Source: an archaeon
GTDB lineage: Archaea; Iainarchaeota; Iainarchaeia; Iainarchaeales; DTGL01
DNA: 64,000 nucleotides
Direction of reading: 5' to 3'
Assembly (NCBI GenBank): GCA_029258755.1
Contig: JAPDKC010000010.1
Location: forward strand, 1-64,000
The notes beneath the pieces are model-generated. The model worked only from the letters and a program-made list of their open reading frames with translations. It did not search any database and was not told the DNA's origin. Made by a program: the position numbers and the translations under genes. Of this stretch, positions 1 through 64,000 are shown piece after piece. Position 1 is the first letter of the stretch. Each line of letters begins with the position of its first letter.

Positions 1-521
1 CAGGTGCCCATGGAAAGGAAACAAAAGGTATTTTTAGAGTGCATCAATTCCACAAGGTCGAGCAATTGATATTTGCTCCGAGAGACGTAGAGCTCTCTGA
101 AAAGCTGTTTGATGAAATGGTTGAAAACACGAAGCAGGCATTGCAAAAGCTAGATATTCCATATAGAGTTGTTAATATGTGCACAGCAGAACTTGCTGAT
201 CACGCAGCAAGGAAATATGACATTGAAGCCTGGTTTCCAGCGCAGTGCAGCTACAAGGAGTTAGCATCCATATCGAATTGTTTGGATTGGCAAGCGTATA
301 GAGGAAACATTGTTTACAGACTTAAAGATACGGGCAAGCTTGAGTATGCATACACGCTAAATGGTACTGGCATAGCAACATCACGCACAATATGTGCGAT
401 AGTGGAAAACTATCAGCAAGAAGATGGAAGCATAAGCATCCCCAAAGTTTTGCAGGAATATTTGGAGCCTTTTGAAAAAGCACCAAAGGAAGTTATACTG
501 CCTTACAAAAAAAGAATTTAA
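1..521 (+). CDS. serS: Serine--tRNA ligase, C-terminal part (cut by window start)
   Basis: The gene runs in from the left edge. Reading the frame back from the listed GTG at 39 gives GAHGKETKGIFRVHQFHKVE, the motif 2 region of class II seryl-tRNA synthetase, so the GTG is an internal valine and not a start. Downstream, PYRVVNMCTAELADHAARKYDIEAWFPAQ and the NCLDWQAYRGNIVYR stretch match the end of the class II catalytic core, including motif 3. The enzyme charges tRNA-Ser with serine in the cytoplasm; a tRNA-Ser gene lies at 32.2 kb. It converges on glyS with one base between the stops. The N-terminal arm lies outside the window. Identity is secure; only the extent is partial. Confidence 0.93.
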   Translation, partial: GAHGKETKGIFRVHQFHKVEQLIFAPRDVELSEKLFDEMVENTKQALQKLDIPYRVVNMCTAELADHAARKYDIEAWFPAQCSYKELASISNCLDWQAYRGNIVYRLKDTGKLEYAYTLNGTGIATSRTICAIVENYQQEDGSISIPKVLQEYLEPFEKAPKEVILPYKKRI

Positions 522-522
522 G

Positions 523-2016
523 TTATATTCTACCGAATTCAAGCTTGCCAACTGAAAGCTTCCAAAGCAGCTCAGGTAAATTGCTTATCTTCACTCTTTT
601 TTGTTCCATTGTGTCACGTTCGCGAATTGTCACAGTATCATCCTGCATTGTATCGTAATCTATAGTAATGGCATACGGAACACCAATTTCATCTACGCGG
701 GCATAGCGCCTGCCTATAGAGCCCTTTTCATCATAGAGACATGAAAACTTGTAATCTTCGAGCATAGAAAAAACTTGTTTTGCCTTTTCTGGCAAGCCAT
801 CTTTGCTCACTAGCGGGAAAACTGCAACAAAGTAAGGAGCCAACTGAGCTGGTAGAGCAAGGTATAGGCGCTCCGCTTTACCGCGCTTTTCCTTTCTTAT
901 CGCCTGATCTAAAATAACATAAAAGCTTCTATCTATTCCTGCAGAGAGCTCAAACACATGCGGAATGAATGTTTTGCCATCTTCGGTAACGCTTAAATCT
1001 TTTTTACTCTTTTCCGCATGCCCTTTAAGGTCGTAATCCGTGCGATAATTGCAAGCAACTAGCTCGATCCAGCCCAAATCAGTTAGCACTTCAAAGTCCC
1101 ATGTTTCCTTTGCATAGAAAGCTCTTTCTTCCTCGCTAAGCTCGCGGAAACGCATTTTTTGCTTCTCAATACCGCACTTTTCATAAAACTGCTGCAAGCG
1201 GGCTAACCAATAGGCAATAAGCTTGCCTGAAACAATTTTTTTCTTTACAGCTTCTTCGCAAGCAATTTCCGCTATGTGCTTGTTGTTGAGCCTTAGCAGT
1301 CTCAATTTGTAGTCACTAATATCATTAAAGTTTGCAACCTCGTCTATCTTTTCTGGATTGAAAAAAATCTCTATTTCCATCTGTCCCAGTTCGCGCTCTC
1401 TAAGTAAGGTTTGCTTTGGAGCTATCTCATTGCGAAAAGAGGAACCAGCTTGCGCGATTCCTAAAGGTAGCTTTTCCCTTGAGCTTTTATAGATGCGAGC
1501 AAAATCGAGGAATATATTTTGGCACGTTTCTGGCCTCAAGAAGCATTCTTGGCTTTGCGTAGCACCTATAAGCACGCGCATCATCATATTAAACAATCTT
1601 ACATCGCTTAACTCACCTTTGCATTTTGGGCATTTTATGTTATGCTTTTTTATCAACGCATCCATTTCTTCTATTGCCATGGATTCTGGCACATGCTTAT
1701 TTATTTTTTCTTCAATTAGTTTATCTGCTCTAAACCACGCATGACATTTTTTGCATTGTACTATGGGATCGTTAAATGATTTTAGATGCCCAGAAGCTTC
1801 AAAGACCTCTTTGGGCAAAATAACAGAACCGCTTATCTCTAGCAAGCGTTCCCTTTCCACAAGTTCTTTGCGCCAGAAGTTTATCAGATTGTTTCTTATT
1901 CTTACGCCTATAGGCCCAAATTCCCAGAAGCCTGCAGGCTTACTTGCATAAATTTCTGCTGTCGGAAAGAAGAGTTGCCTTCTTAAAGCAAGATTCTGCA
2001 ATTCTTCCCTGGGCAT
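523..2016 (-). CDS. glyS: Glycine--tRNA ligase (archaeal/eukaryotic alpha2 type)
   Basis: This class II synthetase charges tRNA-Gly. The opening (ALRRQLFFPTAEIY, then GFWEFGPIGVRIRNNL) is the motif 1 region of the single-chain archaeal/eukaryotic GlyRS. A CxxC...CxxC zinc-type insertion (CKKCHAWF, then CPKCKG) follows at about residues 90-140. FRNEIAPKQTLLRERELGQMEIE is motif 2, and GIDRSFYVILDQA leads into the C-terminal anticodon-binding domain. Length, about 497 aa, is normal. I start at the ATG at 2016, because GTGAT lies a few bases upstream; the track start at 2025 is a GTG inside that ribosome-binding site. It is convergent with serS and divergent from nop5. Confidence 0.95.
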   Translation of the reverse strand: MPREELQNLALRRQLFFPTAEIYASKPAGFWEFGPIGVRIRNNLINFWRKELVERERLLEISGSVILPKEVFEASGHLKSFNDPIVQCKKCHAWFRADKLIEEKINKHVPESMAIEEMDALIKKHNIKCPKCKGELSDVRLFNMMMRVLIGATQSQECFLRPETCQNIFLDFARIYKSSREKLPLGIAQAGSSFRNEIAPKQTLLRERELGQMEIEIFFNPEKIDEVANFNDISDYKLRLLRLNNKHIAEIACEEAVKKKIVSGKLIAYWLARLQQFYEKCGIEKQKMRFRELSEEERAFYAKETWDFEVLTDLGWIELVACNYRTDYDLKGHAEKSKKDLSVTEDGKTFIPHVFELSAGIDRSFYVILDQAIRKEKRGKAERLYLALPAQLAPYFVAVFPLVSKDGLPEKAKQVFSMLEDYKFSCLYDEKGSIGRRYARVDEIGVPYAITIDYDTMQDDTVTIRERDTMEQKRVKISNLPELLWKLSVGKLEFGRI

Positions 2017-2133
2017 AGCTATCACACGATATTAAAAATAGCTTAAGCTAAGGTTTTTTAAAAGATGTCTTGGCATTAAACTCTAAGCTCTTTTAAAATG
2101 ATTTTCCCGATATATTTTTGCAAGGTGAGACAT

Positions 2134-2928
2134 ATGAACATAGAAGAGCTAAGGAAAAAGGTTCTTGAAAAAACGAAGAAAGAGGTCAAGGAACGCCTAG
2201 CTGGCAGAGAAATGCATATAATAAAGGCTGTTAACACGCTTGAGGATTTGGATTCTATTTTTAATACATTGTTTGAAGATGCACGCGATTGGTACTCTTT
2301 ACATTTTCCAGAGCTATTTCAGCTTGTTAAGGAACCTGAAAAAAGCTTAGCACTTATAGGCAATATTACTCTGCGGAAAAATTTCAAAAAGGAGGAAATA
2401 CTGAAATATTATGCAAACGAGAAAGTTGCTGAAGAGCTAGAGAAGAAAGCTAAAGAAAGCGCTGGTGCTGAGCTTAGCACAGAACAAGCCGAGGCATTGC
2501 AAGAACTTGCAAAAAGAGCCCTTGAAATTAGAAAGTATCGCGAAGCCCTTGCTGATTTTATCGAAAAAGAAGTGCAAGTAAGGCTACCTAATTTAGCTAA
2601 AGTTGCTGGCCCAATTTTGGGCGCACGCTTGCTTCGCGAAGCCAAATCACTTAAAAAACTTGCTTTTATGCCAGCCTCAACCATACAGGTGATTGGAGCT
2701 GAAAAAGCATTATTTAAGCATTTACGCAAAGGAACCAAGCCACCAAAGCATGGAATAATATTCCAACATCCTTTGCTTAGAAAGGTAAAAAGAGAGAACC
2801 GCGGCAAGATGGCTCGCGCACTAGCAAACAAGATAAGCCTAGCAATAAAAGCTGATTATTTCGGAAAAAGCGATATAGGAGAAAAGCTTATTAAGGAACT
2901 CGAGGAAAAAGCAAAACAATTGAGCTAA
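2134..2928 (+). CDS. nop5: Nop5-family C/D box sRNP scaffold, lacking the N-terminal domain
   Basis: Nop5 is the scaffold of archaeal C/D box RNPs that guide 2'-O-methylation of rRNA and tRNA. The coiled-coil region begins almost at once (EVKERLAGREMHIIKAVNTL, RDWYSLHFPEL), and the Nop domain is complete: GPILGARLLREAKSLKKLAF, STIQVIGAEKALFKHL, HGIIFQHPLL, and RGKMARALANKISLAIKADYF. Known archaeal Nop5 proteins carry about 100 or more residues before this point that bind fibrillarin; here they are missing. The start is well fixed, since GGTG precedes ATG 2134 by six bases, and upstream DNA carries only promoter-like sequence. Fibrillarin lies 1 kb downstream. The protein can still bind L7Ae and RNA, but how it recruits fibrillarin is unclear. 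Confidence 0.9.
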   Translation: MNIEELRKKVLEKTKKEVKERLAGREMHIIKAVNTLEDLDSIFNTLFEDARDWYSLHFPELFQLVKEPEKSLALIGNITLRKNFKKEEILKYYANEKVAEELEKKAKESAGAELSTEQAEALQELAKRALEIRKYREALADFIEKEVQVRLPNLAKVAGPILGARLLREAKSLKKLAFMPASTIQVIGAEKALFKHLRKGTKPPKHGIIFQHPLLRKVKRENRGKMARALANKISLAIKADYFGKSDIGEKLIKELEEKAKQLS

Positions 2929-3036
2929 AAACTCAGAAATGTGAAAAACATATATTAAAAATATGTTTAATCCCTAATTGTCTGTAGTCTTTGATAGATA
3001 AAAACAGGGGGTGGAAAAATCAAGACAAAAATTTTT

Positions 3037-3819
3037 GTGATCGCAGTTATTGCAGTGATTGTATTGCCAATAGCTATTGCAGCATTTTTGCTTCCGTTGC
3101 CTGAGCAAGCAAAGCAGAGCAAAGCGCTTAAAGCACCAGTCATATCAAAAGCCAATGATCACTTTGTTCTAAATCCAGCAGGTTTACAGAAGATCGTCTT
3201 TATCCACTATAAAAAAGGTTACGCTAAACCACCTTGGGCCAACGGTGGTAAAAAGGAAACACAATGCTATGATTTCTTAGGTAAATGGGTTAAATGGAAA
3301 GAACTACCAGTAAATTATGTTATAGATCCTGACAATCCATACGGGCTTAGCGAAGAATTTGTGAGCGATGCTATTTATAAAGCAGCAGAGGAATGGGATG
3401 CTCATACTTCAGCGGAGCTATTTGGTAGCTATACAATCGATTATGAATCAAGCTGGGATTCTGATGCACCAGACGGCAGAAACGAGCTATTATTTGGCGA
3501 TTATCCTGAAGAAGGAGTCATTGCAGTCACTGTGGTTTGGGGTTACTTCTATGGAAAGCCTAGCGAGAGAAAAATAATAGAGTTCGATATACTCTTTGAT
3601 ACCGATTTTGTCTGGGGAGATGCTAGCGTTGATCCTAACGTAATGGATCTACAGAATATAGCTACGCACGAGTTAGGCCATGGTATTGGCTTAGATGACT
3701 TGTATGATACAGTTTGTTCGGAAGAAACGATGTATGGCTACTCCGACTATGGCGAAACCAAGAAAAGAACGCTTGAAGCAGGCGATATTACAGGCTTGCA
3801 AATACTCTATGGGGGTTAA
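3037..3819 (+). CDS. Secreted or membrane-anchored matrixin-like metalloprotease
   Basis: The zinc-binding motif HELGHGIGLDD (HExxHxxGxxD) near residue 210 and the later MYGYSDY, a likely Met-turn region, place this in the metzincin group, closest in pattern to matrixins (M10). The middle region (VNYVIDPDNPYGLSEEFVSDAI) resembles the start of M10 catalytic domains. A hydrophobic segment at the N-terminus acts as signal peptide or anchor, so the enzyme works outside the cell. The start is odd: the ribosome-binding site GGGGGTGG points to an ATC at 3019, which would add a KTKIFV n-region, whereas the first usual start in frame is GTG 3037, 23 bases away. A strong hairpin terminator overlaps the stop codon. 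Substrate unknown. Confidence 0.85.
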   Translation: MIAVIAVIVLPIAIAAFLLPLPEQAKQSKALKAPVISKANDHFVLNPAGLQKIVFIHYKKGYAKPPWANGGKKETQCYDFLGKWVKWKELPVNYVIDPDNPYGLSEEFVSDAIYKAAEEWDAHTSAELFGSYTIDYESSWDSDAPDGRNELLFGDYPEEGVIAVTVVWGYFYGKPSERKIIEFDILFDTDFVWGDASVDPNVMDLQNIATHELGHGIGLDDLYDTVCSEETMYGYSDYGETKKRTLEAGDITGLQILYGG

Positions 3820-3840
3820 AGCCCCCATCTTTCTATTTTT
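3809..3840 (+). terminator. Hairpin-plus-T-tract terminator of the matrixin gene
   Basis: ATGGGGG and CCCCCAT form a 7-bp stem with the gene's TAA stop in the six-base loop, followed directly by a T-rich run. This looks like an intrinsic terminator that also separates the protease gene from fibrillarin. The structure is seen in sequence; function is inferred. Confidence 0.7.
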
Positions 3841-3895
3841 TCTTCCCGATTTTTTTATAATCATTTAATAACTTTTATCCCTTCTAACCCTTTAT

Positions 3896-4558
3896 ATGCG
3901 TGAGTTGTTTCCTGGCGTTTATAAATGGAAAGGCAAGCTCTGGACAAAAAATTTGGTGCCAGGGCAGCGTGTTTATAATGAGCGCTTGGAAGCATATGAA
4001 GGAATTGAGTATCGTTCTTGGGATCCTTTTCGCTCGAAGTTAGCTGCTGCTATCGTTAAGAAATTAAAAAACTTTCCAATTAGAAGTGGTTCGCGCTTGC
4101 TTTACTTAGGCATTGCTGAAGGAACAACCGCATCACATATAAGCGACATTATAGGAAAAAAAGGAGTTATATTTGGTGTAGACATAAGCGAGAAGTGTTT
4201 AGCGAAGCTTTTGCAGGTGTGTGAAAAAAGAAAGAATATCATTCCTTTTTTAGGGGATGCAAACAAGCCGGAAAGCTATGCGGAATATGTAAAAGAGATT
4301 AAGCCAACAATTCTTTACCAAGATGTCTCGCAAAAGAACCAAGCGGAAATTTTCAACAAAAACGCGAAGCTATTTCTTAAAAAAGGCGATTTCGGGCTTC
4401 TAGCACTTAAGGCACCAAGTATAAGCTCAACAAAAAAGCCCAGCAGGGTCTTTAGAAAGCAGGAAAAGATTTTGTTAGATGAATTCATCATTGTGGAAAC
4501 CGTGCCTTTAGCACCTTTTGAGAAAAAGCACCGTTTTTATGTTCTTAAGAAAAGGTGA
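3896..4558 (+). CDS. flpA: Fibrillarin-like rRNA/tRNA 2'-O-methyltransferase
   Basis: FlpA is the SAM-dependent catalytic subunit of the C/D box sRNP. The N-terminal domain has the family opening ELFPGVYKWKGKLWTKNLVPG and the Y(E/R)SWDPFRSKLAAAI block; the Rossmann domain has LYLGIAEGTTASHISDIIG and VFGVD-like residues for SAM binding. The proposed catalytic Lys-Asp-Lys-His set appears intact (LYQDVSQ, LLALKAPS, KKHRFYV). In most archaea the segment after the second Lys reads ARSID; here it is APSIS, losing the Arg and the Asp. Length 220 aa is normal. It would pair with the shortened Nop5 upstream. No GGTG site is seen near ATG 3896; it may be leaderless. Confidence 0.94.
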   Translation: MRELFPGVYKWKGKLWTKNLVPGQRVYNERLEAYEGIEYRSWDPFRSKLAAAIVKKLKNFPIRSGSRLLYLGIAEGTTASHISDIIGKKGVIFGVDISEKCLAKLLQVCEKRKNIIPFLGDANKPESYAEYVKEIKPTILYQDVSQKNQAEIFNKNAKLFLKKGDFGLLALKAPSISSTKKPSRVFRKQEKILLDEFIIVETVPLAPFEKKHRFYVLKKR

Positions 4559-4562
4559 TCGC

Positions 4563-5135
4563 TTGCTAGGAAGAAAGCTTGTTCATATGCTCTTTGGTTC
4601 TATTCTTATCCTTATCGGCTTTTACTATGGCGCTAATGCTTTAGCGTTAGTATCGTTTATAGCCCTGCTATTTGGAATTCCGATAGCTATGCTTATCAAA
4701 GCTGGCTATGCTGTGCCTGTTTTTTCGCTCGCTGTAGAGCTGTTTGGAAGAAAAAGCGAAAATGTTCCTGGCGAAGGAACGTTTATGTTTTTTGTAGGCG
4801 CTCTCATAGCATCTCTGTTTGCGATCTTCACTAGAAACTACGAAATAGCATATCTTGCTCTTTTACCTACAACATTTGGCGATGGTTTTGCTACGATTAT
4901 AGGCACGTACTTTGGAAGGCATAAAATTGTAGGCAAGAAAAGTTTGGAAGGAAGTTTAGCATTCTTTATCGGTTCTGCTTTAACACTCTACCTTTTTATT
5001 GGCTCTTTACATGTTTCCTTTATTGTAGCATTTTTAGCGATGCTTGTTGAGCTTATGCCTATTGATGACAACCTTGCTGTGCCTGTTTTTTCTTCCGCAA
5101 TTTTATACATAACCAAATTTTTTAACTTTTTCTAA
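4563..5135 (+). CDS. SEC59/DGK1-type CTP-dependent lipid (dolichol or polyprenol) kinase homologue
   Basis: This multi-pass membrane protein of about 190 aa carries the family core TFGDGFATIIGTYFGRHKI followed by GKKSLEGSLAFF, typical of dolichol, diacylglycerol and phytol kinases (SEC59/DGK1/VTE5). In archaea such enzymes are thought to phosphorylate polyprenols or handle isoprenoid alcohols, which would serve glycan carriers or ether-lipid salvage; the exact substrate cannot be read here. The start is set at TTG 4563 because GGTG (inside the flpA stop region) lies five bases before it; the track start at 4518 would overlap flpA by 41 bases. Likely co-transcribed with flpA. Six or so hydrophobic helices fill the chain. 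Confidence 0.75.
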   Translation: MLGRKLVHMLFGSILILIGFYYGANALALVSFIALLFGIPIAMLIKAGYAVPVFSLAVELFGRKSENVPGEGTFMFFVGALIASLFAIFTRNYEIAYLALLPTTFGDGFATIIGTYFGRHKIVGKKSLEGSLAFFIGSALTLYLFIGSLHVSFIVAFLAMLVELMPIDDNLAVPVFSSAILYITKFFNFF

Positions 5136-5240
5136 GAAAAAGGTGAAAGAAAAAATTATGTAGTTTTAGAAATGTTTTTAAAGAAGCTTGTACTTATTTT
5201 TTAGCGTTCTTAATTTATTGCTTCTCAAGGGGGCTTTGGA

Positions 5241-7370
5241 ATGAAGCACAAAAAATTTTTGGCTAAGGTAAAGAAGCGCGATGGGCGAATAGTACCTTTC
5301 CAGAAGGAAAAGATTGAGGAAGCGATATGGAAAGCAGCTAAAGCTGTTGGTGGTAAGGATAGAAAGCTTGCTGCAAAGCTTGCAGACAAGGTTGTACATG
5401 AACTCAAGAAGAAGTTTGGCACCGCGATACCAACTGTTGAAGATATCCAAGATATGGTCGAAAAGGTGCTTATTGAGGAAGGACACGCAAAAACAGCAAA
5501 AGCATACATTCTTTATAGAGCAAAACGCTCTGCAATAAGGGATACGAAAGCATTTCTTGAGAGGTCGGCAAAAATAATAGAGGATTACGTGCTAGAAAGA
5601 GATTGGCGTGTAAGGGAAAACAGCAATGCTGGTTATTCGATTAGTGGGTTGCAAGCACATGTGAGTGATGTTATTATTTCCGAATATACGCTAACCCACA
5701 TATATCCGCCAGAAATAGCAAAGGCGCACAAGCAAGCGAGCTTTCACATTCATGATTTAGGCGTTGGCACATTTGCTGCTTATTGCGCTGGTTGGTCTTT
5801 AAAGCAGCTTCTGCAAGAGGGATTCAATGGTGTTCCGGGCAAAATAGCTTCAAGACCGGCTAAGCATTTTAGTGCAGCTTTGGGGCAAGCGGTAAACTTT
5901 ATGGGTACGCTACAAAACGAATGGGCTGGAGCACAAGCATTTAGCTCTTTCGACACTTACTTGGCGCCTTATGTCGCAAAGGACAAGCTTAACTACAAGC
6001 AAGTCAAGCAAGGCATACAGGAGTTTGTTTATTCTATAAACGCTACCTCGCGTTGGGGTAACCAAGTTCCATTCACAAACCTTACATTTGACTGGACTGT
6101 CCCAGAAGATTTAAAGGATGTGCCTGCTATCTGGGGCGGCAGGGAGCTAAAAGAAACCTATGCTGATTTCCAAGATGAAATGGATATGATAAATAGGGCT
6201 TTTATTGAAGTTATGATGGAAGGGGATATGAACGGAAGAATATTTACTTTCCCTATCCCCACCTACAACATAACGAGAGATTTCAACTGGGACAGCGAAA
6301 ACGCTTACTTGCTATTTGAGATGACCGCAAAATACGGTACGCCTTACTTCCAAAACTTTGTAAATTCATCTCTTAAGCCGAGCGATGTGCGCAGTATGTG
6401 CTGCCGCTTGCAGTTAGATGTTCGCGAGCTTCGAGTGAAAACAGGCGGCCTATTTGGTTCTGGGGAAAAAACGGGTTCAATAGGAGTTGTTACGATAAAT
6501 ATGCCTCAGATCGGATATTTAGCAAAAGATGATACTGACTTCTTCGAGAGATTGGATTACCTAATGTATTTAGCAAAAGAATCACTTGAGATAAAGCGCA
6601 AAGAAGTTGAAAAGAACATGCGCAACGGTTTGCTTCCATGGACAAAGCGCTATTTAGGCACATTAGATTTCCACTTCTCAACCATAGGGCTCATTGGAAT
6701 GAATGAAGCATGCTTAAACTTCCTCGGAAAAAGCATAGCCAGTAAGGAAGGTAAACGCTTTGCCTTAAAGGTCCTTGACTTCATGCGCTCTCGTTTGCAG
6801 GATTTCCAGGAAGAGACAGGAAATTTATACAATCTTGAAGCAACACCTGGTGAAGGAGCATCGCATAGATTAGCCAGAATAGATAAGAAAAACTATCCTG
6901 ATATAATAACTGCTGGAACAAGAGAAGCGCCATACTATACAAACTCAACTCATTTGCCTGTTGATTATACTGACGATATCTTTGAGGCCTTAGATCATCA
7001 AGATGAGTTGCAGTGCAAATACACTGGCGGCACAGTATTCCACGGGTTTATCGGCGAGCAGATAACTGATGTGGAAGCATGCAAGCAGCTTGTTAAGACT
7101 ATCGCATATAACTATAAGCTTCCATACTTCACCATAACACCTACATTTAGCATATGCCCTGTGCATGGCTACATACCAGGCAAGCACTATACATGCCCTA
7201 TAGAAATAGATGGAAAAGATCGTGTGAAGTGCGGTAAGCGAACAGAGGTTTATAGCAGAGTTGTTGGTTATTATAGACCTGTACAGAATTGGAACATTGG
7301 CAAGCAGCAGGAATTTGAAGAAAGAAGGACTTACTCGGTAGAGAAAGCAATAGCAAAAGTAAAGAAATGA
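5241..7370 (+). CDS. nrdD: Anaerobic (class III) ribonucleoside-triphosphate reductase
   Basis: NrdD makes deoxyribonucleotides from NTPs by a glycyl radical. An ATP-cone regulatory domain opens the chain (VKKRDGRIVPFQKEKIEEAI to about residue 95). The catalytic barrel includes SINATSRWGNQVPFTNLTFD. The C-terminus holds Cys pairs (CPVHGYIPG, TCPIEI) for a zinc site and the radical loop RVVGYYRPVQNWNIG, where the Gly after RVV is the expected radical site. Size, 709 aa, is usual. A purine-rich AAGGGGG precedes ATG 5241. nrdG follows after six bases, forming an operon. The enzyme is inactivated by oxygen, which points to an anaerobic life. No other RNR is in the window. Confidence 0.96.
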   Translation: MKHKKFLAKVKKRDGRIVPFQKEKIEEAIWKAAKAVGGKDRKLAAKLADKVVHELKKKFGTAIPTVEDIQDMVEKVLIEEGHAKTAKAYILYRAKRSAIRDTKAFLERSAKIIEDYVLERDWRVRENSNAGYSISGLQAHVSDVIISEYTLTHIYPPEIAKAHKQASFHIHDLGVGTFAAYCAGWSLKQLLQEGFNGVPGKIASRPAKHFSAALGQAVNFMGTLQNEWAGAQAFSSFDTYLAPYVAKDKLNYKQVKQGIQEFVYSINATSRWGNQVPFTNLTFDWTVPEDLKDVPAIWGGRELKETYADFQDEMDMINRAFIEVMMEGDMNGRIFTFPIPTYNITRDFNWDSENAYLLFEMTAKYGTPYFQNFVNSSLKPSDVRSMCCRLQLDVRELRVKTGGLFGSGEKTGSIGVVTINMPQIGYLAKDDTDFFERLDYLMYLAKESLEIKRKEVEKNMRNGLLPWTKRYLGTLDFHFSTIGLIGMNEACLNFLGKSIASKEGKRFALKVLDFMRSRLQDFQEETGNLYNLEATPGEGASHRLARIDKKNYPDIITAGTREAPYYTNSTHLPVDYTDDIFEALDHQDELQCKYTGGTVFHGFIGEQITDVEACKQLVKTIAYNYKLPYFTITPTFSICPVHGYIPGKHYTCPIEIDGKDRVKCGKRTEVYSRVVGYYRPVQNWNIGKQQEFEERRTYSVEKAIAKVKK

Positions 7371-7376
7371 TGCTCC

Positions 7377-8069
7377 ATGATCTTTCGCGGTCTGCAGAAA
7401 ACTACGCTTGTGGATTACCCTGGTTTGGTAGCCTGCACACTTTTTGTTGATAAATGTAATTTTCGCTGTCCCTTTTGCCAAAATGCTACGCTAGTGCTTG
7501 AGGAGGAAAAAAATGTAATAAGTGAGCGTGAAGTACTCGAATTTTTAAATAAAAGAAAAAAGGTTTTACAAGGAATTTGCATTACTGGCGGCGAGCCAAC
7601 ATTACATACTGAACTAAAGGAATTCTTGCCAAAGGTAAAGGAACTTGGATATAAGATAAAACTTGACACAAATGGCTCAAGACCCGATTTCGTAAGAGAG
7701 CTTATAGATTCTAAGCTTATCGACTATGTTGCCATGGATATAAAAGCACCTTTGGAAAAGTACGGTTTGGCAGCAGGAGTGAAGGTAAATAAAGAGGCTA
7801 TAAAAGAAAGCATATCTTTGCTCCTTGAAGGAAGAATTGACTATGAATTTAGAACAACTGTTGTGCCAACAATAATTGAGCTTGAAGATATGCCTAAGAT
7901 AGGTGAGCTTATAAAAGGTGCTAAAGCTTACTATCTGCAACAATTCGTAAATACCGTGCCTTTATTGGATCCAGAATTTGAAAAAATAATGCCTTATTCA
8001 AAAGAAACCTTGCAAAAAATGGCAGAAATGGTAAAACCTTATGTGAAAAAAGTTGGAATTAGAGCTTAG
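7377..8069 (+). CDS. nrdG: Anaerobic RNR-activating radical SAM enzyme
   Basis: NrdG generates the glycyl radical on NrdD using SAM and a 4Fe-4S cluster. The cluster motif CNFRCPFCQN (CxxxCxxC) lies near residue 27, GICITGGEPTL supplies the GGE SAM-binding motif, and DTNGSRP and YVAMDIKAPL follow the radical SAM barrel pattern of the archaeal and bacterial 230-aa NrdG form (TIGR02495-like). It sits six bases after nrdD and must be co-transcribed. The 3' end overlaps the convergent TrmA-family gene by four bases. Confidence 0.93.
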   Translation: MIFRGLQKTTLVDYPGLVACTLFVDKCNFRCPFCQNATLVLEEEKNVISEREVLEFLNKRKKVLQGICITGGEPTLHTELKEFLPKVKELGYKIKLDTNGSRPDFVRELIDSKLIDYVAMDIKAPLEKYGLAAGVKVNKEAIKESISLLLEGRIDYEFRTTVVPTIIELEDMPKIGELIKGAKAYYLQQFVNTVPLLDPEFEKIMPYSKETLQKMAEMVKPYVKKVGIRA

Positions 8070-9187
8070 TCTTTTCTCTCAAGCACGCAAAGCAGCTCTA
8101 TGTGCGGTGTTTGCGGGAACATATCGTAAGCTAAAAGCTCGACAACATTATAAAACTTCTTAAAAAAGAAAAGTTCGCGCCTAAAAACAATAGGATTGCA
8201 TACTAAGTAGATTATATTTTTTGGCTTTAATCGAAGTATGTGCTTAAGCGCCTTTTCTAAGCCCGCTCTAGGAGGGTCCAAAATCACAAAATCAAAATCC
8301 AAACTTTCTTTTCTTTTAAGATAGGTATAAACGTCCTGCTGTAAAAGCTTAACATTTGTTATGTCATTTATCTTCAAATTTATCGTGCCATAATCTATTG
8401 CTTCACTATTAATTTCAACCGCTTCAACGCTGGCACAATTTTCCGCAACAAAGCAGGATATTGCTGCACAGCCTGCATAGAGATCAAGCACATTGCCAGA
8501 AACTATTTCTTTTATTTTACGATATATCTGCAGAGCAACATAGCTATTGTTTTGGAAGAATGTGTTTGCTCCTATTCTAAAAACAATATCATCAAAGCGT
8601 TCCTCGATATAAGCTTTATTCCAAAATTGTTTTATAGAACCAAAGCTAGTGTCTGCTTTGCTGGAGTTTATACTCCATACAACAGAATCAAATTCTTGTT
8701 TGAGCTCCTCGGCAACCTTGCAAATTTTTTCATCCTCACTTGCGGTAACAAAATTGATCATATATTGATCTGTGAACTTTGCATGCCTTAAAACAACATA
8801 GCGCAAATATCCTTCATGCTTTATATAGTTGTAATCCTCTATTGCGTGTTTCAAAAAAACATCTCTAAGCACAGGCATTATTTCTGTGACCTTCTTTGAA
8901 TGTAAAAAACATTCCTGCAAATCCACAACATGTTTGTAAGTTCCTTTCTTTCGTAACCCCATTTTGCCAAATGCGCAAACAAGCTCAATCTTGTTGCGAT
9001 AGAAGAATTCTTCTGGAGAAGGCAAAACCTCAAGCTCGCGCTCAAAAAGCTTTTCTAAGTATGATTTTTTCATTTTAAGCTGGTCTTTGTAGCATACGTG
9101 CTGCAGGCTGCAGCCTCCGCATGTGTTGAAGTGTTTGCATGCCGGCTTCCTTTTTTTAACCTCTTCTGGAATTTTGAACGGAAGCAT
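8066..9187 (-). CDS. TrmA/RumA-family RNA (uracil-5-)-methyltransferase
   Basis: The protein methylates C5 of uridine in tRNA or rRNA. The N-terminus holds the iron-sulfur motif CKHFNTCGGCSLQHVCY typical of RlmD/RumA-type enzymes. The SAM domain reads VLDLYAGCAAISCFVA and VEAVEINSEAI, then FVILDPPRAGLEKA and IIYLVCNP, which give the catalytic DPPR and nucleophilic Cys. There is no obvious N-terminal TRAM domain, so the whole is shorter than bacterial RlmD. Archaeal homologues include the Pyrococcus enzymes that make m5U in tRNA (U54) or 23S rRNA; which target applies is not decidable. I start at ATG 9187 rather than the TTG at 9208 because the extra seven residues are hydrophobic and unlike the family start. 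Confidence 0.9.
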   Translation of the reverse strand: MLPFKIPEEVKKRKPACKHFNTCGGCSLQHVCYKDQLKMKKSYLEKLFERELEVLPSPEEFFYRNKIELVCAFGKMGLRKKGTYKHVVDLQECFLHSKKVTEIMPVLRDVFLKHAIEDYNYIKHEGYLRYVVLRHAKFTDQYMINFVTASEDEKICKVAEELKQEFDSVVWSINSSKADTSFGSIKQFWNKAYIEERFDDIVFRIGANTFFQNNSYVALQIYRKIKEIVSGNVLDLYAGCAAISCFVAENCASVEAVEINSEAIDYGTINLKINDITNVKLLQQDVYTYLKRKESLDFDFVILDPPRAGLEKALKHILRLKPKNIIYLVCNPIVFRRELFFFKKFYNVVELLAYDMFPQTPHIELLCVLERKD

Positions 9188-9243
9188 AATGAGTAATAAC
9201 AAAGTCAAAAGTTTAATAAAATTTTTACAGTATAATAAAATCG

Positions 9244-11619
9244 CTATTTTTTATTACTGGCCATTTTTCTATTTGCATCTGTTATAACAAGAATTGTCAG
9301 TGCTAATATGGGAACAGCCCATACAGGAATCTCGCTGACTTGCGTTTTTGGAAAATGCTGCTTAACAAGAATGTAGTAAGTAAGAGAGCATACAACACAC
9401 GAAGAAGTGGTTGGGTGTACTTTTGCAATAATGCCATATACTCCTGGCGTATCGAAAACATAATCCAATTCGTGCATGCTCCCATCACAAGCAATTGGAG
9501 GAGACGTATATTTGACATCACCATTTTTATCCACAATATTTATTATAACTTGCGAAGCATCCCCTGTACATTTAGCAACAACCGCCGTTTTTTCACCAAC
9601 GTTAGTGTCTTTAGCATATAAACTCACTATTCCGCTGATCTGTACGGTGTGTATGGCAACTGGTTCCGACCAATCTGAAACAGCACCGTCAATATCTTTT
9701 GCTCTGCATGTTGCATAGTAAACCTTGTTTGGCTCTGTATAAAGATAATCGTTATAGAATGGCTCCGTAGTTGAAACAATAGTACCGTCGCCAAAATTCC
9801 AATCGTAACCAACAATTGGATCTCCATCAGGATCCGAAGCGTCAACAACTATAAAATCTACGTATAAGGGAGGAACTCCAGCCAAGGGCAAAGCCGAAAT
9901 AATCGGAGGATTAGGCGGTCTATTAGATATCTGCAATATGTTAGTGTCTGATGCCTTTGCACAATCATCATCGGTTACTTCCACAGTTATAGAATAGCTT
10001 GTTTTCTCGGAGAAAATATGCGTTACTTGAGAACAGTCCGAAATGGATGGGTCACAGTAAAATATATTCCCATCTCCGAAATCCCATTTATAGCTGATTA
10101 TTGTACCATCTGGATCGTTTGCATTGGCTCTTAAAACAGTCGGTTCGTTTACGTATGCAACTTCAGGTAAAATTAGGTTAACATCTGGATTTTTGTTTGG
10201 ATTTGTACGCACGAGAAGCTGAGCTGTGCCTGTGAGTCCAAGCTCGTCTTCTGCCTGTAGAGTTATAGTGTAAAGAGTGTCCTTTTCTGTGTAAGGGCCA
10301 CATGTTATTTCGGTAGCTGTGCAATCAACAGATGGATTAGTGCAAGAGATATCATACTCGAAAGTTCCATCGCTGTCGCAATCCCAATGAAGTGCTGCCA
10401 AATCATCATCAGGATCTTGCGTGCCTTCTGCGTTAACCTTAACTTCCAAGGGAACATCACCGACAACAGCCCCGATACTTGGGTTAAAGGGAGGATCTAT
10501 AGGGTTTATAACCGCTTGTGGAGGATCGCCAAATATTACCTTAACCCATGCATAATCTGCTATTTCAGGATTGCCCTTAACCCAAAGCTTATACTTCAAA
10601 AAAACTTCTTTCTCCGGATATGTGGAAGGGAGTGTTAAGGTTAAATCAAAGAAGGTGTATTGTCCATCCCTTCCTACCTCGCCTATCTCAAAGTTAGCAC
10701 CAGGCAAATTATCCCAATCTTCGCCTTCCTCCAAACCAACTACAAAAGTATCACTACTAAGCAGCTGGTATATAATTTGTTTTACCTTATCAGAAACTTG
10801 GCTTGGGTTAGTGTAGGTAAATATCCCCCCCTTAACGCCAGCGTTCAATATTTCTTCCATACACGGTTTCGGGGCTGAATTATTTCCAATTATACCGAAA
10901 AACCAAGCGTCTTTAGCTTTAAGGGCGCTTGCAGCTTCCGAAGTGCCACTACAAAAATGGCCACTTTCATTAGTACAAGGTCCTTCTGGGTCACACACAG
11001 GAGTACAATAATCAGATTCTTCATCGGTTATTACCACTACTGCCTTAACAGTATCGCTTCGCCATCCATAGTTAGCGCTTATTACCTGTTTAGCAAGATG
11101 CGCCCAAGGCTCTATCCAACCAGTACAACCAACCGTATCTAAAGCATTTTTTATTTTGTTAGAACTTCCGGTAAGTCTTATACCACCAACATCATTAGAT
11201 CCATCACAGAAACCAAAATGAGAGAAGAGGTATGGTTTGTCAGTACTTCCCTCAAACACATAAACGCCTGCCTTCATGCACCCATGGCATTCGCTTTCGA
11301 TCTCCTCCATAATCTCTTTTATTCCTTCTTTAGCATCATGAAGCTCTTGGCACATACTTCCGCTAGCATCCAAAATAAAAACTATATCAAGTTTTTTCTT
11401 TATCTCCTCGCTCGTTATATTATTTATAATCTTCCCTTTTAAGTGGTAAGTACCAGGAGCTTTTATAACAAACGCATCAGCTTTTGTATCTGCTTCGTAC
11501 AATGTGCTTTCATCAGGCCCTACTAAAAGCTGAACTGGTTTAGGGGCAGCAAAGACCGCCAAACTCAGGAGCAAAATACTCAAGCTTAGTATGAAACTAT
11601 TGCGAAATTCTCTATACAT
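9244..11619 (-). CDS. Cell-surface vWA-PKD protein with C-terminal membrane anchor
   Basis: A signal peptide (SFILSLSILLLSLAVFAAP) is followed by a von Willebrand A domain with a metal-ion site (VFILDASGSM; later VVVITDEESD) and many cysteines (for example CHGCMKAGVYVF, CTPVCDPEGPC), then several PKD-type repeats (YKWDFGDGNIFYC; YDWNFGDGTIV). The C-terminus is a single hydrophobic helix with a basic tail preceded by SEIPVWAVPIL, which recalls PEF-type archaeosortase sorting signals. vWA and PKD domains bind ligands or partners outside the cell, so adhesion or cell-cell contact is a reasonable role. GGAGGT sits six bases before ATG 11619, so the two extra residues in the track are dropped. It overlaps the upstream surface gene by eight bases, showing one operon. 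Confidence 0.85.
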   Translation of the reverse strand: MYREFRNSFILSLSILLLSLAVFAAPKPVQLLVGPDESTLYEADTKADAFVIKAPGTYHLKGKIINNITSEEIKKKLDIVFILDASGSMCQELHDAKEGIKEIMEEIESECHGCMKAGVYVFEGSTDKPYLFSHFGFCDGSNDVGGIRLTGSSNKIKNALDTVGCTGWIEPWAHLAKQVISANYGWRSDTVKAVVVITDEESDYCTPVCDPEGPCTNESGHFCSGTSEAASALKAKDAWFFGIIGNNSAPKPCMEEILNAGVKGGIFTYTNPSQVSDKVKQIIYQLLSSDTFVVGLEEGEDWDNLPGANFEIGEVGRDGQYTFFDLTLTLPSTYPEKEVFLKYKLWVKGNPEIADYAWVKVIFGDPPQAVINPIDPPFNPSIGAVVGDVPLEVKVNAEGTQDPDDDLAALHWDCDSDGTFEYDISCTNPSVDCTATEITCGPYTEKDTLYTITLQAEDELGLTGTAQLLVRTNPNKNPDVNLILPEVAYVNEPTVLRANANDPDGTIISYKWDFGDGNIFYCDPSISDCSQVTHIFSEKTSYSITVEVTDDDCAKASDTNILQISNRPPNPPIISALPLAGVPPLYVDFIVVDASDPDGDPIVGYDWNFGDGTIVSTTEPFYNDYLYTEPNKVYYATCRAKDIDGAVSDWSEPVAIHTVQISGIVSLYAKDTNVGEKTAVVAKCTGDASQVIINIVDKNGDVKYTSPPIACDGSMHELDYVFDTPGVYGIIAKVHPTTSSCVVCSLTYYILVKQHFPKTQVSEIPVWAVPILALTILVITDANRKMASNKK

Positions 11620-12994
11620 ATCCATACCTCCTGCGATGCCACATCATATAAAGACCTATAAACATTATCGCCAGCGAGCAACATAAAGCTATAAAATAAC
11701 CTATGTGCGGGCTTTCAACTTTTTGATAATTTTCTGGAAACTTATCTAAAGGAACTACTGTAATTTTAACAAAAACTTCCTCAAAGCCAGATTTTTTAAT
11801 ATGTGCTAAATAAACCCCTGGCCGCATGGGATCTATTTTAGCAACCCCTCCAGCATCTGTTACATATTCTTTATCTCCAATAACAACGCTTGCACCCTCC
11901 ACAGGTCCATCAGCTGTTTGCACAATGATTGAAAACGAGCTACCGGGATAAAGACTATTGGGATAGGATACAAGGAGGTTGTTCTCTTTGGAAGATTTTT
12001 CAACGAAAATTTCTGAGCGGTAAGTTTCATAACCCTGCTTAGTAAAAATCACTGGAACTTTGCCAAGGGAAGATGCGCTTGTAAAAACCCTTCCGCTCTT
12101 ATCTGTGATAAATTTTTTCTCTCCGACCAAAACTTCCACGCCACTTACAGGAACACCGCTTACAGAATCTTTAACGGTTATCTCAAAGAGCTTATTCTGA
12201 GCAACCTTGCTTGGCATTATGACGGAAAACTTTCGCGGCTTTTCTACTTTTATTGTGATGCTTGTACTAACAAAACCCATCTTCTCCGCGATAAGCTCGA
12301 ATGTTCCCTCTGTAGGCAAGGTTAAAGACGCTCTGCCTTCAGAATCGGTTAAAACTTCATGTTCGTCAACTTTTATTTTTACGTTAGCCAAAGGAGCTGA
12401 ATTATCATAAGCTTTAACTATGAAGGGGGTGCCAGTTACAATAATATCGGGAAGTTCTATATTTATGTGCTTCCCCGCTTTAAAAACGCTTTTTATATAG
12501 GGCCAAGAGCCATAATGTATCTCAAACTCTGGAGATTGCGTAGAATAGATTGCGCAATTCTTATCATAAAGCGCTAACATAAATTCCTTTTCAGAATCTT
12601 TAATAAGAACACTACTAACTTCTGGGCTGCATATCTGATAGTTATTAAAATTTCTGGTTACGGTAAGTTTTGCTGGCCTTCTTAATAAAATCTTATCATC
12701 TGTAAATGGAGTTGAAATTATATAATAACCAGGGGTCTCAGCAGTAAATGAAAAAATTCCTTGTGAATCGGTTACGCCAGAAACAACAAAATTCTCCGGA
12801 CCAGATACCTTTATGCTTATATCCTCCCTTGGTACACCAGCACACGCAACCAGAACTTTTACTAAAAAGGAATACTCTTTAGTGGTGATATTTGCATGGA
12901 GCTCACAACCAGAATATTTATCATATGCAGGGACTTGTGTGAAGAAAAGCATGGCAAAAACAAATACTAAAGATAGCTTAATTGCTCTTTCCAT
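11612..12994 (-). CDS. Surface protein with repeated carboxypeptidase-regulatory-like domains and C-terminal anchor
   Basis: An N-terminal signal peptide (IKLSLVFVFAMLFFTQVPA) leads into four or so Ig-like beta-sandwich repeats of the carboxypeptidase-regulatory type. Each has a core like VLTDSEGRASLTLPTEG or YVTDAGGVAKIDPMRPG and ends in FV(S/K)ITIKV-like strands. A last hydrophobic helix (FIALCCSLAIMFIGLYMMW) with an RRR tail anchors it, leaving the repeats outside. It is the first gene of a two-gene operon with the vWA-PKD protein, so the pair likely forms one surface structure or stalk. GAGGTTGAG lies before the ATG. The 247-base upstream gap holds its promoter (TTTTAAAATAA-like) and nothing else recognisable. 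Ligand unknown. Confidence 0.82.
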   Translation of the reverse strand: MERAIKLSLVFVFAMLFFTQVPAYDKYSGCELHANITTKEYSFLVKVLVACAGVPREDISIKVSGPENFVVSGVTDSQGIFSFTAETPGYYIISTPFTDDKILLRRPAKLTVTRNFNNYQICSPEVSSVLIKDSEKEFMLALYDKNCAIYSTQSPEFEIHYGSWPYIKSVFKAGKHINIELPDIIVTGTPFIVKAYDNSAPLANVKIKVDEHEVLTDSEGRASLTLPTEGTFELIAEKMGFVSTSITIKVEKPRKFSVIMPSKVAQNKLFEITVKDSVSGVPVSGVEVLVGEKKFITDKSGRVFTSASSLGKVPVIFTKQGYETYRSEIFVEKSSKENNLLVSYPNSLYPGSSFSIIVQTADGPVEGASVVIGDKEYVTDAGGVAKIDPMRPGVYLAHIKKSGFEEVFVKITVVPLDKFPENYQKVESPHIGYFIALCCSLAIMFIGLYMMWHRRRYGYV

Positions 12995-13241
12995 TTAACT
13001 CAACCTCTTTCATATTTTTACGCTTTTTTATTTTAAAAGCTTTTTGATTTCCCGGTCTGTTCTAAATTTTGCTAGCAATAAAATTGAAAAATAACAGCGG
13101 ACCTCTTTTCTAAAAAGAAGACATTTTTCTCGTGCAAAGAACAAAAATCATTCTTTTGGTTTGTTTTGCTGATTTTCCAAAAATTTAGCAGAACCGAAAG
13201 CAAAATTATGTTAATAAGTTTTATTATGATATTATTTTGCT

Positions 13242-13478
13242 ATGGAACAAAAAAGTGCAAAAGAAGGAAAGTGGAAACTGGGCTTTTTGGGTTTTTTAGG
13301 ATTCTTAGGATTTCAAGCATTTAGATCGCATGAGCCCTGGCAACTCTTCCTATTTTGCCTATTTGGCCTTTTTGGATATTTTAGGTACTTTAACGAAAAG
13401 CTAAAATATTTGTGGTTGCTCGGCATAATAGGTCTGATTGTAGCTATTCTTGGGGTTTTAGGCATAATCAAAGTATAA
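13242..13478 (+). CDS. Small membrane protein (DUF3796-like)
   Basis: This 78-aa protein has a short charged N-terminus, then GFLGFLGFLGFQAF, a phenylalanine-rich helix (LFLFCLFGLFGYFRYF) and a final helix (LWLLGIIGLIVAILGVLGI). The GFLGFLG repeat and FLFGLFGYF pattern recall DUF3796, seen in bacteria and some archaea, whose function is unknown. No ribosome-binding site is visible; a TATA-like TTATTATGATATT lies upstream and transcription may be nearly leaderless. It stands alone between the surface operon promoter and tRNA-Arg. Real coding is supported by the family-like pattern and a charge-balanced sequence. Confidence 0.65.
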   Translation: MEQKSAKEGKWKLGFLGFLGFLGFQAFRSHEPWQLFLFCLFGLFGYFRYFNEKLKYLWLLGIIGLIVAILGVLGIIKV

Positions 13479-13560
13479 ATCCTTTTCGAAAAATTCTGCA
13501 AATAAAACCGAGTATTGCAATTGCACATTTAAATGTTTTTCTTTCTCCAAATTTTTTAAT

Positions 13561-13655
13561 GGGCCCGTAGCTCAGCTGGACAGAGCACCGGCCTCCTAAG
13601 GCTCGAACGAGCCGGAAGAAGCCGGGTGTCGCGGGTTCGAATCCCGTCGGGTCCG
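13561..13655 (+). tRNA. tRNA-Arg (CCU) with a 21-nt intron
   Basis: Acceptor GGGCCCG pairs with CGGGTCC, the D-arm is GCTC/GAGC, and the T-arm is GCGGG-TTCGAAT-CCCGT. The anticodon stem CCGGC/GCCGG encloses CT-CCT-AA plus about 21 extra bases (13599-13619) at the canonical 37/38 position. The intron forms GGCTC-GAAC-GAGCC, a three-pair central helix TCC/GGA and bulges TAA and GAA, that is, a bulge-helix-bulge splicing motif. CCA is not encoded; the discriminator is G. A TATA-like CATTTAAATG lies about 30 bases upstream. Confidence 0.93.
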
Positions 13656-13672
13656 TACCTTAAGGTTCGGAT

Positions 13673-14791
13673 TTAAAAAAATATGTAAAGCAAAGAAGCA
13701 ATACTTGCAAAGATGAAGCTTGCTGGCAAGTTGTATAGGTAAAGCATAAAAGCGAAGAATAACGCTCGCGCAGCTTGCACAATGATCTCTCTGAAAACGA
13801 TAAATTCCACGATGCTTCTTGCGTTTGCCCTATCATAGCATGCAGCATCCAAAGGAATCGAAACTGCTGACCTTGCAGCACCATAAAGGGAATCTATAAA
13901 AAATAGCTGCAATATATCTCTTACAAAAATCTTTGGAAGCCAGGTTATTGCACTTGCTACACTTCCCACTTTTAGAACAAGTTTGCGGTTTATATCGGAA
14001 AATCTCGCTATCAAAAGGGTTGCAATTAGGGAAAAAACCAAAGACAAAGAAACAATAAACCCAAGCACCGCGAAATTTTTCAGTACAAAAATGAATATGA
14101 ACATGGGCCATATGACAAATGCCACAGCTCCTTCTATGCCAAGTCCTATAAAGGCAACATATTCGCCAGCTTTTTGGTCAGAAAATATCTGCCTTATAGA
14201 AAAATTAAGTGGTTCATGCACATCTTTGGAAAGGAAGAGAGGTACTACTGAGAGAACAAGCAGTAGCGAAACAAAAGCGAAAAGAAAAGAAAATCCGAAG
14301 AACACTAGCATTAAACCTCCTACAAGTGGGCCAGCAACATTAAATATGAAGCTTATTATGTTTGCTAATCCTATCTCTTCACCTCTATATTTTTTGTCGC
14401 TAAATTTTGCGAAATCAGAGTGATAGCCAACCCAAAACAAAGAACTGCTTATGCCAGAAAGCGTGGCTAAAAACATTGGGTGCAAGGAAAGAAACTCAAG
14501 AGAGTAAAGGAGCACGTAAAAAGGCACTATGAACAGCGTACTAAAGAATATCGCATGCTTAAATCCAAATTTGGAAGAAATCCTTGCCGCTGGAATAGCG
14601 AAAAGGGCATGTGTCGCACTTAGGACTGTATAAAAAATAAACACATCTTGGAGCGTATAGTTAAGTTCCAGGAGATATATAGGGACAAATATATTTATCA
14701 TTGCCAAAGCAAATGATCTTATGGCTACTGTAGCATAAAGCTCATCAAGTTCTCTGTTTTTTAGGAAGTGGAGTACACTAACCCTGTGCAT
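13673..14791 (-). CDS. Major facilitator superfamily transporter
   Basis: A 372-aa, about 11- or 12-helix membrane protein. MFS features are the paired six-helix halves, the loop PAARISSKFGFKHAIFFST (a degenerate motif A after helix 2), and the mirrored IARFSDINRKLVLKVGSV in the second half. FWVGYHSDFAKFSDKKYRGEEIG resembles the helix 4-5 region of archaeal MFS exporters that are often near surface or lipid genes. Substrate cannot be read. The 3' end lies 18 bases from tRNA-Arg on the other strand. Upstream of ATG 14791 there is a TTTATTAAA-type box but no ribosome-binding site. Confidence 0.8.
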   Translation of the reverse strand: MHRVSVLHFLKNRELDELYATVAIRSFALAMINIFVPIYLLELNYTLQDVFIFYTVLSATHALFAIPAARISSKFGFKHAIFFSTLFIVPFYVLLYSLEFLSLHPMFLATLSGISSSLFWVGYHSDFAKFSDKKYRGEEIGLANIISFIFNVAGPLVGGLMLVFFGFSFLFAFVSLLLVLSVVPLFLSKDVHEPLNFSIRQIFSDQKAGEYVAFIGLGIEGAVAFVIWPMFIFIFVLKNFAVLGFIVSLSLVFSLIATLLIARFSDINRKLVLKVGSVASAITWLPKIFVRDILQLFFIDSLYGAARSAVSIPLDAACYDRANARSIVEFIVFREIIVQAARALFFAFMLYLYNLPASFIFASIASLLYIFF

Positions 14792-14849
14792 AATTTAATA
14801 GTTTATTTAGAAGATTTTGTTTAATAAAATTTTACTTCTAGGTTAAAAG

Positions 14850-14862
14850 AAAAATTTAAATC
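14850..14862 (+). promoter_or_regulatory. TATA-type promoter of the leaderless GGDEF gene
   Basis: AAAATTTAAATC is centred about 28 bases before ATG 14884, with no GGTG between. This spacing predicts that transcription begins at or beside the start codon. The adjacent regulator gene shows the same layout (ATTTTAAAG about 28 bases before ATG 15802). Confidence 0.55.
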
Positions 14863-14883
14863 TATGCAAGCTTTTATTTTTAA

Positions 14884-15729
14884 ATGGCTAAAAAAAGTGT
14901 CCGCAAAAGAACAGTGAGATACAGGCCAGGTCAAAAATCAAAGGCACTAAGCACAATATCCGCAACGTATCATCTATTAGAAAGATATCCAGAGGTGTAT
15001 GAGCAGCTTCACCAACGGCTTCTAAGAACCATAGTAAGGCTATCGGAAAAAAGAGCTAAAAAAGGCCTTACCCCTAAAGAGAGGCAGGAACTTGCCAACG
15101 CCATAATGAGCATGCGAAACCTTCCGAAAAAAGGATTAAGAACAATCGCTGGAAGAGCCAAGCATATAAGCCGCAGGGCAATGTATGATACAAGATTTGG
15201 AGCATTTCTTACAGATGCATATTTTAAGGAACGGTTACGCATAGAGGGAAAAAAGCATAGGAAGAGTGCAATAGCATTTATCGATATCGATCGCCTGAAA
15301 CAGATAAATGATTCTTATGGTCACAGGGCAGGGGACATAGTAATAAAAAACATAGGAGAAGCTCTAAAAGAAGCTGTTGGTGAACTAGGTTTAGTAGGCA
15401 GACATGGCGGGGAAGAAGTACTCGTATGGGCTCCAACAAGCCCTGAAAAGCTCGCAGAAGTTCTTAGAAATGCAATAAGGATAATGCAGGACCGAATCCA
15501 ATCTGATATGCGAAAAGCTGGAATAAAATTTACACAAAAAGCAACGTTTAGCGCTGGAATTGTACCCGTGTCAGGTGAAGAAATAAGAAAGAATTTTAAG
15601 GAAGCTTACGCTAAAGCCCTAAACGCTGCTGATGAGCTGCTATATCGATCAAAAAAAGCCGGAAGGAACGCATTTACTTTCGTAAAAAGAGGAAAGCCCA
15701 TTACAAAGCGTTTACTTAAGGGGGAATAA
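14884..15729 (+). CDS. Soluble GGDEF-domain protein (putative diguanylate cyclase)
   Basis: Residues 100-270 form a GGDEF domain. FIDIDRLKQINDSYGHRAGD (about 132-151) is the metal- and GTP-binding block, and GRHGGEEVLV (172-181) carries the signature as GGEEV, with the metal-binding acid kept. FSAGIV follows as in active enzymes, which join two GTP into cyclic di-GMP. The RxxD inhibitory site before the signature is absent. The first 100 residues are basic and helical, with no membrane segment and no known sensor. No EAL or HD-GYP partner is in the window. GGDEF proteins are rare in archaea, so transfer from bacteria is possible, although codon use looks like that of the neighbours. A COG1709-type HTH gene follows 72 bases later on the same strand. 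Confidence 0.87.
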   Translation: MAKKSVRKRTVRYRPGQKSKALSTISATYHLLERYPEVYEQLHQRLLRTIVRLSEKRAKKGLTPKERQELANAIMSMRNLPKKGLRTIAGRAKHISRRAMYDTRFGAFLTDAYFKERLRIEGKKHRKSAIAFIDIDRLKQINDSYGHRAGDIVIKNIGEALKEAVGELGLVGRHGGEEVLVWAPTSPEKLAEVLRNAIRIMQDRIQSDMRKAGIKFTQKATFSAGIVPVSGEEIRKNFKEAYAKALNAADELLYRSKKAGRNAFTFVKRGKPITKRLLKGE

Positions 15730-15801
15730 TTCGTCAAATAAACTTTTAAAAAATGACGATTGACGAAACAATTTTAAAGCTTGTCTGGCTCTAATTCTTA
15801 C

Positions 15802-16512
15802 ATGGAAAAGCTTGCAGTAACAATAGCCGGAGAGATAACTCTGAGCAAGGACCCTGGCGGAAGTATGAAAAAATGGCGTGAAATATTTGGTATAAGCCAA
15901 ATCGAGCTAGCTGAGCATCTAAGGGTAAGCCCTTCAACCATAAGCGATTACGAAGGCGGAAGGCGCAAAAGCCCAGGTATTGGCGTAATAAGCCGATTTG
16001 TAAATGCGCTTATCGAAATAGATATGAAGCGTGGTGGAAAGATAGTAAAACAATTGATGAAGGATTTTGAGCCAAGTGAGGAAGCATTTGATGTGCATGA
16101 ATTTTATGGTGCTGTAAAAGCCACCGAGTTTGCTAAGCGCATAAATGCTGTTTGTGTTGCAAACCATGCCAAACTCAAAGAAACGCTGATATACGGCTAT
16201 ACTATAATAGATTCTTTTAAGGTCATAGTTGAGGTTCCTGTACATGAATATATGCATCTTTATGGAAGAACTCCTGAAAGAGCTTTAATCTTCCAAAAGG
16301 TTGTGAGCGGTCGCTCCCCCATGATCGCTGTAAAGATTGGGCGTTTCAGTACTGATATGAAACCAGCTGTAGTGGTACTTCATGGCCCAAAAGATCCGAA
16401 AAAGGTTGATGAAATAGCTATAAAGATAGCGGAAAGCGAGCACATCCCTCTGCTTGTATGCAATACACCAGTCTACGAAATAAAACAAGCTCTAAAAGAA
16501 TTCGAGGTTTAG
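15802..16512 (+). CDS. XRE-type HTH transcriptional regulator (COG1709-like)
   Basis: An N-terminal helix-turn-helix (WREIFGISQIELAEHLRVSPSTISDYEGGRRKSPG, about residues 28-65) matches the archaeal COG1709 group, preceded by the usual AGEITLSKDPG segment. The C-terminal 150 residues form an alpha/beta domain (YGYTIIDSFKVIVEVPV, MKPAVVVLHGPKDP, IPLLVCNTPVYEI) likely to bind a small ligand; none is known. The start is taken as ATG 15802 because TTTTAAA lies 28 bases before it, fitting leaderless transcription; the track uses TTG 15781. It follows the GGDEF gene, so a nucleotide signal acting through this regulator is an attractive but untested idea. Confidence 0.82.
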   Translation: MEKLAVTIAGEITLSKDPGGSMKKWREIFGISQIELAEHLRVSPSTISDYEGGRRKSPGIGVISRFVNALIEIDMKRGGKIVKQLMKDFEPSEEAFDVHEFYGAVKATEFAKRINAVCVANHAKLKETLIYGYTIIDSFKVIVEVPVHEYMHLYGRTPERALIFQKVVSGRSPMIAVKIGRFSTDMKPAVVVLHGPKDPKKVDEIAIKIAESEHIPLLVCNTPVYEIKQALKEFEV

Positions 16513-16519
16513 CTTAACA

Positions 16520-17209
16520 TTATATTCTTACGCTGTAAGTATATTTAACTTTGGGTTTTCCATCTTTAGTCAAACCAGCCAAAGTAGAGGATTTCTTTAC
16601 ATTGGCTTTATATTTTCTCTTCAGCTCCGCAACAGCACTTTTTGCAGCTTTCTTTGATCCTATTAATAAATCGTAACCATTCTTTCTCTTTATCATTTTA
16701 ACTATTTCAGCCAGAGTATCGTTTTTAAGCTGCGAGGCAAGAACATCCTTTATCAAATAAATGGCTCTCTTTATTTTTGCTTTATCTTCCGCTCTGAGCT
16801 GAATTGTTACCTCATAATAGGAAGAGCTTATTTTAAGGCAAGATTCGCAATACTGAAGCTTGTATTGGATAAACGTTTCGTAACTTGTGCTAAGAGGCAC
16901 GCCTTCCACCTTGCATGAAACATTTAAATAAATCTTTAACCCTTTGCCAGTATGCTCAGCTTCTATTGCCAGCGAAGGTCTTTCAACATCGCTCCACTTT
17001 ACTTTACTAAGGATGAACTTAAGCAAGCTATCAGCATTTTCCTCCAACCACCGGCCGCGAACAAGGATCTTTCCACATCTTTTACATTTTGGAAGAATGA
17101 GCTTTCTGTCAATCCTAAGCAACCTATTATCTTCTAAGAAACACCTTGTGCAAAACCCCCTGACAAAAGGCCCTTTTTCTGTCCCGCATTTAGGACAAAA
17201 GCTTACCAA
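16520..17209 (-). CDS. nmd3: Nmd3-like ribosome-associated zinc protein
   Basis: Two N-terminal zinc ribbons (FCPKCGTEKGPFVRGFCTRC and CKRCGKILVRGRW) open a 229-aa chain matching COG1499, the archaeal homologue of eukaryotic NMD3, which helps 60S maturation and export. In archaea it is thought to act in large-subunit assembly or quality control. A second CESCLKISSSYYE motif follows in mid-chain, then a basic alpha/beta domain. The start is TTG 17209: GGTGAT lies four bases before it, and the TAG of the upstream membrane gene ends at 17210. Operon order aCPSF2, membrane protein, nmd3 links RNA decay and ribosome functions. Confidence 0.85.
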   Translation of the reverse strand: MVSFCPKCGTEKGPFVRGFCTRCFLEDNRLLRIDRKLILPKCKRCGKILVRGRWLEENADSLLKFILSKVKWSDVERPSLAIEAEHTGKGLKIYLNVSCKVEGVPLSTSYETFIQYKLQYCESCLKISSSYYEVTIQLRAEDKAKIKRAIYLIKDVLASQLKNDTLAEIVKMIKRKNGYDLLIGSKKAAKSAVAELKRKYKANVKKSSTLAGLTKDGKPKVKYTYSVRI

Positions 17210-17995
17210 CTACATCACCTTAAGATAAATAGAGGAACTCAAAACCATGTGGTAGGTATACAACACGGCAATGAGAATTCTGTAGAGGAGAAACAGGAGT
17301 ATAAATAAAGGTTCGAGCACTGTTAGGATACTAAACATTAAACTAAGAATCGAGGCCGCAAAGGGAATGATGGCTGCTTTAGAGACCATGGCAAAATTTC
17401 TTTTAACAAGCTTAATTTCTTTACCCACACTTTCAACGACTCTTTTTTTCTCCAACATAAGAGCTGCATAAAGGAAATAAAAAAGCACTATGAGAACAAA
17501 GTAGAACAAGAAGATCAGAAATGTTATAAAAATTGTATATGCTGGCGGAAGGGTTTTTAAGGAGTAAACGCTTAAGAAAGCCAAAGGAATTGAGAAAAAA
17601 AGCACCAAAAGCAAGCTTATGGGAACAACCTTTGATGAATTTTTGAAAGCTTCTGATAGCGCTCTTGCTAAGGAGAGTTTTCTTCCAGCGTAGAAATCTT
17701 TCACAAGCACAGGATACATCGCATTAGCTAAGATATCTATTATAAGTGCAAATAGAGAAAGAACTAAAAGAAGTAGCGCGTACATAGCAACCGCTTGCAC
17801 AGTATGTTCTTCTGCAACGCTAAGCGTTTTTCCTTGCAGAACATCTAAAAGCAGCTCATAGTTACCTATCACCAAAAAACATAGTGCTAAGATTATCGCT
17901 GCATAGATTAATGATGTGGCTATTTTTGGAACGAATAGTTTTGGCTCTCTTAAAAGAAGTTCTAATGATTCCTTAAGAAATCTTTTAAGCTTCAT
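17210..17995 (-). CDS. Six-helix integral membrane protein of unknown function
   Basis: The 261-aa chain has a cytoplasmic amphipathic start (LKRFLKESLELLLREPKLFVPK) and about six long hydrophobic segments. The pattern LLREPKLFVPKI...AR.ALSEAFKNSSKVVP resembles archaeal DUF4013- or DUF7847-like membrane proteins with no known role. Its ATG overlaps the aCPSF2 stop (ATGA) and its TAG abuts the nmd3 TTG start, so all three genes are one transcript and probably translationally coupled. No signal peptide, no enzyme motif. The link with RNA metabolism is by position only. Confidence 0.7.
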   Translation of the reverse strand: MKLKRFLKESLELLLREPKLFVPKIATSLIYAAIILALCFLVIGNYELLLDVLQGKTLSVAEEHTVQAVAMYALLLLVLSLFALIIDILANAMYPVLVKDFYAGRKLSLARALSEAFKNSSKVVPISLLLVLFFSIPLAFLSVYSLKTLPPAYTIFITFLIFLFYFVLIVLFYFLYAALMLEKKRVVESVGKEIKLVKRNFAMVSKAAIIPFAASILSLMFSILTVLEPLFILLFLLYRILIAVLYTYHMVLSSSIYLKVM

Positions 17996-19269
17996 TTTCC
18001 ATCTACTTTAACCGTTCTACCATATTCCAAAGGCATTGCTTTTATGCCCAAGGTTTCCTCTATTTTTTTCCTAAAAGCTTCTATCTTTTCTGGTTCTCCA
18101 TGAACCAAGAATATTTCCTCTGGGGACCATCTTTTTAATGCCTTCAGCATTTCGCTTTGACCTGGATGGGCTGAAAAATCAAATTTTCTAACAGTGCTTT
18201 TTGGCCTATAATCTTTACCATCTATATTTATAACGCCTTCATCTAGCAAGCGTCTGCCTTGCGTGCCCTCAACTTGGTAGCCGGTTAAGAATATCGCGGA
18301 CTTTTCATCGTTATAAATGCGCTTTATGTAGTAAAGAACAGGGCCACCTTCGCACATGCCCGCAGTTGTTACTATTATGCTTGGTTCCTGCAAAGCTTTT
18401 TTTCTTTCCCGCTCATTTTTGATCCATTGTGCTTTTCTAAGTGCTTTCTTGAGGGTTTTTACGTTCTTCAAGTACTTAGGATATTTTAAGGTTATATTGG
18501 CTGCTTTTTGAGCCATGCCATCTAAGTAGATTGGATAAGGCACTTTATACTCAACCAAAACATCTATGATTTCATGTGAGCGCCCTACAGCAAACGCTGG
18601 CACTACCGCATTACCGCCGTTTTCAACAACCTCCAAGCAAGCATCGACAAATTCTTTCTCTACTTGATGCCTATCAGGATGGTCTGAGTCGCCATAGGTG
18701 CTCTCTATAATCACATAATCTACACTTCCAAGCTTTATATCTGCTTTATGAAGCAATCTTGTTTCAACTACCTTGAAATCACCTGTGTAAACAAGCGTAG
18801 TATCATCAAAAACAAGCTTAGTTATAGCAGAACCTACGATATGCCCAGCATCAAAGAATTCTAAGGAAACCTTTTCAGTTATGTCTATTTTTGTTCTGTA
18901 TCCTAAAGGAAATGTAAATCTTCTTGTGCGCCTTATCTCTGTTTTCGAAAACTTTGCATCGAAGCCCTCTATGCCAGCTATCTTAAGAGAATCGTGCCAA
19001 AGCATCTCTGCCAAATCAAGCGTTGGCGGAGTCATATAGCAGACCGGTCTGCTCTTAACGAAAAGGTGTGGCAGCTCACCAGAGTGATCCAAGTGAGCAT
19101 GCGATATTATAACAGCATCTAAATTGGTTTTTATCTTTGCTGGGTATTCTATTTTTTGAGGGGTAAGCTTCACACCTCTATCCAGGAGTATTTTTTCCCC
19201 CACATCTAAAAGGAAGCTGCTTCTGCCAACTTCCTTACAACCACCTAACCCGGTTATCTTAAAACTCAT
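17992..19269 (-). CDS. Beta-CASP ribonuclease aCPSF2
   Basis: A metallo-beta-lactamase/beta-CASP RNase of 425 aa. Motifs in order: SHAHLDHSGELPHL (HxHxDH zinc site), DAGHIVGSA, YTGDFK, STYGDSDHPDR at the beta-CASP junction, PAFAVGRSHEI, TTAGMCEGGP, and LVHGEPEK (C-terminal His). No KH domains precede the catalytic part, which separates it from aCPSF1, and the length fits archaeal aCPSF2, an endo- and exoribonuclease in mRNA turnover or rRNA processing. aRNase J is a less likely alternative. First gene of the aCPSF2, membrane protein, nmd3 operon. Confidence 0.9.
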   Translation of the reverse strand: MSFKITGLGGCKEVGRSSFLLDVGEKILLDRGVKLTPQKIEYPAKIKTNLDAVIISHAHLDHSGELPHLFVKSRPVCYMTPPTLDLAEMLWHDSLKIAGIEGFDAKFSKTEIRRTRRFTFPLGYRTKIDITEKVSLEFFDAGHIVGSAITKLVFDDTTLVYTGDFKVVETRLLHKADIKLGSVDYVIIESTYGDSDHPDRHQVEKEFVDACLEVVENGGNAVVPAFAVGRSHEIIDVLVEYKVPYPIYLDGMAQKAANITLKYPKYLKNVKTLKKALRKAQWIKNERERKKALQEPSIIVTTAGMCEGGPVLYYIKRIYNDEKSAIFLTGYQVEGTQGRRLLDEGVINIDGKDYRPKSTVRKFDFSAHPGQSEMLKALKRWSPEEIFLVHGEPEKIEAFRKKIEETLGIKAMPLEYGRTVKVDGK

Positions 19270-19402
19270 AAAAGCGCCTCTAAAAAAGCAGTATATTAAG
19301 AAATAAAGCAGAAGTAAGCTTTAAAAACAGTCCGCTTGCTTATAATTGGCTTTATGGCTAAAAAAGATAGCTAATAAAAATAAGTTTTTTATATTAAAAA
19401 TT

Positions 19403-20905
19403 ATGCATGCGAAGATATTTTCCGTGCTGTTTTGCGCCATTGCTCTAAGCATAGCCGCCAATGCTCAAATAACACATATAGATTGCAACTTAGAAATAAG
19501 CGAAAATATTGTTGATATGGTGCTGTATCTCAAAGCAAACAAGCCAGTAAATTATTTTGTGCTCTCGATGCCATTTTATGAGAATGCTTCGCTCCTTAGT
19601 TTGGAAGATTCCCTCGGAAAAATAACCAAATATGAGCTCAAAAATGGGTCTCTTAAAATAACCACGAATAGTTCTGCAAAAAGAAGGGAGGAGATCGTTA
19701 AAATGAAATTAGAGTTAAAGGAGTTAGCCGTTGAGCGCTTCCCAGGAATTTTTTATGCTAAGTTTTCTGTGCCAGCAGAACCAAACACCAATGTAAATTT
19801 TTATGCGTATGGGAAAAAGATTGTCGGCTTTGATTTAAGTGCTGGTTTTAGAGGAAGCCTGACCAATTATAGGTTGCATGCTTCCGGCAAAGGGCCATTA
19901 GCGATCTGTTTCTTCTATTCTGACAAAGGGAAGCGAATAGGCAAATTCTTAGTATTCGCTGAAAATTTATCAGAGAAGCAGATTTCAGCATTCGAAAAAG
20001 CTAATGAGCTTTATCCTATTGTGCCAGCTGTTTTAGGCATAGCTATAGATGTAAACATTTTTCCAGTATTAGTGCTTTCGGATGATAAATATGAGGAAAG
20101 CATCAATGATTATAGCGAGGGGTCCTATCTTAAGGGAGGCCTTATAGTCATAAAAGAAAGTTCCTTTGAGGAGCAAGCAGTGCCTACCATAATCCATGAG
20201 CTCACACATGCTTTTAATGCAAAGATATTGGCATGGAACCAAAGCAAGGCAAGCTGGCTTGATGAAGGCTTAGCAAGGTTTGTTGAATATCTTACAAAAA
20301 AACAGCTGGGTATAAAGACGAACAACCTTTTCTACGGAACAAAAAAATATGCCTCTGGAAACTACATATATGTGCTAAAGCCAGTAAGTGATTGGAAAGA
20401 GCTTATTAGATATTACAATGAAGGCCTTAACTTTATGGCTGAATGGAGCGCGGAAGAGGCTGAAACAAGAGAATTTGGCTATGCGTTCAGCGAGCTTTTT
20501 ATAAGAGAATATGTAAGCAAAAATGGCCTCGAAAAATTACACAAATCTTTGCAAAAACTTCTTGAAGTAGAAAAAAATGTGCAAGAGGGAAAAGAATTTA
20601 CCAAAATAGTGTTGGACTCTTTCGGCACAAAGTTGGAGCCATGCAAAAGAGAAAGCGAAAAGGAGATGTTAGCATGTATAAAGGAACTTAACAACTTTAC
20701 ACCTAAAATAGCTAAAACGGAAGCTCTGCAAATAGGAATTGTTGAGAAAGAAAGTACTATAAAGCTAAATGTAATGGAAATAAGGAGAAGGGTTTTAGAA
20801 GAAAAAATACAGGAGTTAAAAAATGCTTTTAATCATTTTATTTTACTCATAAAAAAAGATGTGAAAAAAATTCTGGTGCCTAAGGATGAGATGTTCGCTC
20901 AATGA
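19403..20905 (+). CDS. Secreted gluzincin-type (peptidase MA-like) zinc protease
   Basis: A clean signal peptide (AKIFSVLFCAIALSIAANAQ) follows ATG 19403, which I prefer to the TTG at 19346 in the track; that start would place a long basic segment before it. The active site is IIHELTHAFNAK (HExxH) and, about 20 residues on, WLDEGLARFVEY with the third zinc ligand Glu, as in gluzincins. The first half is a beta-rich domain, and the C-terminal 80 residues are helical and charged. No C-terminal anchor is seen, so the product is probably released or lipid-free periplasmic. With the matrixin-like gene at 3 kb it is one of two exported zinc proteases here. Substrate unknown. Confidence 0.82.
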   Translation: MHAKIFSVLFCAIALSIAANAQITHIDCNLEISENIVDMVLYLKANKPVNYFVLSMPFYENASLLSLEDSLGKITKYELKNGSLKITTNSSAKRREEIVKMKLELKELAVERFPGIFYAKFSVPAEPNTNVNFYAYGKKIVGFDLSAGFRGSLTNYRLHASGKGPLAICFFYSDKGKRIGKFLVFAENLSEKQISAFEKANELYPIVPAVLGIAIDVNIFPVLVLSDDKYEESINDYSEGSYLKGGLIVIKESSFEEQAVPTIIHELTHAFNAKILAWNQSKASWLDEGLARFVEYLTKKQLGIKTNNLFYGTKKYASGNYIYVLKPVSDWKELIRYYNEGLNFMAEWSAEEAETREFGYAFSELFIREYVSKNGLEKLHKSLQKLLEVEKNVQEGKEFTKIVLDSFGTKLEPCKRESEKEMLACIKELNNFTPKIAKTEALQIGIVEKESTIKLNVMEIRRRVLEEKIQELKNAFNHFILLIKKDVKKILVPKDEMFAQ

Positions 20906-21305
20906 AAAAACAAACGTTAGAAGCTTGCCTACTCACACAGAAGAGTTACATCTGGTAAGACCTATCTCCTATAAAAAAGCTTTAGCAATTCTTAAACGCT
21001 GCAAACAACTTAAAACAATAACAATGAGCATATCTACCTACAGAAGAATTCCTAGAAAAGTGCTCTCCTTACTGAAGGAGCGCAATATTAAAGTAGCCAT
21101 ATGTGAAGAAAGAGGCAGGCCTATAGGCATACCTTTGGAAAAGCTTAAAATTGCGATAGAAATGCGTCGCGACTTTAGGCCTTTGCGCGAAATAGAGCAC
21201 ATCACTGGAATTCCAAAAAGCACCATACATTATTTGGTAAAGTACTCTGCAAAGAGAAAGGTGAAAAAGGGAAATGTCATAATACATCTTAAATCCGCCG
21301 GGTGA
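20886..21305 (+). CDS. Hypothetical HTH-containing protein
   Basis: A 139-aa basic protein I do not recognise. Residues about 80-125 (FRPLREIEHITGIPKSTIHYL) read as a helix-turn-helix of the Hin/resolvase type, ending in a lysine-rich tail. The N-terminal half is alpha/beta (KTITMSISTYRRIPRKVLSL, IKVAICEERGRPIGIP). It overlaps the protease gene by 20 bases with GGATGAG next to the ATG, and is followed four bases later by the zinc protein gene, so the two small genes form a unit. No catalytic Ser or Tyr recombinase residues are evident, so a DNA-binding regulator is likelier than a recombinase. Confidence 0.6.
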   Translation: MRCSLNEKTNVRSLPTHTEELHLVRPISYKKALAILKRCKQLKTITMSISTYRRIPRKVLSLLKERNIKVAICEERGRPIGIPLEKLKIAIEMRRDFRPLREIEHITGIPKSTIHYLVKYSAKRKVKKGNVIIHLKSAG

Positions 21306-21309
21306 AAAA

Positions 21310-21633
21310 ATGCCGGGTAATTTATACCGAAAAAAGCTAACAGAGCTCTTAAGGAAAAAAGATCTAGAAAAAGCAAGGTGGTTAGAGAATATAAACAAAT
21401 ACGTACTACCCAGCCATGTAAAAAGAATCCTTAGAAAAGACAAAAGCGTACTGCAGGAGCTTGTGCTGCCTAAATGGGTTACTTGGGAACTTCTTTATGA
21501 CTGGGCGTGCACACAGAAAAAGGAGGAAGGAAAGTTATGTGTGCTTTGCGATGAATGGCACGAAGTTGGCATAGAGTTTAATGGCAAGTTTATTTGCGAA
21601 TACTGTTTTTTAAGGATTAAAAATCTGAAATAG
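21310..21633 (+). CDS. Hypothetical small zinc-finger protein
   Basis: 107 aa with a basic helical first half and a C-terminal CVLCDEW...FICEYCFLRI zinc finger (CxxC...CxxC). GGGTGA lies a few bases before ATG 21310. It follows the HTH gene by four bases. No family is recognised. Its 3' end overlaps by 17 bases the convergent 48-aa zinc-ribbon gene. An RNA- or DNA-binding role is suggested by charge and finger only. Confidence 0.6.
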   Translation: MPGNLYRKKLTELLRKKDLEKARWLENINKYVLPSHVKRILRKDKSVLQELVLPKWVTWELLYDWACTQKKEEGKLCVLCDEWHEVGIEFNGKFICEYCFLRIKNLK

Positions 21634-21763
21634 GTTCCTCATTTCTTACTTTTTCAGTGGTAAAGCCACAGGCAGGACACTGCCATTTTTCTACAATCTT
21701 ATCCTTAAAAACATATGAGATTTCCACTCGAATCATTCTTTCATTGCATTTTGGACATCGCAT
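21617..21763 (-). CDS. 48-aa zinc-ribbon protein (below ORF-track size)
   Basis: Found by reading the reverse strand under the false N-terminal extension of the HAD ORF. It starts MRCPKCNERMIRV and has a second pair in WQCPACGFTTEKV, giving CPxC-(x)n-CPxC, a compact zinc ribbon, and ends EEPISDF. The codons are ordinary for this genome, and the cysteine spacing cannot easily arise by chance. It lies between the zinc-finger gene and the HAD gene on the opposite strand. Function unknown; small ribbons of this type occur in transcription and ribosome factors. Confidence 0.6.
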   Translation of the reverse strand: MRCPKCNERMIRVEISYVFKDKIVEKWQCPACGFTTEKVRNEEPISDF

Positions 21764-21815
21764 AACAAACAGTTATACCAAAAGATTATTAACGCTGTGG
21801 GGTTTATTAATATTT

Positions 21816-22514
21816 ATGATAAAGGCGGTTCTCTTCGATCTTGATAATACGCTTATAGATTTTATGAAGATGAAAAAGTCCTGCAGCGAAGCTGCAATAA
21901 GAGCCATGATCGAAGCCGGCTTGAAGATAGATGAGGAATCCGGAATAAAGAAACTTTTTGAGATGTACGATCGGTACGGGATGGAAAACCAAAACATATT
22001 TGACAAATTCATAAGAGAAGTTCATGGCAAACTTGACTATAACATGCTTGCTAGAGCAATTGTTGCTTACAGAAAAGTTAAAGCCGGGCATCTAACTCCT
22101 TATCCTAATGTTGTGAAGACGCTCATAAAATTGAAGGAACGCTCCCTAAAGCTTGGAATAGTTAGCGATGCGCCTATAAAGCAAGCATGGCTCAGATTAG
22201 CTGAGCTTAATCTTTGTGATTTCTTCGATGTGGTTGTTGCCAGAGGACCTAAAGCGAAAGCAAAGCCGCATGTTATGCCATTTAAGAAGGCGTTGAAAGC
22301 CCTGAAGCTTAAACCTGAGGAAATACTCTTTGTAGGCGATAATCCAAAGGCAGATATATTAGGGGCAAAAAACATAGGGATGAAAACTGTTTTAGCTAAG
22401 TATGGGCAGGTTATTTATGAATCTAACATAAAAGCGGATTTTGAAATTAACGACATAAGCGAATTGTTAAGCATCATTGAGATTTTGAATAAAAACAACA
22501 AAAGGAATAAATAA
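21816..22514 (+). CDS. HAD-family phosphatase
   Basis: Begins MIKAVLFDLDNTLIDF, giving the DxDxT nucleophile motif at the N-terminus. Later motifs are LGIVSDAP (motif II), KAKAKPHVMPFKKAL (motif III Lys) and ILFVGDNPKADILGAKNIG (motif IV acids). A helical cap is inserted after motif I (about residues 20-90), as in phosphoglycolate phosphatase-like and TIGR02253-type archaeal HADs. It removes phosphate from a small metabolite that cannot be named. ATG 21816 is used: the track's 53 extra residues are antisense to a zinc-ribbon gene. Length 232 aa is typical. Confidence 0.87.
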   Translation: MIKAVLFDLDNTLIDFMKMKKSCSEAAIRAMIEAGLKIDEESGIKKLFEMYDRYGMENQNIFDKFIREVHGKLDYNMLARAIVAYRKVKAGHLTPYPNVVKTLIKLKERSLKLGIVSDAPIKQAWLRLAELNLCDFFDVVVARGPKAKAKPHVMPFKKALKALKLKPEEILFVGDNPKADILGAKNIGMKTVLAKYGQVIYESNIKADFEINDISELLSIIEILNKNNKRNK

Positions 22515-22559
22515 AATGAAGAAACTATTTTGTTTAATGGTAATGGTGGAGGTGAGTAA

Positions 22560-22967
22560 ATGCCAAGCATACGTGCCAAGCTAAATGCAGCAAGGCAGAG
22601 GATAAGAGAAAGAAAAGAAACAAGACTCACATCACGCAAAAGAAAACTGGAAATTAGCATTGCTAGAACAAAAAACGAGCTACAAAAACTAAATAACGAT
22701 CTGAATTTGGTGAGACAAGAGCTTGGACGAGCACGCGAAGAGCATGAAGCAATACTAAATGCGTTGGTTCAAGGAAAGAAGCTACCGCAAAGGGTTGCTA
22801 TGAGATTAAAAGCCGCAAGAAAGGCGACAACTATTAGTGAGCTTCAAAGATTGGAAAGACGACTAGCACAAAGGATAAGCAAGCTTGCCGCTAGAGAACA
22901 GGCTCTTACAAGAAAAATAACAAAAACTGCAGAGATGCTCCAAAGACTACAACAGCAGAGCCCTTAG
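22560..22967 (+). CDS. Basic coiled-coil protein of unknown function
   Basis: A 135-aa, highly charged, helical protein. Nearly the whole chain from residue 25 shows heptad-like spacing (LEISIARTKNELQKLNNDL; LERRLAQRISKLAAREQAL). The GGAGGTGAG site before ATG 22560 is one of the strongest in the window, so it is probably well expressed. The N-terminus is Arg/Lys-rich. No family is recognised; a nucleic-acid packaging or structural role is possible. It stands alone, 46 bases after the HAD gene and convergent with the DHH gene. Confidence 0.65.
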   Translation: MPSIRAKLNAARQRIRERKETRLTSRKRKLEISIARTKNELQKLNNDLNLVRQELGRAREEHEAILNALVQGKKLPQRVAMRLKAARKATTISELQRLERRLAQRISKLAAREQALTRKITKTAEMLQRLQQQSP

Positions 22968-22992
22968 TACTAACGTGCATCCCTTTTAATTT

Positions 22993-24015
22993 TTAATATT
23001 CTTTAACCTCTAGCTTGCTCTCTTTTTCTTTTATTTTTGCAATAAGAAGCTCTAAGCATTTATGCAATACCTGATCCGTTGAGGAAGCCTTGCCGGTAAA
23101 CGCTGCAGCTGTTGCATGCCCTCCGCCCTCACCTTCAAAGAAATCCGAAAGCTTGTGAAATATATCCTTTGCTAGGTCTAAGTTATACTCTTGGATCAAG
23201 GAAAATCTTGCTCTGCCAGAGACCCTAATGTTATGATCTTCCGCAGTACCAACAAATGCAACATCCGCACCAAGATGAATTAATGCTGCTGCTGACTGGG
23301 ATTCAAACGCGCCTATCTCGCTGAGAACAATAAGCAATTTATTTACTCTAAAAAGCTTTGTGCGTTGCGCAGCTTTAAGCAATGCTATTCGCTCACTTAA
23401 CTCTCGTTTAACAGAAAATAGCTCAATTAATTCGCTAAGTGTCTTATCTGTTTTTTCAAAAACTTCAGCCATTACTTTAAAAGTGTTTTTGCTTGCAAAA
23501 GAAAAGTGCGCAGTATCTGCTATAATACCACACGCTGTTAGCAAAGCAATTTTTTCATTAAGCTTGTCTTGTGCATTGGCTGAGAGAAAACGCCATAAAA
23601 CCTCGGTAGTTGAAGCTGCATCTTCAACTATAATCGAATCCTCCTCTTTAGCGATTTTATCCTTGCCCTTGCTGTGATGGTCAAAAAGGAAAATATTGCC
23701 ACTAAAGTTTTTCACTTTCTCAGCGAAAGAACCGAGCATACCGTAGGAGTTCAAATCAACTATTACTAAAGTATCGAAAAAAGAGAAATCTGGGGTAAGC
23801 GAATAGGGTATCTCCATTGTTTCTGCCAAACGTTTTGCAGAATTATTCAAATGCTCCGGAACACCTATCTCAACATAGTTTTTACCCAGCAAAAGCAATC
23901 TGACTATTGCTGCAGAAGCTAACGCATCTACATCCGCACCTCTATGGGAAATCACTAATACCTTTTTGTCTTTGAGGTTTAAAAGTTCAGCTATGCCCAT
24001 AAAGACCGCATTCAC
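22993..24015 (-). CDS. DHH/DHHA1-family phosphoesterase (RecJ/NrnA-like)
   Basis: 340 aa with the DHH motifs: SHRGADVDALASAA (motif I), VIVDLNSYG (II), FLFDHHSKGK (III, DHH) and TACGIIADTAHFSFA (IV), then the DHHA1 substrate domain ending FEGEGGGHATAAAF (GGGH). Such archaeal proteins act as single-strand exonucleases, oligoribonucleases or cyclic-dinucleotide hydrolases. The last is worth noting because a GGDEF protein is encoded in the same window. The GTG start at 24015 overlaps the prefoldin stop; ATG 24000 is an alternative. Last gene of the L37Ae operon. Confidence 0.88.
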   Translation of the reverse strand: MNAVFMGIAELLNLKDKKVLVISHRGADVDALASAAIVRLLLLGKNYVEIGVPEHLNNSAKRLAETMEIPYSLTPDFSFFDTLVIVDLNSYGMLGSFAEKVKNFSGNIFLFDHHSKGKDKIAKEEDSIIVEDAASTTEVLWRFLSANAQDKLNEKIALLTACGIIADTAHFSFASKNTFKVMAEVFEKTDKTLSELIELFSVKRELSERIALLKAAQRTKLFRVNKLLIVLSEIGAFESQSAAALIHLGADVAFVGTAEDHNIRVSGRARFSLIQEYNLDLAKDIFHKLSDFFEGEGGGHATAAAFTGKASSTDQVLHKCLELLIAKIKEKESKLEVKEY

Positions 24016-24359
24016 TTTGCTTCTTTCTTCTCTTTGCTTTCACTTGTTTTCCCTTCTATCTGCGCCCTAAGCTTGTTAAGTTTATTTATCAAGGAATCCT
24101 CCTGCTTCTGCAAGGTTTCGATGCGCATATCCAGGGTTTCTTTAAGTTCTTTGAGCTCTTTTTCCACATCCTTAGCGTTCTTCTCTATCATTATATTGCC
24201 CACAAGCTTGTACACTTTATCTTGCTTAGATTCCTTGAGTTCTTTCAATGCATTCTCAACCATTGCAAGCTGCATCTGGAGCTGTTGCTTTCTTGCCCCT
24301 ACAGCTACAAGTTGTTCGCGTCCCCTTTGAAACTCTATAATCTTTTGTTCATCTGCCAT
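24012..24359 (-). CDS. pfdB: Prefoldin beta subunit
   Basis: A 115-aa coiled-coil chaperone subunit. Two helices flank the beta-hairpin core seen as KVYKLVGNIMIEKNAKDVEKEL, the usual prefoldin beta signature. It forms the alpha2-beta4 'jellyfish' that passes unfolded proteins to the thermosome; the alpha subunit is not in the window. GGGAGG lies before ATG 24359, so the five extra residues of the track are dropped. The last 12 residues are a Lys/Glu tail (KTSESKEKKEAK), like those on L37Ae and L10e here. Position after pcc1 and rpoP is the classical archaeal order. Confidence 0.93.
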   Translation of the reverse strand: MADEQKIIEFQRGREQLVAVGARKQQLQMQLAMVENALKELKESKQDKVYKLVGNIMIEKNAKDVEKELKELKETLDMRIETLQKQEDSLINKLNKLRAQIEGKTSESKEKKEAK

Positions 24360-24384
24360 ACAAAAACCTCCCAAACGTTTTTTA

Positions 24385-24633
24385 TTAGCTAAATCTTATT
24401 AAAATACTTTCAGCAAGCATAACATGCTTCATAAAGGAACTGAACGATGCTCTAAGCGCTATTGGATCCTTTGCAACAATCTTAAAATAAATCTTGTTTT
24501 TCTTCACCTTCAGTTTTGAGATCGAGCGTTTGTGTTTTTTTTGAATATCCGGTGTAATAGCATTAAAGATTATTCTAGCTTGTGCTTCCTTATCAAACTC
24601 GAGCTCTAGGTTCAGAGCATAGTTGTGCATCAT
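24385..24633 (-). CDS. pcc1: KEOPS complex subunit Pcc1
   Basis: About 82 aa. LELEFDKEAQARIIFNAITPD, then KIYFKIVAKDPIALRASFSSF, match the small dimeric Pcc1 subunit of KEOPS, which with Kae1, Bud32 and Cgi121 makes t6A at position 37 of ANN-decoding tRNAs. The start ATGATG overlaps the rpoP TGA with GGCGAG upstream, showing coupling. The track's 23 extra N-terminal residues lie in the rpoP frame and are rejected. Other KEOPS genes are not in the window. Confidence 0.85.
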   Translation of the reverse strand: MMHNYALNLELEFDKEAQARIIFNAITPDIQKKHKRSISKLKVKKNKIYFKIVAKDPIALRASFSSFMKHVMLAESILIRFS

Positions 24634-24761
24634 CTCGCCTTTATTTTTTTGGTAACCGGTGGTCTTGCTTTGAGCACTATTCTGTAAGCGCAAAAAGGAC
24701 ACCTTATCTGCCCTTTAGGTAACTCTTCAAATTCTTTCCCGCAACGAGCACATTTATACAT
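24630..24761 (-). CDS. rpoP: RNA polymerase subunit P (Rpb12 homologue)
   Basis: A 43-aa zinc-ribbon subunit. MYKCARCGKEFEELPKGQIRCPFCAYRI has the CxxC...CxxC ribbon of archaeal RpoP/Rpb12, which helps hold RNA polymerase subunits together and open promoters. GGAGGCG precedes ATG 24761. The track ORF starting at 24842 adds a lysine-rich read-through of the L37Ae 3' end and is not used. Sits between L37Ae and pcc1, the usual archaeal neighbours. Confidence 0.93.
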   Translation of the reverse strand: MYKCARCGKEFEELPKGQIRCPFCAYRIVLKARPPVTKKIKAR

Positions 24762-24774
24762 GATAACGCCTCCT

Positions 24775-25140
24775 TTATTCCTGTTTTGCCTCTTCTTTTT
24801 CTTCTTCCTTCGTTTCGGAAGCTTCGGCCTGTTCTTCAGCACCTTCCGTAGTGAGCAAAAGTTCTTTCATAAGCGGAACGAACTTCCTCTGCTTAACCAT
24901 TCTAACAACTATTCTGCCAGTCATCGTAGATGGCGTATATGCACCGCCTGCAAACTCAGCGCCGCATTTTCTGCATTTGTAAATCCCTGTCGAAATTCTT
25001 TTTACCTTCTTGAAACCGCAGTTTGGGCATTTGTGTGGTTTGCGCTGCTTTTCCTCAACTTTCAGCACTCTTTCACGAATACCCCTTCCATAACGAACTC
25101 CAAATCTGCCTGCATACCTTACCTTTTTTGTTTCACCCAT
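24775..25140 (-). CDS. rpl37ae: Large ribosomal subunit protein eL43 (L37Ae)
   Basis: The chain begins with a basic region (GRFGVRYGRGIRERV) and has the zinc ribbon CPNCGFKKVKRISTGIYKCRKC, then AGGAYTPSTMTGR, all typical of L37Ae in the 50S subunit. The family is usually 70-95 aa; here an extra acidic tail of about 30 residues rich in Glu, Lys and Ala follows (SETKEEEKEEAKQE). GGTGGAG precedes the ATG, which abuts the rrp42 stop. Part of the exosome superoperon. Confidence 0.95.
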   Translation of the reverse strand: MGETKKVRYAGRFGVRYGRGIRERVLKVEEKQRKPHKCPNCGFKKVKRISTGIYKCRKCGAEFAGGAYTPSTMTGRIVVRMVKQRKFVPLMKELLLTTEGAEEQAEASETKEEEKEEAKQE

Positions 25141-25932
25141 TTACTCCACCTTTAGAAGTTTTCTTAATTCAGCGGATTTTTCAAAAGCAAGATCTATGCA
25201 CTGTTCTATCTCCGCTTGTGTAAAAGAACCAGGGCCTCCCTTTTGTAAAGCAGACATTAGCTTTTCTTCTGTTGTCCCTATGGAAATCCTTGCATCCATC
25301 GCTTTTTCCTCCGCTATTGCTGGATCTAGCAAAAGTTTTCCATTTATCTTTGCAAATGTTGTCAGCAAAGGTCTCTTTGCGACCTCAAGCTTGCCAACGA
25401 ACTCATCTTTAACTATCTTATCATCCTCAAGCTTTGGAATCTTTGTATTAAGCAATGCACCCAATGCAGCTAATGAGCTAGCATCAAAGAGATTGCCAGA
25501 ATCATTGGCAACATATATGTCGATGAAAACAAACCATGCCTTTTCACCTTCTTCTATGCATAATTTCTTAAAATCTATAGCTTTGCTTTCCCTTATGCAT
25601 CTATCAACTACTCTCGCTAACTCAGTTGCGTTTTGATCTGGTGGCCCTGGCTCAAACACTGGCGAAGCCATGGGCATAAATTCTACGCCAACGGTTATAG
25701 AACCCTCATCTGGCGTATCTGGATATGGCTCAGCAACATCCATCTTTACGCCAGCAATAACGTCTGTTTCCCCTAAAACAACCCTGCAAGAACCATGTGC
25801 GTTCTTTGAAAAGTCCGTTTCTATTTTGATAGGTCTATATTCGTATAAAGCCCTTCCATCTAACCTTTGCGAGGATTTTATGAGCTCTCTAACTTTATCT
25901 GAGCGCAATTCCCAAATTATATCATCCCTCAT
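25141..25932 (-). CDS. rrp42: Exosome non-catalytic RNase PH subunit Rrp42
   Basis: Rrp42 pairs with Rrp41 to form the hexameric RNase PH ring of the archaeal exosome, which degrades or tails RNA 3' ends. SSQRLDGRALYEYRPIKIE, GSCRVVLGETDVIAGVKMD and EGSITVGVEFMPMASPVFE follow the RNase PH fold; the catalytic Asp set seen in Rrp41 is replaced (DARISIGTTEEKL), as expected for Rrp42. ATG 25932 with GGTG seven bases before is preferred to the track start at 25965, which would overlap rrp41. 263 aa. Confidence 0.95.
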   Translation of the reverse strand: MRDDIIWELRSDKVRELIKSSQRLDGRALYEYRPIKIETDFSKNAHGSCRVVLGETDVIAGVKMDVAEPYPDTPDEGSITVGVEFMPMASPVFEPGPPDQNATELARVVDRCIRESKAIDFKKLCIEEGEKAWFVFIDIYVANDSGNLFDASSLAALGALLNTKIPKLEDDKIVKDEFVGKLEVAKRPLLTTFAKINGKLLLDPAIAEEKAMDARISIGTTEEKLMSALQKGGPGSFTQAEIEQCIDLAFEKSAELRKLLKVE

Positions 25933-25951
25933 GTTTAGCACCTCTGCAAGC

Positions 25952-26740
25952 TTACTTTTTTTCAACCTTCTTTAGTTCTTTGTCGATTTGCTTTATCGTC
26001 TTTTCTTCCTCCTCAGCGATCTCTTCATACTTTCGCTTAAGCGCCTTTTTCTGTATCTCGTATACTTGAAGACATCCTTTGATGCCAAGCTCGAACGCTT
26101 TCTTCCACTCCTCTTTTCCGATGAGCCCATCCATTTGAAGCAGCACTACTTCTTTTGTGCGGGGCATTATAGCAAGCGGCATATCTACAGCATCGCTTGC
26201 ATCCTCTTCGGCTTTACAAGGGTCTAGAATGATTGTACCTGCTGCTCTGCCAACAGCGCAAGCAGAAACCAAATCGCGCATAGGAATGCCCGCGTCTGCT
26301 AAAGCAACACTTGCAGCTGTAAGCGCAGCACATCTTGTGCCAGCGTTGCTATCGAAAAGATAAACGTAGATATCTATTGTGGTGTTTGGAAACCTTTCTA
26401 CAAATATAGCTCTTTCTAACGCTTCGCCACTTACCTTGGATATTTCTATCTCACGCCTTCCTGGTTTAGGGCTTTTCCTGTCAGGAACGGAAAACGTAGC
26501 CATTCTGTAGACATAATTCACAAGTGCTTTTGTAGGATCCTGGATATGCTGAGGCAAAGCTTCTCTGGGCCCAAAAACACCAACAAGAGCTTTATTTTGC
26601 CCCCATTCTATATAAGCAGAACCTTCAGCCCTGCTAAGTACGGAAGGAACTATCTTTATAGGTCTGAGCTCATCCACCTTTCTACCATCAACCCTTTTAC
26701 CTTCTGAATTTATATAAACGATTTCCTCACTTTTTGCCAA
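25952..26740 (-). CDS. rrp41: Exosome catalytic RNase PH subunit Rrp41
   Basis: Catalytic exosome subunit using phosphate to release nucleoside diphosphates. GKRVDGRKVDELRPIKI, GSAYIEWGQNKALVGVFGP and the Arg-rich RKSPKPGRREIEISKVSGEAL (phosphate and RNA contacts) are clear; EEDASDAVDMPLAI holds the catalytic acids. TTG 26740 is chosen as start because GGTG lies six bases before it; the track GTG at 26749 sits inside that site. The C-terminus carries an extended charged helix. Start region overlaps the rrp4 end, showing coupling. Confidence 0.95.
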   Translation of the reverse strand: MAKSEEIVYINSEGKRVDGRKVDELRPIKIVPSVLSRAEGSAYIEWGQNKALVGVFGPREALPQHIQDPTKALVNYVYRMATFSVPDRKSPKPGRREIEISKVSGEALERAIFVERFPNTTIDIYVYLFDSNAGTRCAALTAASVALADAGIPMRDLVSACAVGRAAGTIILDPCKAEEDASDAVDMPLAIMPRTKEVVLLQMDGLIGKEEWKKAFELGIKGCLQVYEIQKKALKRKYEEIAEEEEKTIKQIDKELKKVEKK

Positions 26741-27365
26741 AAGCACCACCTTTTTTCTTTTCTTCTTCCAACATCTTTTGTACTCTCAGAGTCAGATTGC
26801 TTAAATGTGATTCGCGTTCTATCTTTGCTAAGGCCTTTTTAAGAAGCTCTATATTGCCACCTTTTGCCCATATTCGGCCATTCATGCCAACCATAAGAGA
26901 GCAGCCAGTGCCTTTTTTTAGAATGTTAAGCATGCTAGCGTTTTTCCCTATGACGCGGGGAACCTTGACTGGTGAGATTGTAAGAATTTCGCCGCCTCGA
27001 AAAACCCTTATATCTGAAAGGGTTGCTGCATTTATTTCATCAACCTTAACTATTTTCGCACTTACTATCGTACCTTTTTTAAGAGGTATTTTTATCTCTT
27101 CTTTCGGAACGAAGGAGTAGTAAAAGGAATTGATATCTATCGCATAATAGGAATATTCCTCAGCAACGACTATTCCTATTACAACATCTCCTGCCTTTGG
27201 CATGTATTTTCCTTGAAGCGGGACAACTCTCACGCTACCTCTCTCGATCTTTACAAGGCCGACAGTATCTGAATAAATTTTGCCATTTTCAACAAAAACG
27301 TGCGGACCGAGCTTCATACGCCTCGTTGTAATAAGCTCGCCTGGGATTACGAGCCTGCCTTGCAT
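26727..27365 (-). CDS. rrp4: Exosome cap subunit Rrp4
   Basis: RNA-binding cap of the exosome. N-terminal domain (GRLVIPGELI), an S1 domain (KAGDVVIGIVVAEEYSYYAIDI) and a KH-like domain (VIGKNASMLNILKKGTGCSLMVG, NGRIWAKGG) occur in the usual order. It feeds RNA into the Rrp41/Rrp42 ring. GGTG six bases before ATG 27365 sets the start, two bases after the SBDS stop; the track start at 27380 lies within SBDS. 212 aa, normal. Confidence 0.95.
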   Translation of the reverse strand: MQGRLVIPGELITTRRMKLGPHVFVENGKIYSDTVGLVKIERGSVRVVPLQGKYMPKAGDVVIGIVVAEEYSYYAIDINSFYYSFVPKEEIKIPLKKGTIVSAKIVKVDEINAATLSDIRVFRGGEILTISPVKVPRVIGKNASMLNILKKGTGCSLMVGMNGRIWAKGGNIELLKKALAKIERESHLSNLTLRVQKMLEEEKKKGGAFGKK

Positions 27366-27366
27366 T

Positions 27367-28068
27367 TCACGCACCTTCATTCAGTATCTTTACCTCCGCT
27401 TCTCCATGAGTGAGTTTGCTTATTTTATCTATAAGCTCATTTTTTAGCCCTGCTGGAACCTCAAGCAGAGCTATCAAGCTGCCATCACTTTGCCATTCCT
27501 GCTTTTTCACATCATACTCATAAAGCATTGAGCTTGCTTTGCCTGCATACTGTGCAGGCACCTTAATAGCTATCTCGAATCTTTCTACAGAGATTGGTAG
27601 CACGCGCTTAAGCTCTTTGAGTATTCTGTTTGCTTGCTCTTCGGCTGGCTCAAATTCGTTTATGTTCACCTTTAGTTCCTCTAGGGCTTTCTCTATTCTC
27701 GCTGGTGGATGCGGTGCATTAGTTTGCGGATTGTAAGCATTTTTGCATATTATCTGTATTATCTCTCTTTTCTTCTTCTCTCTAAGCTCTCTTCTCTGCT
27801 CGGTTGTTAGCTGAAGTTCGCCTTTTGTTATTATTTTTTTAGCGATCTCCTTTATATCATCTGTTCCGAAAACCTCCATAATGAGTGCTTCTGATTGGCG
27901 TTCACCACGCATCGCGTCTTTAAAAACCTCATCTACCGCTAGCAACTCCTCGAAATCAACCTCTCTGTTTTTACGCAACTCCATCGCTAACTTAGGATCA
28001 ACTAAAATTTCGAACTTATTATTAGCATGTATATAACGAGCTATTACGGCATCTTCAAGCTTTACCAT
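27367..28068 (-). CDS. sdo1: Ribosome maturation protein SBDS/Sdo1
   Basis: 233 aa with the three SBDS domains: FYSH domain (VIARYIHANNKFEILVDPKLA, EVDFEELLAVDEVFKDAMRGERQSEA), a helical middle (TEQRRELREKKKREIIQII, NPQTNAPHPPARIEKALEEL) and a ferredoxin-like end (PISVERFEIAIKVPAQYAGKA). In eukaryotes SBDS with EFL1 removes eIF6 from new 60S subunits; archaea share the protein, and its position before rrp4 is conserved. Complete and ordinary. Confidence 0.95.
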   Translation of the reverse strand: MVKLEDAVIARYIHANNKFEILVDPKLAMELRKNREVDFEELLAVDEVFKDAMRGERQSEALIMEVFGTDDIKEIAKKIITKGELQLTTEQRRELREKKKREIIQIICKNAYNPQTNAPHPPARIEKALEELKVNINEFEPAEEQANRILKELKRVLPISVERFEIAIKVPAQYAGKASSMLYEYDVKKQEWQSDGSLIALLEVPAGLKNELIDKISKLTHGEAEVKILNEGA

Positions 28069-28081
28069 CGCTTACCACTGC

Positions 28082-28810
28082 TCACTTTCCAAGCACGTGT
28101 TTTAGCTCTTTAGCTGTAAGCTTTGTGTAAGGCACTTCCTCCTCTATGTAAGCGAATTCTAGATTGCTGACGTTGAACGCTTCACCCTTTTCCTTGCATT
28201 GCTTTATTATGTTAGCTATAAGTCTTACGCCTTCCTCAAAGCTTAGTTTTTCGTTATACTTTTTCTCTAGAAGTTCCATCGCTTTTTTCTTGTTCTTTCC
28301 TATGGCAGTAGCTTTATACTCCGCCAAGGCGCCAGAAGGCTCTGTTTCAAATATCCTTTTTCTGCCGTTATTTATGCCACCTATTATTAAGCTTACGCCG
28401 AAGGGGCGCATGCCAGCATACTGCGTAAATATCTGCTTTATGGATGCAATCTCTTTTACAAGCACTTCTACGTCTATCTTCTCCTCAAAATAAATCATGT
28501 TTTCCTGTGCCTTTTCGCGTGCGATCCTTATTAAGCGCCTTGCGTCACCAACTAAGCCAGCGCTTATGGCACCTATATGGTCATCTATCTTGAAAAGCTT
28601 CTCAACAGATTCTGGAAGCATTAAAGGGCTTGTTATTGCTTTATCTGCACCGAAAAGAACGCCCTTGTTATAGATGAGCGCTATGCCCAAAGTTCCTTGC
28701 TCAACTATTTTTGATGCATATTCAACCTGATAAAGCCTGCCCTTTGGGGAAAACATGGTAGCGGCTCTATCATATGCTGTTGCTATTCTTTGGCTATCGT
28801 CTATGTACAA
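28082..28810 (-). CDS. psmA: 20S proteasome alpha subunit
   Basis: PsmA forms the outer rings of the 20S proteasome and gates substrate entry. YDRAATMFSPKGRLYQVEYA is the alpha-type N-terminus, and GVLFGADKAITSPL follows the fold. The start is TTG 28810, with GAGGTGA six bases upstream; there is no ATG in frame before the conserved region. The gene heads the superoperon that continues with SBDS and the exosome. The beta subunit is not in the window; a PAC2-type assembly chaperone is at 61.5 kb. Confidence 0.95.
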   Translation of the reverse strand: MYIDDSQRIATAYDRAATMFSPKGRLYQVEYASKIVEQGTLGIALIYNKGVLFGADKAITSPLMLPESVEKLFKIDDHIGAISAGLVGDARRLIRIAREKAQENMIYFEEKIDVEVLVKEIASIKQIFTQYAGMRPFGVSLIIGGINNGRKRIFETEPSGALAEYKATAIGKNKKKAMELLEKKYNEKLSFEEGVRLIANIIKQCKEKGEAFNVSNLEFAYIEEEVPYTKLTAKELKHVLGK

Positions 28811-28943
28811 CTAATTTCACCTCTTAAGCATGAGTTTAAGTACGCAAACAAGAAAGCTGGTAAATCAAACTATTTAATGCTCCATAATAATTTAAATGTT
28901 TTCTGCAAAGGCCTCTTCGAGGCTATTTTGCCCGTATTTTGCT

Positions 28944-29294
28944 TTATTTTGCACTTTCGCGCAGCTTTCTCAAGGTACCGCTAACCAAAAGCACTCTAGG
29001 CACAACTGTGCTATCTTTTACTTCCCTAACGAATTGAAGCGCTGCTATTGCATGCTCTTTTGCTGAGCGCTCGCACTTTAGTATGCCCCTATTTTGCTCC
29101 TTATCCCATTCGATAAGCTTTGCGCTTACACGTGCCGAACCAAACGAGCCGAAAAGAGAAAGGAAAGCATCATTTAATGCATAAGCGACATCGTTAGTTT
29201 CTAACTTATTGTCGCAGATAAGCTCGAATAGAATATAGCGCTTCTTTTCCCTGAGTGTCGGCGGAATCGGATTAAGCCTCTTTTTTGTTTTCAT
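28944..29294 (-). CDS. rnp2: RNase P protein component 2 (Pop5)
   Basis: RNase P protein for tRNA 5' processing. PPTLREKKRYILFELICDNKL is the Pop5 opening; LIEWDKEQNRGILKCERSAKEHAIAAL and PRVLLVSGTLRKL give the RRM-like core. ATG 29294 is used; the 15 extra residues in the track are rejected since the family starts with a basic KTKKRLNPIPP-type segment. 116 aa. Its partner Rpp30, often adjacent, is not here. Divergent from the presenilin-like gene, 38 bases between the starts. Confidence 0.88.
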   Translation of the reverse strand: MKTKKRLNPIPPTLREKKRYILFELICDNKLETNDVAYALNDAFLSLFGSFGSARVSAKLIEWDKEQNRGILKCERSAKEHAIAALQFVREVKDSTVVPRVLLVSGTLRKLRESAK

Positions 29295-29332
29295 ACTAAG
29301 ATTAAAAATATGTTTTAATCTTTTAATACAAT

Positions 29333-30154
29333 ATGGCAAAATCCGTTTTCTTGCAGTTAGCGGTGCTTTTTCTTATAACCCAGATTCTTGGGCTTATGGT
29401 AGCAAATGGCCTTATAAAAGAGAACATAAAAGCCACTATAGTAACTGAAAATCCAGAGGATATAGAGAATGCTCTGGGTCTCTTCGCATATATTATTACT
29501 ATAACTGTAGTTGTGCTTATCATAATCTCCTTCAAAAGAGCCTCTCTGATGCTCTTTATCCTCGAGCTTTCTGCCATATTTGCTACCTCAGTTATTGTTT
29601 TTGGCATACTGCTCCCTGAGATAGCCGGCATGCTTGCTATCCTTTTGCTATCGCTTCGAATCCTGCTAAAGGATAGCATCCTCATAAGAAATATCGCTTG
29701 CTTGATTGCTGTTGCAGGAGCCGGCTCGCTTATAGGCGTAAGCCTGGGTGTTTTGCCAGTAGTGCTCTTTATTGCAATATTGGCAATCTATGATTATGTG
29801 GCGGTTTTCAAAACAAAGCACATGGTTAAAATAGCAAAGACTGTAGTGAAGGAAAAGCTAGCGTTTACTTTCAGCATTCCAGGTAAAAATAAGGTGTATC
29901 AGCTCGGTACTGGCGATTTGGTTATGCCCCTTGTTTTTGTCACTTCAGTAATGAATAAGGCAAAGCAAGCGATAGGCATATATGCAACTATTCCAATAAT
30001 AGCTACTATTATGCTAGCGTCATTGCTTGGATTGTTAGCAACGCTTTATTATAGTGCTAAAAAGAGAAAAGTATTGCCAGCGCTTCCGCTGCAAACCCTG
30101 TATATGCTTATTGCATGGGCTTCTTTCCTTGCATTAGGTGCACCCGTATTATGA
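29333..30154 (+). CDS. Presenilin-type intramembrane aspartyl protease
   Basis: A 273-aa, nine-helix membrane protease. The catalytic pair is ILAIYDYVAVF (YD) and YQLGTGDLVMPL (GxGD), and KVLPALPLQTL gives the C-terminal PAL motif, all in the presenilin/SPP (A22) order. Such enzymes cut substrates within the membrane, for example signal-peptide remnants or single-pass proteins. The archaeal homologues studied in Methanoculleus and others are single-chain and active without partners. The loop between the two Asp helices is moderate. Leaderless or weak ribosome-binding site; promoter shared with the divergent Pop5 gene. Confidence 0.9.
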   Translation: MAKSVFLQLAVLFLITQILGLMVANGLIKENIKATIVTENPEDIENALGLFAYIITITVVVLIIISFKRASLMLFILELSAIFATSVIVFGILLPEIAGMLAILLLSLRILLKDSILIRNIACLIAVAGAGSLIGVSLGVLPVVLFIAILAIYDYVAVFKTKHMVKIAKTVVKEKLAFTFSIPGKNKVYQLGTGDLVMPLVFVTSVMNKAKQAIGIYATIPIIATIMLASLLGLLATLYYSAKKRKVLPALPLQTLYMLIAWASFLALGAPVL

Positions 30155-30159
30155 AGGTA

Positions 30160-31269
30160 TTATAAATAATCTCCTATGCGGCTTTGCATACTATTTCCTA
30201 TTTTTATAAAAGGCCTTGCTCTTCTGACAACAACTCCTAAAGCCGCTAGCTCTTTTACATCTCTTATCCTTTTACCTTCTTCTCTTAGCTCTATTATTCT
30301 TCTGGCGCTTTTTGGACCTATGCCTGGCACATGCAATAGCTCATCATAGCTAGCGTCATTTATATCCAGCGGGGCATCAAAGTAGTGCATAGCTAAATGA
30401 ATCTTTGGATCGCCTTTTGGTAGGTTGCCATCAACCATTATTTGTTCAAACTCTTTTAGAGGAAAACCATATTTCCTAAGCAGGTAGTCGGCCATATATA
30501 GGCGCCTTTCTCTTTCATCAGGAGTTTCTTCCTTATGCTCTAACGGTGTTCCTTTTAATGGTTTAAATGCGCTAAAATAAGCCCTTTTTAGTCCAACCTT
30601 TTTATATTGCCAACAAAGCATCCTTAGTATTTCTGCATCGCTTTCATTAGCGGCACCAACAACAAACTGCGTTGTGTGACCAAAGCGTAAGTTTTGTTTC
30701 GCTATCCAGCGCTGTCTGCGCAACAAATCTATTTTATAGTCCTTTGTGCTGCTTAGTTCAGCTAACCTAGAAGCACTAGGGGCTTCAATATTTATTGATA
30801 CCCTGTCAGCTAGCAGGCATGCTTCTTTTAGAAGCTCTCGTGAAATACCAGGTAGAATCTTCAAATGAATGTATCCTTGAAAGCGATACTTTTCCCTTAT
30901 TAAGCGCACAGCTTCAAGCATTCTCTCTTCAGCTAAATCAGCATCGCAAGTAACTGCCGAGGAGAGAAAGAGACCTTCTACAAGGCGATTTTTATACAGC
31001 CTGTAAAAGAGCTCTGCGAGCTCTTCTGGCGTAAAAGCTGCTTTTGGCTTGCTACAGCATGCTGAATTCTGGCAATACTTACAATCGAATGAGCAAGCAT
31101 TGCTCATTAGAACCTTAAAAATAGGTACAACACAGCCGCTTTTGTCAGAATAATAGATCCCTGGAAAGCGAGCTCTTCTAAACTCGCTTTTTCTGCTAAG
31201 CGATACCGCATTGCATCTATCCCACTTACTGCTTGCTCCTAAGATTCGAGCTTTTTCGATAACGTTCAT
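30160..31269 (-). CDS. Radical SAM protein with C-terminal helix-hairpin-helix (putative DNA modification/repair)
   Basis: The cluster motif CSFDCKYCQN (CxxxCxxC) with a nearby CC pair follows an N-terminal region (KARILGASSKWDRCNAV) typical of the family annotated as putative DNA modification/repair radical SAM proteins (TIGR03916). The barrel reads HLKILPGISRELL and RVSINIEAPSASRLAEL. The last 60 residues (YDELLHVPGIGPKSARRIIEL) form a helix-hairpin-helix, suggesting nucleic-acid contact. In bacteria a uracil-DNA glycosylase-like gene is often adjacent; none is seen here. Reaction unknown. 369 aa, single gene convergent with the presenilin gene. Confidence 0.85.
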   Translation of the reverse strand: MNVIEKARILGASSKWDRCNAVSLSRKSEFRRARFPGIYYSDKSGCVVPIFKVLMSNACSFDCKYCQNSACCSKPKAAFTPEELAELFYRLYKNRLVEGLFLSSAVTCDADLAEERMLEAVRLIREKYRFQGYIHLKILPGISRELLKEACLLADRVSINIEAPSASRLAELSSTKDYKIDLLRRQRWIAKQNLRFGHTTQFVVGAANESDAEILRMLCWQYKKVGLKRAYFSAFKPLKGTPLEHKEETPDERERRLYMADYLLRKYGFPLKEFEQIMVDGNLPKGDPKIHLAMHYFDAPLDINDASYDELLHVPGIGPKSARRIIELREEGKRIRDVKELAALGVVVRRARPFIKIGNSMQSRIGDYL

Positions 31270-31321
31270 CTTGCAATAAAAAGAGCAAAATAAAAATTAA
31301 TTCAAGCAAAGTTCGGTTCCG

Positions 31322-31873
31322 TTAAAAATTAGCTAGGCATGCCTTCATTTCTTTAAAAAGCCTTTTTGCTGTAGCCGTGCTAAGCTTAGCTTCAGCATTG
31401 CTGAAGAAATCGCTAGCGTTAGCAAGTTTACCATGTTTTACATAGTACAGTGCTTGTAAGCATGTTTCTAAGATATCCATATCCTTTACAAATATTGCTT
31501 CTTTTGTTTTCATCTCGAAGAGCTCTTCGCTAAGCTTTGCAAGCTTTTCTTTTTTCTCTGGGAAAGCCGCAAGCATGCTTTCTGCTGCTTCAAGCTCTCT
31601 TTTAAGCTTTTCGCGAGCATCAAGGCCTTGCAAGCAATACTCTTTGCTTATTAGATCACCGCATTCCGCTTCATGGAGATCGTGCAACAAAGCAAGCTCT
31701 ATGCATTTCCTTACATCTAAGTTTTCATCTTCAGCAAAAAGCACGCATAGTAGCGCAACATTAAAGCTGTGCGAAGCAACACTTTCAGCATCTTTTATAT
31801 TACGCACGAGCCAGCCAGTTCTCTTCAATTCCTTAAGCTTAAGCACCTTTTCCATAAAAGAAAGGAAGGTCAT
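31322..31873 (-). CDS. HD-domain phosphohydrolase (YfbR-like 5'-nucleotidase)
   Basis: 183 aa. LKELKRTGWLVRNIKDAESVASHSFNVALL supplies the first His and the RTGW opening, LALLHDLHEAECGDL is the HD pair, and VKDMDILETCLQAL the later Asp. This is the COG1896/YfbR group that hydrolyses nucleoside monophosphates, perhaps for nucleotide pool control beside RNR. Start is uncertain: ATG 31873 lies about 25 bases from a TATA box at 31896 and keeps the family's N-terminal helix; 31882 and 31855 are alternatives. Confidence 0.85.
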   Translation of the reverse strand: MTFLSFMEKVLKLKELKRTGWLVRNIKDAESVASHSFNVALLCVLFAEDENLDVRKCIELALLHDLHEAECGDLISKEYCLQGLDAREKLKRELEAAESMLAAFPEKKEKLAKLSEELFEMKTKEAIFVKDMDILETCLQALYYVKHGKLANASDFFSNAEAKLSTATAKRLFKEMKACLANF

Positions 31874-31892
31874 AAAGGTCATTTTAAAGAAA

Positions 31893-31906
31893 ATGTATAA
31901 ATAAAC
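31893..31906. promoter_or_regulatory. Shared bidirectional TATA element
   Basis: TGTATAAATAAAC reads as a TATA box both ways (TATAAATA / TATTTATA). It lies about 25 bases from ATG 31873 of the HD gene on the reverse strand and about 50 before the TTG of the small basic ORF on the forward strand. Use in both directions is inferred. Confidence 0.4.
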
Positions 31907-31954
31907 TTGCTCTTTAAAATTTACAACAAATTGCAAAGGCAAAAGGTGTTGTAT

Positions 31955-32095
31955 TTGGCAAAGTATTTGTTTGCGGAACGACTAGCAAAAGCAAAGCCGA
32001 GCAGAATAAAAAATGCTTTAAGCAGTGGTGTTAGCAGGATAAAGAAGAAGCTTGTAGGTTTTGCAAGACGAATTAGAAGAAATAAGGAAGCTTAA
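31955..32095 (+). CDS. Small basic protein (46 aa), hypothetical
   Basis: Starting from TTG 31955, with GGTG exactly six bases upstream, the frame encodes (M)AKYLFAERLAKAKPSRI and ends VGFARRIRRNKEA. More than a third of residues are Lys or Arg and two amphipathic helices are likely. It does not match a ribosomal protein I know. The good translation signal argues that it is real, but the short length keeps confidence low. The listed start at 31907 has no ribosome-binding site. Confidence 0.4.
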   Translation: MAKYLFAERLAKAKPSRIKNALSSGVSRIKKKLVGFARRIRRNKEA

Positions 32096-32133
32096 GCAGC
32101 CTCTGCCTATATCTGATTTTTGTATAGTTTGTT

Positions 32134-32240
32134 ATGGTACGCCGGGAGTGGGATTCGAAATAGGAACCTCCAGCGGGTTCCTATTACCTCCAGCAACCAT
32201 TAGGAACTTGATAATGGTAACGCCGGGAGTGGGATTCGAA
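32134..32240. repeat. Direct repeat of the tRNA-Ser 3' end with an 80-bp spacer unit
   Basis: The last 20 bases of tRNA-Ser (acceptor 3' strand and half of the T-arm) plus six or seven bases of 3' flank occur twice, at 32134-32159 and 32214-32240, differing by one base. The unit between contains a 9-bp inverted repeat (ATAGGAACC...GGTTCCTAT) and two copies of ACCTCCAGC. It resembles an att-site scar at a tRNA 3' end or a small tandem duplication. No integrase is nearby. Confidence 0.7.
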
Positions 32241-32318
32241 CCCACGCGTGCTTGCGCACACCAGCTTTTTGGCATGAAAACTCCAAGCTGGCGCCTTGGG
32301 CCGCTCGGCCATCCCGGC
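32221..32318 (-). tRNA. tRNA-Ser (GGA) with a 14-nt intron
   Basis: Acceptor GCCGGGA pairs with TCCCGGC, a long variable arm is present, the T-arm is GTGGG-TTCGAAT-CCCAC, and the discriminator is G, as in Ser. The anticodon stem CCAGC/GCTGG encloses TTGGAG, 14 extra bases and A, giving anticodon GGA. TTGG pairs with CCAA of the intron beside a three-A bulge, a relaxed bulge-helix-loop splice site at 37/38. A TATA-like TTTAAATTAAAT lies about 35-40 bases upstream. Confidence 0.88.
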
Positions 32319-32371
32319 TCTTATAAAAGAATTTACCACCAATATTTAATTTAAAGGTTTTATGCATGCTG

Positions 32372-33013
32372 TTAGCTTCCCACACCGAGGAAAAATGCTA
32401 ATGCCTTAAGGGAAAGCATGCCTGCATAGCCAACAAGAACATAGCGAGCAATCTTGCCAACAACACAAGCAAAGAAAAATCGTCTTGGATCAAACTTTAT
32501 AAGGCCAGCTGCGATACCAACCAAATCAAAAGGAAATGGCGTAAGGGCTGCCAGCGCTATTATAGAAAAACCATACTTGTTTATTCTTTTTTGGAGCTTG
32601 TTTATCTGCTCAAGCTCTTTTCTTTTAAGCTTCTCGATACCGCGTATGCCCAAAGTACCTACAATATAGCCGCTCATCTCCCCTATAGCGGAACCTAGGC
32701 CTGCAAAGATTCCTATCGCTAAAGGGCTTGCAGCTCCAAAACCCATATCAAACTGCCCTAAGAAAAAAACTGCAATATCTAAGGGTACTGGAAAGAAAAG
32801 AGTAGCATTTGCAACTATAGCAGCAATAAATATGCCCAAAAGCCCATAAGTTTGGAAGATGGTTTTTAGATTATTAGGAGCGAACATTTCTGGGTGTGCA
32901 GCTACATAGCGGTAGGCAAAATAAAGCAGCACTATGAAAAGCGCTATAAGTAAAAATCGCTTTATGCTCTCTAAAGTGAAGAGGTTTTTGAATATATTAG
33001 GTTTTCCTCTCAA
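32372..33013 (-). CDS. VTT-domain (SNARE-associated/DedA-like) membrane protein
   Basis: 213 aa. The region FFPVPLDIAVFFLGQ...SAIGEMSGYIVGTLG and later ALTPFPFDLVGIAAGLIKFDPRRFFFACVVGKIARY matches the VTT domain shared by DedA, YqaA and TMEM41B/VMP1, which have been linked to lipid scrambling or flipping. An N-terminal helix precedes the domain. Two re-entrant loops with a conserved Pro-Phe are visible. Close to COG1238. Single gene, divergent from the OB-fold gene; tRNA-Ser is downstream. Confidence 0.85.
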   Translation of the reverse strand: MRGKPNIFKNLFTLESIKRFLLIALFIVLLYFAYRYVAAHPEMFAPNNLKTIFQTYGLLGIFIAAIVANATLFFPVPLDIAVFFLGQFDMGFGAASPLAIGIFAGLGSAIGEMSGYIVGTLGIRGIEKLKRKELEQINKLQKRINKYGFSIIALAALTPFPFDLVGIAAGLIKFDPRRFFFACVVGKIARYVLVGYAGMLSLKALAFFLGVGS

Positions 33014-33080
33014 ATGACCACCAAAGCGAGCTATGTTAAAGTTAATAAGTTTACCTTAATAAAATTATCTGTGATAAGGC

Positions 33081-33599
33081 ATGCGTGCTACGGCTTTGCG
33101 ACTTCCTTTAATTGAGCTTAGAGATGCAGAGTTTGTTAAAGTAGCTGAGCAATATATGCCTAGCTATGCGCTCACAAAATCCGGGCTTAAGGCATCTAGG
33201 GTAAGCGTTTTCGGCGTTGTTGTTAGGCGTTATGATAGCGATACCTTCACAAGCATAAAGCTTGATGATTTCACCGATACTATAGATGTTATTGCATTCG
33301 ATCCAGATAGAGAAATCCTGAAGGACATAAAGGTCGGTCTTTCCGTAAAGGTTATCGGCAGGGTTCGTGAAGGCAAGAATGGCTTGTTTATTGTACCCGA
33401 AGCTGTTCGAAAACTTGATTTTAAGGAAGAGATGTTCAAGCGCTTAGAAATAGTAAAGCGCTTCAAAGAATATCTAAAAAGCGCGGAAGAGAAGAAAACC
33501 GTCTCTGAGGAAAAAAGCAAGGAAAAGGAAAAAGCTGCCAGCGGTTCTGAATTTGTATCAGCAGATGAACTAATAGTGGATAAAGAGGTGGTAAAATGA
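33081..33599 (+). CDS. OB-fold nucleic-acid-binding protein (RPA-related)
   Basis: 172 aa. Residues 40-110 form an OB fold: ASRVSVFGVVVRRYDSDTFTSIKLDD, IDVIAFDPD, GLSVKVIGRVREGKNGLFI. This arrangement is like archaeal RPA32-type or RPA-associated OB proteins. The C-terminus is a charged helical tail (EEKKTVSEEKSKEKEKA). It opens a translation-factor operon: its stop overlaps the aIF2-beta ATG. Single-strand DNA or RNA binding is expected; a precise role is not known. Confidence 0.7.
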   Translation: MRATALRLPLIELRDAEFVKVAEQYMPSYALTKSGLKASRVSVFGVVVRRYDSDTFTSIKLDDFTDTIDVIAFDPDREILKDIKVGLSVKVIGRVREGKNGLFIVPEAVRKLDFKEEMFKRLEIVKRFKEYLKSAEEKKTVSEEKSKEKEKAASGSEFVSADELIVDKEVVK

Positions 33600-33997
33600 G
33601 ATATGAAGAAATGCTTGAAAGAGCCTATAAATCCATGCCGGAAAAAACACTTAAGAGAGAGCGCTTTGAAATGCCAAAAGCCCAGTCATTCATACAAGGA
33701 AACAGAACAATAGTTACAAATTTTTCCAAGATACTTGATACTATAAACAGAGATGAGAAGCATGCATTAAAGTACATAACAAAGCAGCTTGCAACAGCCG
33801 CAAGTATCGATTCTGGAAGGTTGGTGCTAAAAGGCGTATTTACACCTGAGCAGATTCAAAACATTATAGCCGATTATATAAAAACGTTTGTTTTATGTCC
33901 AGAATGCGGAAGACCTGATACAAAAGTGATAGAGCAAAAGGGAATAAAGATGCTAAAATGCACCGCTTGCGGCGCTATAGCTCCTTTGAGGGAATAG
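33596..33997 (+). CDS. eif2b: Translation initiation factor aIF2 subunit beta
   Basis: 133 aa. The core RTIVTNFSKILDTINRDEKHALKYI, GRLVLKGVFTPEQIQNIIADYIKTFVLCPECGRPDT and the closing CTACGA form the alpha/beta domain and C4 zinc ribbon (CPEC...CTAC) of aIF2-beta, part of the heterotrimer that delivers initiator Met-tRNA to the small subunit. aIF2-alpha is at 62.3 kb; gamma is not in the window. The start overlaps the OB-fold gene by four bases. Confidence 0.95.
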   Translation: MRYEEMLERAYKSMPEKTLKRERFEMPKAQSFIQGNRTIVTNFSKILDTINRDEKHALKYITKQLATAASIDSGRLVLKGVFTPEQIQNIIADYIKTFVLCPECGRPDTKVIEQKGIKMLKCTACGAIAPLRE

Positions 33998-33998
33998 C

Positions 33999-34292
33999 AT
34001 GTACTGCAAGATACACATTTCTGGCAACAGAACTGTATTAGCTGCTTGCGATGCTGAGCTTATTGGAAAAACACTTAATTTTAAGGGTGTTCCTTTCCAT
34101 ATAAGCGAAGCGTTTTATAAAGGAAAAAAGGTTGATGAGCAAGAGCTAGCGAAGCTTTTAGATGAGCACAATAACATAAATCTAGTTGGAGAAAAAGTAG
34201 TAAGCGTTGCATTAAAGAAGGGTTTAATAAGTGAGCGTAGCATTATTAGAATAGAGGGAATTCCACACGCTCAAATCTACAGGTTGATCTAA
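33999..34292 (+). CDS. DUF424 protein
   Basis: 97 aa. MYCKIHISGNRTVLAACDAELIGKT, GVPFHISEAFYKG and NINLVGEKVVSVALKKGLI match DUF424, a small archaeal family commonly placed between aIF2-beta and aIF1A or nearby translation genes. Function unknown; the position suggests a role in initiation or ribosome assembly. Starts one base after the aIF2-beta stop and ends directly at the aIF1A ATG. Confidence 0.85.
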   Translation: MYCKIHISGNRTVLAACDAELIGKTLNFKGVPFHISEAFYKGKKVDEQELAKLLDEHNNINLVGEKVVSVALKKGLISERSIIRIEGIPHAQIYRLI

Positions 34293-34616
34293 ATGGCAAG
34301 TGAAACCAACGAAGAAGCACAGGATTTTGGTATAAGAAAAATGCGCATGCCAAATAAGGAAGAAAATGAAATGTTTGCTATTGTTACAAAGCTTTTAGGT
34401 GTCAACAAGGTTTTAGCAGCCTGTCAAGATGGGAAGGAAAGAAAATGCAGAATACCTGGAAAAATGCTGAAAAGAGTATGGCTGAGAGAAGGAGATCTAA
34501 TAATAATAAAAGTATGGGATTTCCAGCCAGATAAAGCAGATGTTGTTTGGCGCTATTCAAACTCGCAAAAAACCTACCTTGCAAGCAGAAACATGCTTGA
34601 AGGACTCCCTGTCTAA
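34293..34616 (+). CDS. eif1a: Translation initiation factor aIF1A
   Basis: 107 aa OB-fold factor that occupies the ribosomal A site during initiation. RMPNKEENEMFAIVTKLLGVNKVLAACQDGKERKCRIPGKM and VWLREGDLIIIKVWDFQPDKADVVWRY are diagnostic. Its ATG follows the DUF424 stop without a gap. Complete. Confidence 0.95.
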   Translation: MASETNEEAQDFGIRKMRMPNKEENEMFAIVTKLLGVNKVLAACQDGKERKCRIPGKMLKRVWLREGDLIIIKVWDFQPDKADVVWRYSNSQKTYLASRNMLEGLPV

Positions 34617-34646
34617 TTTTAAACCTTACAAACTTCTAATTATTTT

Positions 34647-35393
34647 ATGAGCGTGCGTTTCCGAGTGGAGGATTTCATAAAAGAGGAAAAGCTGCGAAAC
34701 ATATTCAACCAAGTATTTGACTACTTTACAATAGAAGCTATACACGAGCTAGCCAATAAAGGATACATAGATTATCTTGAGCATATTGTAAGCACAGGGA
34801 AAGAAGCACATGTGTATAAGGCACGTGACAAAAGCGGCAACGTTAGAGCTGTAAAGATATACAAGATAGAAACATCAAGCTTCAAGAATATGCGTGCGTA
34901 CATAGAAGGAGATGTTAGATTTAAGCACGTAGGTCCAGACAGAAGGGATGTTATATACGTTTGGACGCGGAAGGAGTATAAAAATCTGGAGAAGTTTGTA
35001 GAAGCGGATGTAAGAGTACCTATGCCTTATGCCTTCAATCAAAATGTTCTTGTTATGGAATTTATAGGTGATGAGGAAGCAGCGCCTATATTAAAAGAAA
35101 AACCTATAGAAGATGTAGAAGAGCTCTACAAAAGAATTGTTGAAGAGTTGGCAAAGATGATTTACAGAGCTGAGCTTGTCCATGCTGATCTATCTGAATA
35201 CAATATCCTAAACTACAACGAAGAGCCGGTAATAATAGATTGTGGGCAAGCGGTTCTTTTGAGCCATCCAATGGCCAAAGAATTTTTCGAAAGAGATGTA
35301 AGAAATATGTGTAACTATTTCAGAAAAAGAGGGTTGGAAAAAACACCTGAGGAGATGAAAGCCGATATAAAGGAATTGAAGGATAGCGTCTAA
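34647..35393 (+). CDS. rio1: RIO1-type serine/threonine kinase
   Basis: 248 aa. Atypical kinase needed for small-subunit maturation. IVSTGKEAHVYKARDKSG is the glycine-poor P-loop, VRAVKIYKI the ATP-binding Lys, VLVMEFIG the hinge, VHADLSEYNIL the catalytic loop with Asp and Asn, and VIIDCGQAV the metal-binding Asp region. RIO1 rather than RIO2, since no N-terminal winged helix is present. It follows aIF1A by 30 bases in the same direction. Confidence 0.94.
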   Translation: MSVRFRVEDFIKEEKLRNIFNQVFDYFTIEAIHELANKGYIDYLEHIVSTGKEAHVYKARDKSGNVRAVKIYKIETSSFKNMRAYIEGDVRFKHVGPDRRDVIYVWTRKEYKNLEKFVEADVRVPMPYAFNQNVLVMEFIGDEEAAPILKEKPIEDVEELYKRIVEELAKMIYRAELVHADLSEYNILNYNEEPVIIDCGQAVLLSHPMAKEFFERDVRNMCNYFRKRGLEKTPEEMKADIKELKDSV

Positions 35394-35466
35394 ACATGCT
35401 CTAAATTCATTTTTTAAATGTTTTGCACTTTTTTTGATTGGAAGCACATTTATTTTGGTTTTTTAT

Positions 35467-35997
35467 ATGCCAGAGCAGTATCTTAGGGTGCCAGAGGACC
35501 GTATTGGCGTGCTTATAGGGCCTAAAGGAAAAACCAAAAGGAAGATAGAACAGCTCACAAAAACAAGGTTGAGCGTTGATAGCTCTACAGGCGAGCTTAC
35601 AATAGAAGGTGATGATGCACTTAATGTTATAAAAGCAGCAAAGATATGCAAGGCTATTGCAAGGGGCTTTTCTCCCGAGAAGGCCTTGCTTTTGAGCAAG
35701 GATTATTATGAGCTACTAATAATAGATTTGCGTGAGGAAGTTGGCAAGAGCAGGAAAGCGATCCATACTAAAAAAGCTAGGGTTATCGGCACCAAAGGTA
35801 GCGTGCGCAAGCGCATAGAGAAAGAAACAAATTGCTTTGTTTCAGTTTACGGTGACACTATCGGAATAATAGGGCTTGAAGATGATCTTAAAGATGCTGA
35901 AGAAATAATACTTGATATACTTCACGGCGCAGAAATTCCTGCGGCATTTGAAAGGCTCGCAGAAAGAAAGCTTTCAAAAAGCAAGTTCGAGCTCTAG
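35467..35997 (+). CDS. Two-KH-domain protein, Dim2/Pno1-like
   Basis: 176 aa. Two KH domains with GxxG loops: RIGVLIGPKGKTKRKIEQLT (first) and ARVIGTKGSVRKRIEKETNCF (second), as in archaeal Dim2p/Pno1/Krr1, which bind the 3' end of 16S rRNA during small-subunit assembly. Next to rio1 as in many archaea, which fits, since both act on the pre-40S/30S particle. ATG 35467 is used; the track's 11 extra residues are hydrophobic promoter-region translation. Confidence 0.9.
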   Translation: MPEQYLRVPEDRIGVLIGPKGKTKRKIEQLTKTRLSVDSSTGELTIEGDDALNVIKAAKICKAIARGFSPEKALLLSKDYYELLIIDLREEVGKSRKAIHTKKARVIGTKGSVRKRIEKETNCFVSVYGDTIGIIGLEDDLKDAEEIILDILHGAEIPAAFERLAERKLSKSKFEL

Positions 35998-36010
35998 CAA
36001 GGTGTTTTGT

Positions 36011-37687
36011 ATGGAAGAAGAGCGAAAGAAGGAGATAGTAACTGGTGAAAAACTGGCTAAGGAATTTAGAGAGCATAGTGTGGCGGAATTCTTCAAGAAA
36101 AACAGACAGATGCTTGGGCTCTATGGAAAGGTACGTACGCTAACTACTATAGTGCACGAGTATGTTACAAACTCCTTGGATGCTTGCGAAGAAGCAGGAA
36201 TATTGCCAGAAATTGAGGTAAGGATAGATGAGCTAGGTCCTGAGTACTATCAAGTAACAGTAAAGGATAACGGCCCTGGCCTAACTAAAGAAACCATTGG
36301 AAAGGCCTTAGGAAAGCTGCTCGCGGGAACAAAATTTCACAGATTGATACAGAGCAGAGGACAGCAAGGCATAGGTGCAAGCGGCTGTACAATGCTATGC
36401 CAAATGACGACAGGAAAAGCAGTTAGAGTTATAACAGGTACTGGCAAAGGCAAGCCGTTTGCATGCGAAATCACAATAGACCCTAAAAGAAATGAACCAA
36501 AGATTGAGAATTTCCGCGAGCTAAACAGGAAGTTCAGAGGCCTTATGATTCAAGCAAGATTTAAAGGCGTGCTTTACAGAGAATCCGCAACAGGCCCTCT
36601 GGAATATTTACGTAGAACAGCCATAGCAAATCCTCATGCTAAAATAATATTTAGATCGCCTAAAGGCGAAAAAATAGTTTTCAACAGAACATCAGCTTAT
36701 ATTCCAAAGCCGCCTAAGCCAATGAAGCCTCATCCCGCTGGCGTTATAGTGGATGATATAATCACAATGGCACATCACACAAAAGCTAAAAAAGTTTCAT
36801 CATTCCTTAAAAACGATTTTCAAAGAATAGGTGATTCTGTTTTAGAACAAATTCAGAAGCTTGTTTCTTTTGACCTGAATAAGGATCCTAAAAAGCTCAC
36901 ATGGAAGGAGGCCGAAGAAATAGCAAAGGCTTTCAAGAAGATAAAATTTTTAGCTCCGAGCACTGATGGTTTAAGCCCAATAGGCGAAGAGCGTATAAGA
37001 AAATCTCTTGAAAGCATAGTACAGCCAGAATACGTTGTAACACTAACAAGGCCTGCGAAGGTTTACGCTGGCGGTTATCCATTTCAGGTTGAGATAGGCA
37101 TTGCTTACGGTGGAAAAGCAGGCATAACTAGCGAAAATAATCGCTCGCAAGAAGAAGAATCTGCAAAAGTTGAGATAATGCGTTTCGCTAACAGAGCTCC
37201 TTTACTCTTTGATGCTGGCAACTGTGCAATAACAAAAGCCGTGCATAGCATTGACTGGAAGCGCTATGGCGTTAAAGATTTGGAAAACACACCACTTACC
37301 ATATTCGTTAATTTTATCTCAGTTCATGTGCCATATACTGGAGCCGGAAAGCAAGCGATAGCTGATGAAGAAGAAATTATGGAAGAGCTGCGCTTAGCTT
37401 TGATGGCTTGTGCAAGGAAGACCGCTCGCTACATATCTGCGAAAAGAGCGGCTATAGAAAAAAAGATGAAAAGAGATATGTTCTATAAATATATACCCGA
37501 AATAGCTGGAGCCTTGAGCAAGATTACTAAAGAAAACAAAGAAAAGCTCGAGAAAAAATTGCAGGAATTGGTTGTAGCTAAGTTAAAGATGGAAAAAGCT
37601 AATGAAATATTGGAGAAGGTTCAAGCCACAACCCAAGCTAAGGAAAAATCAAGCAAAGATGAAGATTTAGGTGAGGAAGATGAGTAA
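36011..37687 (+). CDS. top6B: Type II DNA topoisomerase VI subunit B
   Basis: ATP-dependent subunit. The GHKL ATPase shows [16 protein letters not shown] (N box), [10 protein letters not shown] (G1) and [11 protein letters not shown] (G2), followed by a helix-two-turn-helix and a transducer domain with [13 protein letters not shown] near its conserved Lys/Asn loop. It relaxes and decatenates DNA with Top6A. The start at ATG 36011 has GGTG six bases before; the 33 residues added by the track come from the KH gene in another frame. Stop overlaps top6A. Confidence 0.95.
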
Positions 37688-38852
37688 AAAAAGAGGTGCT
37701 AAAAAATTAAGTAAAGGAAAAATGATGCACAGTAAAACCCATGCAAAAAAAGAAGAGGAAGGGCCTAAAGAGATAGCAGCAAAAATAAGAGAACTCGCTA
37801 TGGAAATCGTTAAAGATATTTACGCTGGAAGAAACCCAAAGTTTAGAACAAAGCAGAGAGGCCGAAGCAATGTTCTGTTTGATATAGAGGAAGGAATAAT
37901 CCGACTTGGTGAAAAGAGCACCACAAGAACGTTTTTGAATATCGCTCATGCAAAAAGATTTCTCCAAACAATGCTTGTGATGAGCAAAACATATGAGTAT
38001 CTAACAAGCAATAAAACAGCATCTATTAGAGAAGTGTACTATGAGCTTAAACATACTATAGGAAATACCAAAGAAAATACATTTGATGATCAGAGAGAGA
38101 GCGATGCTTGCATTGTTGACTTGGAGCATAGCATAGATACAATTAGGGAAAAGCTAAATGTGCACGCCAATCCAAAAGGAGCTCTCTATGGGGACATAAC
38201 ACTTGTTGACAGACAGCATCATAACGATACCTTTAACTGCCTTAAGCTAGGCCGCGGTGGTTGGAGTATTATGAGCAGAATGGAACCCCATGAGATAGAG
38301 ATAAAGAAGGTAAACGCTAACTATGTGCTTGTGATAGAAACAAGCGCTATGTATGAAAGATTGATAGAAGAAGATTTTGCAAGAAAAAATAAAGCGATTC
38401 TTATTGGTACTGGTGGTCAAGCTGCAAGAGGAACAAGAAGGCTTATTCATCGCTTGCATTATGAGCATAAATTGCCTGTATATGTCTTTACCGATGGTGA
38501 CCCTTACGGATGGTATATCTATAGCGTTATTAAACAAGGTTCTATGGCATTAGCTGCTCATTCAGAACTGCTTGCATGCCCAGAAGCAAAATACATAGGC
38601 ATGACTTTAGAAGATGTCGAAGAATATGGACTGCAAAACGTAACCGAAAAGATGAAGCCTGGGGATATAAAAAGAGCTAAGGAACTTTTATCCTATGAAT
38701 GGTTCCAGAATAAACCATGGCAGAAGGAGCTAAAGAAAGCGATAAATCTAAAAATAAGGATAGAGCAACAGGCTCTAGCAAATAAGAGTTTGGAGTTTGT
38801 TGCAAAGGAATATTTGCCAAAGAAGATAAAGAATAAAGAATTCCTGCCATAA
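37680..38852 (+). CDS. top6A: Type II DNA topoisomerase VI subunit A (Spo11-like)
   Basis: DNA-cleaving subunit. A winged-helix domain carries the catalytic Tyr in IREVYYELKHT, and the Toprim domain supplies AILIGTGGQAARGTRRLIHRL and VYVFTDGDPYGWYIYSVI (DxD metals). ATG 37680 with GGTGAGG just before is used; the track's GTG at 37671 is part of that site. Overlaps the top6B stop by eight bases. 390 aa, normal; a basic lysine-rich stretch opens the chain. Confidence 0.95.
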   Translation: MSKKRGAKKLSKGKMMHSKTHAKKEEEGPKEIAAKIRELAMEIVKDIYAGRNPKFRTKQRGRSNVLFDIEEGIIRLGEKSTTRTFLNIAHAKRFLQTMLVMSKTYEYLTSNKTASIREVYYELKHTIGNTKENTFDDQRESDACIVDLEHSIDTIREKLNVHANPKGALYGDITLVDRQHHNDTFNCLKLGRGGWSIMSRMEPHEIEIKKVNANYVLVIETSAMYERLIEEDFARKNKAILIGTGGQAARGTRRLIHRLHYEHKLPVYVFTDGDPYGWYIYSVIKQGSMALAAHSELLACPEAKYIGMTLEDVEEYGLQNVTEKMKPGDIKRAKELLSYEWFQNKPWQKELKKAINLKIRIEQQALANKSLEFVAKEYLPKKIKNKEFLP

Positions 38853-38854
38853 GG

Positions 38855-38895
38855 GAATAATAAAAAAATAAAAAAGAAGGCTAGCCCTTGTAGCC
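38855..38895 (-). terminator. Terminator at the end of acs
   Basis: On the reverse strand GGCTA...TAGCC (5 bp) overlaps the acs stop and is followed by TTCTTTTTTATTTTTTTATT. A hairpin with the stop codon in its stem followed by T-tracts resembles the other two terminators in the window. The stem is short, so strength is uncertain. Confidence 0.5.
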
Positions 38896-40830
38896 AACCG
38901 CTTCCTTTAGGTGCTCTATGCTCTCTGGATTCTGCAGTGTTGTTGTGTCACCAAGAGGCTCATTCTTTAGCAATGCCTTCAGCATTCTTCGCATTATTTT
39001 ACCTGATCTTGTTTTCGGAAGCTCTTTAACGAAGATTATTTCTTCAGGTTTAGCTGTTGGCCCTATGTGCTGCTTTACAAGCTCTATAAGCTCTTGCTTT
39101 AGCTGCTCACTTGGCTCAACATTCTTTAAAACAACGAATGCTACTGGCACTTCGCCTTTTATTGCATGTGGCTTAGGAACAACGGCACATTCACTTACTC
39201 TCTCATCAGAATCTATAGCATTTTCAACTTCTGCGCTTGAAAGCCTGTGACCTGCAACGTTCATGACGTCATCTACGCGCCCTGTAATTCTTATATACTT
39301 CCCCTCGATCCAACGAGCACCATCATTTGTGAAGTATATTTCTTTACCATACTCCTTCCAATACGTTTCGATGTATTTCTCTTCGTCTTTGTAAAGCCCT
39401 CTTAGCAAGCTTGGCGGAAATGGGCTTTTTATTACTAAGTAGCCACCTGTATCACCGCCTACCGGCTTGCCCTCAGAGTCAAGGATGTCTGCGGTAACAC
39501 CAGGAAATGGCCTGCCTGCTACTGTTGGAATAAAAGGCCCTATCCCGGGCAAAGAAGTGATCAATGTGCCGCCCGTCTCTGTCTGCCACCAGGTATCAAC
39601 TATTGGGCAGCGAGAGCCGCCTATGTGCTTGAAATACCACATCCAAGCATCCCTGTCTATAGGCTCACCAACAGTACCGAGTATGCGCAAGGAACTTAGA
39701 TCATGCTTTGCAGGCCATTGTTCACCCCATTGAGCAAACATTCTTATAGCAGTTGGGGCTGTATAAAACACTGTCACCTTATTCTCTTCTATAATCTGCC
39801 ACCATCTATCCTTTTCTGGCCAATCAGGGGCACCTTCATAGAAAAGCAAGGTTGCTCCGTTAGCAAGAGGGCCATAGCAATTATAAGTATGTCCTGTAAT
39901 CCAACCTATGTCCGCTGTACACCAGAATATATCATCCTCATGCAGATCAAATACCCAGCGTGAGCTCCAGTAGGCCATAACTATGTAGCCTCCTGTTGTA
40001 TGCACAACACCTTTTGGCTTACCAGTAGTGCCGCTGGTATAAAGAAGAAATAGCATATCCTCAGAATCCATAGATTCAGCTTCGCAACTGCTGCTAACGT
40101 TTTCCATAAGCTCATGCCACCAGAGATCGCGACCTTCTTTCATATCGACTTTAATACCTGCCCTCTTAACAACGATAACTTTTTCTATGGTGGTATTTTC
40201 CACAGCTTTATCTGCATTTTGTTTTAGGTTTATAATCTTACCTCTTCGGTAGTAACCATCAGCTGTAATCAGTATTTTTGCTTCACTATCCTCAATTCTA
40301 GTTCTTAGAGAATCCGCACTAAAGGCGGAGAATACAACACTATGCACGGCTCCTATTCGTGCGCAAGCAAGCATTGCTATCTGAACTTCCGGAATCATAG
40401 GAAGGTATATAGCAACGCGATCGCCTTTTTTTACCCCAAGATTCTTAAGAACGTTTGCAAACTTTTGGACTTCTCTGTAAAGGTCGTTATATGTGAGCAC
40501 GCGCTTTGGCTCATCTGTGGGCTCTGGAATCCATATTATCGCTGGCTTATCTCCTTTGCCGGCCTCAACATGCCTATCAACACAGTTATAGCAAACGTTT
40601 AGCTTAGCGCCAACAAACCATTTATAATAAGGCGGGTTCCACTCGTAAGCTTTATCCCATTTCTTAAACCATGTTATTCCTTCGCTTGCCAATTTTTCCC
40701 AAAAAGCAACAGGGTCTTTTGCCGCTTCTTCATATATTTTTGGATCATTCACCCAAGCATGCTTTTTAGCTTCCTCATTTGGCCAAAAATAGCCTTTCTC
40801 ATCTGGGCCAACAACCCATTTAGTTGCCAA
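38881..40830 (-). CDS. acs: Acetyl-CoA synthetase (AMP-forming)
   Basis: Converts acetate, CoA and ATP to acetyl-CoA. [20 protein letters not shown] is the phosphate-binding loop; [42 protein letters not shown] and [11 protein letters not shown] (catalytic Lys, a known acetylation site) are all intact. About 649 aa, as expected. TTG 40830 is the likely start: GGAGGGG lies six or seven bases before it, while the two in-frame ATGs fall inside or against that site. It has its own promoter and an inverted repeat in the leader. Suggests acetate uptake, unusual for very reduced archaea. Confidence 0.95.
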
Positions 40831-40848
40831 TACCATCCCCTCCATAGA

Positions 40849-40869
40849 TTTGATTTCTTCAAAATCAAA
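40849..40869. promoter_or_regulatory. Inverted repeat in the acs leader (possible operator)
   Basis: TTTGATTT-CTTCA-AAATCAAA is a perfect 8-bp inverted repeat just upstream of the acs ribosome-binding site and downstream of a TATA-like ATTTATACC near 40908. It could be a repressor operator or a leader hairpin. AT-rich, so chance is not excluded. Confidence 0.4.
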
Positions 40870-40919
40870 AAAGGATGTTAAATTGTAAGCCAGTAAGGTA
40901 TAAATAATTAATGGCAGTA

Positions 40920-42395
40920 TTACTTCTTCCTAACCCATCGTCTTCTTGAGATTGTATAAGTGATAATGTTCCCATGAAGTGTTTTACGTATTCTGCCGTG
41001 CATCTTCCTAAAAAGCTTATCTCTTTCAGCTATCCCTTTTTTACACTCTTGTAAAACTAAATCAAGCTTTTCTCGTGGTATTCCAAAGTATGGGCCTAAT
41101 GCACGCAAATAAGGGACTCTTGGATCTATTTCCCTATTTTTTGCATAAGACCTTCTGCGTCCGAAGTCTTTGTTTAAACCGCTTCCAATATCTTTAGGGG
41201 GTCTTTTTCTTGTCCAGCCACGATCAGCAGGGCCGCCATAATAACCATCTGTCCTTGCATCGGAATCTTTTGGAGAATACTTATCTCGCTCTCCGATTAT
41301 AGGCGAAGCTGTGCCAAAATGCCTCTCAATCAACAATGGCCAAGGATCCTTTGCTCTAAGCACAGGGCCGCCAGGAAGACCAAACAAAGCTAGATTCGAT
41401 CTAAGCTTTTCTCTCCCAATAACTTTTTCTGCTGCAATAAGTCCTCTTAAAGGTTCTCCAACAAGATCTCGAGCGTGAAGCATAAAAATAGTAGGTTCTT
41501 TTACGGAGAAAAAGTAAGCAAAAAGCCTTAACCATGCTTCACTTTCTTCTTTGAAGAGTTTATCATAAACATTTATCTCCTTTTTTCTTGCATCAACATA
41601 CATTCCCTGAGCTGCCGATCTTTCAGCAGTCATTATTTCAGGATGTTTTAGCGCAAAGTTTCTGATAACCTGTTGGAATTTTGGAGAATGGGTGAGAACG
41701 ATTTCTAATCTAACATCAGGAAATACTCGCTTTTGAAGTTTTCTTAGGACTTTTTCATATGTTCTTCCTATGCTCTCAACTGCTTTAGCAACCTTATTTG
41801 GATCTAAGCCCAAAACTTTAGCATTAGCCATCATTCCTCTAGAGTATTCATAAGTGGGAATTATTAGTTTCAATTTAGTGCCTGCAGCCCTTGCAATCTC
41901 GAAGTATCTAACAGCTTTCACTAGCATTTCTAAGGGGATTCCCAACTTTTTTGCTGGAACAGCAAGTTTCCATTTCCCCTTGCTTAAATCTGCCCCATTA
42001 AGCCTTTCCATGATTTTTTTACTAAATTTTTTTCCACCTTTTAGCAGTGGCTCCCTAAGTAATCCTTGCAGATCTATGTGAACTCTCATTTTTCTTCCAT
42101 TTCTATCTCTCACCACCTTCGTTGCTGTAACCATCCCCGTCTCAAGAAAGCAAAAGCCTCCAACTATTTCATGTGTTTTGTTAAGTCTATTAATTACTCT
42201 TTTTGCCTCTAAGGTGTGTATTATAGAAAACGCAGGCCCTCTAATGCCTGAAAACAATTCTTTTATATCGCTTACTGTGAGATCTCCTATTAACTCATTA
42301 ACCCCTGTTTTGCGCATTTGCTTTTTACTAGCAATAAATACATCTTTCCCAAAATGCTCAATCACATAATCTGTGCCAGGAATATACTCTTTCAA
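40920..42395 (-). CDS. Unrecognised 491-aa protein, possibly HUP/cyclodipeptide-synthase-like core
   Basis: I cannot assign a family. The N-terminal 145 residues are alpha/beta ([40 protein letters not shown]). Residues about 150-330 run [13 protein letters not shown], a helix, [13 protein letters not shown], a basic helix ([19 protein letters not shown]), [15 protein letters not shown] and [13 protein letters not shown], an order that recalls cyclodipeptide synthases and related class I synthetase-like folds. The serine nucleophile of those enzymes is not evident. The C-terminus is basic with a Gly/Arg-rich linker ([18 protein letters not shown]), fitting RNA binding. It is a single gene between acs and the divergent ThiI-like gene. 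Codon use looks native. Confidence 0.6.
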
Positions 42396-42491
42396 CTTGT
42401 CCCCCGTTAAAGGTAAGATTTCCGAGATTTAAATATTTTACCCTCCTTTAAAAAGCATAACTTAAACTTTCTTTCTGCTTTTAGGTTTTTT

Positions 42492-43412
42492 ATGCTTGAG
42501 CCAAATGTTTTGCTTATAAAGCCCTCGAGCAGTGTTTTTTTGAAGAGCGAGAAGACGCGAGCGTATTTCAACAAAAAGCTGCGAGAAAATATAAAATGTG
42601 CTCTAAATCGCAACAATATAAAATTTGAGCGATTGGAGCAAGCAAGGATTAGGCTTTATCTCTATGCAAAAGAATTAGAAAAATGTGTTCCAATACTGCA
42701 AAAGATATTTGGCTTGCACTCAATTGCTTTAAGTCATAAGTTTCATTTTTCAGATTTGGATGAAATTGCAAAGCAAGCGGTTGATTTCTTCTTAGGCCGC
42801 TTTGATAAAGCCGACACATTTGCTGTTGAGTGTTCTCGTACAGGAATGCACTACTTTAGCTCACAGGAGGTTGAGCGCAAAGTTGGAGCAAGCATAGTTA
42901 GAGAATTTGGCTTAAAAGTAGATCTAAAAAATCCAAATAAGTTGCTAAAGATAGAGATACAGAACGATATTGCATATGTTTATTTAGATGAAGTGAAATG
43001 TTTTGGCGGCTTACCAACGGGGGTTGAAGGCAACGTAGCTCTATTTTTTTCTGGTGAGGATACGGAGCTAGCAAGCGCATGGCTTATGTTAAGAAAAGGC
43101 TGCAATGTTTTCCCTGTTGTGGAAGAGAAAACAAAAAAAGTTGATGAAGCAATAAAATTGCTTATTCCATGGAACTGCTACAGAAAGTTTGCATTAACAG
43201 AAATAAATGAGCTAGAAAAGCTTATTAAGGAGCGAGAAATACTCGCTCTTGTTAAGGCAGATACAGATGTTTCCAAAAAGGCATTTAAAAGCTATGCTGA
43301 GCTTGACTCAAGATATAAGCTAGCAGTACTCAGACCTCTGCTTTTCTATCCTGAAGATAAACTCAAAGAACTTATAAGAATTGTAAAGAGCGGTACCTCT
43401 GATTTTAATTAA
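42492..43412 (+). CDS. ThiI-like THUMP protein with degenerate PP-loop
   Basis: 306 aa. An N-terminal ferredoxin-like part (VLLIKPSSSVFLKSEKTRAYF) and a THUMP domain (FAVECSRTGMHYFSSQEVERKVGASI) match ThiI, the tRNA 4-thiouridine synthetase. After GGLPTGVEGNVALFFSG the PP-loop SGGxDS reads SGEDTE, so the ATP pyrophosphatase site is lost, and the catalytic cysteines and rhodanese domain are missing. The rest of the PP-loop fold is shortened. It may bind tRNA as an accessory or may be a decayed enzyme. 21 bases before mre11, same direction. Confidence 0.75.
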   Translation: MLEPNVLLIKPSSSVFLKSEKTRAYFNKKLRENIKCALNRNNIKFERLEQARIRLYLYAKELEKCVPILQKIFGLHSIALSHKFHFSDLDEIAKQAVDFFLGRFDKADTFAVECSRTGMHYFSSQEVERKVGASIVREFGLKVDLKNPNKLLKIEIQNDIAYVYLDEVKCFGGLPTGVEGNVALFFSGEDTELASAWLMLRKGCNVFPVVEEKTKKVDEAIKLLIPWNCYRKFALTEINELEKLIKEREILALVKADTDVSKKAFKSYAELDSRYKLAVLRPLLFYPEDKLKELIRIVKSGTSDFN

Positions 43413-43432
43413 TTTCCTACTGTAAGATTTTT

Positions 43433-44749
43433 ATGCGCATCGCACTAATGTCTGATTTCCACCTAGGTTTTGTACAGGCAGAACGCGAAAATGATGCCTT
43501 TGAAAATGCAAAAAAAGCTGTTGAGTTAGCGATCAAGGAAAATGTTGATCTTATACTTATAAGCGGAGATATATTTCATGAAGAGGTGCCTGATGCTAGT
43601 GCCCTTCTACAAGCAATAGAAATATTTTCATTAGCAAAGAATGCTAAAAGCGAAAAAACTAAGGTGGTAAAAGTAAAAAATGGTGAAAAAAGGGAGTTTC
43701 TGCTTGCAGGCATACCCATTATAGCAATACATGGTACGCATGAATTTAGAGGACGCGACTACATTAATTACCTACAACTTTTTGAAAGCGCTGGCTTTAT
43801 AGTATATCTTCATGCCGCAAAGGCAATCTATGAAAAACAAGGTGAAAAAATTGTCATACACGGCTTGGGCGGCGTACCTGAGAAAAAAGCTTGTGATGTG
43901 CTAAAACTGTGGAACCCTAAGCCGGAAAGCAACGCTTTCAACATACTGATGCTACATCAATCCCTAAAGGAGCTTCTTCCCTTCGAAGATGAGATGGTAG
44001 CTTCACTAAGCATTGCTGATTTGCCTGAAGGGTTTGATCTTATTGTTAATGGCCATCTCCATTGGCAGAACGTATTTAAAGAAAACAACAAATTTTTGGT
44101 TATCCCAGGCTCAACAGTAATAACCCAGATGAAAAGATTAGAGGCAAAGAAGGCCAAAGGGCTTTATATTATAGATACTAAAACGCTTGCTCTTAATTTC
44201 CTCGAGCTACCTGAGCAGAGGAAATTTTTCTATTACAAGTTAGAGTTCGAAAACGCAAGCTGTGAGGAAGTAGTGAAAAGAGTCTCTGAGTTGCTAAGCG
44301 AACTCTTATCAAAGGATTTTAACAAAAAACCGCTTGTAAAGATAAAGCTAACAGGGAGCTTGGCGAAAGGTTATAGCCAAGAAAATCTTGAGCTAGAAAC
44401 TCTTTTAGAGAAGTTTAAAGAGAAGGCAATAGTTTCTATAGATGCTGATTTCGTTCATGAACAGTTTGAGAAAAAGTTTGCGATGCTCAGCGATATGCAA
44501 AAGGAAAAGAAATCACTAATAGAACTCGGCTTTGAACTTTTAGAGAAGAATCTAGCAGAAACCAATTTTAATAACGCTTTTGACATCAGGCGCATCTTTA
44601 GGCTTTTAGAGAACGGAGATGTAGAAAGAGCGAGAGAGCTTCTTATGGAAAGGAAGCAAGTAAACAAAAAAGAAGAACCCATCAAAGAAAACGCTGAAGA
44701 GAAATGCGCTTCTACAGGCAAAAAGGTCAAGCTTAGCGATTTTGTTTGA
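43433..44749 (+). CDS. mre11: Mre11-type DNA repair nuclease
   Basis: 438 aa. Calcineurin-like phosphoesterase with ALMSDFHLGF, LILISGDIFHEE, IAIHGTHEFRGRDY (GNH-type, with Thr in place of Asn), VIHGLGG, LMLHQS and FDLIVNGHLHWQN in Mre11 order. It processes double-strand break ends with Rad50. A capping domain and helical C-terminus (possible Rad50-binding region) follow. Rad50, HerA and NurA, usual neighbours, are not adjacent; tRNA-Cys comes next. Confidence 0.9.
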   Translation: MRIALMSDFHLGFVQAERENDAFENAKKAVELAIKENVDLILISGDIFHEEVPDASALLQAIEIFSLAKNAKSEKTKVVKVKNGEKREFLLAGIPIIAIHGTHEFRGRDYINYLQLFESAGFIVYLHAAKAIYEKQGEKIVIHGLGGVPEKKACDVLKLWNPKPESNAFNILMLHQSLKELLPFEDEMVASLSIADLPEGFDLIVNGHLHWQNVFKENNKFLVIPGSTVITQMKRLEAKKAKGLYIIDTKTLALNFLELPEQRKFFYYKLEFENASCEEVVKRVSELLSELLSKDFNKKPLVKIKLTGSLAKGYSQENLELETLLEKFKEKAIVSIDADFVHEQFEKKFAMLSDMQKEKKSLIELGFELLEKNLAETNFNNAFDIRRIFRLLENGDVERARELLMERKQVNKKEEPIKENAEEKCASTGKKVKLSDFV

Positions 44750-44799
44750 GTTTCAAAAAAATTATTAAAAAGAGTTTCAAGTAAAATAATATTAGGTTT

Positions 44800-44870
44800 G
44801 CGGGAGTGGCAGAGCGGCCATGCACCCGGCTGCAGACCGGGTTAGACGGGTTCGACTCCCGTCTCCCGCT
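44800..44870 (+). tRNA. tRNA-Cys (GCA)
   Basis: Acceptor GCGGGAG/CTCCCGC, anticodon arm CCCGG-CTGCAGA-CCGGG with anticodon GCA, T-arm ACGGG-TTCGACT-CCCGT, discriminator T as in Cys, no intron and no encoded CCA. A TATTAAAAAG box lies about 35 bases upstream. Confidence 0.95.
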
Positions 44871-44898
44871 TTAAATAGCTATTAGCTATAAAAAATAG

Positions 44899-45573
44899 TT
44901 ATTTTTCTTCCTTTTTATCCTCGGCTTTTTCTTCCTTCTTTTCCTCTTTAGCTTCTTCCTCTTTCTTCTCTTCCTTCGCTTCTTCCTTCTTCTCTTCTTC
45001 AACAACCTCTTCCTCTACAACACGCTTAGGCCTTGTACCTATAGAAGCGATATCCTGATGCACTCTAACGCTTACCTCACAAGGCAGCTTATCCTTTGCA
45101 CGCAATAGCGCTTGTTTTGCCAACTCAATATTTTCTTCCATAACAAGAACGCTCATTATAACCTGCCCTTTTCTAACGCGCACGGCTCTGCCTATTGGCT
45201 TGCCGAACGCGTGGCTCATACCTTGCGAAACTCTATCTGCGCCAGCACCTTGGGCTTGCTTATGCTCTCTCAAGATCTGGTGAGGGAAAACACGAATACG
45301 CATGAAATAGTTGTCTTTGCCTATCTTGTTTTGTAAGAATTTGTGAATACTTATTCTTGCCGCTTCTATCGCGTTATCCCTTATCTGTACACCTTCCTCA
45401 GCAATTAGATCTACTACATGCGTATAATCCTTAAGTGGATTTCCCATATTGAACTGTCTTATCCTGAGAGGCGGAACAGCCCCTACATAGTTCCTTTCGG
45501 GCACTTTGATAGCTATCCTTGTATAGGGCCTCTGCTTTAGGCTGGAGTAGCACCTACCAGGTCTTAACCCCAT
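44899..45573 (-). CDS. rpl10e: Large ribosomal subunit protein uL16 (L10e) with charged C-terminal tail
   Basis: Ribosomal protein near the peptidyl-transferase centre. GLRPGRCYSSLKQRPYTRIAIK, VPERNYVGAVPPLRIRQFNMG, MRIRVFPHQILREHK, GADRVSQGMSHAFGKPIGRAVRV are diagnostic. ATG 45573 follows GGTG by six bases. The family is about 170-180 aa; here a tail of some 45 residues made almost only of Glu, Lys and Ala repeats (EEAKEEKKEEEAKEEKK) is added. Its effect is unknown. Confidence 0.94.
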   Translation of the reverse strand: MGLRPGRCYSSLKQRPYTRIAIKVPERNYVGAVPPLRIRQFNMGNPLKDYTHVVDLIAEEGVQIRDNAIEAARISIHKFLQNKIGKDNYFMRIRVFPHQILREHKQAQGAGADRVSQGMSHAFGKPIGRAVRVRKGQVIMSVLVMEENIELAKQALLRAKDKLPCEVSVRVHQDIASIGTRPKRVVEEEVVEEEKKEEAKEEKKEEEAKEEKKEEKAEDKKEEK

Positions 45574-45719
45574 GCAAAACACCTGCAAGAACTCGCTATT
45601 ATAGAATAACATCCTATGATTGTTTTTTAAATATTGCCTTTTTGTCTTAAAAGCTAATTTTGGCTATAACGACGTTAGATTAATAAATCAGGTTTCTCTT
45701 TTTCTTATAGGTGTTTCAA

Positions 45720-48407
45720 ATGCGATATGTTGTTTGGTTTCGGGAGGTAGGGGCTAAAGATATTGCTTTGGTAGGTGGCAAAGGAGCAAACTTAGGCGAG
45801 CTAGTTAATGCTAACTTCCCCGTGCCAGCTGGATTCATAGTTACATCAAGAGCTTATTTTGATTTTATAGAAAGCACAGGGCTTAAACAAAAGATTATTG
45901 GACTTATAGATCCTCTAGATGTTGACAACACCGCTGAATTGAAAAGAGTGACTGCTGAAGTAAGGAAGCTCATAAAAGAAACACCTATGAGCGAAACACT
46001 GAAGAACGAGATCACAACCGCTTATCGTAAGCTGGGCCAGCATAAGCTTGCTTGGTTAACATCAAGTGAGCAAGCGTATGTAGCTGTTCGTAGCTCTGCT
46101 ACCGCTGAAGATCTGCCAGAAGCAAGTTTTGCTGGACAGCAAGAGACATATCTTAATGTTTGCGGTACCGAGGCTGTTTTGCAGGCAGTAAAGAACTGCT
46201 GGGCTTCACTTTTCACAGCAAGGGCCGTTTTCTATCGCAAAAAGAAAGGATTTCCTACTGAAAAGGTTGGCATAGCCGTAATTGTACAAAAAATGGTTGA
46301 TTCTGAGATAAGCGGAGTGATGTTTACAGCAGATCCTACGGGAGATACAAGCAAGATAATAATAGAAGCCGCCTTTGGTTTGGGAGAAGCCATAGTTTCG
46401 GGCAGCATTACACCAGACACATACATAGTTGATAAAAAAACGCTTAAGATATTGGAAAAGAAGATAAGCTATCAGGAATGGATGCTTAAGAGAACTGCAG
46501 GCAAAACAAGGAAGATAATGCTGAGTGAAGCAAAAGGGTCTAAGCAAAAGATAAGCGATTCTACAATAATTGCTCTTGCCAAGCTTGGCAAACAGATAGA
46601 AGCTCACTATAAAGTGCCTCAAGATATAGAGTGGGCTATTGAAGGAAAAGAAATAAAGATTCTGCAAAGCAGGGCCATAACCACGCTATCTCTTAAGGAT
46701 AAGGTTGAGAAAGCAAGGGAGCGGAGAGAAAAGCTTGCGGAGCTTAAAGGAAAGGTGCTTGTCGATGGTTTGGCAGCAAGTCCTGGCATAGCTACAGGTA
46801 AGGTTGTTGTAGTGCCAAGCATAGAAGATATAGATAAGGTCAAAGAGGGCTCTATTCTTGTTACAAAGATGACAAACCCAGATTGGGTTCCTGTAATGAA
46901 AAAAAGCAAGGCAATAGTGACCGATGAAGGAGGCACAACCTGTCATGCAGCAATAGTAAGCAGAGAACTTGGCATTCCTTGTGTAGTAGGTACAGAAGAC
47001 GCGACAAAGAAGCTAAAAGATGGTATGCTTGTCACGGTAGATGGATATAATGGCTATGTGTATGAAGGTGCTTTGAAGATAGAGATGCCCGAAAAAAGTA
47101 CTGATAAGATAATAAAGTTACAGGAAGTTGATCTGCTCGAAGAAGCGATAAAGCTCGAGCTTGATGAAGCAGAAAAAGAACGGTTCAAAGTATTACAAAA
47201 AGAAGCTGTTTATGTAAGACCCAAACCAGGGCTCAGCGGCATCGCTGAGCAGATAAAGGAGGAAAAAAAGGCTTTAGAAGAGTGGAAAAAAGAGAAGGCG
47301 AAAATAAAGGAATTAAAGGAGCGTATTGAAGAGAAGAAACGTTTGCTTGCAAGGGGACTTGAGGAAAGGCATAAGATAAGAAAGTTTAAGGAAGAAGCCA
47401 GTAAGATTGTAAAGCTTTGGGGTAAAAAGCCGGCTTCAGAGCTAAGCGAAGAAGAGCTTGAAGAAGAGATAAAAATGCTTACGGAGCTTCTCAAAGAAAT
47501 TGCAGCAAAGGTCAAGGTAAATGTTGCATTACCTGAAGCGGCAAAAAGAGCTGCGGAAACGCAAGCAGACGGCGTCGGCTTACTGAGAGCGGAGCATATG
47601 ATAACCGCAACTGGCGTGCATCCAGCAGAATATATACGCAGAGGTGAAATAGACAAACTTGTGAAGGTTGTACATGATGGCATAGAAACGGTTCTTAAGG
47701 AATTTAAAGGAAAACCAGTATGGTATAGGACATTCGACGCACGCACTGATGAATATAGAAACTTGGAAGGCGGCCAATACGAGCCGCATGAAGAAAATCC
47801 CATGCTTGGCTGGCATGGTATAAGACGTGACTTAGATCAGCCGGAGCTCCTCAAAGCACAGTTTTTAGCTATAAAAAAGCTCTTGGATGAAGGATACGAA
47901 AATATCGGAGTTATGCTTCCTTTTGTGCATGATGCTTCTCAAGTTAGAGAAGCAAAGAAAATTGCCGAGGAAGTGGGGCTTAAAAGAGAGAAAGGAAAAT
48001 TCGAATTTGGGGTTATGATAGAGGTGCCAGCTGCTGCTTTAACAATAGAAGACATAATAAAAGAAGGCATTGATTTTATCTCATTTGGCACTAATGACCT
48101 TACCCAATTAACGCTAGGCGTTGACAGAAACAACGAACGTTTACAAAAGCATTTCAACGAGATGCATCCAGCTGTACTAAAACAGATAAAAATGGTTATT
48201 GATGCTTGCAAAAAAGCTAATGTGCAAACATCTATATGTGGCCAAGCTGCCAGCAATCCTGAAATGGTTAGGTTGCTTGTGCGCTACGGCATAGATTCTG
48301 TATCCGCAAACATAGATGCTGTTGATGAAATAAGGAAGGTTGTACTGAGCGAAGAAAAGAAGCTTTTGCTTGAGACGCTAAAAGAGCTTAAGGAAAAGAA
48401 GGAATAA
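45720..48407 (+). CDS. ppsA: Phosphoenolpyruvate synthase with central coiled-coil insertion
   Basis: Makes PEP from pyruvate and ATP for gluconeogenesis. N-terminal ATP-grasp half: VGGKGANLGELVNANFPVPAGF, AVRSSATAEDLPEASFAGQQ, ISGVMFTADPTG. Central swivelling His domain: VTDEGGTTCHAAIVSRELGIP. C-terminal barrel: GVGLLRAEHM, VWYRTFDARTDEYRNLEGG, FGVMIEVPAA, FISFGTNDLTQLTLGVDRNN, TSICGQAAS. About 130 residues of Lys/Glu-rich coiled coil (IKEEKKALEEWKKEKAKI) interrupt the barrel start, making 895 aa instead of about 760-820. ATG 45720 follows GGTG. Confidence 0.94.
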   Translation: MRYVVWFREVGAKDIALVGGKGANLGELVNANFPVPAGFIVTSRAYFDFIESTGLKQKIIGLIDPLDVDNTAELKRVTAEVRKLIKETPMSETLKNEITTAYRKLGQHKLAWLTSSEQAYVAVRSSATAEDLPEASFAGQQETYLNVCGTEAVLQAVKNCWASLFTARAVFYRKKKGFPTEKVGIAVIVQKMVDSEISGVMFTADPTGDTSKIIIEAAFGLGEAIVSGSITPDTYIVDKKTLKILEKKISYQEWMLKRTAGKTRKIMLSEAKGSKQKISDSTIIALAKLGKQIEAHYKVPQDIEWAIEGKEIKILQSRAITTLSLKDKVEKARERREKLAELKGKVLVDGLAASPGIATGKVVVVPSIEDIDKVKEGSILVTKMTNPDWVPVMKKSKAIVTDEGGTTCHAAIVSRELGIPCVVGTEDATKKLKDGMLVTVDGYNGYVYEGALKIEMPEKSTDKIIKLQEVDLLEEAIKLELDEAEKERFKVLQKEAVYVRPKPGLSGIAEQIKEEKKALEEWKKEKAKIKELKERIEEKKRLLARGLEERHKIRKFKEEASKIVKLWGKKPASELSEEELEEEIKMLTELLKEIAAKVKVNVALPEAAKRAAETQADGVGLLRAEHMITATGVHPAEYIRRGEIDKLVKVVHDGIETVLKEFKGKPVWYRTFDARTDEYRNLEGGQYEPHEENPMLGWHGIRRDLDQPELLKAQFLAIKKLLDEGYENIGVMLPFVHDASQVREAKKIAEEVGLKREKGKFEFGVMIEVPAAALTIEDIIKEGIDFISFGTNDLTQLTLGVDRNNERLQKHFNEMHPAVLKQIKMVIDACKKANVQTSICGQAASNPEMVRLLVRYGIDSVSANIDAVDEIRKVVLSEEKKLLLETLKELKEKKE

Positions 48408-48408
48408 A

Positions 48409-49377
48409 GTGCATAGCATGCCAAGGCTTTTTATCGATACAGATGGAATCTTAAAGGAAGTACGAAAGAGAAAAGCAAAGAAGGTTCTGCTTCAGGCACC
48501 AGCAGGGCTTAAAAGAGAAAGCATGAGAATAGCAAGCGTTATAGAACGTAAAACACGTGCTAGCGTTTTTATCTCTGCTGATAATTGCTTTGGTGCTTGC
48601 GACCCGCCAATAAAAGCGATTAATGTCTTAAAGCCTGATTTGGTTATTCACATAGGACATAGCAAAATGCTGAACATTAGAAATATTTCATATTTTCCTG
48701 CAACATATAAGTTCTCTAAAAGAGAGATAAAAACTCTTGTTAATTTGGTTGAAAAGGAGCTCAAAAAAAGAAACCTAAAAAGAGTTTGCGGCGTAGCACC
48801 AATACAATACATAGAGCTTTTAAAAGAGCTTAGAAAAGAGCTAAGAAAAAAACACTTTACATTAGAAATCAAAAAAGGCCGCCTAAAAATTCCGGGGCTC
48901 ATTCTTGGATGCGAAACTAGCGCTGCAAAAACAAATGCAAGCACGATACTCTTGCTAGCTGATGGTTTATTCCACGCTTTAGGTGTGCTCCGTTCACAAC
49001 GAAAAGAGGTGCTGTTGCTTAACCCTCTCTCTAAATCGCTTATGGAGCTATCTGAAAAGGATCTGGAAAAATTTATAAGGAAACGTTTTGCAATTCTTTC
49101 AAAAGCACTCCAAGCGAAAAAATTCGGCGTGCTTCTCTGCTTAAAGCCAGGGCAGTATGATGAGAGAAAAGCGCTTTCTGCCAAAAGGATTCTAGAAGAA
49201 AAAGGAAAAGAAGCCTATATACTGGCAATAGATGATATAAGTGAGCAAGCGTTGCTTGATTTCGGCCTAGATGCCTATGTTTTCATAGCGTGCCCCAGGC
49301 TAATTGATGATTCGATGAATTGGAAGAAGCCATTAATAAGTTTTGAAGAGCTGCTTGAAATATTTAAGCGCAGCTAA
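48409..49377 (+). CDS. dph2: Diphthamide synthase Dph2 (radical SAM-like)
   Basis: 322 aa. Archaeal Dph2 transfers the aminocarboxypropyl group of SAM to the His of EF2. The three cluster cysteines, each from a different domain, are in NCFGACDPP, LGCETSAAK and IACPRLIDD. KVLLQAPAGLKRESM opens the first domain. It starts at GTG 48409, two bases after ppsA; ATG 48418 is an alternative. Convergent with pyrH. Confidence 0.9.
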   Translation: MHSMPRLFIDTDGILKEVRKRKAKKVLLQAPAGLKRESMRIASVIERKTRASVFISADNCFGACDPPIKAINVLKPDLVIHIGHSKMLNIRNISYFPATYKFSKREIKTLVNLVEKELKKRNLKRVCGVAPIQYIELLKELRKELRKKHFTLEIKKGRLKIPGLILGCETSAAKTNASTILLLADGLFHALGVLRSQRKEVLLLNPLSKSLMELSEKDLEKFIRKRFAILSKALQAKKFGVLLCLKPGQYDERKALSAKRILEEKGKEAYILAIDDISEQALLDFGLDAYVFIACPRLIDDSMNWKKPLISFEELLEIFKRS

Positions 49378-49380
49378 GCT

Positions 49381-50172
49381 TTATTGTTCTTCCCTCTCAA
49401 TTATCCGCGTGCCTCTATACTCGTAACCTCGAATCGCTGAAACAAAGTTTTCCAAATCGTTGCCGTTCAATATAATTGCTGGAATCTTTGAGCGTTTCAA
49501 TATCAGGCATGAAGGCAAATCCAGTACAACATTCTGCCCTGGTTTGCTTTCTGCAAGTTTCATCAAAGCAATTAAACGATCGTATGTTATTTCAGGATAG
49601 AACTTTGCATTTGGATTGGTTTTTGGATCTGAGGAATAGATGCCATCAACGTTTGTTAGGTTAACAAACTCCGCTTTTAAGAATTCGGCTATTAGTGCAG
49701 CAACGCAATCAGTGGTTATGCCAGGCAAAAGACCGCCATAAACAGGAATCTTACCTGAATCAAGGATTGGCTTCGATTTTTCAACTTCTGTTAGAACATT
49801 AGGGTAAGCGTTATCGAGCGCTTGAATCATAAGCATAGCATTTATCCGTGTCACAGCTATGCCTATGGAATCTGCAATAAAATTGCTAGCACCTAACGCC
49901 TTTGCTGCTGCTATATAATTCCTGCATACCTTTCCGCCGCCGACAACTATAACAAAGCGGTAACCTTCTTTTTGAAGCATATTTATTTTTTCAGCTAATT
50001 TTCCTATCAAAGCAACATCTGGCTTTTCTTTTGCAATTAGTGAGCCACCCACAGAGACCACGTAAGTTTTGCTTGCGGTTATGGTTTCTATGGGCTCAAT
50101 TTCTTGCGTTTGCGTATCCTTTTTTTCTTCACCGGATTCGTCAAATATCTTGAAAATACCCTCATCAAACAT
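49381..50172 (-). CDS. pyrH: Uridylate kinase (archaeal type)
   Basis: UMP to UDP, amino-acid kinase fold. VVSVGGSLIAKEKPDV and FVIVVGGGKVCRNYIAAAKALGA give the nucleotide site, GLLPGITTDCVAALIAEFLKA and FVNLTNVDGIYSSDPKTNPNA the substrate and ATP side. The core is about 225 aa as in archaeal PyrH; an extra 35-residue acidic N-terminus (FDEGIFKIFDESGEEKKDTQ) precedes it. An ATG closer to the core is not available, so the extension is probably real. Confidence 0.92.
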   Translation of the reverse strand: MFDEGIFKIFDESGEEKKDTQTQEIEPIETITASKTYVVSVGGSLIAKEKPDVALIGKLAEKINMLQKEGYRFVIVVGGGKVCRNYIAAAKALGASNFIADSIGIAVTRINAMLMIQALDNAYPNVLTEVEKSKPILDSGKIPVYGGLLPGITTDCVAALIAEFLKAEFVNLTNVDGIYSSDPKTNPNAKFYPEITYDRLIALMKLAESKPGQNVVLDLPSCLILKRSKIPAIILNGNDLENFVSAIRGYEYRGTRIIEREEQ

Positions 50173-50273
50173 GCTAGCACCTTATTAACGTTTTTTATAT
50201 TTATGGGAACTTTTTATATTTAAACCTACTCCCTTCTTATTTTAGCTTAAAGCGCCATATTGAGTGAAACACC

Positions 50274-51512
50274 ATGGAAAAGAGTGTTATAGAAGAAGTT
50301 GATGAGGCAGAGCTGAATCTATTCAATAAGAAGTTGAGAAAGCTAAAAAGCTATAAGGGCTCTGGCACAGAGCTCATATCGCTTTACATACCCTACGGTA
50401 CGGACAGAAGCTCGGTGATGACGCAGCTTATAAACGAGCAGAGTCAAAGCTCAAATATAAAGGACCCTAATACAAGAAAAAATGTACAAGGGGCATTAAA
50501 GAAGATAATAAACTTGCTAAAACAGATTGATTTTAAGATCCCGAAAAATGGCTTGGCTATATTCGCAGGCAATATATCTAAGCAGGAAGGAAAATCTGAT
50601 ATCAAGCTTTTCACAGTAGTTCCAATAAAAAAACTTGAAACAAAGCTTTATTGGTGTGACTCTGAATTCAACCTAGAACCGCTTGAAGAAATGGCAAAAC
50701 CAACAGATATTTATGGAATCCTTGTTATGGACAAGAGCGAAGCAACAATCGCAATACTTAAAGGGAAAAAGTACGAGATTGTAACAAAACTTAGAAGCAA
50801 TGTTGCTGGCAAAATCCGTGCCGGTGGCCAATCTGCAAAGAGATTTGAACATCTAAGAGAAGAAGCAGAATACAACTTTTACAAAAAGATAAGCGAAGCT
50901 ATGGCAAAGGCATTTATTCCATACATAGATAAGATAAAAGGGATTATTGTTGCTGGACCAGGCATGACCAAAGAAACCTTCCTTGAAAAGGATTTGCTCG
51001 ATTACAGATTAAAGGATAAGCTCATAGGCACTGTAAGCACAACCTATACTGACGAATATGGTATCAAAGAAGCTATTGAAAGGAGTAAAGAATTGCTGAA
51101 ACATACGGAAATAATAAAGGAAAAGGAAGTAATGCATGAATTTATGCGACATGTTGTTAAAACTGGTTTAGCGACTTATGGGGAAAAGGAAACCGTGGAA
51201 GCGCTTGAGCTTGGCAAGGTTGATACTCTGCTTCTTAGTGAAAGATTAAACAAAAACATTGTCACGTTTAAATGCCCCAACTGCGGTCATAAAGAAACGA
51301 TCGTGGTTGAAGAAAGCGCTGAGCCACAGCTGAAATGCAAGAAGTGCGGTGCTGAGATGAATTCTGTTGAGGAAAGGGATTATATAGAAACCCTTATGGA
51401 GAAGGCAAAAGCAATGGGCTCAAAGATAAGGATAATAAGCACAGAAACTGAAGAAGGTCAGCAATTCTGGCAAATATTTGGTGGCATAGGCGCAATCCTT
51501 CGCTTTAAGTGA
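50274..51512 (+). CDS. prf1: Peptide chain release factor aRF1
   Basis: 412 aa. Reads all three stop codons and triggers peptide release. Domain 1 has SSNIKDPNTRKNV (NIKS motif with D in place of S) and TKLYWCDSEF (YxCxxxF); domain 2 has RAGGQSAKRFEHLREE with the catalytic GGQ; domain 3 bears a zinc ribbon (FKCPNCGHKE, KCKKCGAEM). All parts are present. truD follows after four bases. Confidence 0.95.
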   Translation: MEKSVIEEVDEAELNLFNKKLRKLKSYKGSGTELISLYIPYGTDRSSVMTQLINEQSQSSNIKDPNTRKNVQGALKKIINLLKQIDFKIPKNGLAIFAGNISKQEGKSDIKLFTVVPIKKLETKLYWCDSEFNLEPLEEMAKPTDIYGILVMDKSEATIAILKGKKYEIVTKLRSNVAGKIRAGGQSAKRFEHLREEAEYNFYKKISEAMAKAFIPYIDKIKGIIVAGPGMTKETFLEKDLLDYRLKDKLIGTVSTTYTDEYGIKEAIERSKELLKHTEIIKEKEVMHEFMRHVVKTGLATYGEKETVEALELGKVDTLLLSERLNKNIVTFKCPNCGHKETIVVEESAEPQLKCKKCGAEMNSVEERDYIETLMEKAKAMGSKIRIISTETEEGQQFWQIFGGIGAILRFK

Positions 51513-51516
51513 TCCC

Positions 51517-52776
51517 ATGACTGGAATAAAGCACTTTTTTACTAGCTGCCCGGGAATAGGGGGGAGGATAAAGTATAGATACGCTGATTTTGTAGTTGAA
51601 GAGATAACTGCTAACAGGATTTGTGAAGCAAAACGCTTTGTTGTTGAAAATCCTGAAGATGAAACATTTAAGATTCCTCCAAAAGAAGCTGGAAAAGAAT
51701 ACTTACATTTAGATTTAGAAAAAATAAACAAGGATTTGCACGATGCTATAAGATACATTGCAAGATTCCTCCATTGTAGCAAGGATAGAATAAGCTATGC
51801 TGGAATAAAAGATAAGAGAGCAGTTACATGTCAAAGAATAAGCATATGGAATCCTAACATAGAAAGGTTACAAGAGTTTAAGGCAAAAGGACTTGTGCTT
51901 AGGAATCCTGAATGGTCAAAGAAAAAAATAGACCTTGGCGATTTGAAAGGCAATAGATTCACGGTAATAATAAGAAATATCAAACTTGAAGAAGCTGAGA
52001 TCAAAAAAAGGTTAAAAAAATGCTTTGAGGAGATCAAAAAAGGCATTCCAAACTATTTTGGTGAACAAAGATTTGGTGGTATAAGAGGCATAAGCCATCT
52101 TGTAGGCAAAGCGATAATAAAAGAGAATTATAAGGACGCGGTTATGCTTTATCTCTCAGCTACTGCTCCTGAAGAAGAACCAGAAACGAAAAAAGCCAGG
52201 GAACTTGTCGCAAAAGGAAAACTAAAAGAAGCTCTAAATACGTTTCCGAAAAAATACAGGTATGAAAGAGCAATACTCCATCATCTGCTTGAAAACGAGA
52301 AGGACTTTATAGGGGCTTTAAGAAAGCTTCCAAGGAAAATACTTTTTCTCTTTACGCATGCTTATCAAGCTCATCTTTTTAACGAGCTTATAAACAAAAG
52401 AATAGAACACGGCATAGGCTTAAAACCTGTAGACAATGAACCTGCTGAAGGAAACATTCCCCTAGGCCTTCTTCCAGGATACAACTCAAAGTTTTCTCCT
52501 GGCATAGTGGGAAGGCTCGAAAGAGAGCTGCTTAAAAAAGAAGGAATAACACTTGCGGACTTTAGAGTTAAGAAATTGAGAGAATGTTCAAGTGCAGGAT
52601 CTAGAAGAAAAATAGTAATGATTCCTAAAAACCTGGAGCTTCTTGAAGTTAAAGACGATGAATTCTTTCCTGGCAGAAAAGCATGCAAAATAAGATTTGA
52701 GCTGGAGAAAGGCTGTTATGCTACAGTGCTTTTGAGGGAAATAATGAAAAAACAAGACCTATATAGCATTGAGTGA
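51517..52776 (+). CDS. truD: tRNA pseudouridine synthase TruD
   Basis: 419 aa. Converts U13 (archaea: U13 and possibly other sites) in tRNA to pseudouridine. ISYAGIKDKRAVTCQRISIW holds the catalytic Asp, GNRFTVIIRNI and IPNYFGEQRFGG are family motifs, and the TruD-specific insertion follows (about residues 200-330). TruD is the pseudouridine synthase of archaea and eukaryotes (Pus7). Coupled to prf1, so both act on decoding. Confidence 0.94.
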   Translation: MTGIKHFFTSCPGIGGRIKYRYADFVVEEITANRICEAKRFVVENPEDETFKIPPKEAGKEYLHLDLEKINKDLHDAIRYIARFLHCSKDRISYAGIKDKRAVTCQRISIWNPNIERLQEFKAKGLVLRNPEWSKKKIDLGDLKGNRFTVIIRNIKLEEAEIKKRLKKCFEEIKKGIPNYFGEQRFGGIRGISHLVGKAIIKENYKDAVMLYLSATAPEEEPETKKARELVAKGKLKEALNTFPKKYRYERAILHHLLENEKDFIGALRKLPRKILFLFTHAYQAHLFNELINKRIEHGIGLKPVDNEPAEGNIPLGLLPGYNSKFSPGIVGRLERELLKKEGITLADFRVKKLRECSSAGSRRKIVMIPKNLELLEVKDDEFFPGRKACKIRFELEKGCYATVLLREIMKKQDLYSIE

Positions 52777-52821
52777 TGAATTTTTAATTTTTTGTTGCCT
52801 ATTTAGAATTGCGGTGAGGTT

Positions 52822-53757
52822 ATGTTAAACTCTTTTGCAATGTATTTGCTGTGTTTTATTCTTTCCACAATTTCTGTGAAAATTGTTGCAAAATATAACA
52901 AAGCATTAGGAATTGTTGGAATAGACATAAATAAGCGGGATCAAAGAAAGCTTCCTGAAAGCACAGGCATAGCTCTTTTAATCCCGCTTTGGGCTGCTAG
53001 CTTAATTTCATTTCTCCAAACTGCCTATACTGGTTTTCTTGTTTGGGCCACAATGATAAGTGGTTTTGCGATAGTTGGTTTTGCTGATGATACAAAGCAT
53101 AAGTTTGCAGCCAAAACCCTGCCATGGAAATTGCGGGCCTCTTTTATAGCGATAATCTCATTGCTTTTCTCTTTCTTCTTCTTTGGCAATAATCTGGTCA
53201 TAGTTATTCTGGCTGCTTTATACCTTGCTGGTCTTGCAAGTTTTGAGAATACGTTCGCAGGCCTTAATGGTTGGGAAGTGGGCTCAGGTTTTATAATTTC
53301 CATCTTCTTTGCCTTATTGTTACAAAATACCCCCTACTTTATGCTTGCGCTTGCTTTAAACGCGAGCATTCTTGGCTTGCTTATATTCAACAAATATCCT
53401 GCCAAAGTGTTTCCGGGCGATAGCGGAACACTGCTTATTGGCTCCGCTCTTGCTGGCCTTATAATAATGAAAGGAAGTTTATATCTTATGATTGGCACAT
53501 TTTTATTCTTTATTCCACATATGTTTGATTTTCTTTTGAAGATTATCACAAACCCTCAAGATCCAAGCCAGCAAAAGGAAAAACCTTACGTGTTAAATAA
53601 AGAAGGTAAGCTCGATATACCAAAAAGCAAAAAACTAGATTTTGCCAAGTTTTTGGTGTTTTTACTCGGACCACAAAAAGAGTACATTATTGTAGCTATA
53701 ATATGGTGTGTTGTTGCCCTAAACTGCTTATTGTGGTATCTCGTGATTACACTCTAA
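52822..53757 (+). CDS. Polyprenyl-phosphate GlcNAc-1-phosphate transferase (AglH/WecA-like)
   Basis: 311 aa, about ten helices. VGFADDTKHKF gives the DDxxK motif, ENTFAGLNGWEVGSG the asparagine motif and KVFPGDSGTLLIGSA the third loop of the GT4/MraY-WecA-GPT family. It links a sugar phosphate to a lipid carrier to start N-glycosylation. Three kilobases upstream of the S-layer gene, likely its glycosylation step. GGTGAGG precedes ATG 52822. Sugar not readable. Confidence 0.87.
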   Translation: MLNSFAMYLLCFILSTISVKIVAKYNKALGIVGIDINKRDQRKLPESTGIALLIPLWAASLISFLQTAYTGFLVWATMISGFAIVGFADDTKHKFAAKTLPWKLRASFIAIISLLFSFFFFGNNLVIVILAALYLAGLASFENTFAGLNGWEVGSGFIISIFFALLLQNTPYFMLALALNASILGLLIFNKYPAKVFPGDSGTLLIGSALAGLIIMKGSLYLMIGTFLFFIPHMFDFLLKIITNPQDPSQQKEKPYVLNKEGKLDIPKSKKLDFAKFLVFLLGPQKEYIIVAIIWCVVALNCLLWYLVITL

Positions 53758-54742
53758 TAAATCTTTTTCTATACCCAAATACAAATAATACTACTGAAAG
53801 GCTTACCGGGAAAACTATGCGTGCGAAATCAAAGATCGCTAAGAAAGCTATTATCTGCTGCTGAGTCATCCTAAAAGCTAAAGATGTCGAAAGGAGAACA
53901 TAGCTTATAGTTTCAACAAAACCTATGCCGCGGGGCATAAACGGCACTCTCTCTAGGATTGCTACAATTATAAAAAGCACAAAAACCGATTGTAGGCTCG
54001 GGTAGATGCCTAAAGAAAAAAACGAAAGATAAAATGCTAAAAACTCAAAAAACCAGGAAAGAATGCACATAAACGCTAATGAAAAAAAGTGTATGCGATG
54101 TTTTTTAAGGTAGGCTGAATACTGAACAAAAAAACAGCCTGCTGGCTCTAAAAGCAAAATATTTTTTGTCAATTTTCTAAAGATATTGGATATTAAAAGC
54201 GCAAGCCTTTCGTTTAACGGCAGTAAAAAAAGCGCTGTAGCTATAAAAACAACCAAAAGCCCGCTTAAAAGCAATATAAGGAAAACAGGATTAAGCTTCG
54301 TTGTGCATAAAAAGAAAAATACCACTGCCAGTGATATCACAAATAAGGAAAGAAACTTGAAACCCTTAACAAGCATGCTTGCGCTTATTCCCTTCGAGAA
54401 TGGAATCTTGTGAATTTCTTTTAATAGAAGTGCTCTTAGTGCATCCGCTCCCAGTTGAACAGGAGTAAGGGAAGCGAAAAGAGAAGAAAAACCTAGGAAA
54501 AGAAGCCTATTATAGGAAATATGATAATCTTTCTTTATAATCCAAGCCCAAGTCAAAAGCCAAATAAATACTGAAAGCAGGAAAACCAATGCCGCTGTAA
54601 ATATAAGTCCTATATCAGCTTGTTTTAATACGTTTATTGAATTTGTGAATAGAACAACAACGGAAAAAACAGCAACAAAGAGCACAAGTACTATAAGTGC
54701 TCTCTTAATCGCTTTTATTATTTGCTTTTGGTTCTTTTGCAT
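53747..54742 (-). CDS. Flippase-like (LPG synthase TM-type) membrane protein
   Basis: 331 aa, about eight helices. GFSSLFASLTPVQLGADALRALLL and MPRGIGFVETISYVLLST match the lysylphosphatidylglycerol synthase TM/UPF0104 group, whose archaeal members include AglD- or flippase-linked proteins. It may move lipid-linked glycans or lipids across the membrane. Convergent by 11 bases with the AglH-like gene, and its own start is weakly marked. Confidence 0.82.
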   Translation of the reverse strand: MQKNQKQIIKAIKRALIVLVLFVAVFSVVVLFTNSINVLKQADIGLIFTAALVFLLSVFIWLLTWAWIIKKDYHISYNRLLFLGFSSLFASLTPVQLGADALRALLLKEIHKIPFSKGISASMLVKGFKFLSLFVISLAVVFFFLCTTKLNPVFLILLLSGLLVVFIATALFLLPLNERLALLISNIFRKLTKNILLLEPAGCFFVQYSAYLKKHRIHFFSLAFMCILSWFFEFLAFYLSFFSLGIYPSLQSVFVLFIIVAILERVPFMPRGIGFVETISYVLLSTSLAFRMTQQQIIAFLAIFDFARIVFPVSLSVVLFVFGYRKRFIRV

Positions 54743-54794
54743 GAAGTTAAATTAGAACTAAAAGAATTTAAAAATCCTGCCTAAAAATCAACGG

Positions 54795-54837
54795 AAAAAT
54801 AAAAATAAAAAAGAAAGAAAGGCTTGGCGCCTTTCTT
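54795..54837 (-). terminator. Terminator of the S-layer gene
   Basis: On the reverse strand AAGAAAGGC-GCCAA-GCCTTTCTT forms a 9-bp stem immediately after the S-layer stop, followed by a long T-rich tract. Strongest hairpin terminator in the window, as expected for a highly expressed gene. Confidence 0.75.
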
Positions 54838-54843
54838 CTAAAT

Positions 54844-57800
54844 TTATCCTAACAATGCATCTAGCGCCTCGATCAACTTCTGAGCTGCTGTTACAGTGTC
54901 TGCTGCTGTGTAACCAGCAACGATTATATCACCGTTCTCAAGCTTTGCTACTACGCAGTCACCAGCGCTCTGCAATACTTCTTCCAGAGCTGCTTCTTCC
55001 TCTAGAACTGTGCCGTCACAGAGCTCTGCACCAGCAGGTACCACTATGCCGGAAGCCAAGCTGTTGGCTTTCCAGCCACCTATAATAATGTGCTGCTTGC
55101 CTACTGGTGCTGTCTCGTCTGTGTATACCAACTGACCTACTTTGACTGGTGTCATTCTTGTGACTGACTCAACTGTTATCTGGTCAGGTGTTATACCGCC
55201 AGCTGGACATGTGATTGTAACCTTGCCGTCTTCTACGCTGCTAGTGATTGTTTCTGGTGTAACGCTAAATGTATAGTTTACGCCTGTAACCTTATAAGAT
55301 GTTGAATCTACCAACTGTTCCTGGTCTGGAACCAATGCTGGATAGTCACAGTCTTCCTCATCGCAGAACTTTGTTCCGCCTGTAACTGTTACTTCCGCAC
55401 CCTGACCAACAACTGTTATCTTAAGCTTGCGCTGATCCTGTGGAATAACAGCTTCTAAGTAGCTACCACTAGAGACATCGTACAATGCACCGAAGTCAGA
55501 GTATGCTTTTGCTATATAGCTCGATGGTGTATCTGCTCTCAAGATCCAGCTCTGGCTGCCTTCTGCGTAATTGAAGTCTGCCCCATAATTGCTTAGGTTG
55601 TTGTTCGGCAAAGTAAGCAGCTTGTCGTCGCCTGTATAAATATATGCTTTACCTTCGTACGTGCTGTCCTCATCTTCATCTATTAGGAATGTCGCTACGT
55701 AGAAGTCATTGTCTGTCGAGTCGCCGCCCACCTCAAGGTCATCTGGCAAGTAATAGCTTGCCTCGTAAACCATATCCTCGTCTGTATCTGTACCTCCCAA
55801 TGCTAAACCCTTGTTATACTGCACATTGAATGTTGTACTGCTATCAAGCAGCAACCAGAAGCTGCCGTATGTCTCGTTTACATAGAACGCATAGTTGAAT
55901 GTCTCGTTGTTTGTACCTGAGCCGGTCAAAGGCACATAAGCTCTACCGCTTGCTGTTGGTGTAGTGTTGTTATCCTCATAGAACCACATATGATAAGTAG
56001 TATTCTGACTATAGCCACTCTGAATGTAATCGCTATCTGCAGCAGAGCTGAACTGTGCTGTTGCTATCTGGAAGTAACCATCCGCCTGGCAGTTGAAATC
56101 AAATGCTGGGCCTGCACCGTAAGTGGTACAGGTGTATGTTATGCCATTGATATCTACAACCTTGGTCTGCTTTGTACCTGTAGGTGTCCACAAGCCCTGG
56201 TCTGTCAATAGGTTACCGTCAGTTTTCATTACATAAACTCCATTAAGTTTGTCGGTTGTATCGTCTATCAAGAAGTTTGTGTCGTCTGTAATTACCTTAT
56301 AGTAGAATGTCTGGTTGTCCAACGTGAATGTTCCCTGGGTGGATGTTATACTAAGCTGATAATAGAACGGCACTTTGTGCTCAAAGTCGCCTGTATCTGT
56401 AAACTCAACGTATCCATCACCGAGTTTTATTTCTGTTGTCTCCTGGTCGCCCTTGAAACCCTCAAATACAATCTTTACATAGCCATAGCCCAATGTATCT
56501 TCGCTCTCGCCAGCGAGGAATACAGCTTCGTTAGCACTTTCATTGTAATCCTTCAGAGCCCATGTCTTGCTAGCAAATACTGGCTCTGTATCACCAGAAT
56601 ACTTCCAGAGCTTTACGCTGTTCTTAATGATTATATCTGTAACAACGTTTACATCTGGGCTTGAGCTAGTACCTGTTACAAACTCAGCGACCCAGTAGTC
56701 ATCTGTTGTATCTGTATCTGTAGCACTGTAAGGATACTGCTCATTATTAGCTAGAGTTATCATCTCTGCGCCCTTCACTATAACAACGCTACCCTCACCG
56801 GTAGCTGCGTTGAAGTTAACCTGCTTCAAGTACAATGGTGTCTTGAGCGCGTACTCGCCCTGTGAATCTGTAAACAACTCGTGCAAGTAAATACCTTCTG
56901 TAGATGTTGTAACACTATCCACAACATTGCCTTCCTCGTCAAGAAGCTCAAATGTTGCTTCGTTACCGCTCCATACGCTAGCCACCCTTACTGTCATTGT
57001 TTTACCTGCATACTCGCCGTCACCCTCTAGCTCTGTTATCTCGTCACCGATGTTATATGTCTTTTCCCCTGTGCTCTTTACAAGCTTTATCTTATCTACA
57101 CTAGCGATTGTTCCACCGCTTCTTGTTGTATCAACATCGTAAAGCAAATACTCCTGACCAAAGAATATCACAGGTATTCTATCTGTGTCGCCAGCTTGGA
57201 AGTCGCTTATAGAGGAACCTGTCTCGCTATTATCGAGCGGCAAACCCTTAGAGAAGTGCACTCTATAGTTAAAGTCACCAGGCATATCCATTAGCAAAAC
57301 TAGGTCGCCAACATCAACATGGGTGTAGTCCATCCTAGCGTCTGCCTCTATACCTATGTATTCTCTGATTGTCTGTGTATATGTTGTACCTTTATATCTG
57401 AAGTTCTTTGTTTCGTTTGCCAAACTACCAAGCTGTGAAGAAGATAACTCTGCTACAAGCTCTGCTGTTGTGCCCAAAGTAGAATCCATTGTTAAGTTAT
57501 CATAAGTCTTACTGTACTCTTCGCTGTAGGTTGTTGTACCGCCAACTACCAAGTCAACGCTAACGCCTGTTACTTCTGCTGTAACTTCTTGACCCTCCAA
57601 GCCCTCTGGCAAGCTTACTGATGGTGTTACTTCCTCTTCCTTGTAAGCAAGCTGTGCTATCTTTGCAGCTATGTTACCTGCCCAAACAGCATCGCTTACC
57701 TTAGCTTTGCTACCAACAACTACGTCAACTACTGGGCTGCCAGCATCATTTACTATATCGCTTTTGTCCAAAGAGAACGCTGAAACAGCTGGTGCCAAAG

Positions 57801-57864
57801 CAGTGCCGAGCAAAGCAATTCCTGCACCAATGGCGGCTAGGCGCTTTACATTAAGTCCTTTCAT
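54844..57864 (-). CDS. S-layer protein (MJ0822/methanococcal type)
   Basis: About 1006 aa. A signal peptide (RLAAIGAGIALLGTALAPAVSA) leads into the S-layer N-terminal domain (VDVVVGSKAKVSDAVWAGNIAAKIAQL), a long middle rich in Thr, Ser, Asn, Asp and Gly with many N-x-S/T sites, and a C-terminal S-layer domain (KQHIIIGGWKANSLASGIV; NGDIIVAGYTAADTVTAAQKLIEAL), as in Methanocaldococcus S-layer proteins. It forms the outer crystalline coat. Codon choice is richer in GC-ending codons than in neighbours, fitting high expression. ATG 57864 has GGTGA eight bases before. Cysteines occur mostly in the C-terminal third. Confidence 0.92.
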   Translation of the reverse strand: MKGLNVKRLAAIGAGIALLGTALAPAVSAFSLDKSDIVNDAGSPVVDVVVGSKAKVSDAVWAGNIAAKIAQLAYKEEEVTPSVSLPEGLEGQEVTAEVTGVSVDLVVGGTTTYSEEYSKTYDNLTMDSTLGTTAELVAELSSSQLGSLANETKNFRYKGTTYTQTIREYIGIEADARMDYTHVDVGDLVLLMDMPGDFNYRVHFSKGLPLDNSETGSSISDFQAGDTDRIPVIFFGQEYLLYDVDTTRSGGTIASVDKIKLVKSTGEKTYNIGDEITELEGDGEYAGKTMTVRVASVWSGNEATFELLDEEGNVVDSVTTSTEGIYLHELFTDSQGEYALKTPLYLKQVNFNAATGEGSVVIVKGAEMITLANNEQYPYSATDTDTTDDYWVAEFVTGTSSSPDVNVVTDIIIKNSVKLWKYSGDTEPVFASKTWALKDYNESANEAVFLAGESEDTLGYGYVKIVFEGFKGDQETTEIKLGDGYVEFTDTGDFEHKVPFYYQLSITSTQGTFTLDNQTFYYKVITDDTNFLIDDTTDKLNGVYVMKTDGNLLTDQGLWTPTGTKQTKVVDINGITYTCTTYGAGPAFDFNCQADGYFQIATAQFSSAADSDYIQSGYSQNTTYHMWFYEDNNTTPTASGRAYVPLTGSGTNNETFNYAFYVNETYGSFWLLLDSSTTFNVQYNKGLALGGTDTDEDMVYEASYYLPDDLEVGGDSTDNDFYVATFLIDEDEDSTYEGKAYIYTGDDKLLTLPNNNLSNYGADFNYAEGSQSWILRADTPSSYIAKAYSDFGALYDVSSGSYLEAVIPQDQRKLKITVVGQGAEVTVTGGTKFCDEEDCDYPALVPDQEQLVDSTSYKVTGVNYTFSVTPETITSSVEDGKVTITCPAGGITPDQITVESVTRMTPVKVGQLVYTDETAPVGKQHIIIGGWKANSLASGIVVPAGAELCDGTVLEEEAALEEVLQSAGDCVVAKLENGDIIVAGYTAADTVTAAQKLIEALDALLG

Positions 57865-57876
57865 AGATTTTTTCAC

Positions 57877-57975
57877 CTCACCTTATTTTTTAAGCATAAA
57901 GCCCGCTCGACGCAGTAGAGTTAGGAGCAGGCCTTTTACTATTTATTCCATATATTCCCCTGTATTTAAATACTT
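57877..57975 (-). promoter_or_regulatory. S-layer promoter and leader hairpin
   Basis: GTATTTAAATAC (57962-57973) is a palindromic TATA box that predicts transcription start near 57940. Just inside the transcript, AAGGCCTGCTC and GAGCGGGCTTT (57925-57935 and 57898-57908) form an 11-pair stem with two G-U pairs. GGTGAG and GGTGA follow before the ATG. The leader, about 75 nt, is long for this genome and may protect the mRNA. Confidence 0.6.
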
Positions 57976-58073
57976 TTCGCTTTCCGCGCTTTTTCGGGTT
58001 TTTGCGTGTCTCAATAAGGTAAAAATTCTATGATTTGTTGAATGTCTTTTCGTTGATTTGCGAAAAAACATCT

Positions 58074-58715
58074 TTATTTCGCACCTTCCTGAAAGAGCTT
58101 TTTATAGAATTCTACAAGCTCCGCTTTCTTGAGATGTCTAGCGATATATGCGTTGTATTTGAATATAAATTCGGCCATTTCGTTTAAACCTTCCTGCAGT
58201 TCATAGGCACTAAGCTCAAGTTTAGCAGGTTTTATTATTTCTACAGTACTTGGCCCATAGAGATACATGAATCTAACAAGCGATAAGAAATCTTTAAAGC
58301 CGGCTGTAAGCTCTATATAAGCGCTGTAATCGGATTTGTGCTTCATTGGTTCAGCAATTTCCATGGAATATATGGTAAGCGATCTATCCGCCTTAAGGCG
58401 TTCTTCAATTGTCTTGAGCCGCGTCTTTACAGCTTTCTCAGATATACCGCTGACCTCTATGTAAGCTTGTAGATCCAACTTTGGTTTCTCTTTTTCCCTA
58501 AGTTCTTGTCTTTCTCGCAGCCCTTTTTTAACCTCCTCCGAGAGCGAAAACATGTTAGCAGTTTCATTCACAACTTTAAGCTTTACCATCTGCTTTAGTG
58601 CTTTTTCTATCTCGAAAGGATTTTCACCTAAAAGCTTAGCAAGCTGTTCTATACTTTTAGGTCCGTCAAGCAGGTGGTAAGCAATCTTCTTCTGCAACCA
58701 ACTGAAAGTAACCAT
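58074..58715 (-). CDS. Winged-helix DNA-binding protein, unknown target
   Basis: 213 aa. Residues 5-60 form a winged helix (WLQKKIAYHLLDGPKSIEQLAKLLGENPFEIEKALKQMVKLKVV). The rest is a helical/ferredoxin-like domain (LDLQAYIEVSGISEKAVKTRL; YSAYIELTAGFKDFLSLVRFMYLYGPSTVEI) and a final helix pair. I do not recognise the C-terminal domain. ATG 58715 with GTGAT before is used. It sits directly upstream of the S-layer gene on the same strand, so it could regulate it; unproven. Confidence 0.72.
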   Translation of the reverse strand: MVTFSWLQKKIAYHLLDGPKSIEQLAKLLGENPFEIEKALKQMVKLKVVNETANMFSLSEEVKKGLRERQELREKEKPKLDLQAYIEVSGISEKAVKTRLKTIEERLKADRSLTIYSMEIAEPMKHKSDYSAYIELTAGFKDFLSLVRFMYLYGPSTVEIIKPAKLELSAYELQEGLNEMAEFIFKYNAYIARHLKKAELVEFYKKLFQEGAK

Positions 58716-58780
58716 AAATATCACGCAATAGTAAAAGCGCTCAAAAATCGTTTTAAAATGTTTGTAACAAAAAGTTTCTG

Positions 58781-59146
58781 ATGCTCACTATAGAAAAAAT
58801 TCCGGGTTTAGAAGACCTTGGAAAAGAAACAGCTAAACAGGTTGCGGAGCAAGCAGCCACGATTACTCAAGAAGCTGGCTCAAAAGCAATTGGTTTTTTT
58901 AGCAGCATGGTAGGCGATCCTAAAATACTTGCGTTAGGGATAATTCTCATAGTGGCAACAATTGTTGTGATATTTTTTATCAAAAGAATAATAATAAACT
59001 CTGTTTTAGGCCTTATCGCTTGGGCTGTGCTCAAATACTACTTCCAAGTTGAGCTTCCTTTTATTCCAAGCTTGGCTGCAAGCATTATTTTTGGTTTAGC
59101 AGGCATAGGCACAATGCTTGTGTTAAAATTTTTTGGTGTTATTTGA
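58781..59146 (+). CDS. BofA-like membrane protein
   Basis: 121 aa. An amphipathic N-terminal helix precedes three hydrophobic segments; the last two (INSVLGLIAWAVLKYYF, IIFGLAGIGTMLVLKFFGV) match the pattern of pro-sigma-K processing inhibitor BofA proteins and archaeal homologues of unknown role. No protease of the SpoIVFB type is adjacent. Convergent by eight bases with the AmrS gene. The name reflects sequence pattern only. Confidence 0.68.
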   Translation: MLTIEKIPGLEDLGKETAKQVAEQAATITQEAGSKAIGFFSSMVGDPKILALGIILIVATIVVIFFIKRIIINSVLGLIAWAVLKYYFQVELPFIPSLAASIIFGLAGIGTMLVLKFFGVI

Positions 59147-60197
59147 CCTTTATACCTAAGTTGTAATTGCAATATTTGCACCTTCCTTTTTCATCAAGCG
59201 CGATAAGCGTGATTTCATAACCAATGCGTTCAATTACTACATTCTGACACTTAGGACAATATGTATGCTGTGCCTCTGGCACATTGCCAAGATAAACATA
59301 TTGTAAGCCAGCCGTTTTCGCTATTTCATATGCTTCTCTAAGCGTTTCTATAGGAGTGATTGGTGTGCTGAGCATTTTATAATGAGGGAAAAAGCGAGAA
59401 AAATGCAAGGGAATCTTTTTATCCAAGCTCGCGATAAAAGAAACTATTTCTTTTATTTGCGCTTTGCTATCGTTGTAACCAGGGATTAGTAGATTTGTTA
59501 CTTCAACATGCACCTTTTTCTTGTGCAAAAACTTTATGCTCTCTTTTACGAAATCCACATCTGCATTTCCACAAAGCTTTTTATAAAAGCTAGCGTCACC
59601 TTTCAGATCTATGTTTGCCCCATCTAAGTAGCGTACAAGCTCTTTTAGTGCGAATTTGCTCATATAACCGTTGCTTACCCAAACATTGTATAGGTGCTCT
59701 TTGTGTGCAAGTTTCATGATATCTAAAGCATATTCTATGAAGACCGTTGGCTCAACATAAGTGTATGCTATGCCCTCTAAGCCACGCTCTAAGGTATTTT
59801 GCACTATTTGTTCAGGAGTTGTTTCTGGAACCTTTGCTATATCTTCCTCCAAAAAGTCCTGAGAAATATCATGGTTTTGGCAGAACGGGCAAGAAAAGTT
59901 GCAACCGTAAGTACTTATGCTATTACAAAGGGTTCCAGGCATGAAGTGATAGAGAGGCTTTTTCTCTATAGGATCTGCTGTCATAGTAAGTGTTTTGTTA
60001 TAAACAAGGGAATAGAGCTTGCCATCAATGTTTTTTCTTACACGACAAAAACCCGTTTGGTTTTTATCTATAGAACAAAATCTGTTGCAAGCAGTACATT
60101 GCACCCTATCGTTGGCAAGTTTTTTATAAAACCTTGCCTCCCGCATCTCAAAAACCTTCCATGCGCTTTTTAGCTCATCTTTTAATTTCTTTTTCAT
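59139..60197 (-). CDS. amrS: AmmeMemoRadiSam-system radical SAM enzyme AmrS
   Basis: 352 aa. CTACNRFCSIDKNQTGFC near the N-terminus and the cluster motif YGCNFSCPFCQNHDIS are the AmrS signature, and TYVEPTVFIEYALDIM and IDLKGDASFYKKLCG follow the PflA-like barrel. A C-terminal zinc ribbon (CPKCQN...CKYCNY) is included. The AMMECR1 and Memo partners are not in the window. The reaction is unknown; a link to lipid or protein modification is debated. Confidence 0.9.
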   Translation of the reverse strand: MKKKLKDELKSAWKVFEMREARFYKKLANDRVQCTACNRFCSIDKNQTGFCRVRKNIDGKLYSLVYNKTLTMTADPIEKKPLYHFMPGTLCNSISTYGCNFSCPFCQNHDISQDFLEEDIAKVPETTPEQIVQNTLERGLEGIAYTYVEPTVFIEYALDIMKLAHKEHLYNVWVSNGYMSKFALKELVRYLDGANIDLKGDASFYKKLCGNADVDFVKESIKFLHKKKVHVEVTNLLIPGYNDSKAQIKEIVSFIASLDKKIPLHFSRFFPHYKMLSTPITPIETLREAYEIAKTAGLQYVYLGNVPEAQHTYCPKCQNVVIERIGYEITLIALDEKGRCKYCNYNLGIKVK

Positions 60198-60243
60198 ATA
60201 TAATAGTGGAGCGCGGTTATTTTAACGATTGCAGGTGTTACTC

Positions 60244-61512
60244 TTGCGGCAGTTTGATTGTGATCTGCATATTCACGGCTTATATTCCGGCGGCACAAGC
60301 AACAATATGGTCGTGCCAACGCTAAGCAAACAGGCTAAGCTTAAAGGCTTGCATGTTTTGGTTAGTGGCGACATATTGCACAAAGATTGGCTTGAGCATC
60401 TAAGGAAACATTTAGTTGAAGAAGACGGTTGTTTTAAGGAAGAAGAAAATAATGTTTACTTTATTCTTGGTGGAGAAATCAACGACATTAATAATGTGCA
60501 TCATATATTCTTTCTCCCAGATTTTAATAGCGCCTATGAGCTTAGAGAAAAACTGCAGAAATTTGCCAAGCTAGATGGTCAAGGATTTGGAAGGCCAACG
60601 CTCAACACAAATGCGGAAAACATCGCTCAGCTTGTAATAGATTCTGGTGGCATTATAGGCCCAGCGCATGCTTTCACACCATATTATTCTGTTTTTTCCC
60701 ATTTCAATTCAATAAAGGATTGTTATGGCAGCATGGCTGAAGAAATACATTTTATTGAGCTTGGTCTTAGTGCAGACTCATATTTTGCAGATCTCATAGA
60801 AGAAAACCAAGAAAGAGCTTTTCTAACATGCAGCGATGCACATTCCCCTTGGCCATATCGCTTGGGTAGAGAGTTTACAAGAATAGAGATGAAAAAACCC
60901 TGCTTTAGCGAGCTGAAAAAAGTTTTGGAGCATGAAAAAGAAAGAATAAAGCTTAATGTTGGCCTAGATCCAAGGGAAGGAAAATACCATTGCACAGCTT
61001 GCAACAGGTGCTATACAAAGTACTCAGTAGAAAGCGCAATAAAATTGAATTGGCGCTGCCCAAGATGCAAAGGAACTATAAAAAAAGGTGTTCGCGACCG
61101 CATTCTCGAGCTTGCAAAATTTCATTCAGAAATTCATCCTGAGTTTAGGCCAGAATATTTGCATATAATTCCTTTGGCTGAAATAATTAAGCTTGCTTTA
61201 GGGGTTGAAAATATAAATTCACAAGCGGTACAAAGCACATGGCAGGAACTTGTTAGTGTTTTTGGTTCAGAAATAGCTGTGCTTGTAGATGTTCCTATTG
61301 TAGAGATTGCTGACATAAACGAACTTGTTGCTAAGAAGATAGAATCGTTTAGAAAGAAAAGAGTTCTTTACATAGCAGGTGGGGGCGGTAAATATGGCGA
61401 GCCAATTATATGCGACTCTGAAGAGGAGTTTGAGCTAAAGAAACTAGAGCTAAAAGACGTTTTAGAATGTAGAAGTTCTTTTAAAGGCCAGAAAACCCTT
61501 AATGAGTTTTAG
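60244..61512 (+). CDS. Endonuclease Q-type PHP phosphoesterase
   Basis: 422 aa. DCDLHIHGLYSGGTS, FILGGEINDI, GPAHAFTPYYS and TCSDAHSPWPYRLG form the PHP metal site, and a zinc ribbon YHCTACNRCYTKYSVE...CPRCKG and a helical C-terminus follow, the layout of endonuclease Q, which cuts DNA 5' of deaminated bases (uracil, hypoxanthine) and abasic sites. TTG 60244 is chosen because GGTG lies six bases before. Repair of deamination suits organisms in warm or damaging settings. Single gene, divergent from AmrS. Confidence 0.9.
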   Translation: MRQFDCDLHIHGLYSGGTSNNMVVPTLSKQAKLKGLHVLVSGDILHKDWLEHLRKHLVEEDGCFKEEENNVYFILGGEINDINNVHHIFFLPDFNSAYELREKLQKFAKLDGQGFGRPTLNTNAENIAQLVIDSGGIIGPAHAFTPYYSVFSHFNSIKDCYGSMAEEIHFIELGLSADSYFADLIEENQERAFLTCSDAHSPWPYRLGREFTRIEMKKPCFSELKKVLEHEKERIKLNVGLDPREGKYHCTACNRCYTKYSVESAIKLNWRCPRCKGTIKKGVRDRILELAKFHSEIHPEFRPEYLHIIPLAEIIKLALGVENINSQAVQSTWQELVSVFGSEIAVLVDVPIVEIADINELVAKKIESFRKKRVLYIAGGGGKYGEPIICDSEEEFELKKLELKDVLECRSSFKGQKTLNEF

Positions 61513-62301
61513 CTAGCGCACATAGGTAAGCTTTTCTTCAACCTTTGGAACTTCTTCTCTTTTTGCTGAAAGTTCTGCCAGTATCTGCTTGAATGCTTTA
61601 TCTATATTGCGTGCTTCCTTGGCTATTGCTTGCATATTTATCTTAAACCCGTAGCGCTTTACTAGAATCTCTAAAACCTTCTTTGCCGCTCCATGGTCGC
61701 CATATATTAGCTTATCGCTTGTTTCGCCCATCAAGCATGCTCCCTTAAGCCCGTGCCTTTTACCTATGCCCAGAATTAAGCCTGCTGCACCAGAGATTAA
61801 GCCACCTTGCATGCTTGCCTTTGCACCTAAAGCCCGGAATTCTTCCAGAATTTTTTTATGTGTTGCAGCAACTACCACTCGAGGCGAGCGATGCAATCTT
61901 GCTTCGCCAATGTTTATGCCTGCAAGCGTGTATATTTCCTTAACGCCGAGCGCCTTTACTGTTTTCACTACAGTTTCCGCAAATTCATAATGGTCACGTA
62001 AACTCGAGAAACGCACATCCAAAGCTGGTTGTACAGGTCCTGCTAAGAACAAGAAGTCCCTGTTGTTGAATCTATAGAGAAGAATCTCATCCTTTATAAG
62101 CTCTAAAACCCCCTTCTCAATATACACGCTTGGCGGAAAAGAGTCTGAGTAAACATTAGCGATCTTTTCAGCTTTAAATTGCTTGAGCATGTAATCAACG
62201 GCTATCTTGCCAACAAGACCAATACCAGGCAAACCCGTAAAGAGAATCGGCTTTTTTAGGCGCTTCTTCCTTTTCCATACAAACTCCACGGTTGTGTTCA
62301 T
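61513..62301 (-). CDS. PAC2-family proteasome assembly chaperone (PbaB-like)
   Basis: 262 aa. ILFTGLPGIGLVGKIAVDYML, SDSFPPSVYIEKGVLELI, YTLAGINIGEARLHRSPRV and GGLISGAAGLILGIGKRHG are typical of COG2047 (archaeal PbaB), which assists proteasome assembly. The end ...LTYVR is close to but not exactly a HbYX motif used to dock on the proteasome. It belongs to a conserved cluster with aIF2-alpha and eS27. Stops directly abut the EndoQ stop. Confidence 0.85.
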   Translation of the reverse strand: MNTTVEFVWKRKKRLKKPILFTGLPGIGLVGKIAVDYMLKQFKAEKIANVYSDSFPPSVYIEKGVLELIKDEILLYRFNNRDFLFLAGPVQPALDVRFSSLRDHYEFAETVVKTVKALGVKEIYTLAGINIGEARLHRSPRVVVAATHKKILEEFRALGAKASMQGGLISGAAGLILGIGKRHGLKGACLMGETSDKLIYGDHGAAKKVLEILVKRYGFKINMQAIAKEARNIDKAFKQILAELSAKREEVPKVEEKLTYVR

Positions 62302-62343
62302 ACGTAGCTAATTTTTGCAGAAAATATTTAAAAAGCAGTAACG

Positions 62344-63114
62344 TTATTTTACTTCCTCAAAAGATGCTGTGCCTTTAGCTTTTTTTATCTCATCCATCAC
62401 TTTCTGACAAACAGCATCAAGGTTTCTTTTTGCAGTTTTGTAATCATAAGCAACACTGCTTACCATGTACTTGCCTCCGCCTGCATACGTTATCTCAACC
62501 TCTGCATCTTTGGCTTCTTTAAGCCCTGCTAAAAGTGCTTTCTTTATTGCAAAAAGTGCTTGCGGCTCGTAGCTCTTTATTTTTATTATACCCCTTACCT
62601 TTCTTTTTGGAATTTCTATGCTCTTTTCAAGCAAAGCAATTAGCGGTTTTACATATTTTTTTGGAATATTTTTGAGTACTTCTTGCCCTTCAAGCACAAC
62701 ATCCTGGAAAGCATCCATTAATGTATCGTATTCCTGAAGGAGGGGTTCAGCTACTTCCTTCCAAACCTTATTAAAAGACACTTTTTGCTGTTTTGCAAAG
62801 ACCTCTAGTATCTTCCTTGCCCTTTTTGCCTGCTCCCATTCTTCTATCTTTGCTCTCTCTTGTTCAGCGGAAAGCTTTGTTAGGGAAAGATCAACTTGGT
62901 GCTTCGATGGATCAACATTTATCACTTGTGCGGCTCTTACCTGATTCGGCCTAACATAATTTCTGATATTTTTTACCCAACGTGAGGCAACCTGAGATAT
63001 GTGAATAAAACCCTGCAAGCCATCATATTCTAATAACTCAGCAAATGCACCATAGTTTAGTACCTTGTTAATTCTGATAACAACGATTTCCCCTTTTTCA
63101 GGCCATTTTTGCAA
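62344..63114 (-). CDS. eif2a: Translation initiation factor aIF2 subunit alpha
   Basis: 256 aa. An S1 domain (KGEIVVIRINKVLNYGAFAEL, GLQGFIHISQVASRWV) with the loop that in eukaryotes holds the regulatory Ser, a helical domain and a C-terminal alpha/beta domain (AEVEITYAGGGKYMVSS). Start TTG 63114 has GAGGTG five bases before. Partner of aIF2-beta at 33.6 kb. Nop10, usually next, is absent from this cluster. Confidence 0.95.
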   Translation of the reverse strand: MQKWPEKGEIVVIRINKVLNYGAFAELLEYDGLQGFIHISQVASRWVKNIRNYVRPNQVRAAQVINVDPSKHQVDLSLTKLSAEQERAKIEEWEQAKRARKILEVFAKQQKVSFNKVWKEVAEPLLQEYDTLMDAFQDVVLEGQEVLKNIPKKYVKPLIALLEKSIEIPKRKVRGIIKIKSYEPQALFAIKKALLAGLKEAKDAEVEITYAGGGKYMVSSVAYDYKTAKRNLDAVCQKVMDEIKKAKGTASFEEVK

Positions 63115-63130
63115 GCAAACACCTCGCTAA

Positions 63131-63331
63131 CTAATTGTACTCCCTAAGCTTCTTTGCATTCTTAAGCTTTATTTTGTGCCCTGTAGTTTCTGCTAGCTCT
63201 GCATTGCAAACTAAGCACTTTATTTTTGTGGACGCGCAGGAAAAAACTATCTGCTCATTTCCGCAAGCATTGCACTTTATACGATAGAATTTATTCTTTG
63301 GCTTAGCTATTAATTCTTCGCGCGAAACCAT
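63131..63331 (-). CDS. rps27e: Small ribosomal subunit protein eS27
   Basis: 66 aa zinc protein: FYRIKCNACGNEQIVFSCAST and IKCLVCNAELAETTGHKI give CxxC...CxxC. Typical of S27e beside aIF2-alpha in archaea. GGTGAT precedes the ATG. The partner L44e, often upstream, is not here; Gins51 takes that place. Confidence 0.94.
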   Translation of the reverse strand: MVSREELIAKPKNKFYRIKCNACGNEQIVFSCASTKIKCLVCNAELAETTGHKIKLKNAKKLREYN

Positions 63332-63346
63332 GGTATCACCTTTAAG

Positions 63347-63889
63347 CTATTGTTGTAAAGCAAGCTTTCTGGCTATTAGAAGTTCAGCGGTTTTTGAAGG
63401 CAACTTTACAATCTGCCCTTTTTTAAATGGTCCGTACTCTTTTAAATCTGTGCCTACAAAAGCAGGCACATCCTGAATAATTTGAACAGAAACCATATTT
63501 AAATCCTTTTGTTTTTCTTCAGCTTCTGGTAGCGCAAACAACGCATCTATTTCTTTTTTGTATGACTGGAATGTCTTTGTTAAAGCTTCGTAAAGCTTTT
63601 TTTCCTGATCGCATAAGTTTGTTACGTCTGGCTCAGCGCCAAACGATGCCTGCAAGGCTTTATTTACAATCTTCTTTTCCCTTATTTGTATTATCTCTCT
63701 TGCCATCCGCTCTATATTCGATACATCTTGAGCTTTTTCTAAAGCACCTGTTTTTAATGATTCCAAATACTGCTTCCGCTTTTCAGCAATGAATGCCTTC
63801 AGCTGAAGGAAAAAATCCTCGCTTATGTTGGCTAGTTGTGAAGAATTTTTTTCTTGCCTGTGAATCTGCCTTAGCTCATCAAAATCCAT
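63347..63889 (-). CDS. gins51: GINS complex subunit Gins51
   Basis: 180 aa. DFDELRQIHRQEKNSSQL opens the helical A domain; NIERMAREIIQIREKKIV continues it, and the last 55 residues (VSVQIIQDVPAFVGTDLKEYGPFKKGQIVKLPSKTAELLI) form the beta B domain. A-before-B order means the Gins51/15 type. It joins MCM and the RecJ-like GAN in the replicative CMG complex; a DHH protein is encoded at 23 kb. ATG 63889 has GTGAG four bases before. Confidence 0.9.
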   Translation of the reverse strand: MDFDELRQIHRQEKNSSQLANISEDFFLQLKAFIAEKRKQYLESLKTGALEKAQDVSNIERMAREIIQIREKKIVNKALQASFGAEPDVTNLCDQEKKLYEALTKTFQSYKKEIDALFALPEAEEKQKDLNMVSVQIIQDVPAFVGTDLKEYGPFKKGQIVKLPSKTAELLIARKLALQQ

Positions 63890-63890
63890 A

Positions 63891-64000
63891 TTACTCACAT
63901 AAGCTTGCTAAGCCCTTCCCAATCAAGTAAATTGCTGCATACTCAGGCAGCACTGCTTCTTCATTTTCATAAGGGCCGAAGCTTTGATTGCCTAACCTAA
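63891..64000 (-). CDS. C-terminal end of an upstream gene (cut by window edge)
   Basis: On the reverse strand an open frame runs in from 64000 and ends at 63891, one base before the Gins51 ATG: RLGNQSFGPYENEEAVLPEY...KGLASLCE. The FGPY...LP...A..L...GLA pattern resembles a GINS B-domain or similar small domain. Too short to name. It is probably the first cistron of the gins51 operon. Confidence 0.5.
   Translation of the reverse strand, partial: RLGNQSFGPYENEEAVLPEYAAIYLIGKGLASLCE

Follow-up and report, generated by a model that had tools for sequence, protein, structure and literature searches.

The locus lies within a window of 64,000 nucleotides, which is the whole stretch of archaeal DNA that was analysed, and centers on a gene on the forward strand (14884-15729) encoding a GGDEF-domain protein of 281 amino acids, recognised by its PF00990 match, its AlphaFold2 model and its conserved residues. 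It is followed on the same strand, as had been predicted, by the gene for a COG1709-type HTH regulator of 236 amino acids (15802-16512), then by a convergent gene on the reverse strand for an NMD3-family protein (16520-17209; PF04981, 155 bits) and, farther away and also on the reverse strand, by a gene for a DHH/DHHA1 phosphoesterase-family protein (22993-24015; PF01368 and PF02272). A TATA-like box, TTTAAA, is present on the forward strand 29 bases before the ATG of the GGDEF gene (14855-14860) and again 29 bases before ATG 15802 of the HTH gene (15773-15778), in line with the earlier proposal that both genes are leaderless with equal TATA spacing, and an A/T-rich box is found at a similar distance before the GGDEF gene in two congeners. 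Right after the GGDEF stop codon lies an inverted repeat, TTCGTCAA-22 bases-TTGACGAA (15730-15767, forward strand), a putative operator of the HTH gene. Elsewhere in the window, two large proteins predicted to be secreted or exposed at the surface (9244-12994), in which von Willebrand and PKD-like repeats were seen by eye, sit between conserved upstream genes and the MFS and GGDEF genes, and there are two tRNA genes (13561-13655, 95 bases; 32221-32318, 98 bases) whose lengths leave room for an intron or a long variable arm.

The GGDEF protein, the only one in the genome of 1,212,838 bases, matches the Pfam profile PF00990 over residues 113-262 with 88.4 bits (E = 5.7e-25), well above the curated cut-off of 23.8 bits, and matches TIGR00254 with 91.3 bits. 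A helical N-terminal region (27-100) precedes the GGDEF domain (about 113-265), and both FIDIDRLKQIND and GGEEV are present, so that the well-formed domain described in the original prediction is confirmed. Alignment to relatives showed that D134, K139, N142, D151, G175-G176-E177-E178, K257, and R261 are intact. We take their counterparts to be D327, K332, N335, D344, the GG(D/E)E motif, K442, and R446 of PleD, which make the metal, phosphate and guanine contacts, N142 and D151 occupying the guanine-contacting positions. Moreover, the position of D344 (D151 here) is, given the roles established for PleD and GacA, the one that separates ordinary from Hypr GGDEFs, and with D151 kept the protein does not carry the Ser/Thr change of the Hypr (cGAMP synthase) type. 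For an unusual GGDEF clade without known c-di-GMP receptors one might imagine a different product, 3',3'-cGAMP or c-di-AMP for example, but with both guanine-contacting residues kept we regard this as improbable. The enzyme that we favor would instead join two GTP molecules into c-di-GMP.

It had also been stated that the protein has no RxxD inhibitory site, sensor or membrane helix, and this was borne out. The inhibitory-site positions are occupied by G166 and G169 in the alignment and RxxD is therefore absent; there is no sensor domain; and no membrane helix was detected, the highest 19-residue hydropathy being 0.73. Feedback inhibition at the canonical I-site would thus not be expected. The DxLT motif, a common feature of GGDEF proteins that is not needed for profile membership, is missing before the domain, where the alignment places DTRF instead, and this may affect activity. 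The AlphaFold2 model (mean pLDDT 86.9) consists of N-terminal helices and a GGDEF fold, with SiaD, DgcZ, and a bacteriophytochrome cyclase as the best PDB matches and DgcR next. Dimerization would most likely occur through the N-terminal helices. The N-terminus is very basic (pI 11.6), and PADLOC returned a marginal Cas10 match alone (E = 0.0095).

It has been argued that a single archaeal GGDEF, in Methanocella, was known and that contamination was to be feared for others (Galperin and colleagues, PMC5847659), and an essay of 2022 held that archaeal GGDEFs need confirmation (PMC10086821). In spite of these doubts in print over GGDEFs on archaeal contigs, we consider it very unlikely in the present case that the assembly is contaminated with bacterial DNA or that the gene came from bacteria very recently, because it sits on a contig of 165 kb with archaeal-type neighbors including NMD3, and the gene order of the locus was found again in two further assemblies. 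Exosome-like and proteasome-like neighbors, named from their sequences, are also present on this contig, and among named loci the nearest come from Candidatus Diapherotrites assemblies. Together with the grouping of the order's copies in one clade, described below, these observations led us to reject contamination: the gene is truly archaeal, and it is not a one-off.

The expectation that such domains are rare in archaea proved untrue within this order, in which 25 of the 75 genomes contain one or two Pfam GGDEF matches each. The order has a lineage-specific family of soluble proteins, with 27 copies in 23 of the 75 genomes, spread over seven families, and D-x-[KR]-F, for instance D-P-K-F, replaces the bacterial DxLTG in most copies. 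In a maximum-likelihood tree the 27 archaeal rows grouped with support of 100/98, apart from 31 bacterial rows, and in a second tree, to which the closest plasmid and phage GGDEFs were added and from which the most degenerate rows were taken out, 22 archaeal rows grouped at 83/84; bacterial sampling was small in both. In ten of the 27 loci the GGDEF gene is no more than one gene away from gatD, and in families f8 and f20 several of these have a common gene order that includes genes for flavin reductase, diphthamide synthase and DNA ligase. Elsewhere in the order the family is thus often found, in several families, at a conserved site by gatD/gatE and not next to the HTH regulator. The loci concerned include L157-L165, L167, and L180, where gatD encodes the archaeal Glu-tRNA amidotransferase and the gene order is common to two families. 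The tree grouping and the recurring gatD-side order point to a gene passed down vertically since an ancestor inside the order. Searches of phages and plasmids recovered bacterial GGDEFs only, those listed having 26-35% identity, and as far as sampled the family is restricted to this archaeal order.

The downstream regulator has a different distribution. Its start is most likely ATG 15802 and not TTG 15781, since in the homolog alignment sequences from outside the nearest congeners begin to match the TTG version no earlier than about residue 7-8. The protein matches HTH_3 with 34.7 bits, and homologs are found in 80 of the 93 genomes, mostly without a GGDEF neighbor. The COG1709 label rests on the original assignment and on this near-universal distribution, consistent with the listing of both COG1709 and NMD3 as specific to all Archaea (PMC1852104). 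Like the COG1709 proteins, which have an HTH and a conserved C-terminal region, it is pan-archaeal and in this respect ordinary; what is particular is the GGDEF neighbor, confined to one family. The ligand-binding-like C-terminal domain that had been proposed was not established: Pfam gives the HTH alone, a PDB sequence search returned HTH matches only, and past the HTH the predicted model is of too low quality to be compared with known folds.

When up to one mismatch is allowed, 18 of 20 loci have TTGACGAA upstream of this gene, compared with 5.6% of shuffled sequences, and its inverted partner is often 30 or 39 bases away (loci L032-L061, across the order); the exact TTCGTCAA/TTGACGAA pair occurs once in the genome, at 15730-15767. 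The conservation of this element indicates that the HTH gene has a promoter region of its own, with or without a GGDEF gene in front of it, and the repeat is probably an autoregulatory operator. The HTH gene belongs to a synteny block, found across the order and mostly without a GGDEF gene, that comprises the HTH regulator, NMD3, a membrane protein and a beta-CASP nuclease. When conserved adjacency was looked for, as had been suggested, it was present in part: three species of the genus (G000, the genome of the window, G001, and G004) have a GGDEF gene immediately before the HTH gene, and a broken GGDEF remnant occupies the equivalent site in a sister genus (G005), but the HTH genes of most relatives, G002 and G006 among them, have none; in G003 the contig ends at this very site, so that it counts for neither group. 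The remnant (L038, 764-1436) is flanked by a tRNA gene and the HTH gene, with its N-terminal part in one frame, its GGEEF half in another and the FxDxD segment missing. Because the regulator is found without GGDEF and with an element of its own, we infer that the pairing is a local accident of gene order inherited in one family, and that the HTH gene would be an unrelated housekeeping gene, independently promoted and probably self-regulated.

The nearby DHH/DHHA1 gene that had been pointed out is real; some 6.5 kb separate it from the end of the HTH gene, and 7 kb from the GGDEF gene. Its protein is generic in the order (73 of 93 genomes, including GGDEF-less ones), and a functional link to GGDEF was rejected since this distribution bears no relation to it. 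The joint occurrence of the domains recalls GdpP/COG3887, in which a degenerate GGDEF is fused to DHH-DHHA1; here, in contrast, the genes are separate, the GGDEF is nondegenerate and the genome has no match to a diadenylate cyclase, although DHH and DHHA1 domains are present. Diadenylate cyclase (DAC) domains were seen in four of 27 relatives (L191, L192), none of them in the family of the window. The proposal of a minimal nucleotide-signaling set, in which a dinucleotide made by the GGDEF protein would be sensed by the HTH protein and degraded by the DHH protein, could draw on the adjacency in G000, G001, and G004, on the G005 remnant in place, and on one G057 GGDEF copy at the opposite end of the HTH synteny block. 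Yet both presumed partners are widespread without GGDEF, the HTH gene has its own promoter element, most members of the GGDEF family sit elsewhere, and a diadenylate cyclase is lacking here, so that we consider it very unlikely. The archaeal GGDEF family is real; the three-gene signaling set is unsupported.

A canonical c-di-GMP system, with an EAL or HD-GYP hydrolase and a PilZ or MshEN receptor, was not found in this genome. EAL and PilZ were absent from all 93 genomes and MshEN from all 27 searched; HD_5/HD-GYP had no match in this genome, and Rfam identified only tRNAs, and no c-di-GMP riboswitch, in the window. Canonical partners are therefore absent or unrecognizable, which leaves c-di-GMP without a known partner in this genome; at a completeness of 94%, however, the assembly could have missed one gene. 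HD_5 domains of the HD-GYP type occur in seven of the 93 relatives (L091-L094), some of which also have a GGDEF.

The absence of EAL, PilZ and MshEN would also be expected if the protein were degenerate, making no messenger and binding GTP or nothing, with a binding or scaffold role by analogy with degenerate bacterial GGDEFs. The missing DxLT motif and the very basic N-terminus could be read in the same way, and the active site has lost residues in several members of the family: G019, G021, and G045 have GTDEF or GSDEF together with G at the D344 position, G052 and G067 have G at that position, and the copies of G005 and G013 are broken. These losses suggest that the family is at times dispensable. 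However, nearly all catalytic residues are intact in the protein of the window and in two congeners, in which the reading frames are open and the active-site motifs kept while synonymous sites are saturated and dN is about 0.42 (the G004 protein is one residue short at the GRN motif). Open frames in three species at such divergence indicate that the gene has been under purifying selection, and we find degeneracy of this protein rather unlikely.

With the domain and its residues intact, D151 kept, a model that matches diguanylate cyclases and reading frames conserved in three species, we favor with moderate confidence the interpretation that the protein is a soluble, sensorless diguanylate cyclase of the order's own GGDEF family that makes c-di-GMP beside an incidental housekeeping regulator. 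It resembles the bacterial cyclases SiaD, DgcZ, DgcR, and PleD (PF00990) in domain, fold, metal, GTP and GG(D/E)E residues and helical N-terminal stalk. It differs from them in lacking a sensor or receiver domain and an I-site, in having D-x-[KR]-F for DxLTG and V for F in GGEEV, and in belonging to an archaeal host without EAL, PilZ or MshEN. The receptor and hydrolase for its product would differ from the known bacterial ones.

Braun and colleagues reported more than 300 archaeal GGDEF BLAST hits, many in Asgard and DPANN archaea, and found no c-di-GMP in two model archaea (PMC8646023). Their DPANN and Asgard hits likely include members of the family described here; that study gave hit counts only, and the present one delimits a single family and places it with synteny and phylogeny, the family appearing to be vertically kept. 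Among the openly accessible papers found, none was seen to give an experimental description of an archaeal diguanylate cyclase. It is conceivable, and we offer this tentatively, that the order keeps its own diguanylate cyclases and uses c-di-GMP through partners unrelated to EAL, HD-GYP, PilZ and MshEN, as an independent archaeal branch of this signaling. Whether archaea use c-di-GMP has long been open, in part because archaeal GGDEFs were suspected to be contamination. The occurrence of the family across seven families of one order, in archaeal neighborhoods, removes this doubt for these sequences, and the family offers single-gene, sensorless enzymes that can be directly expressed and assayed.
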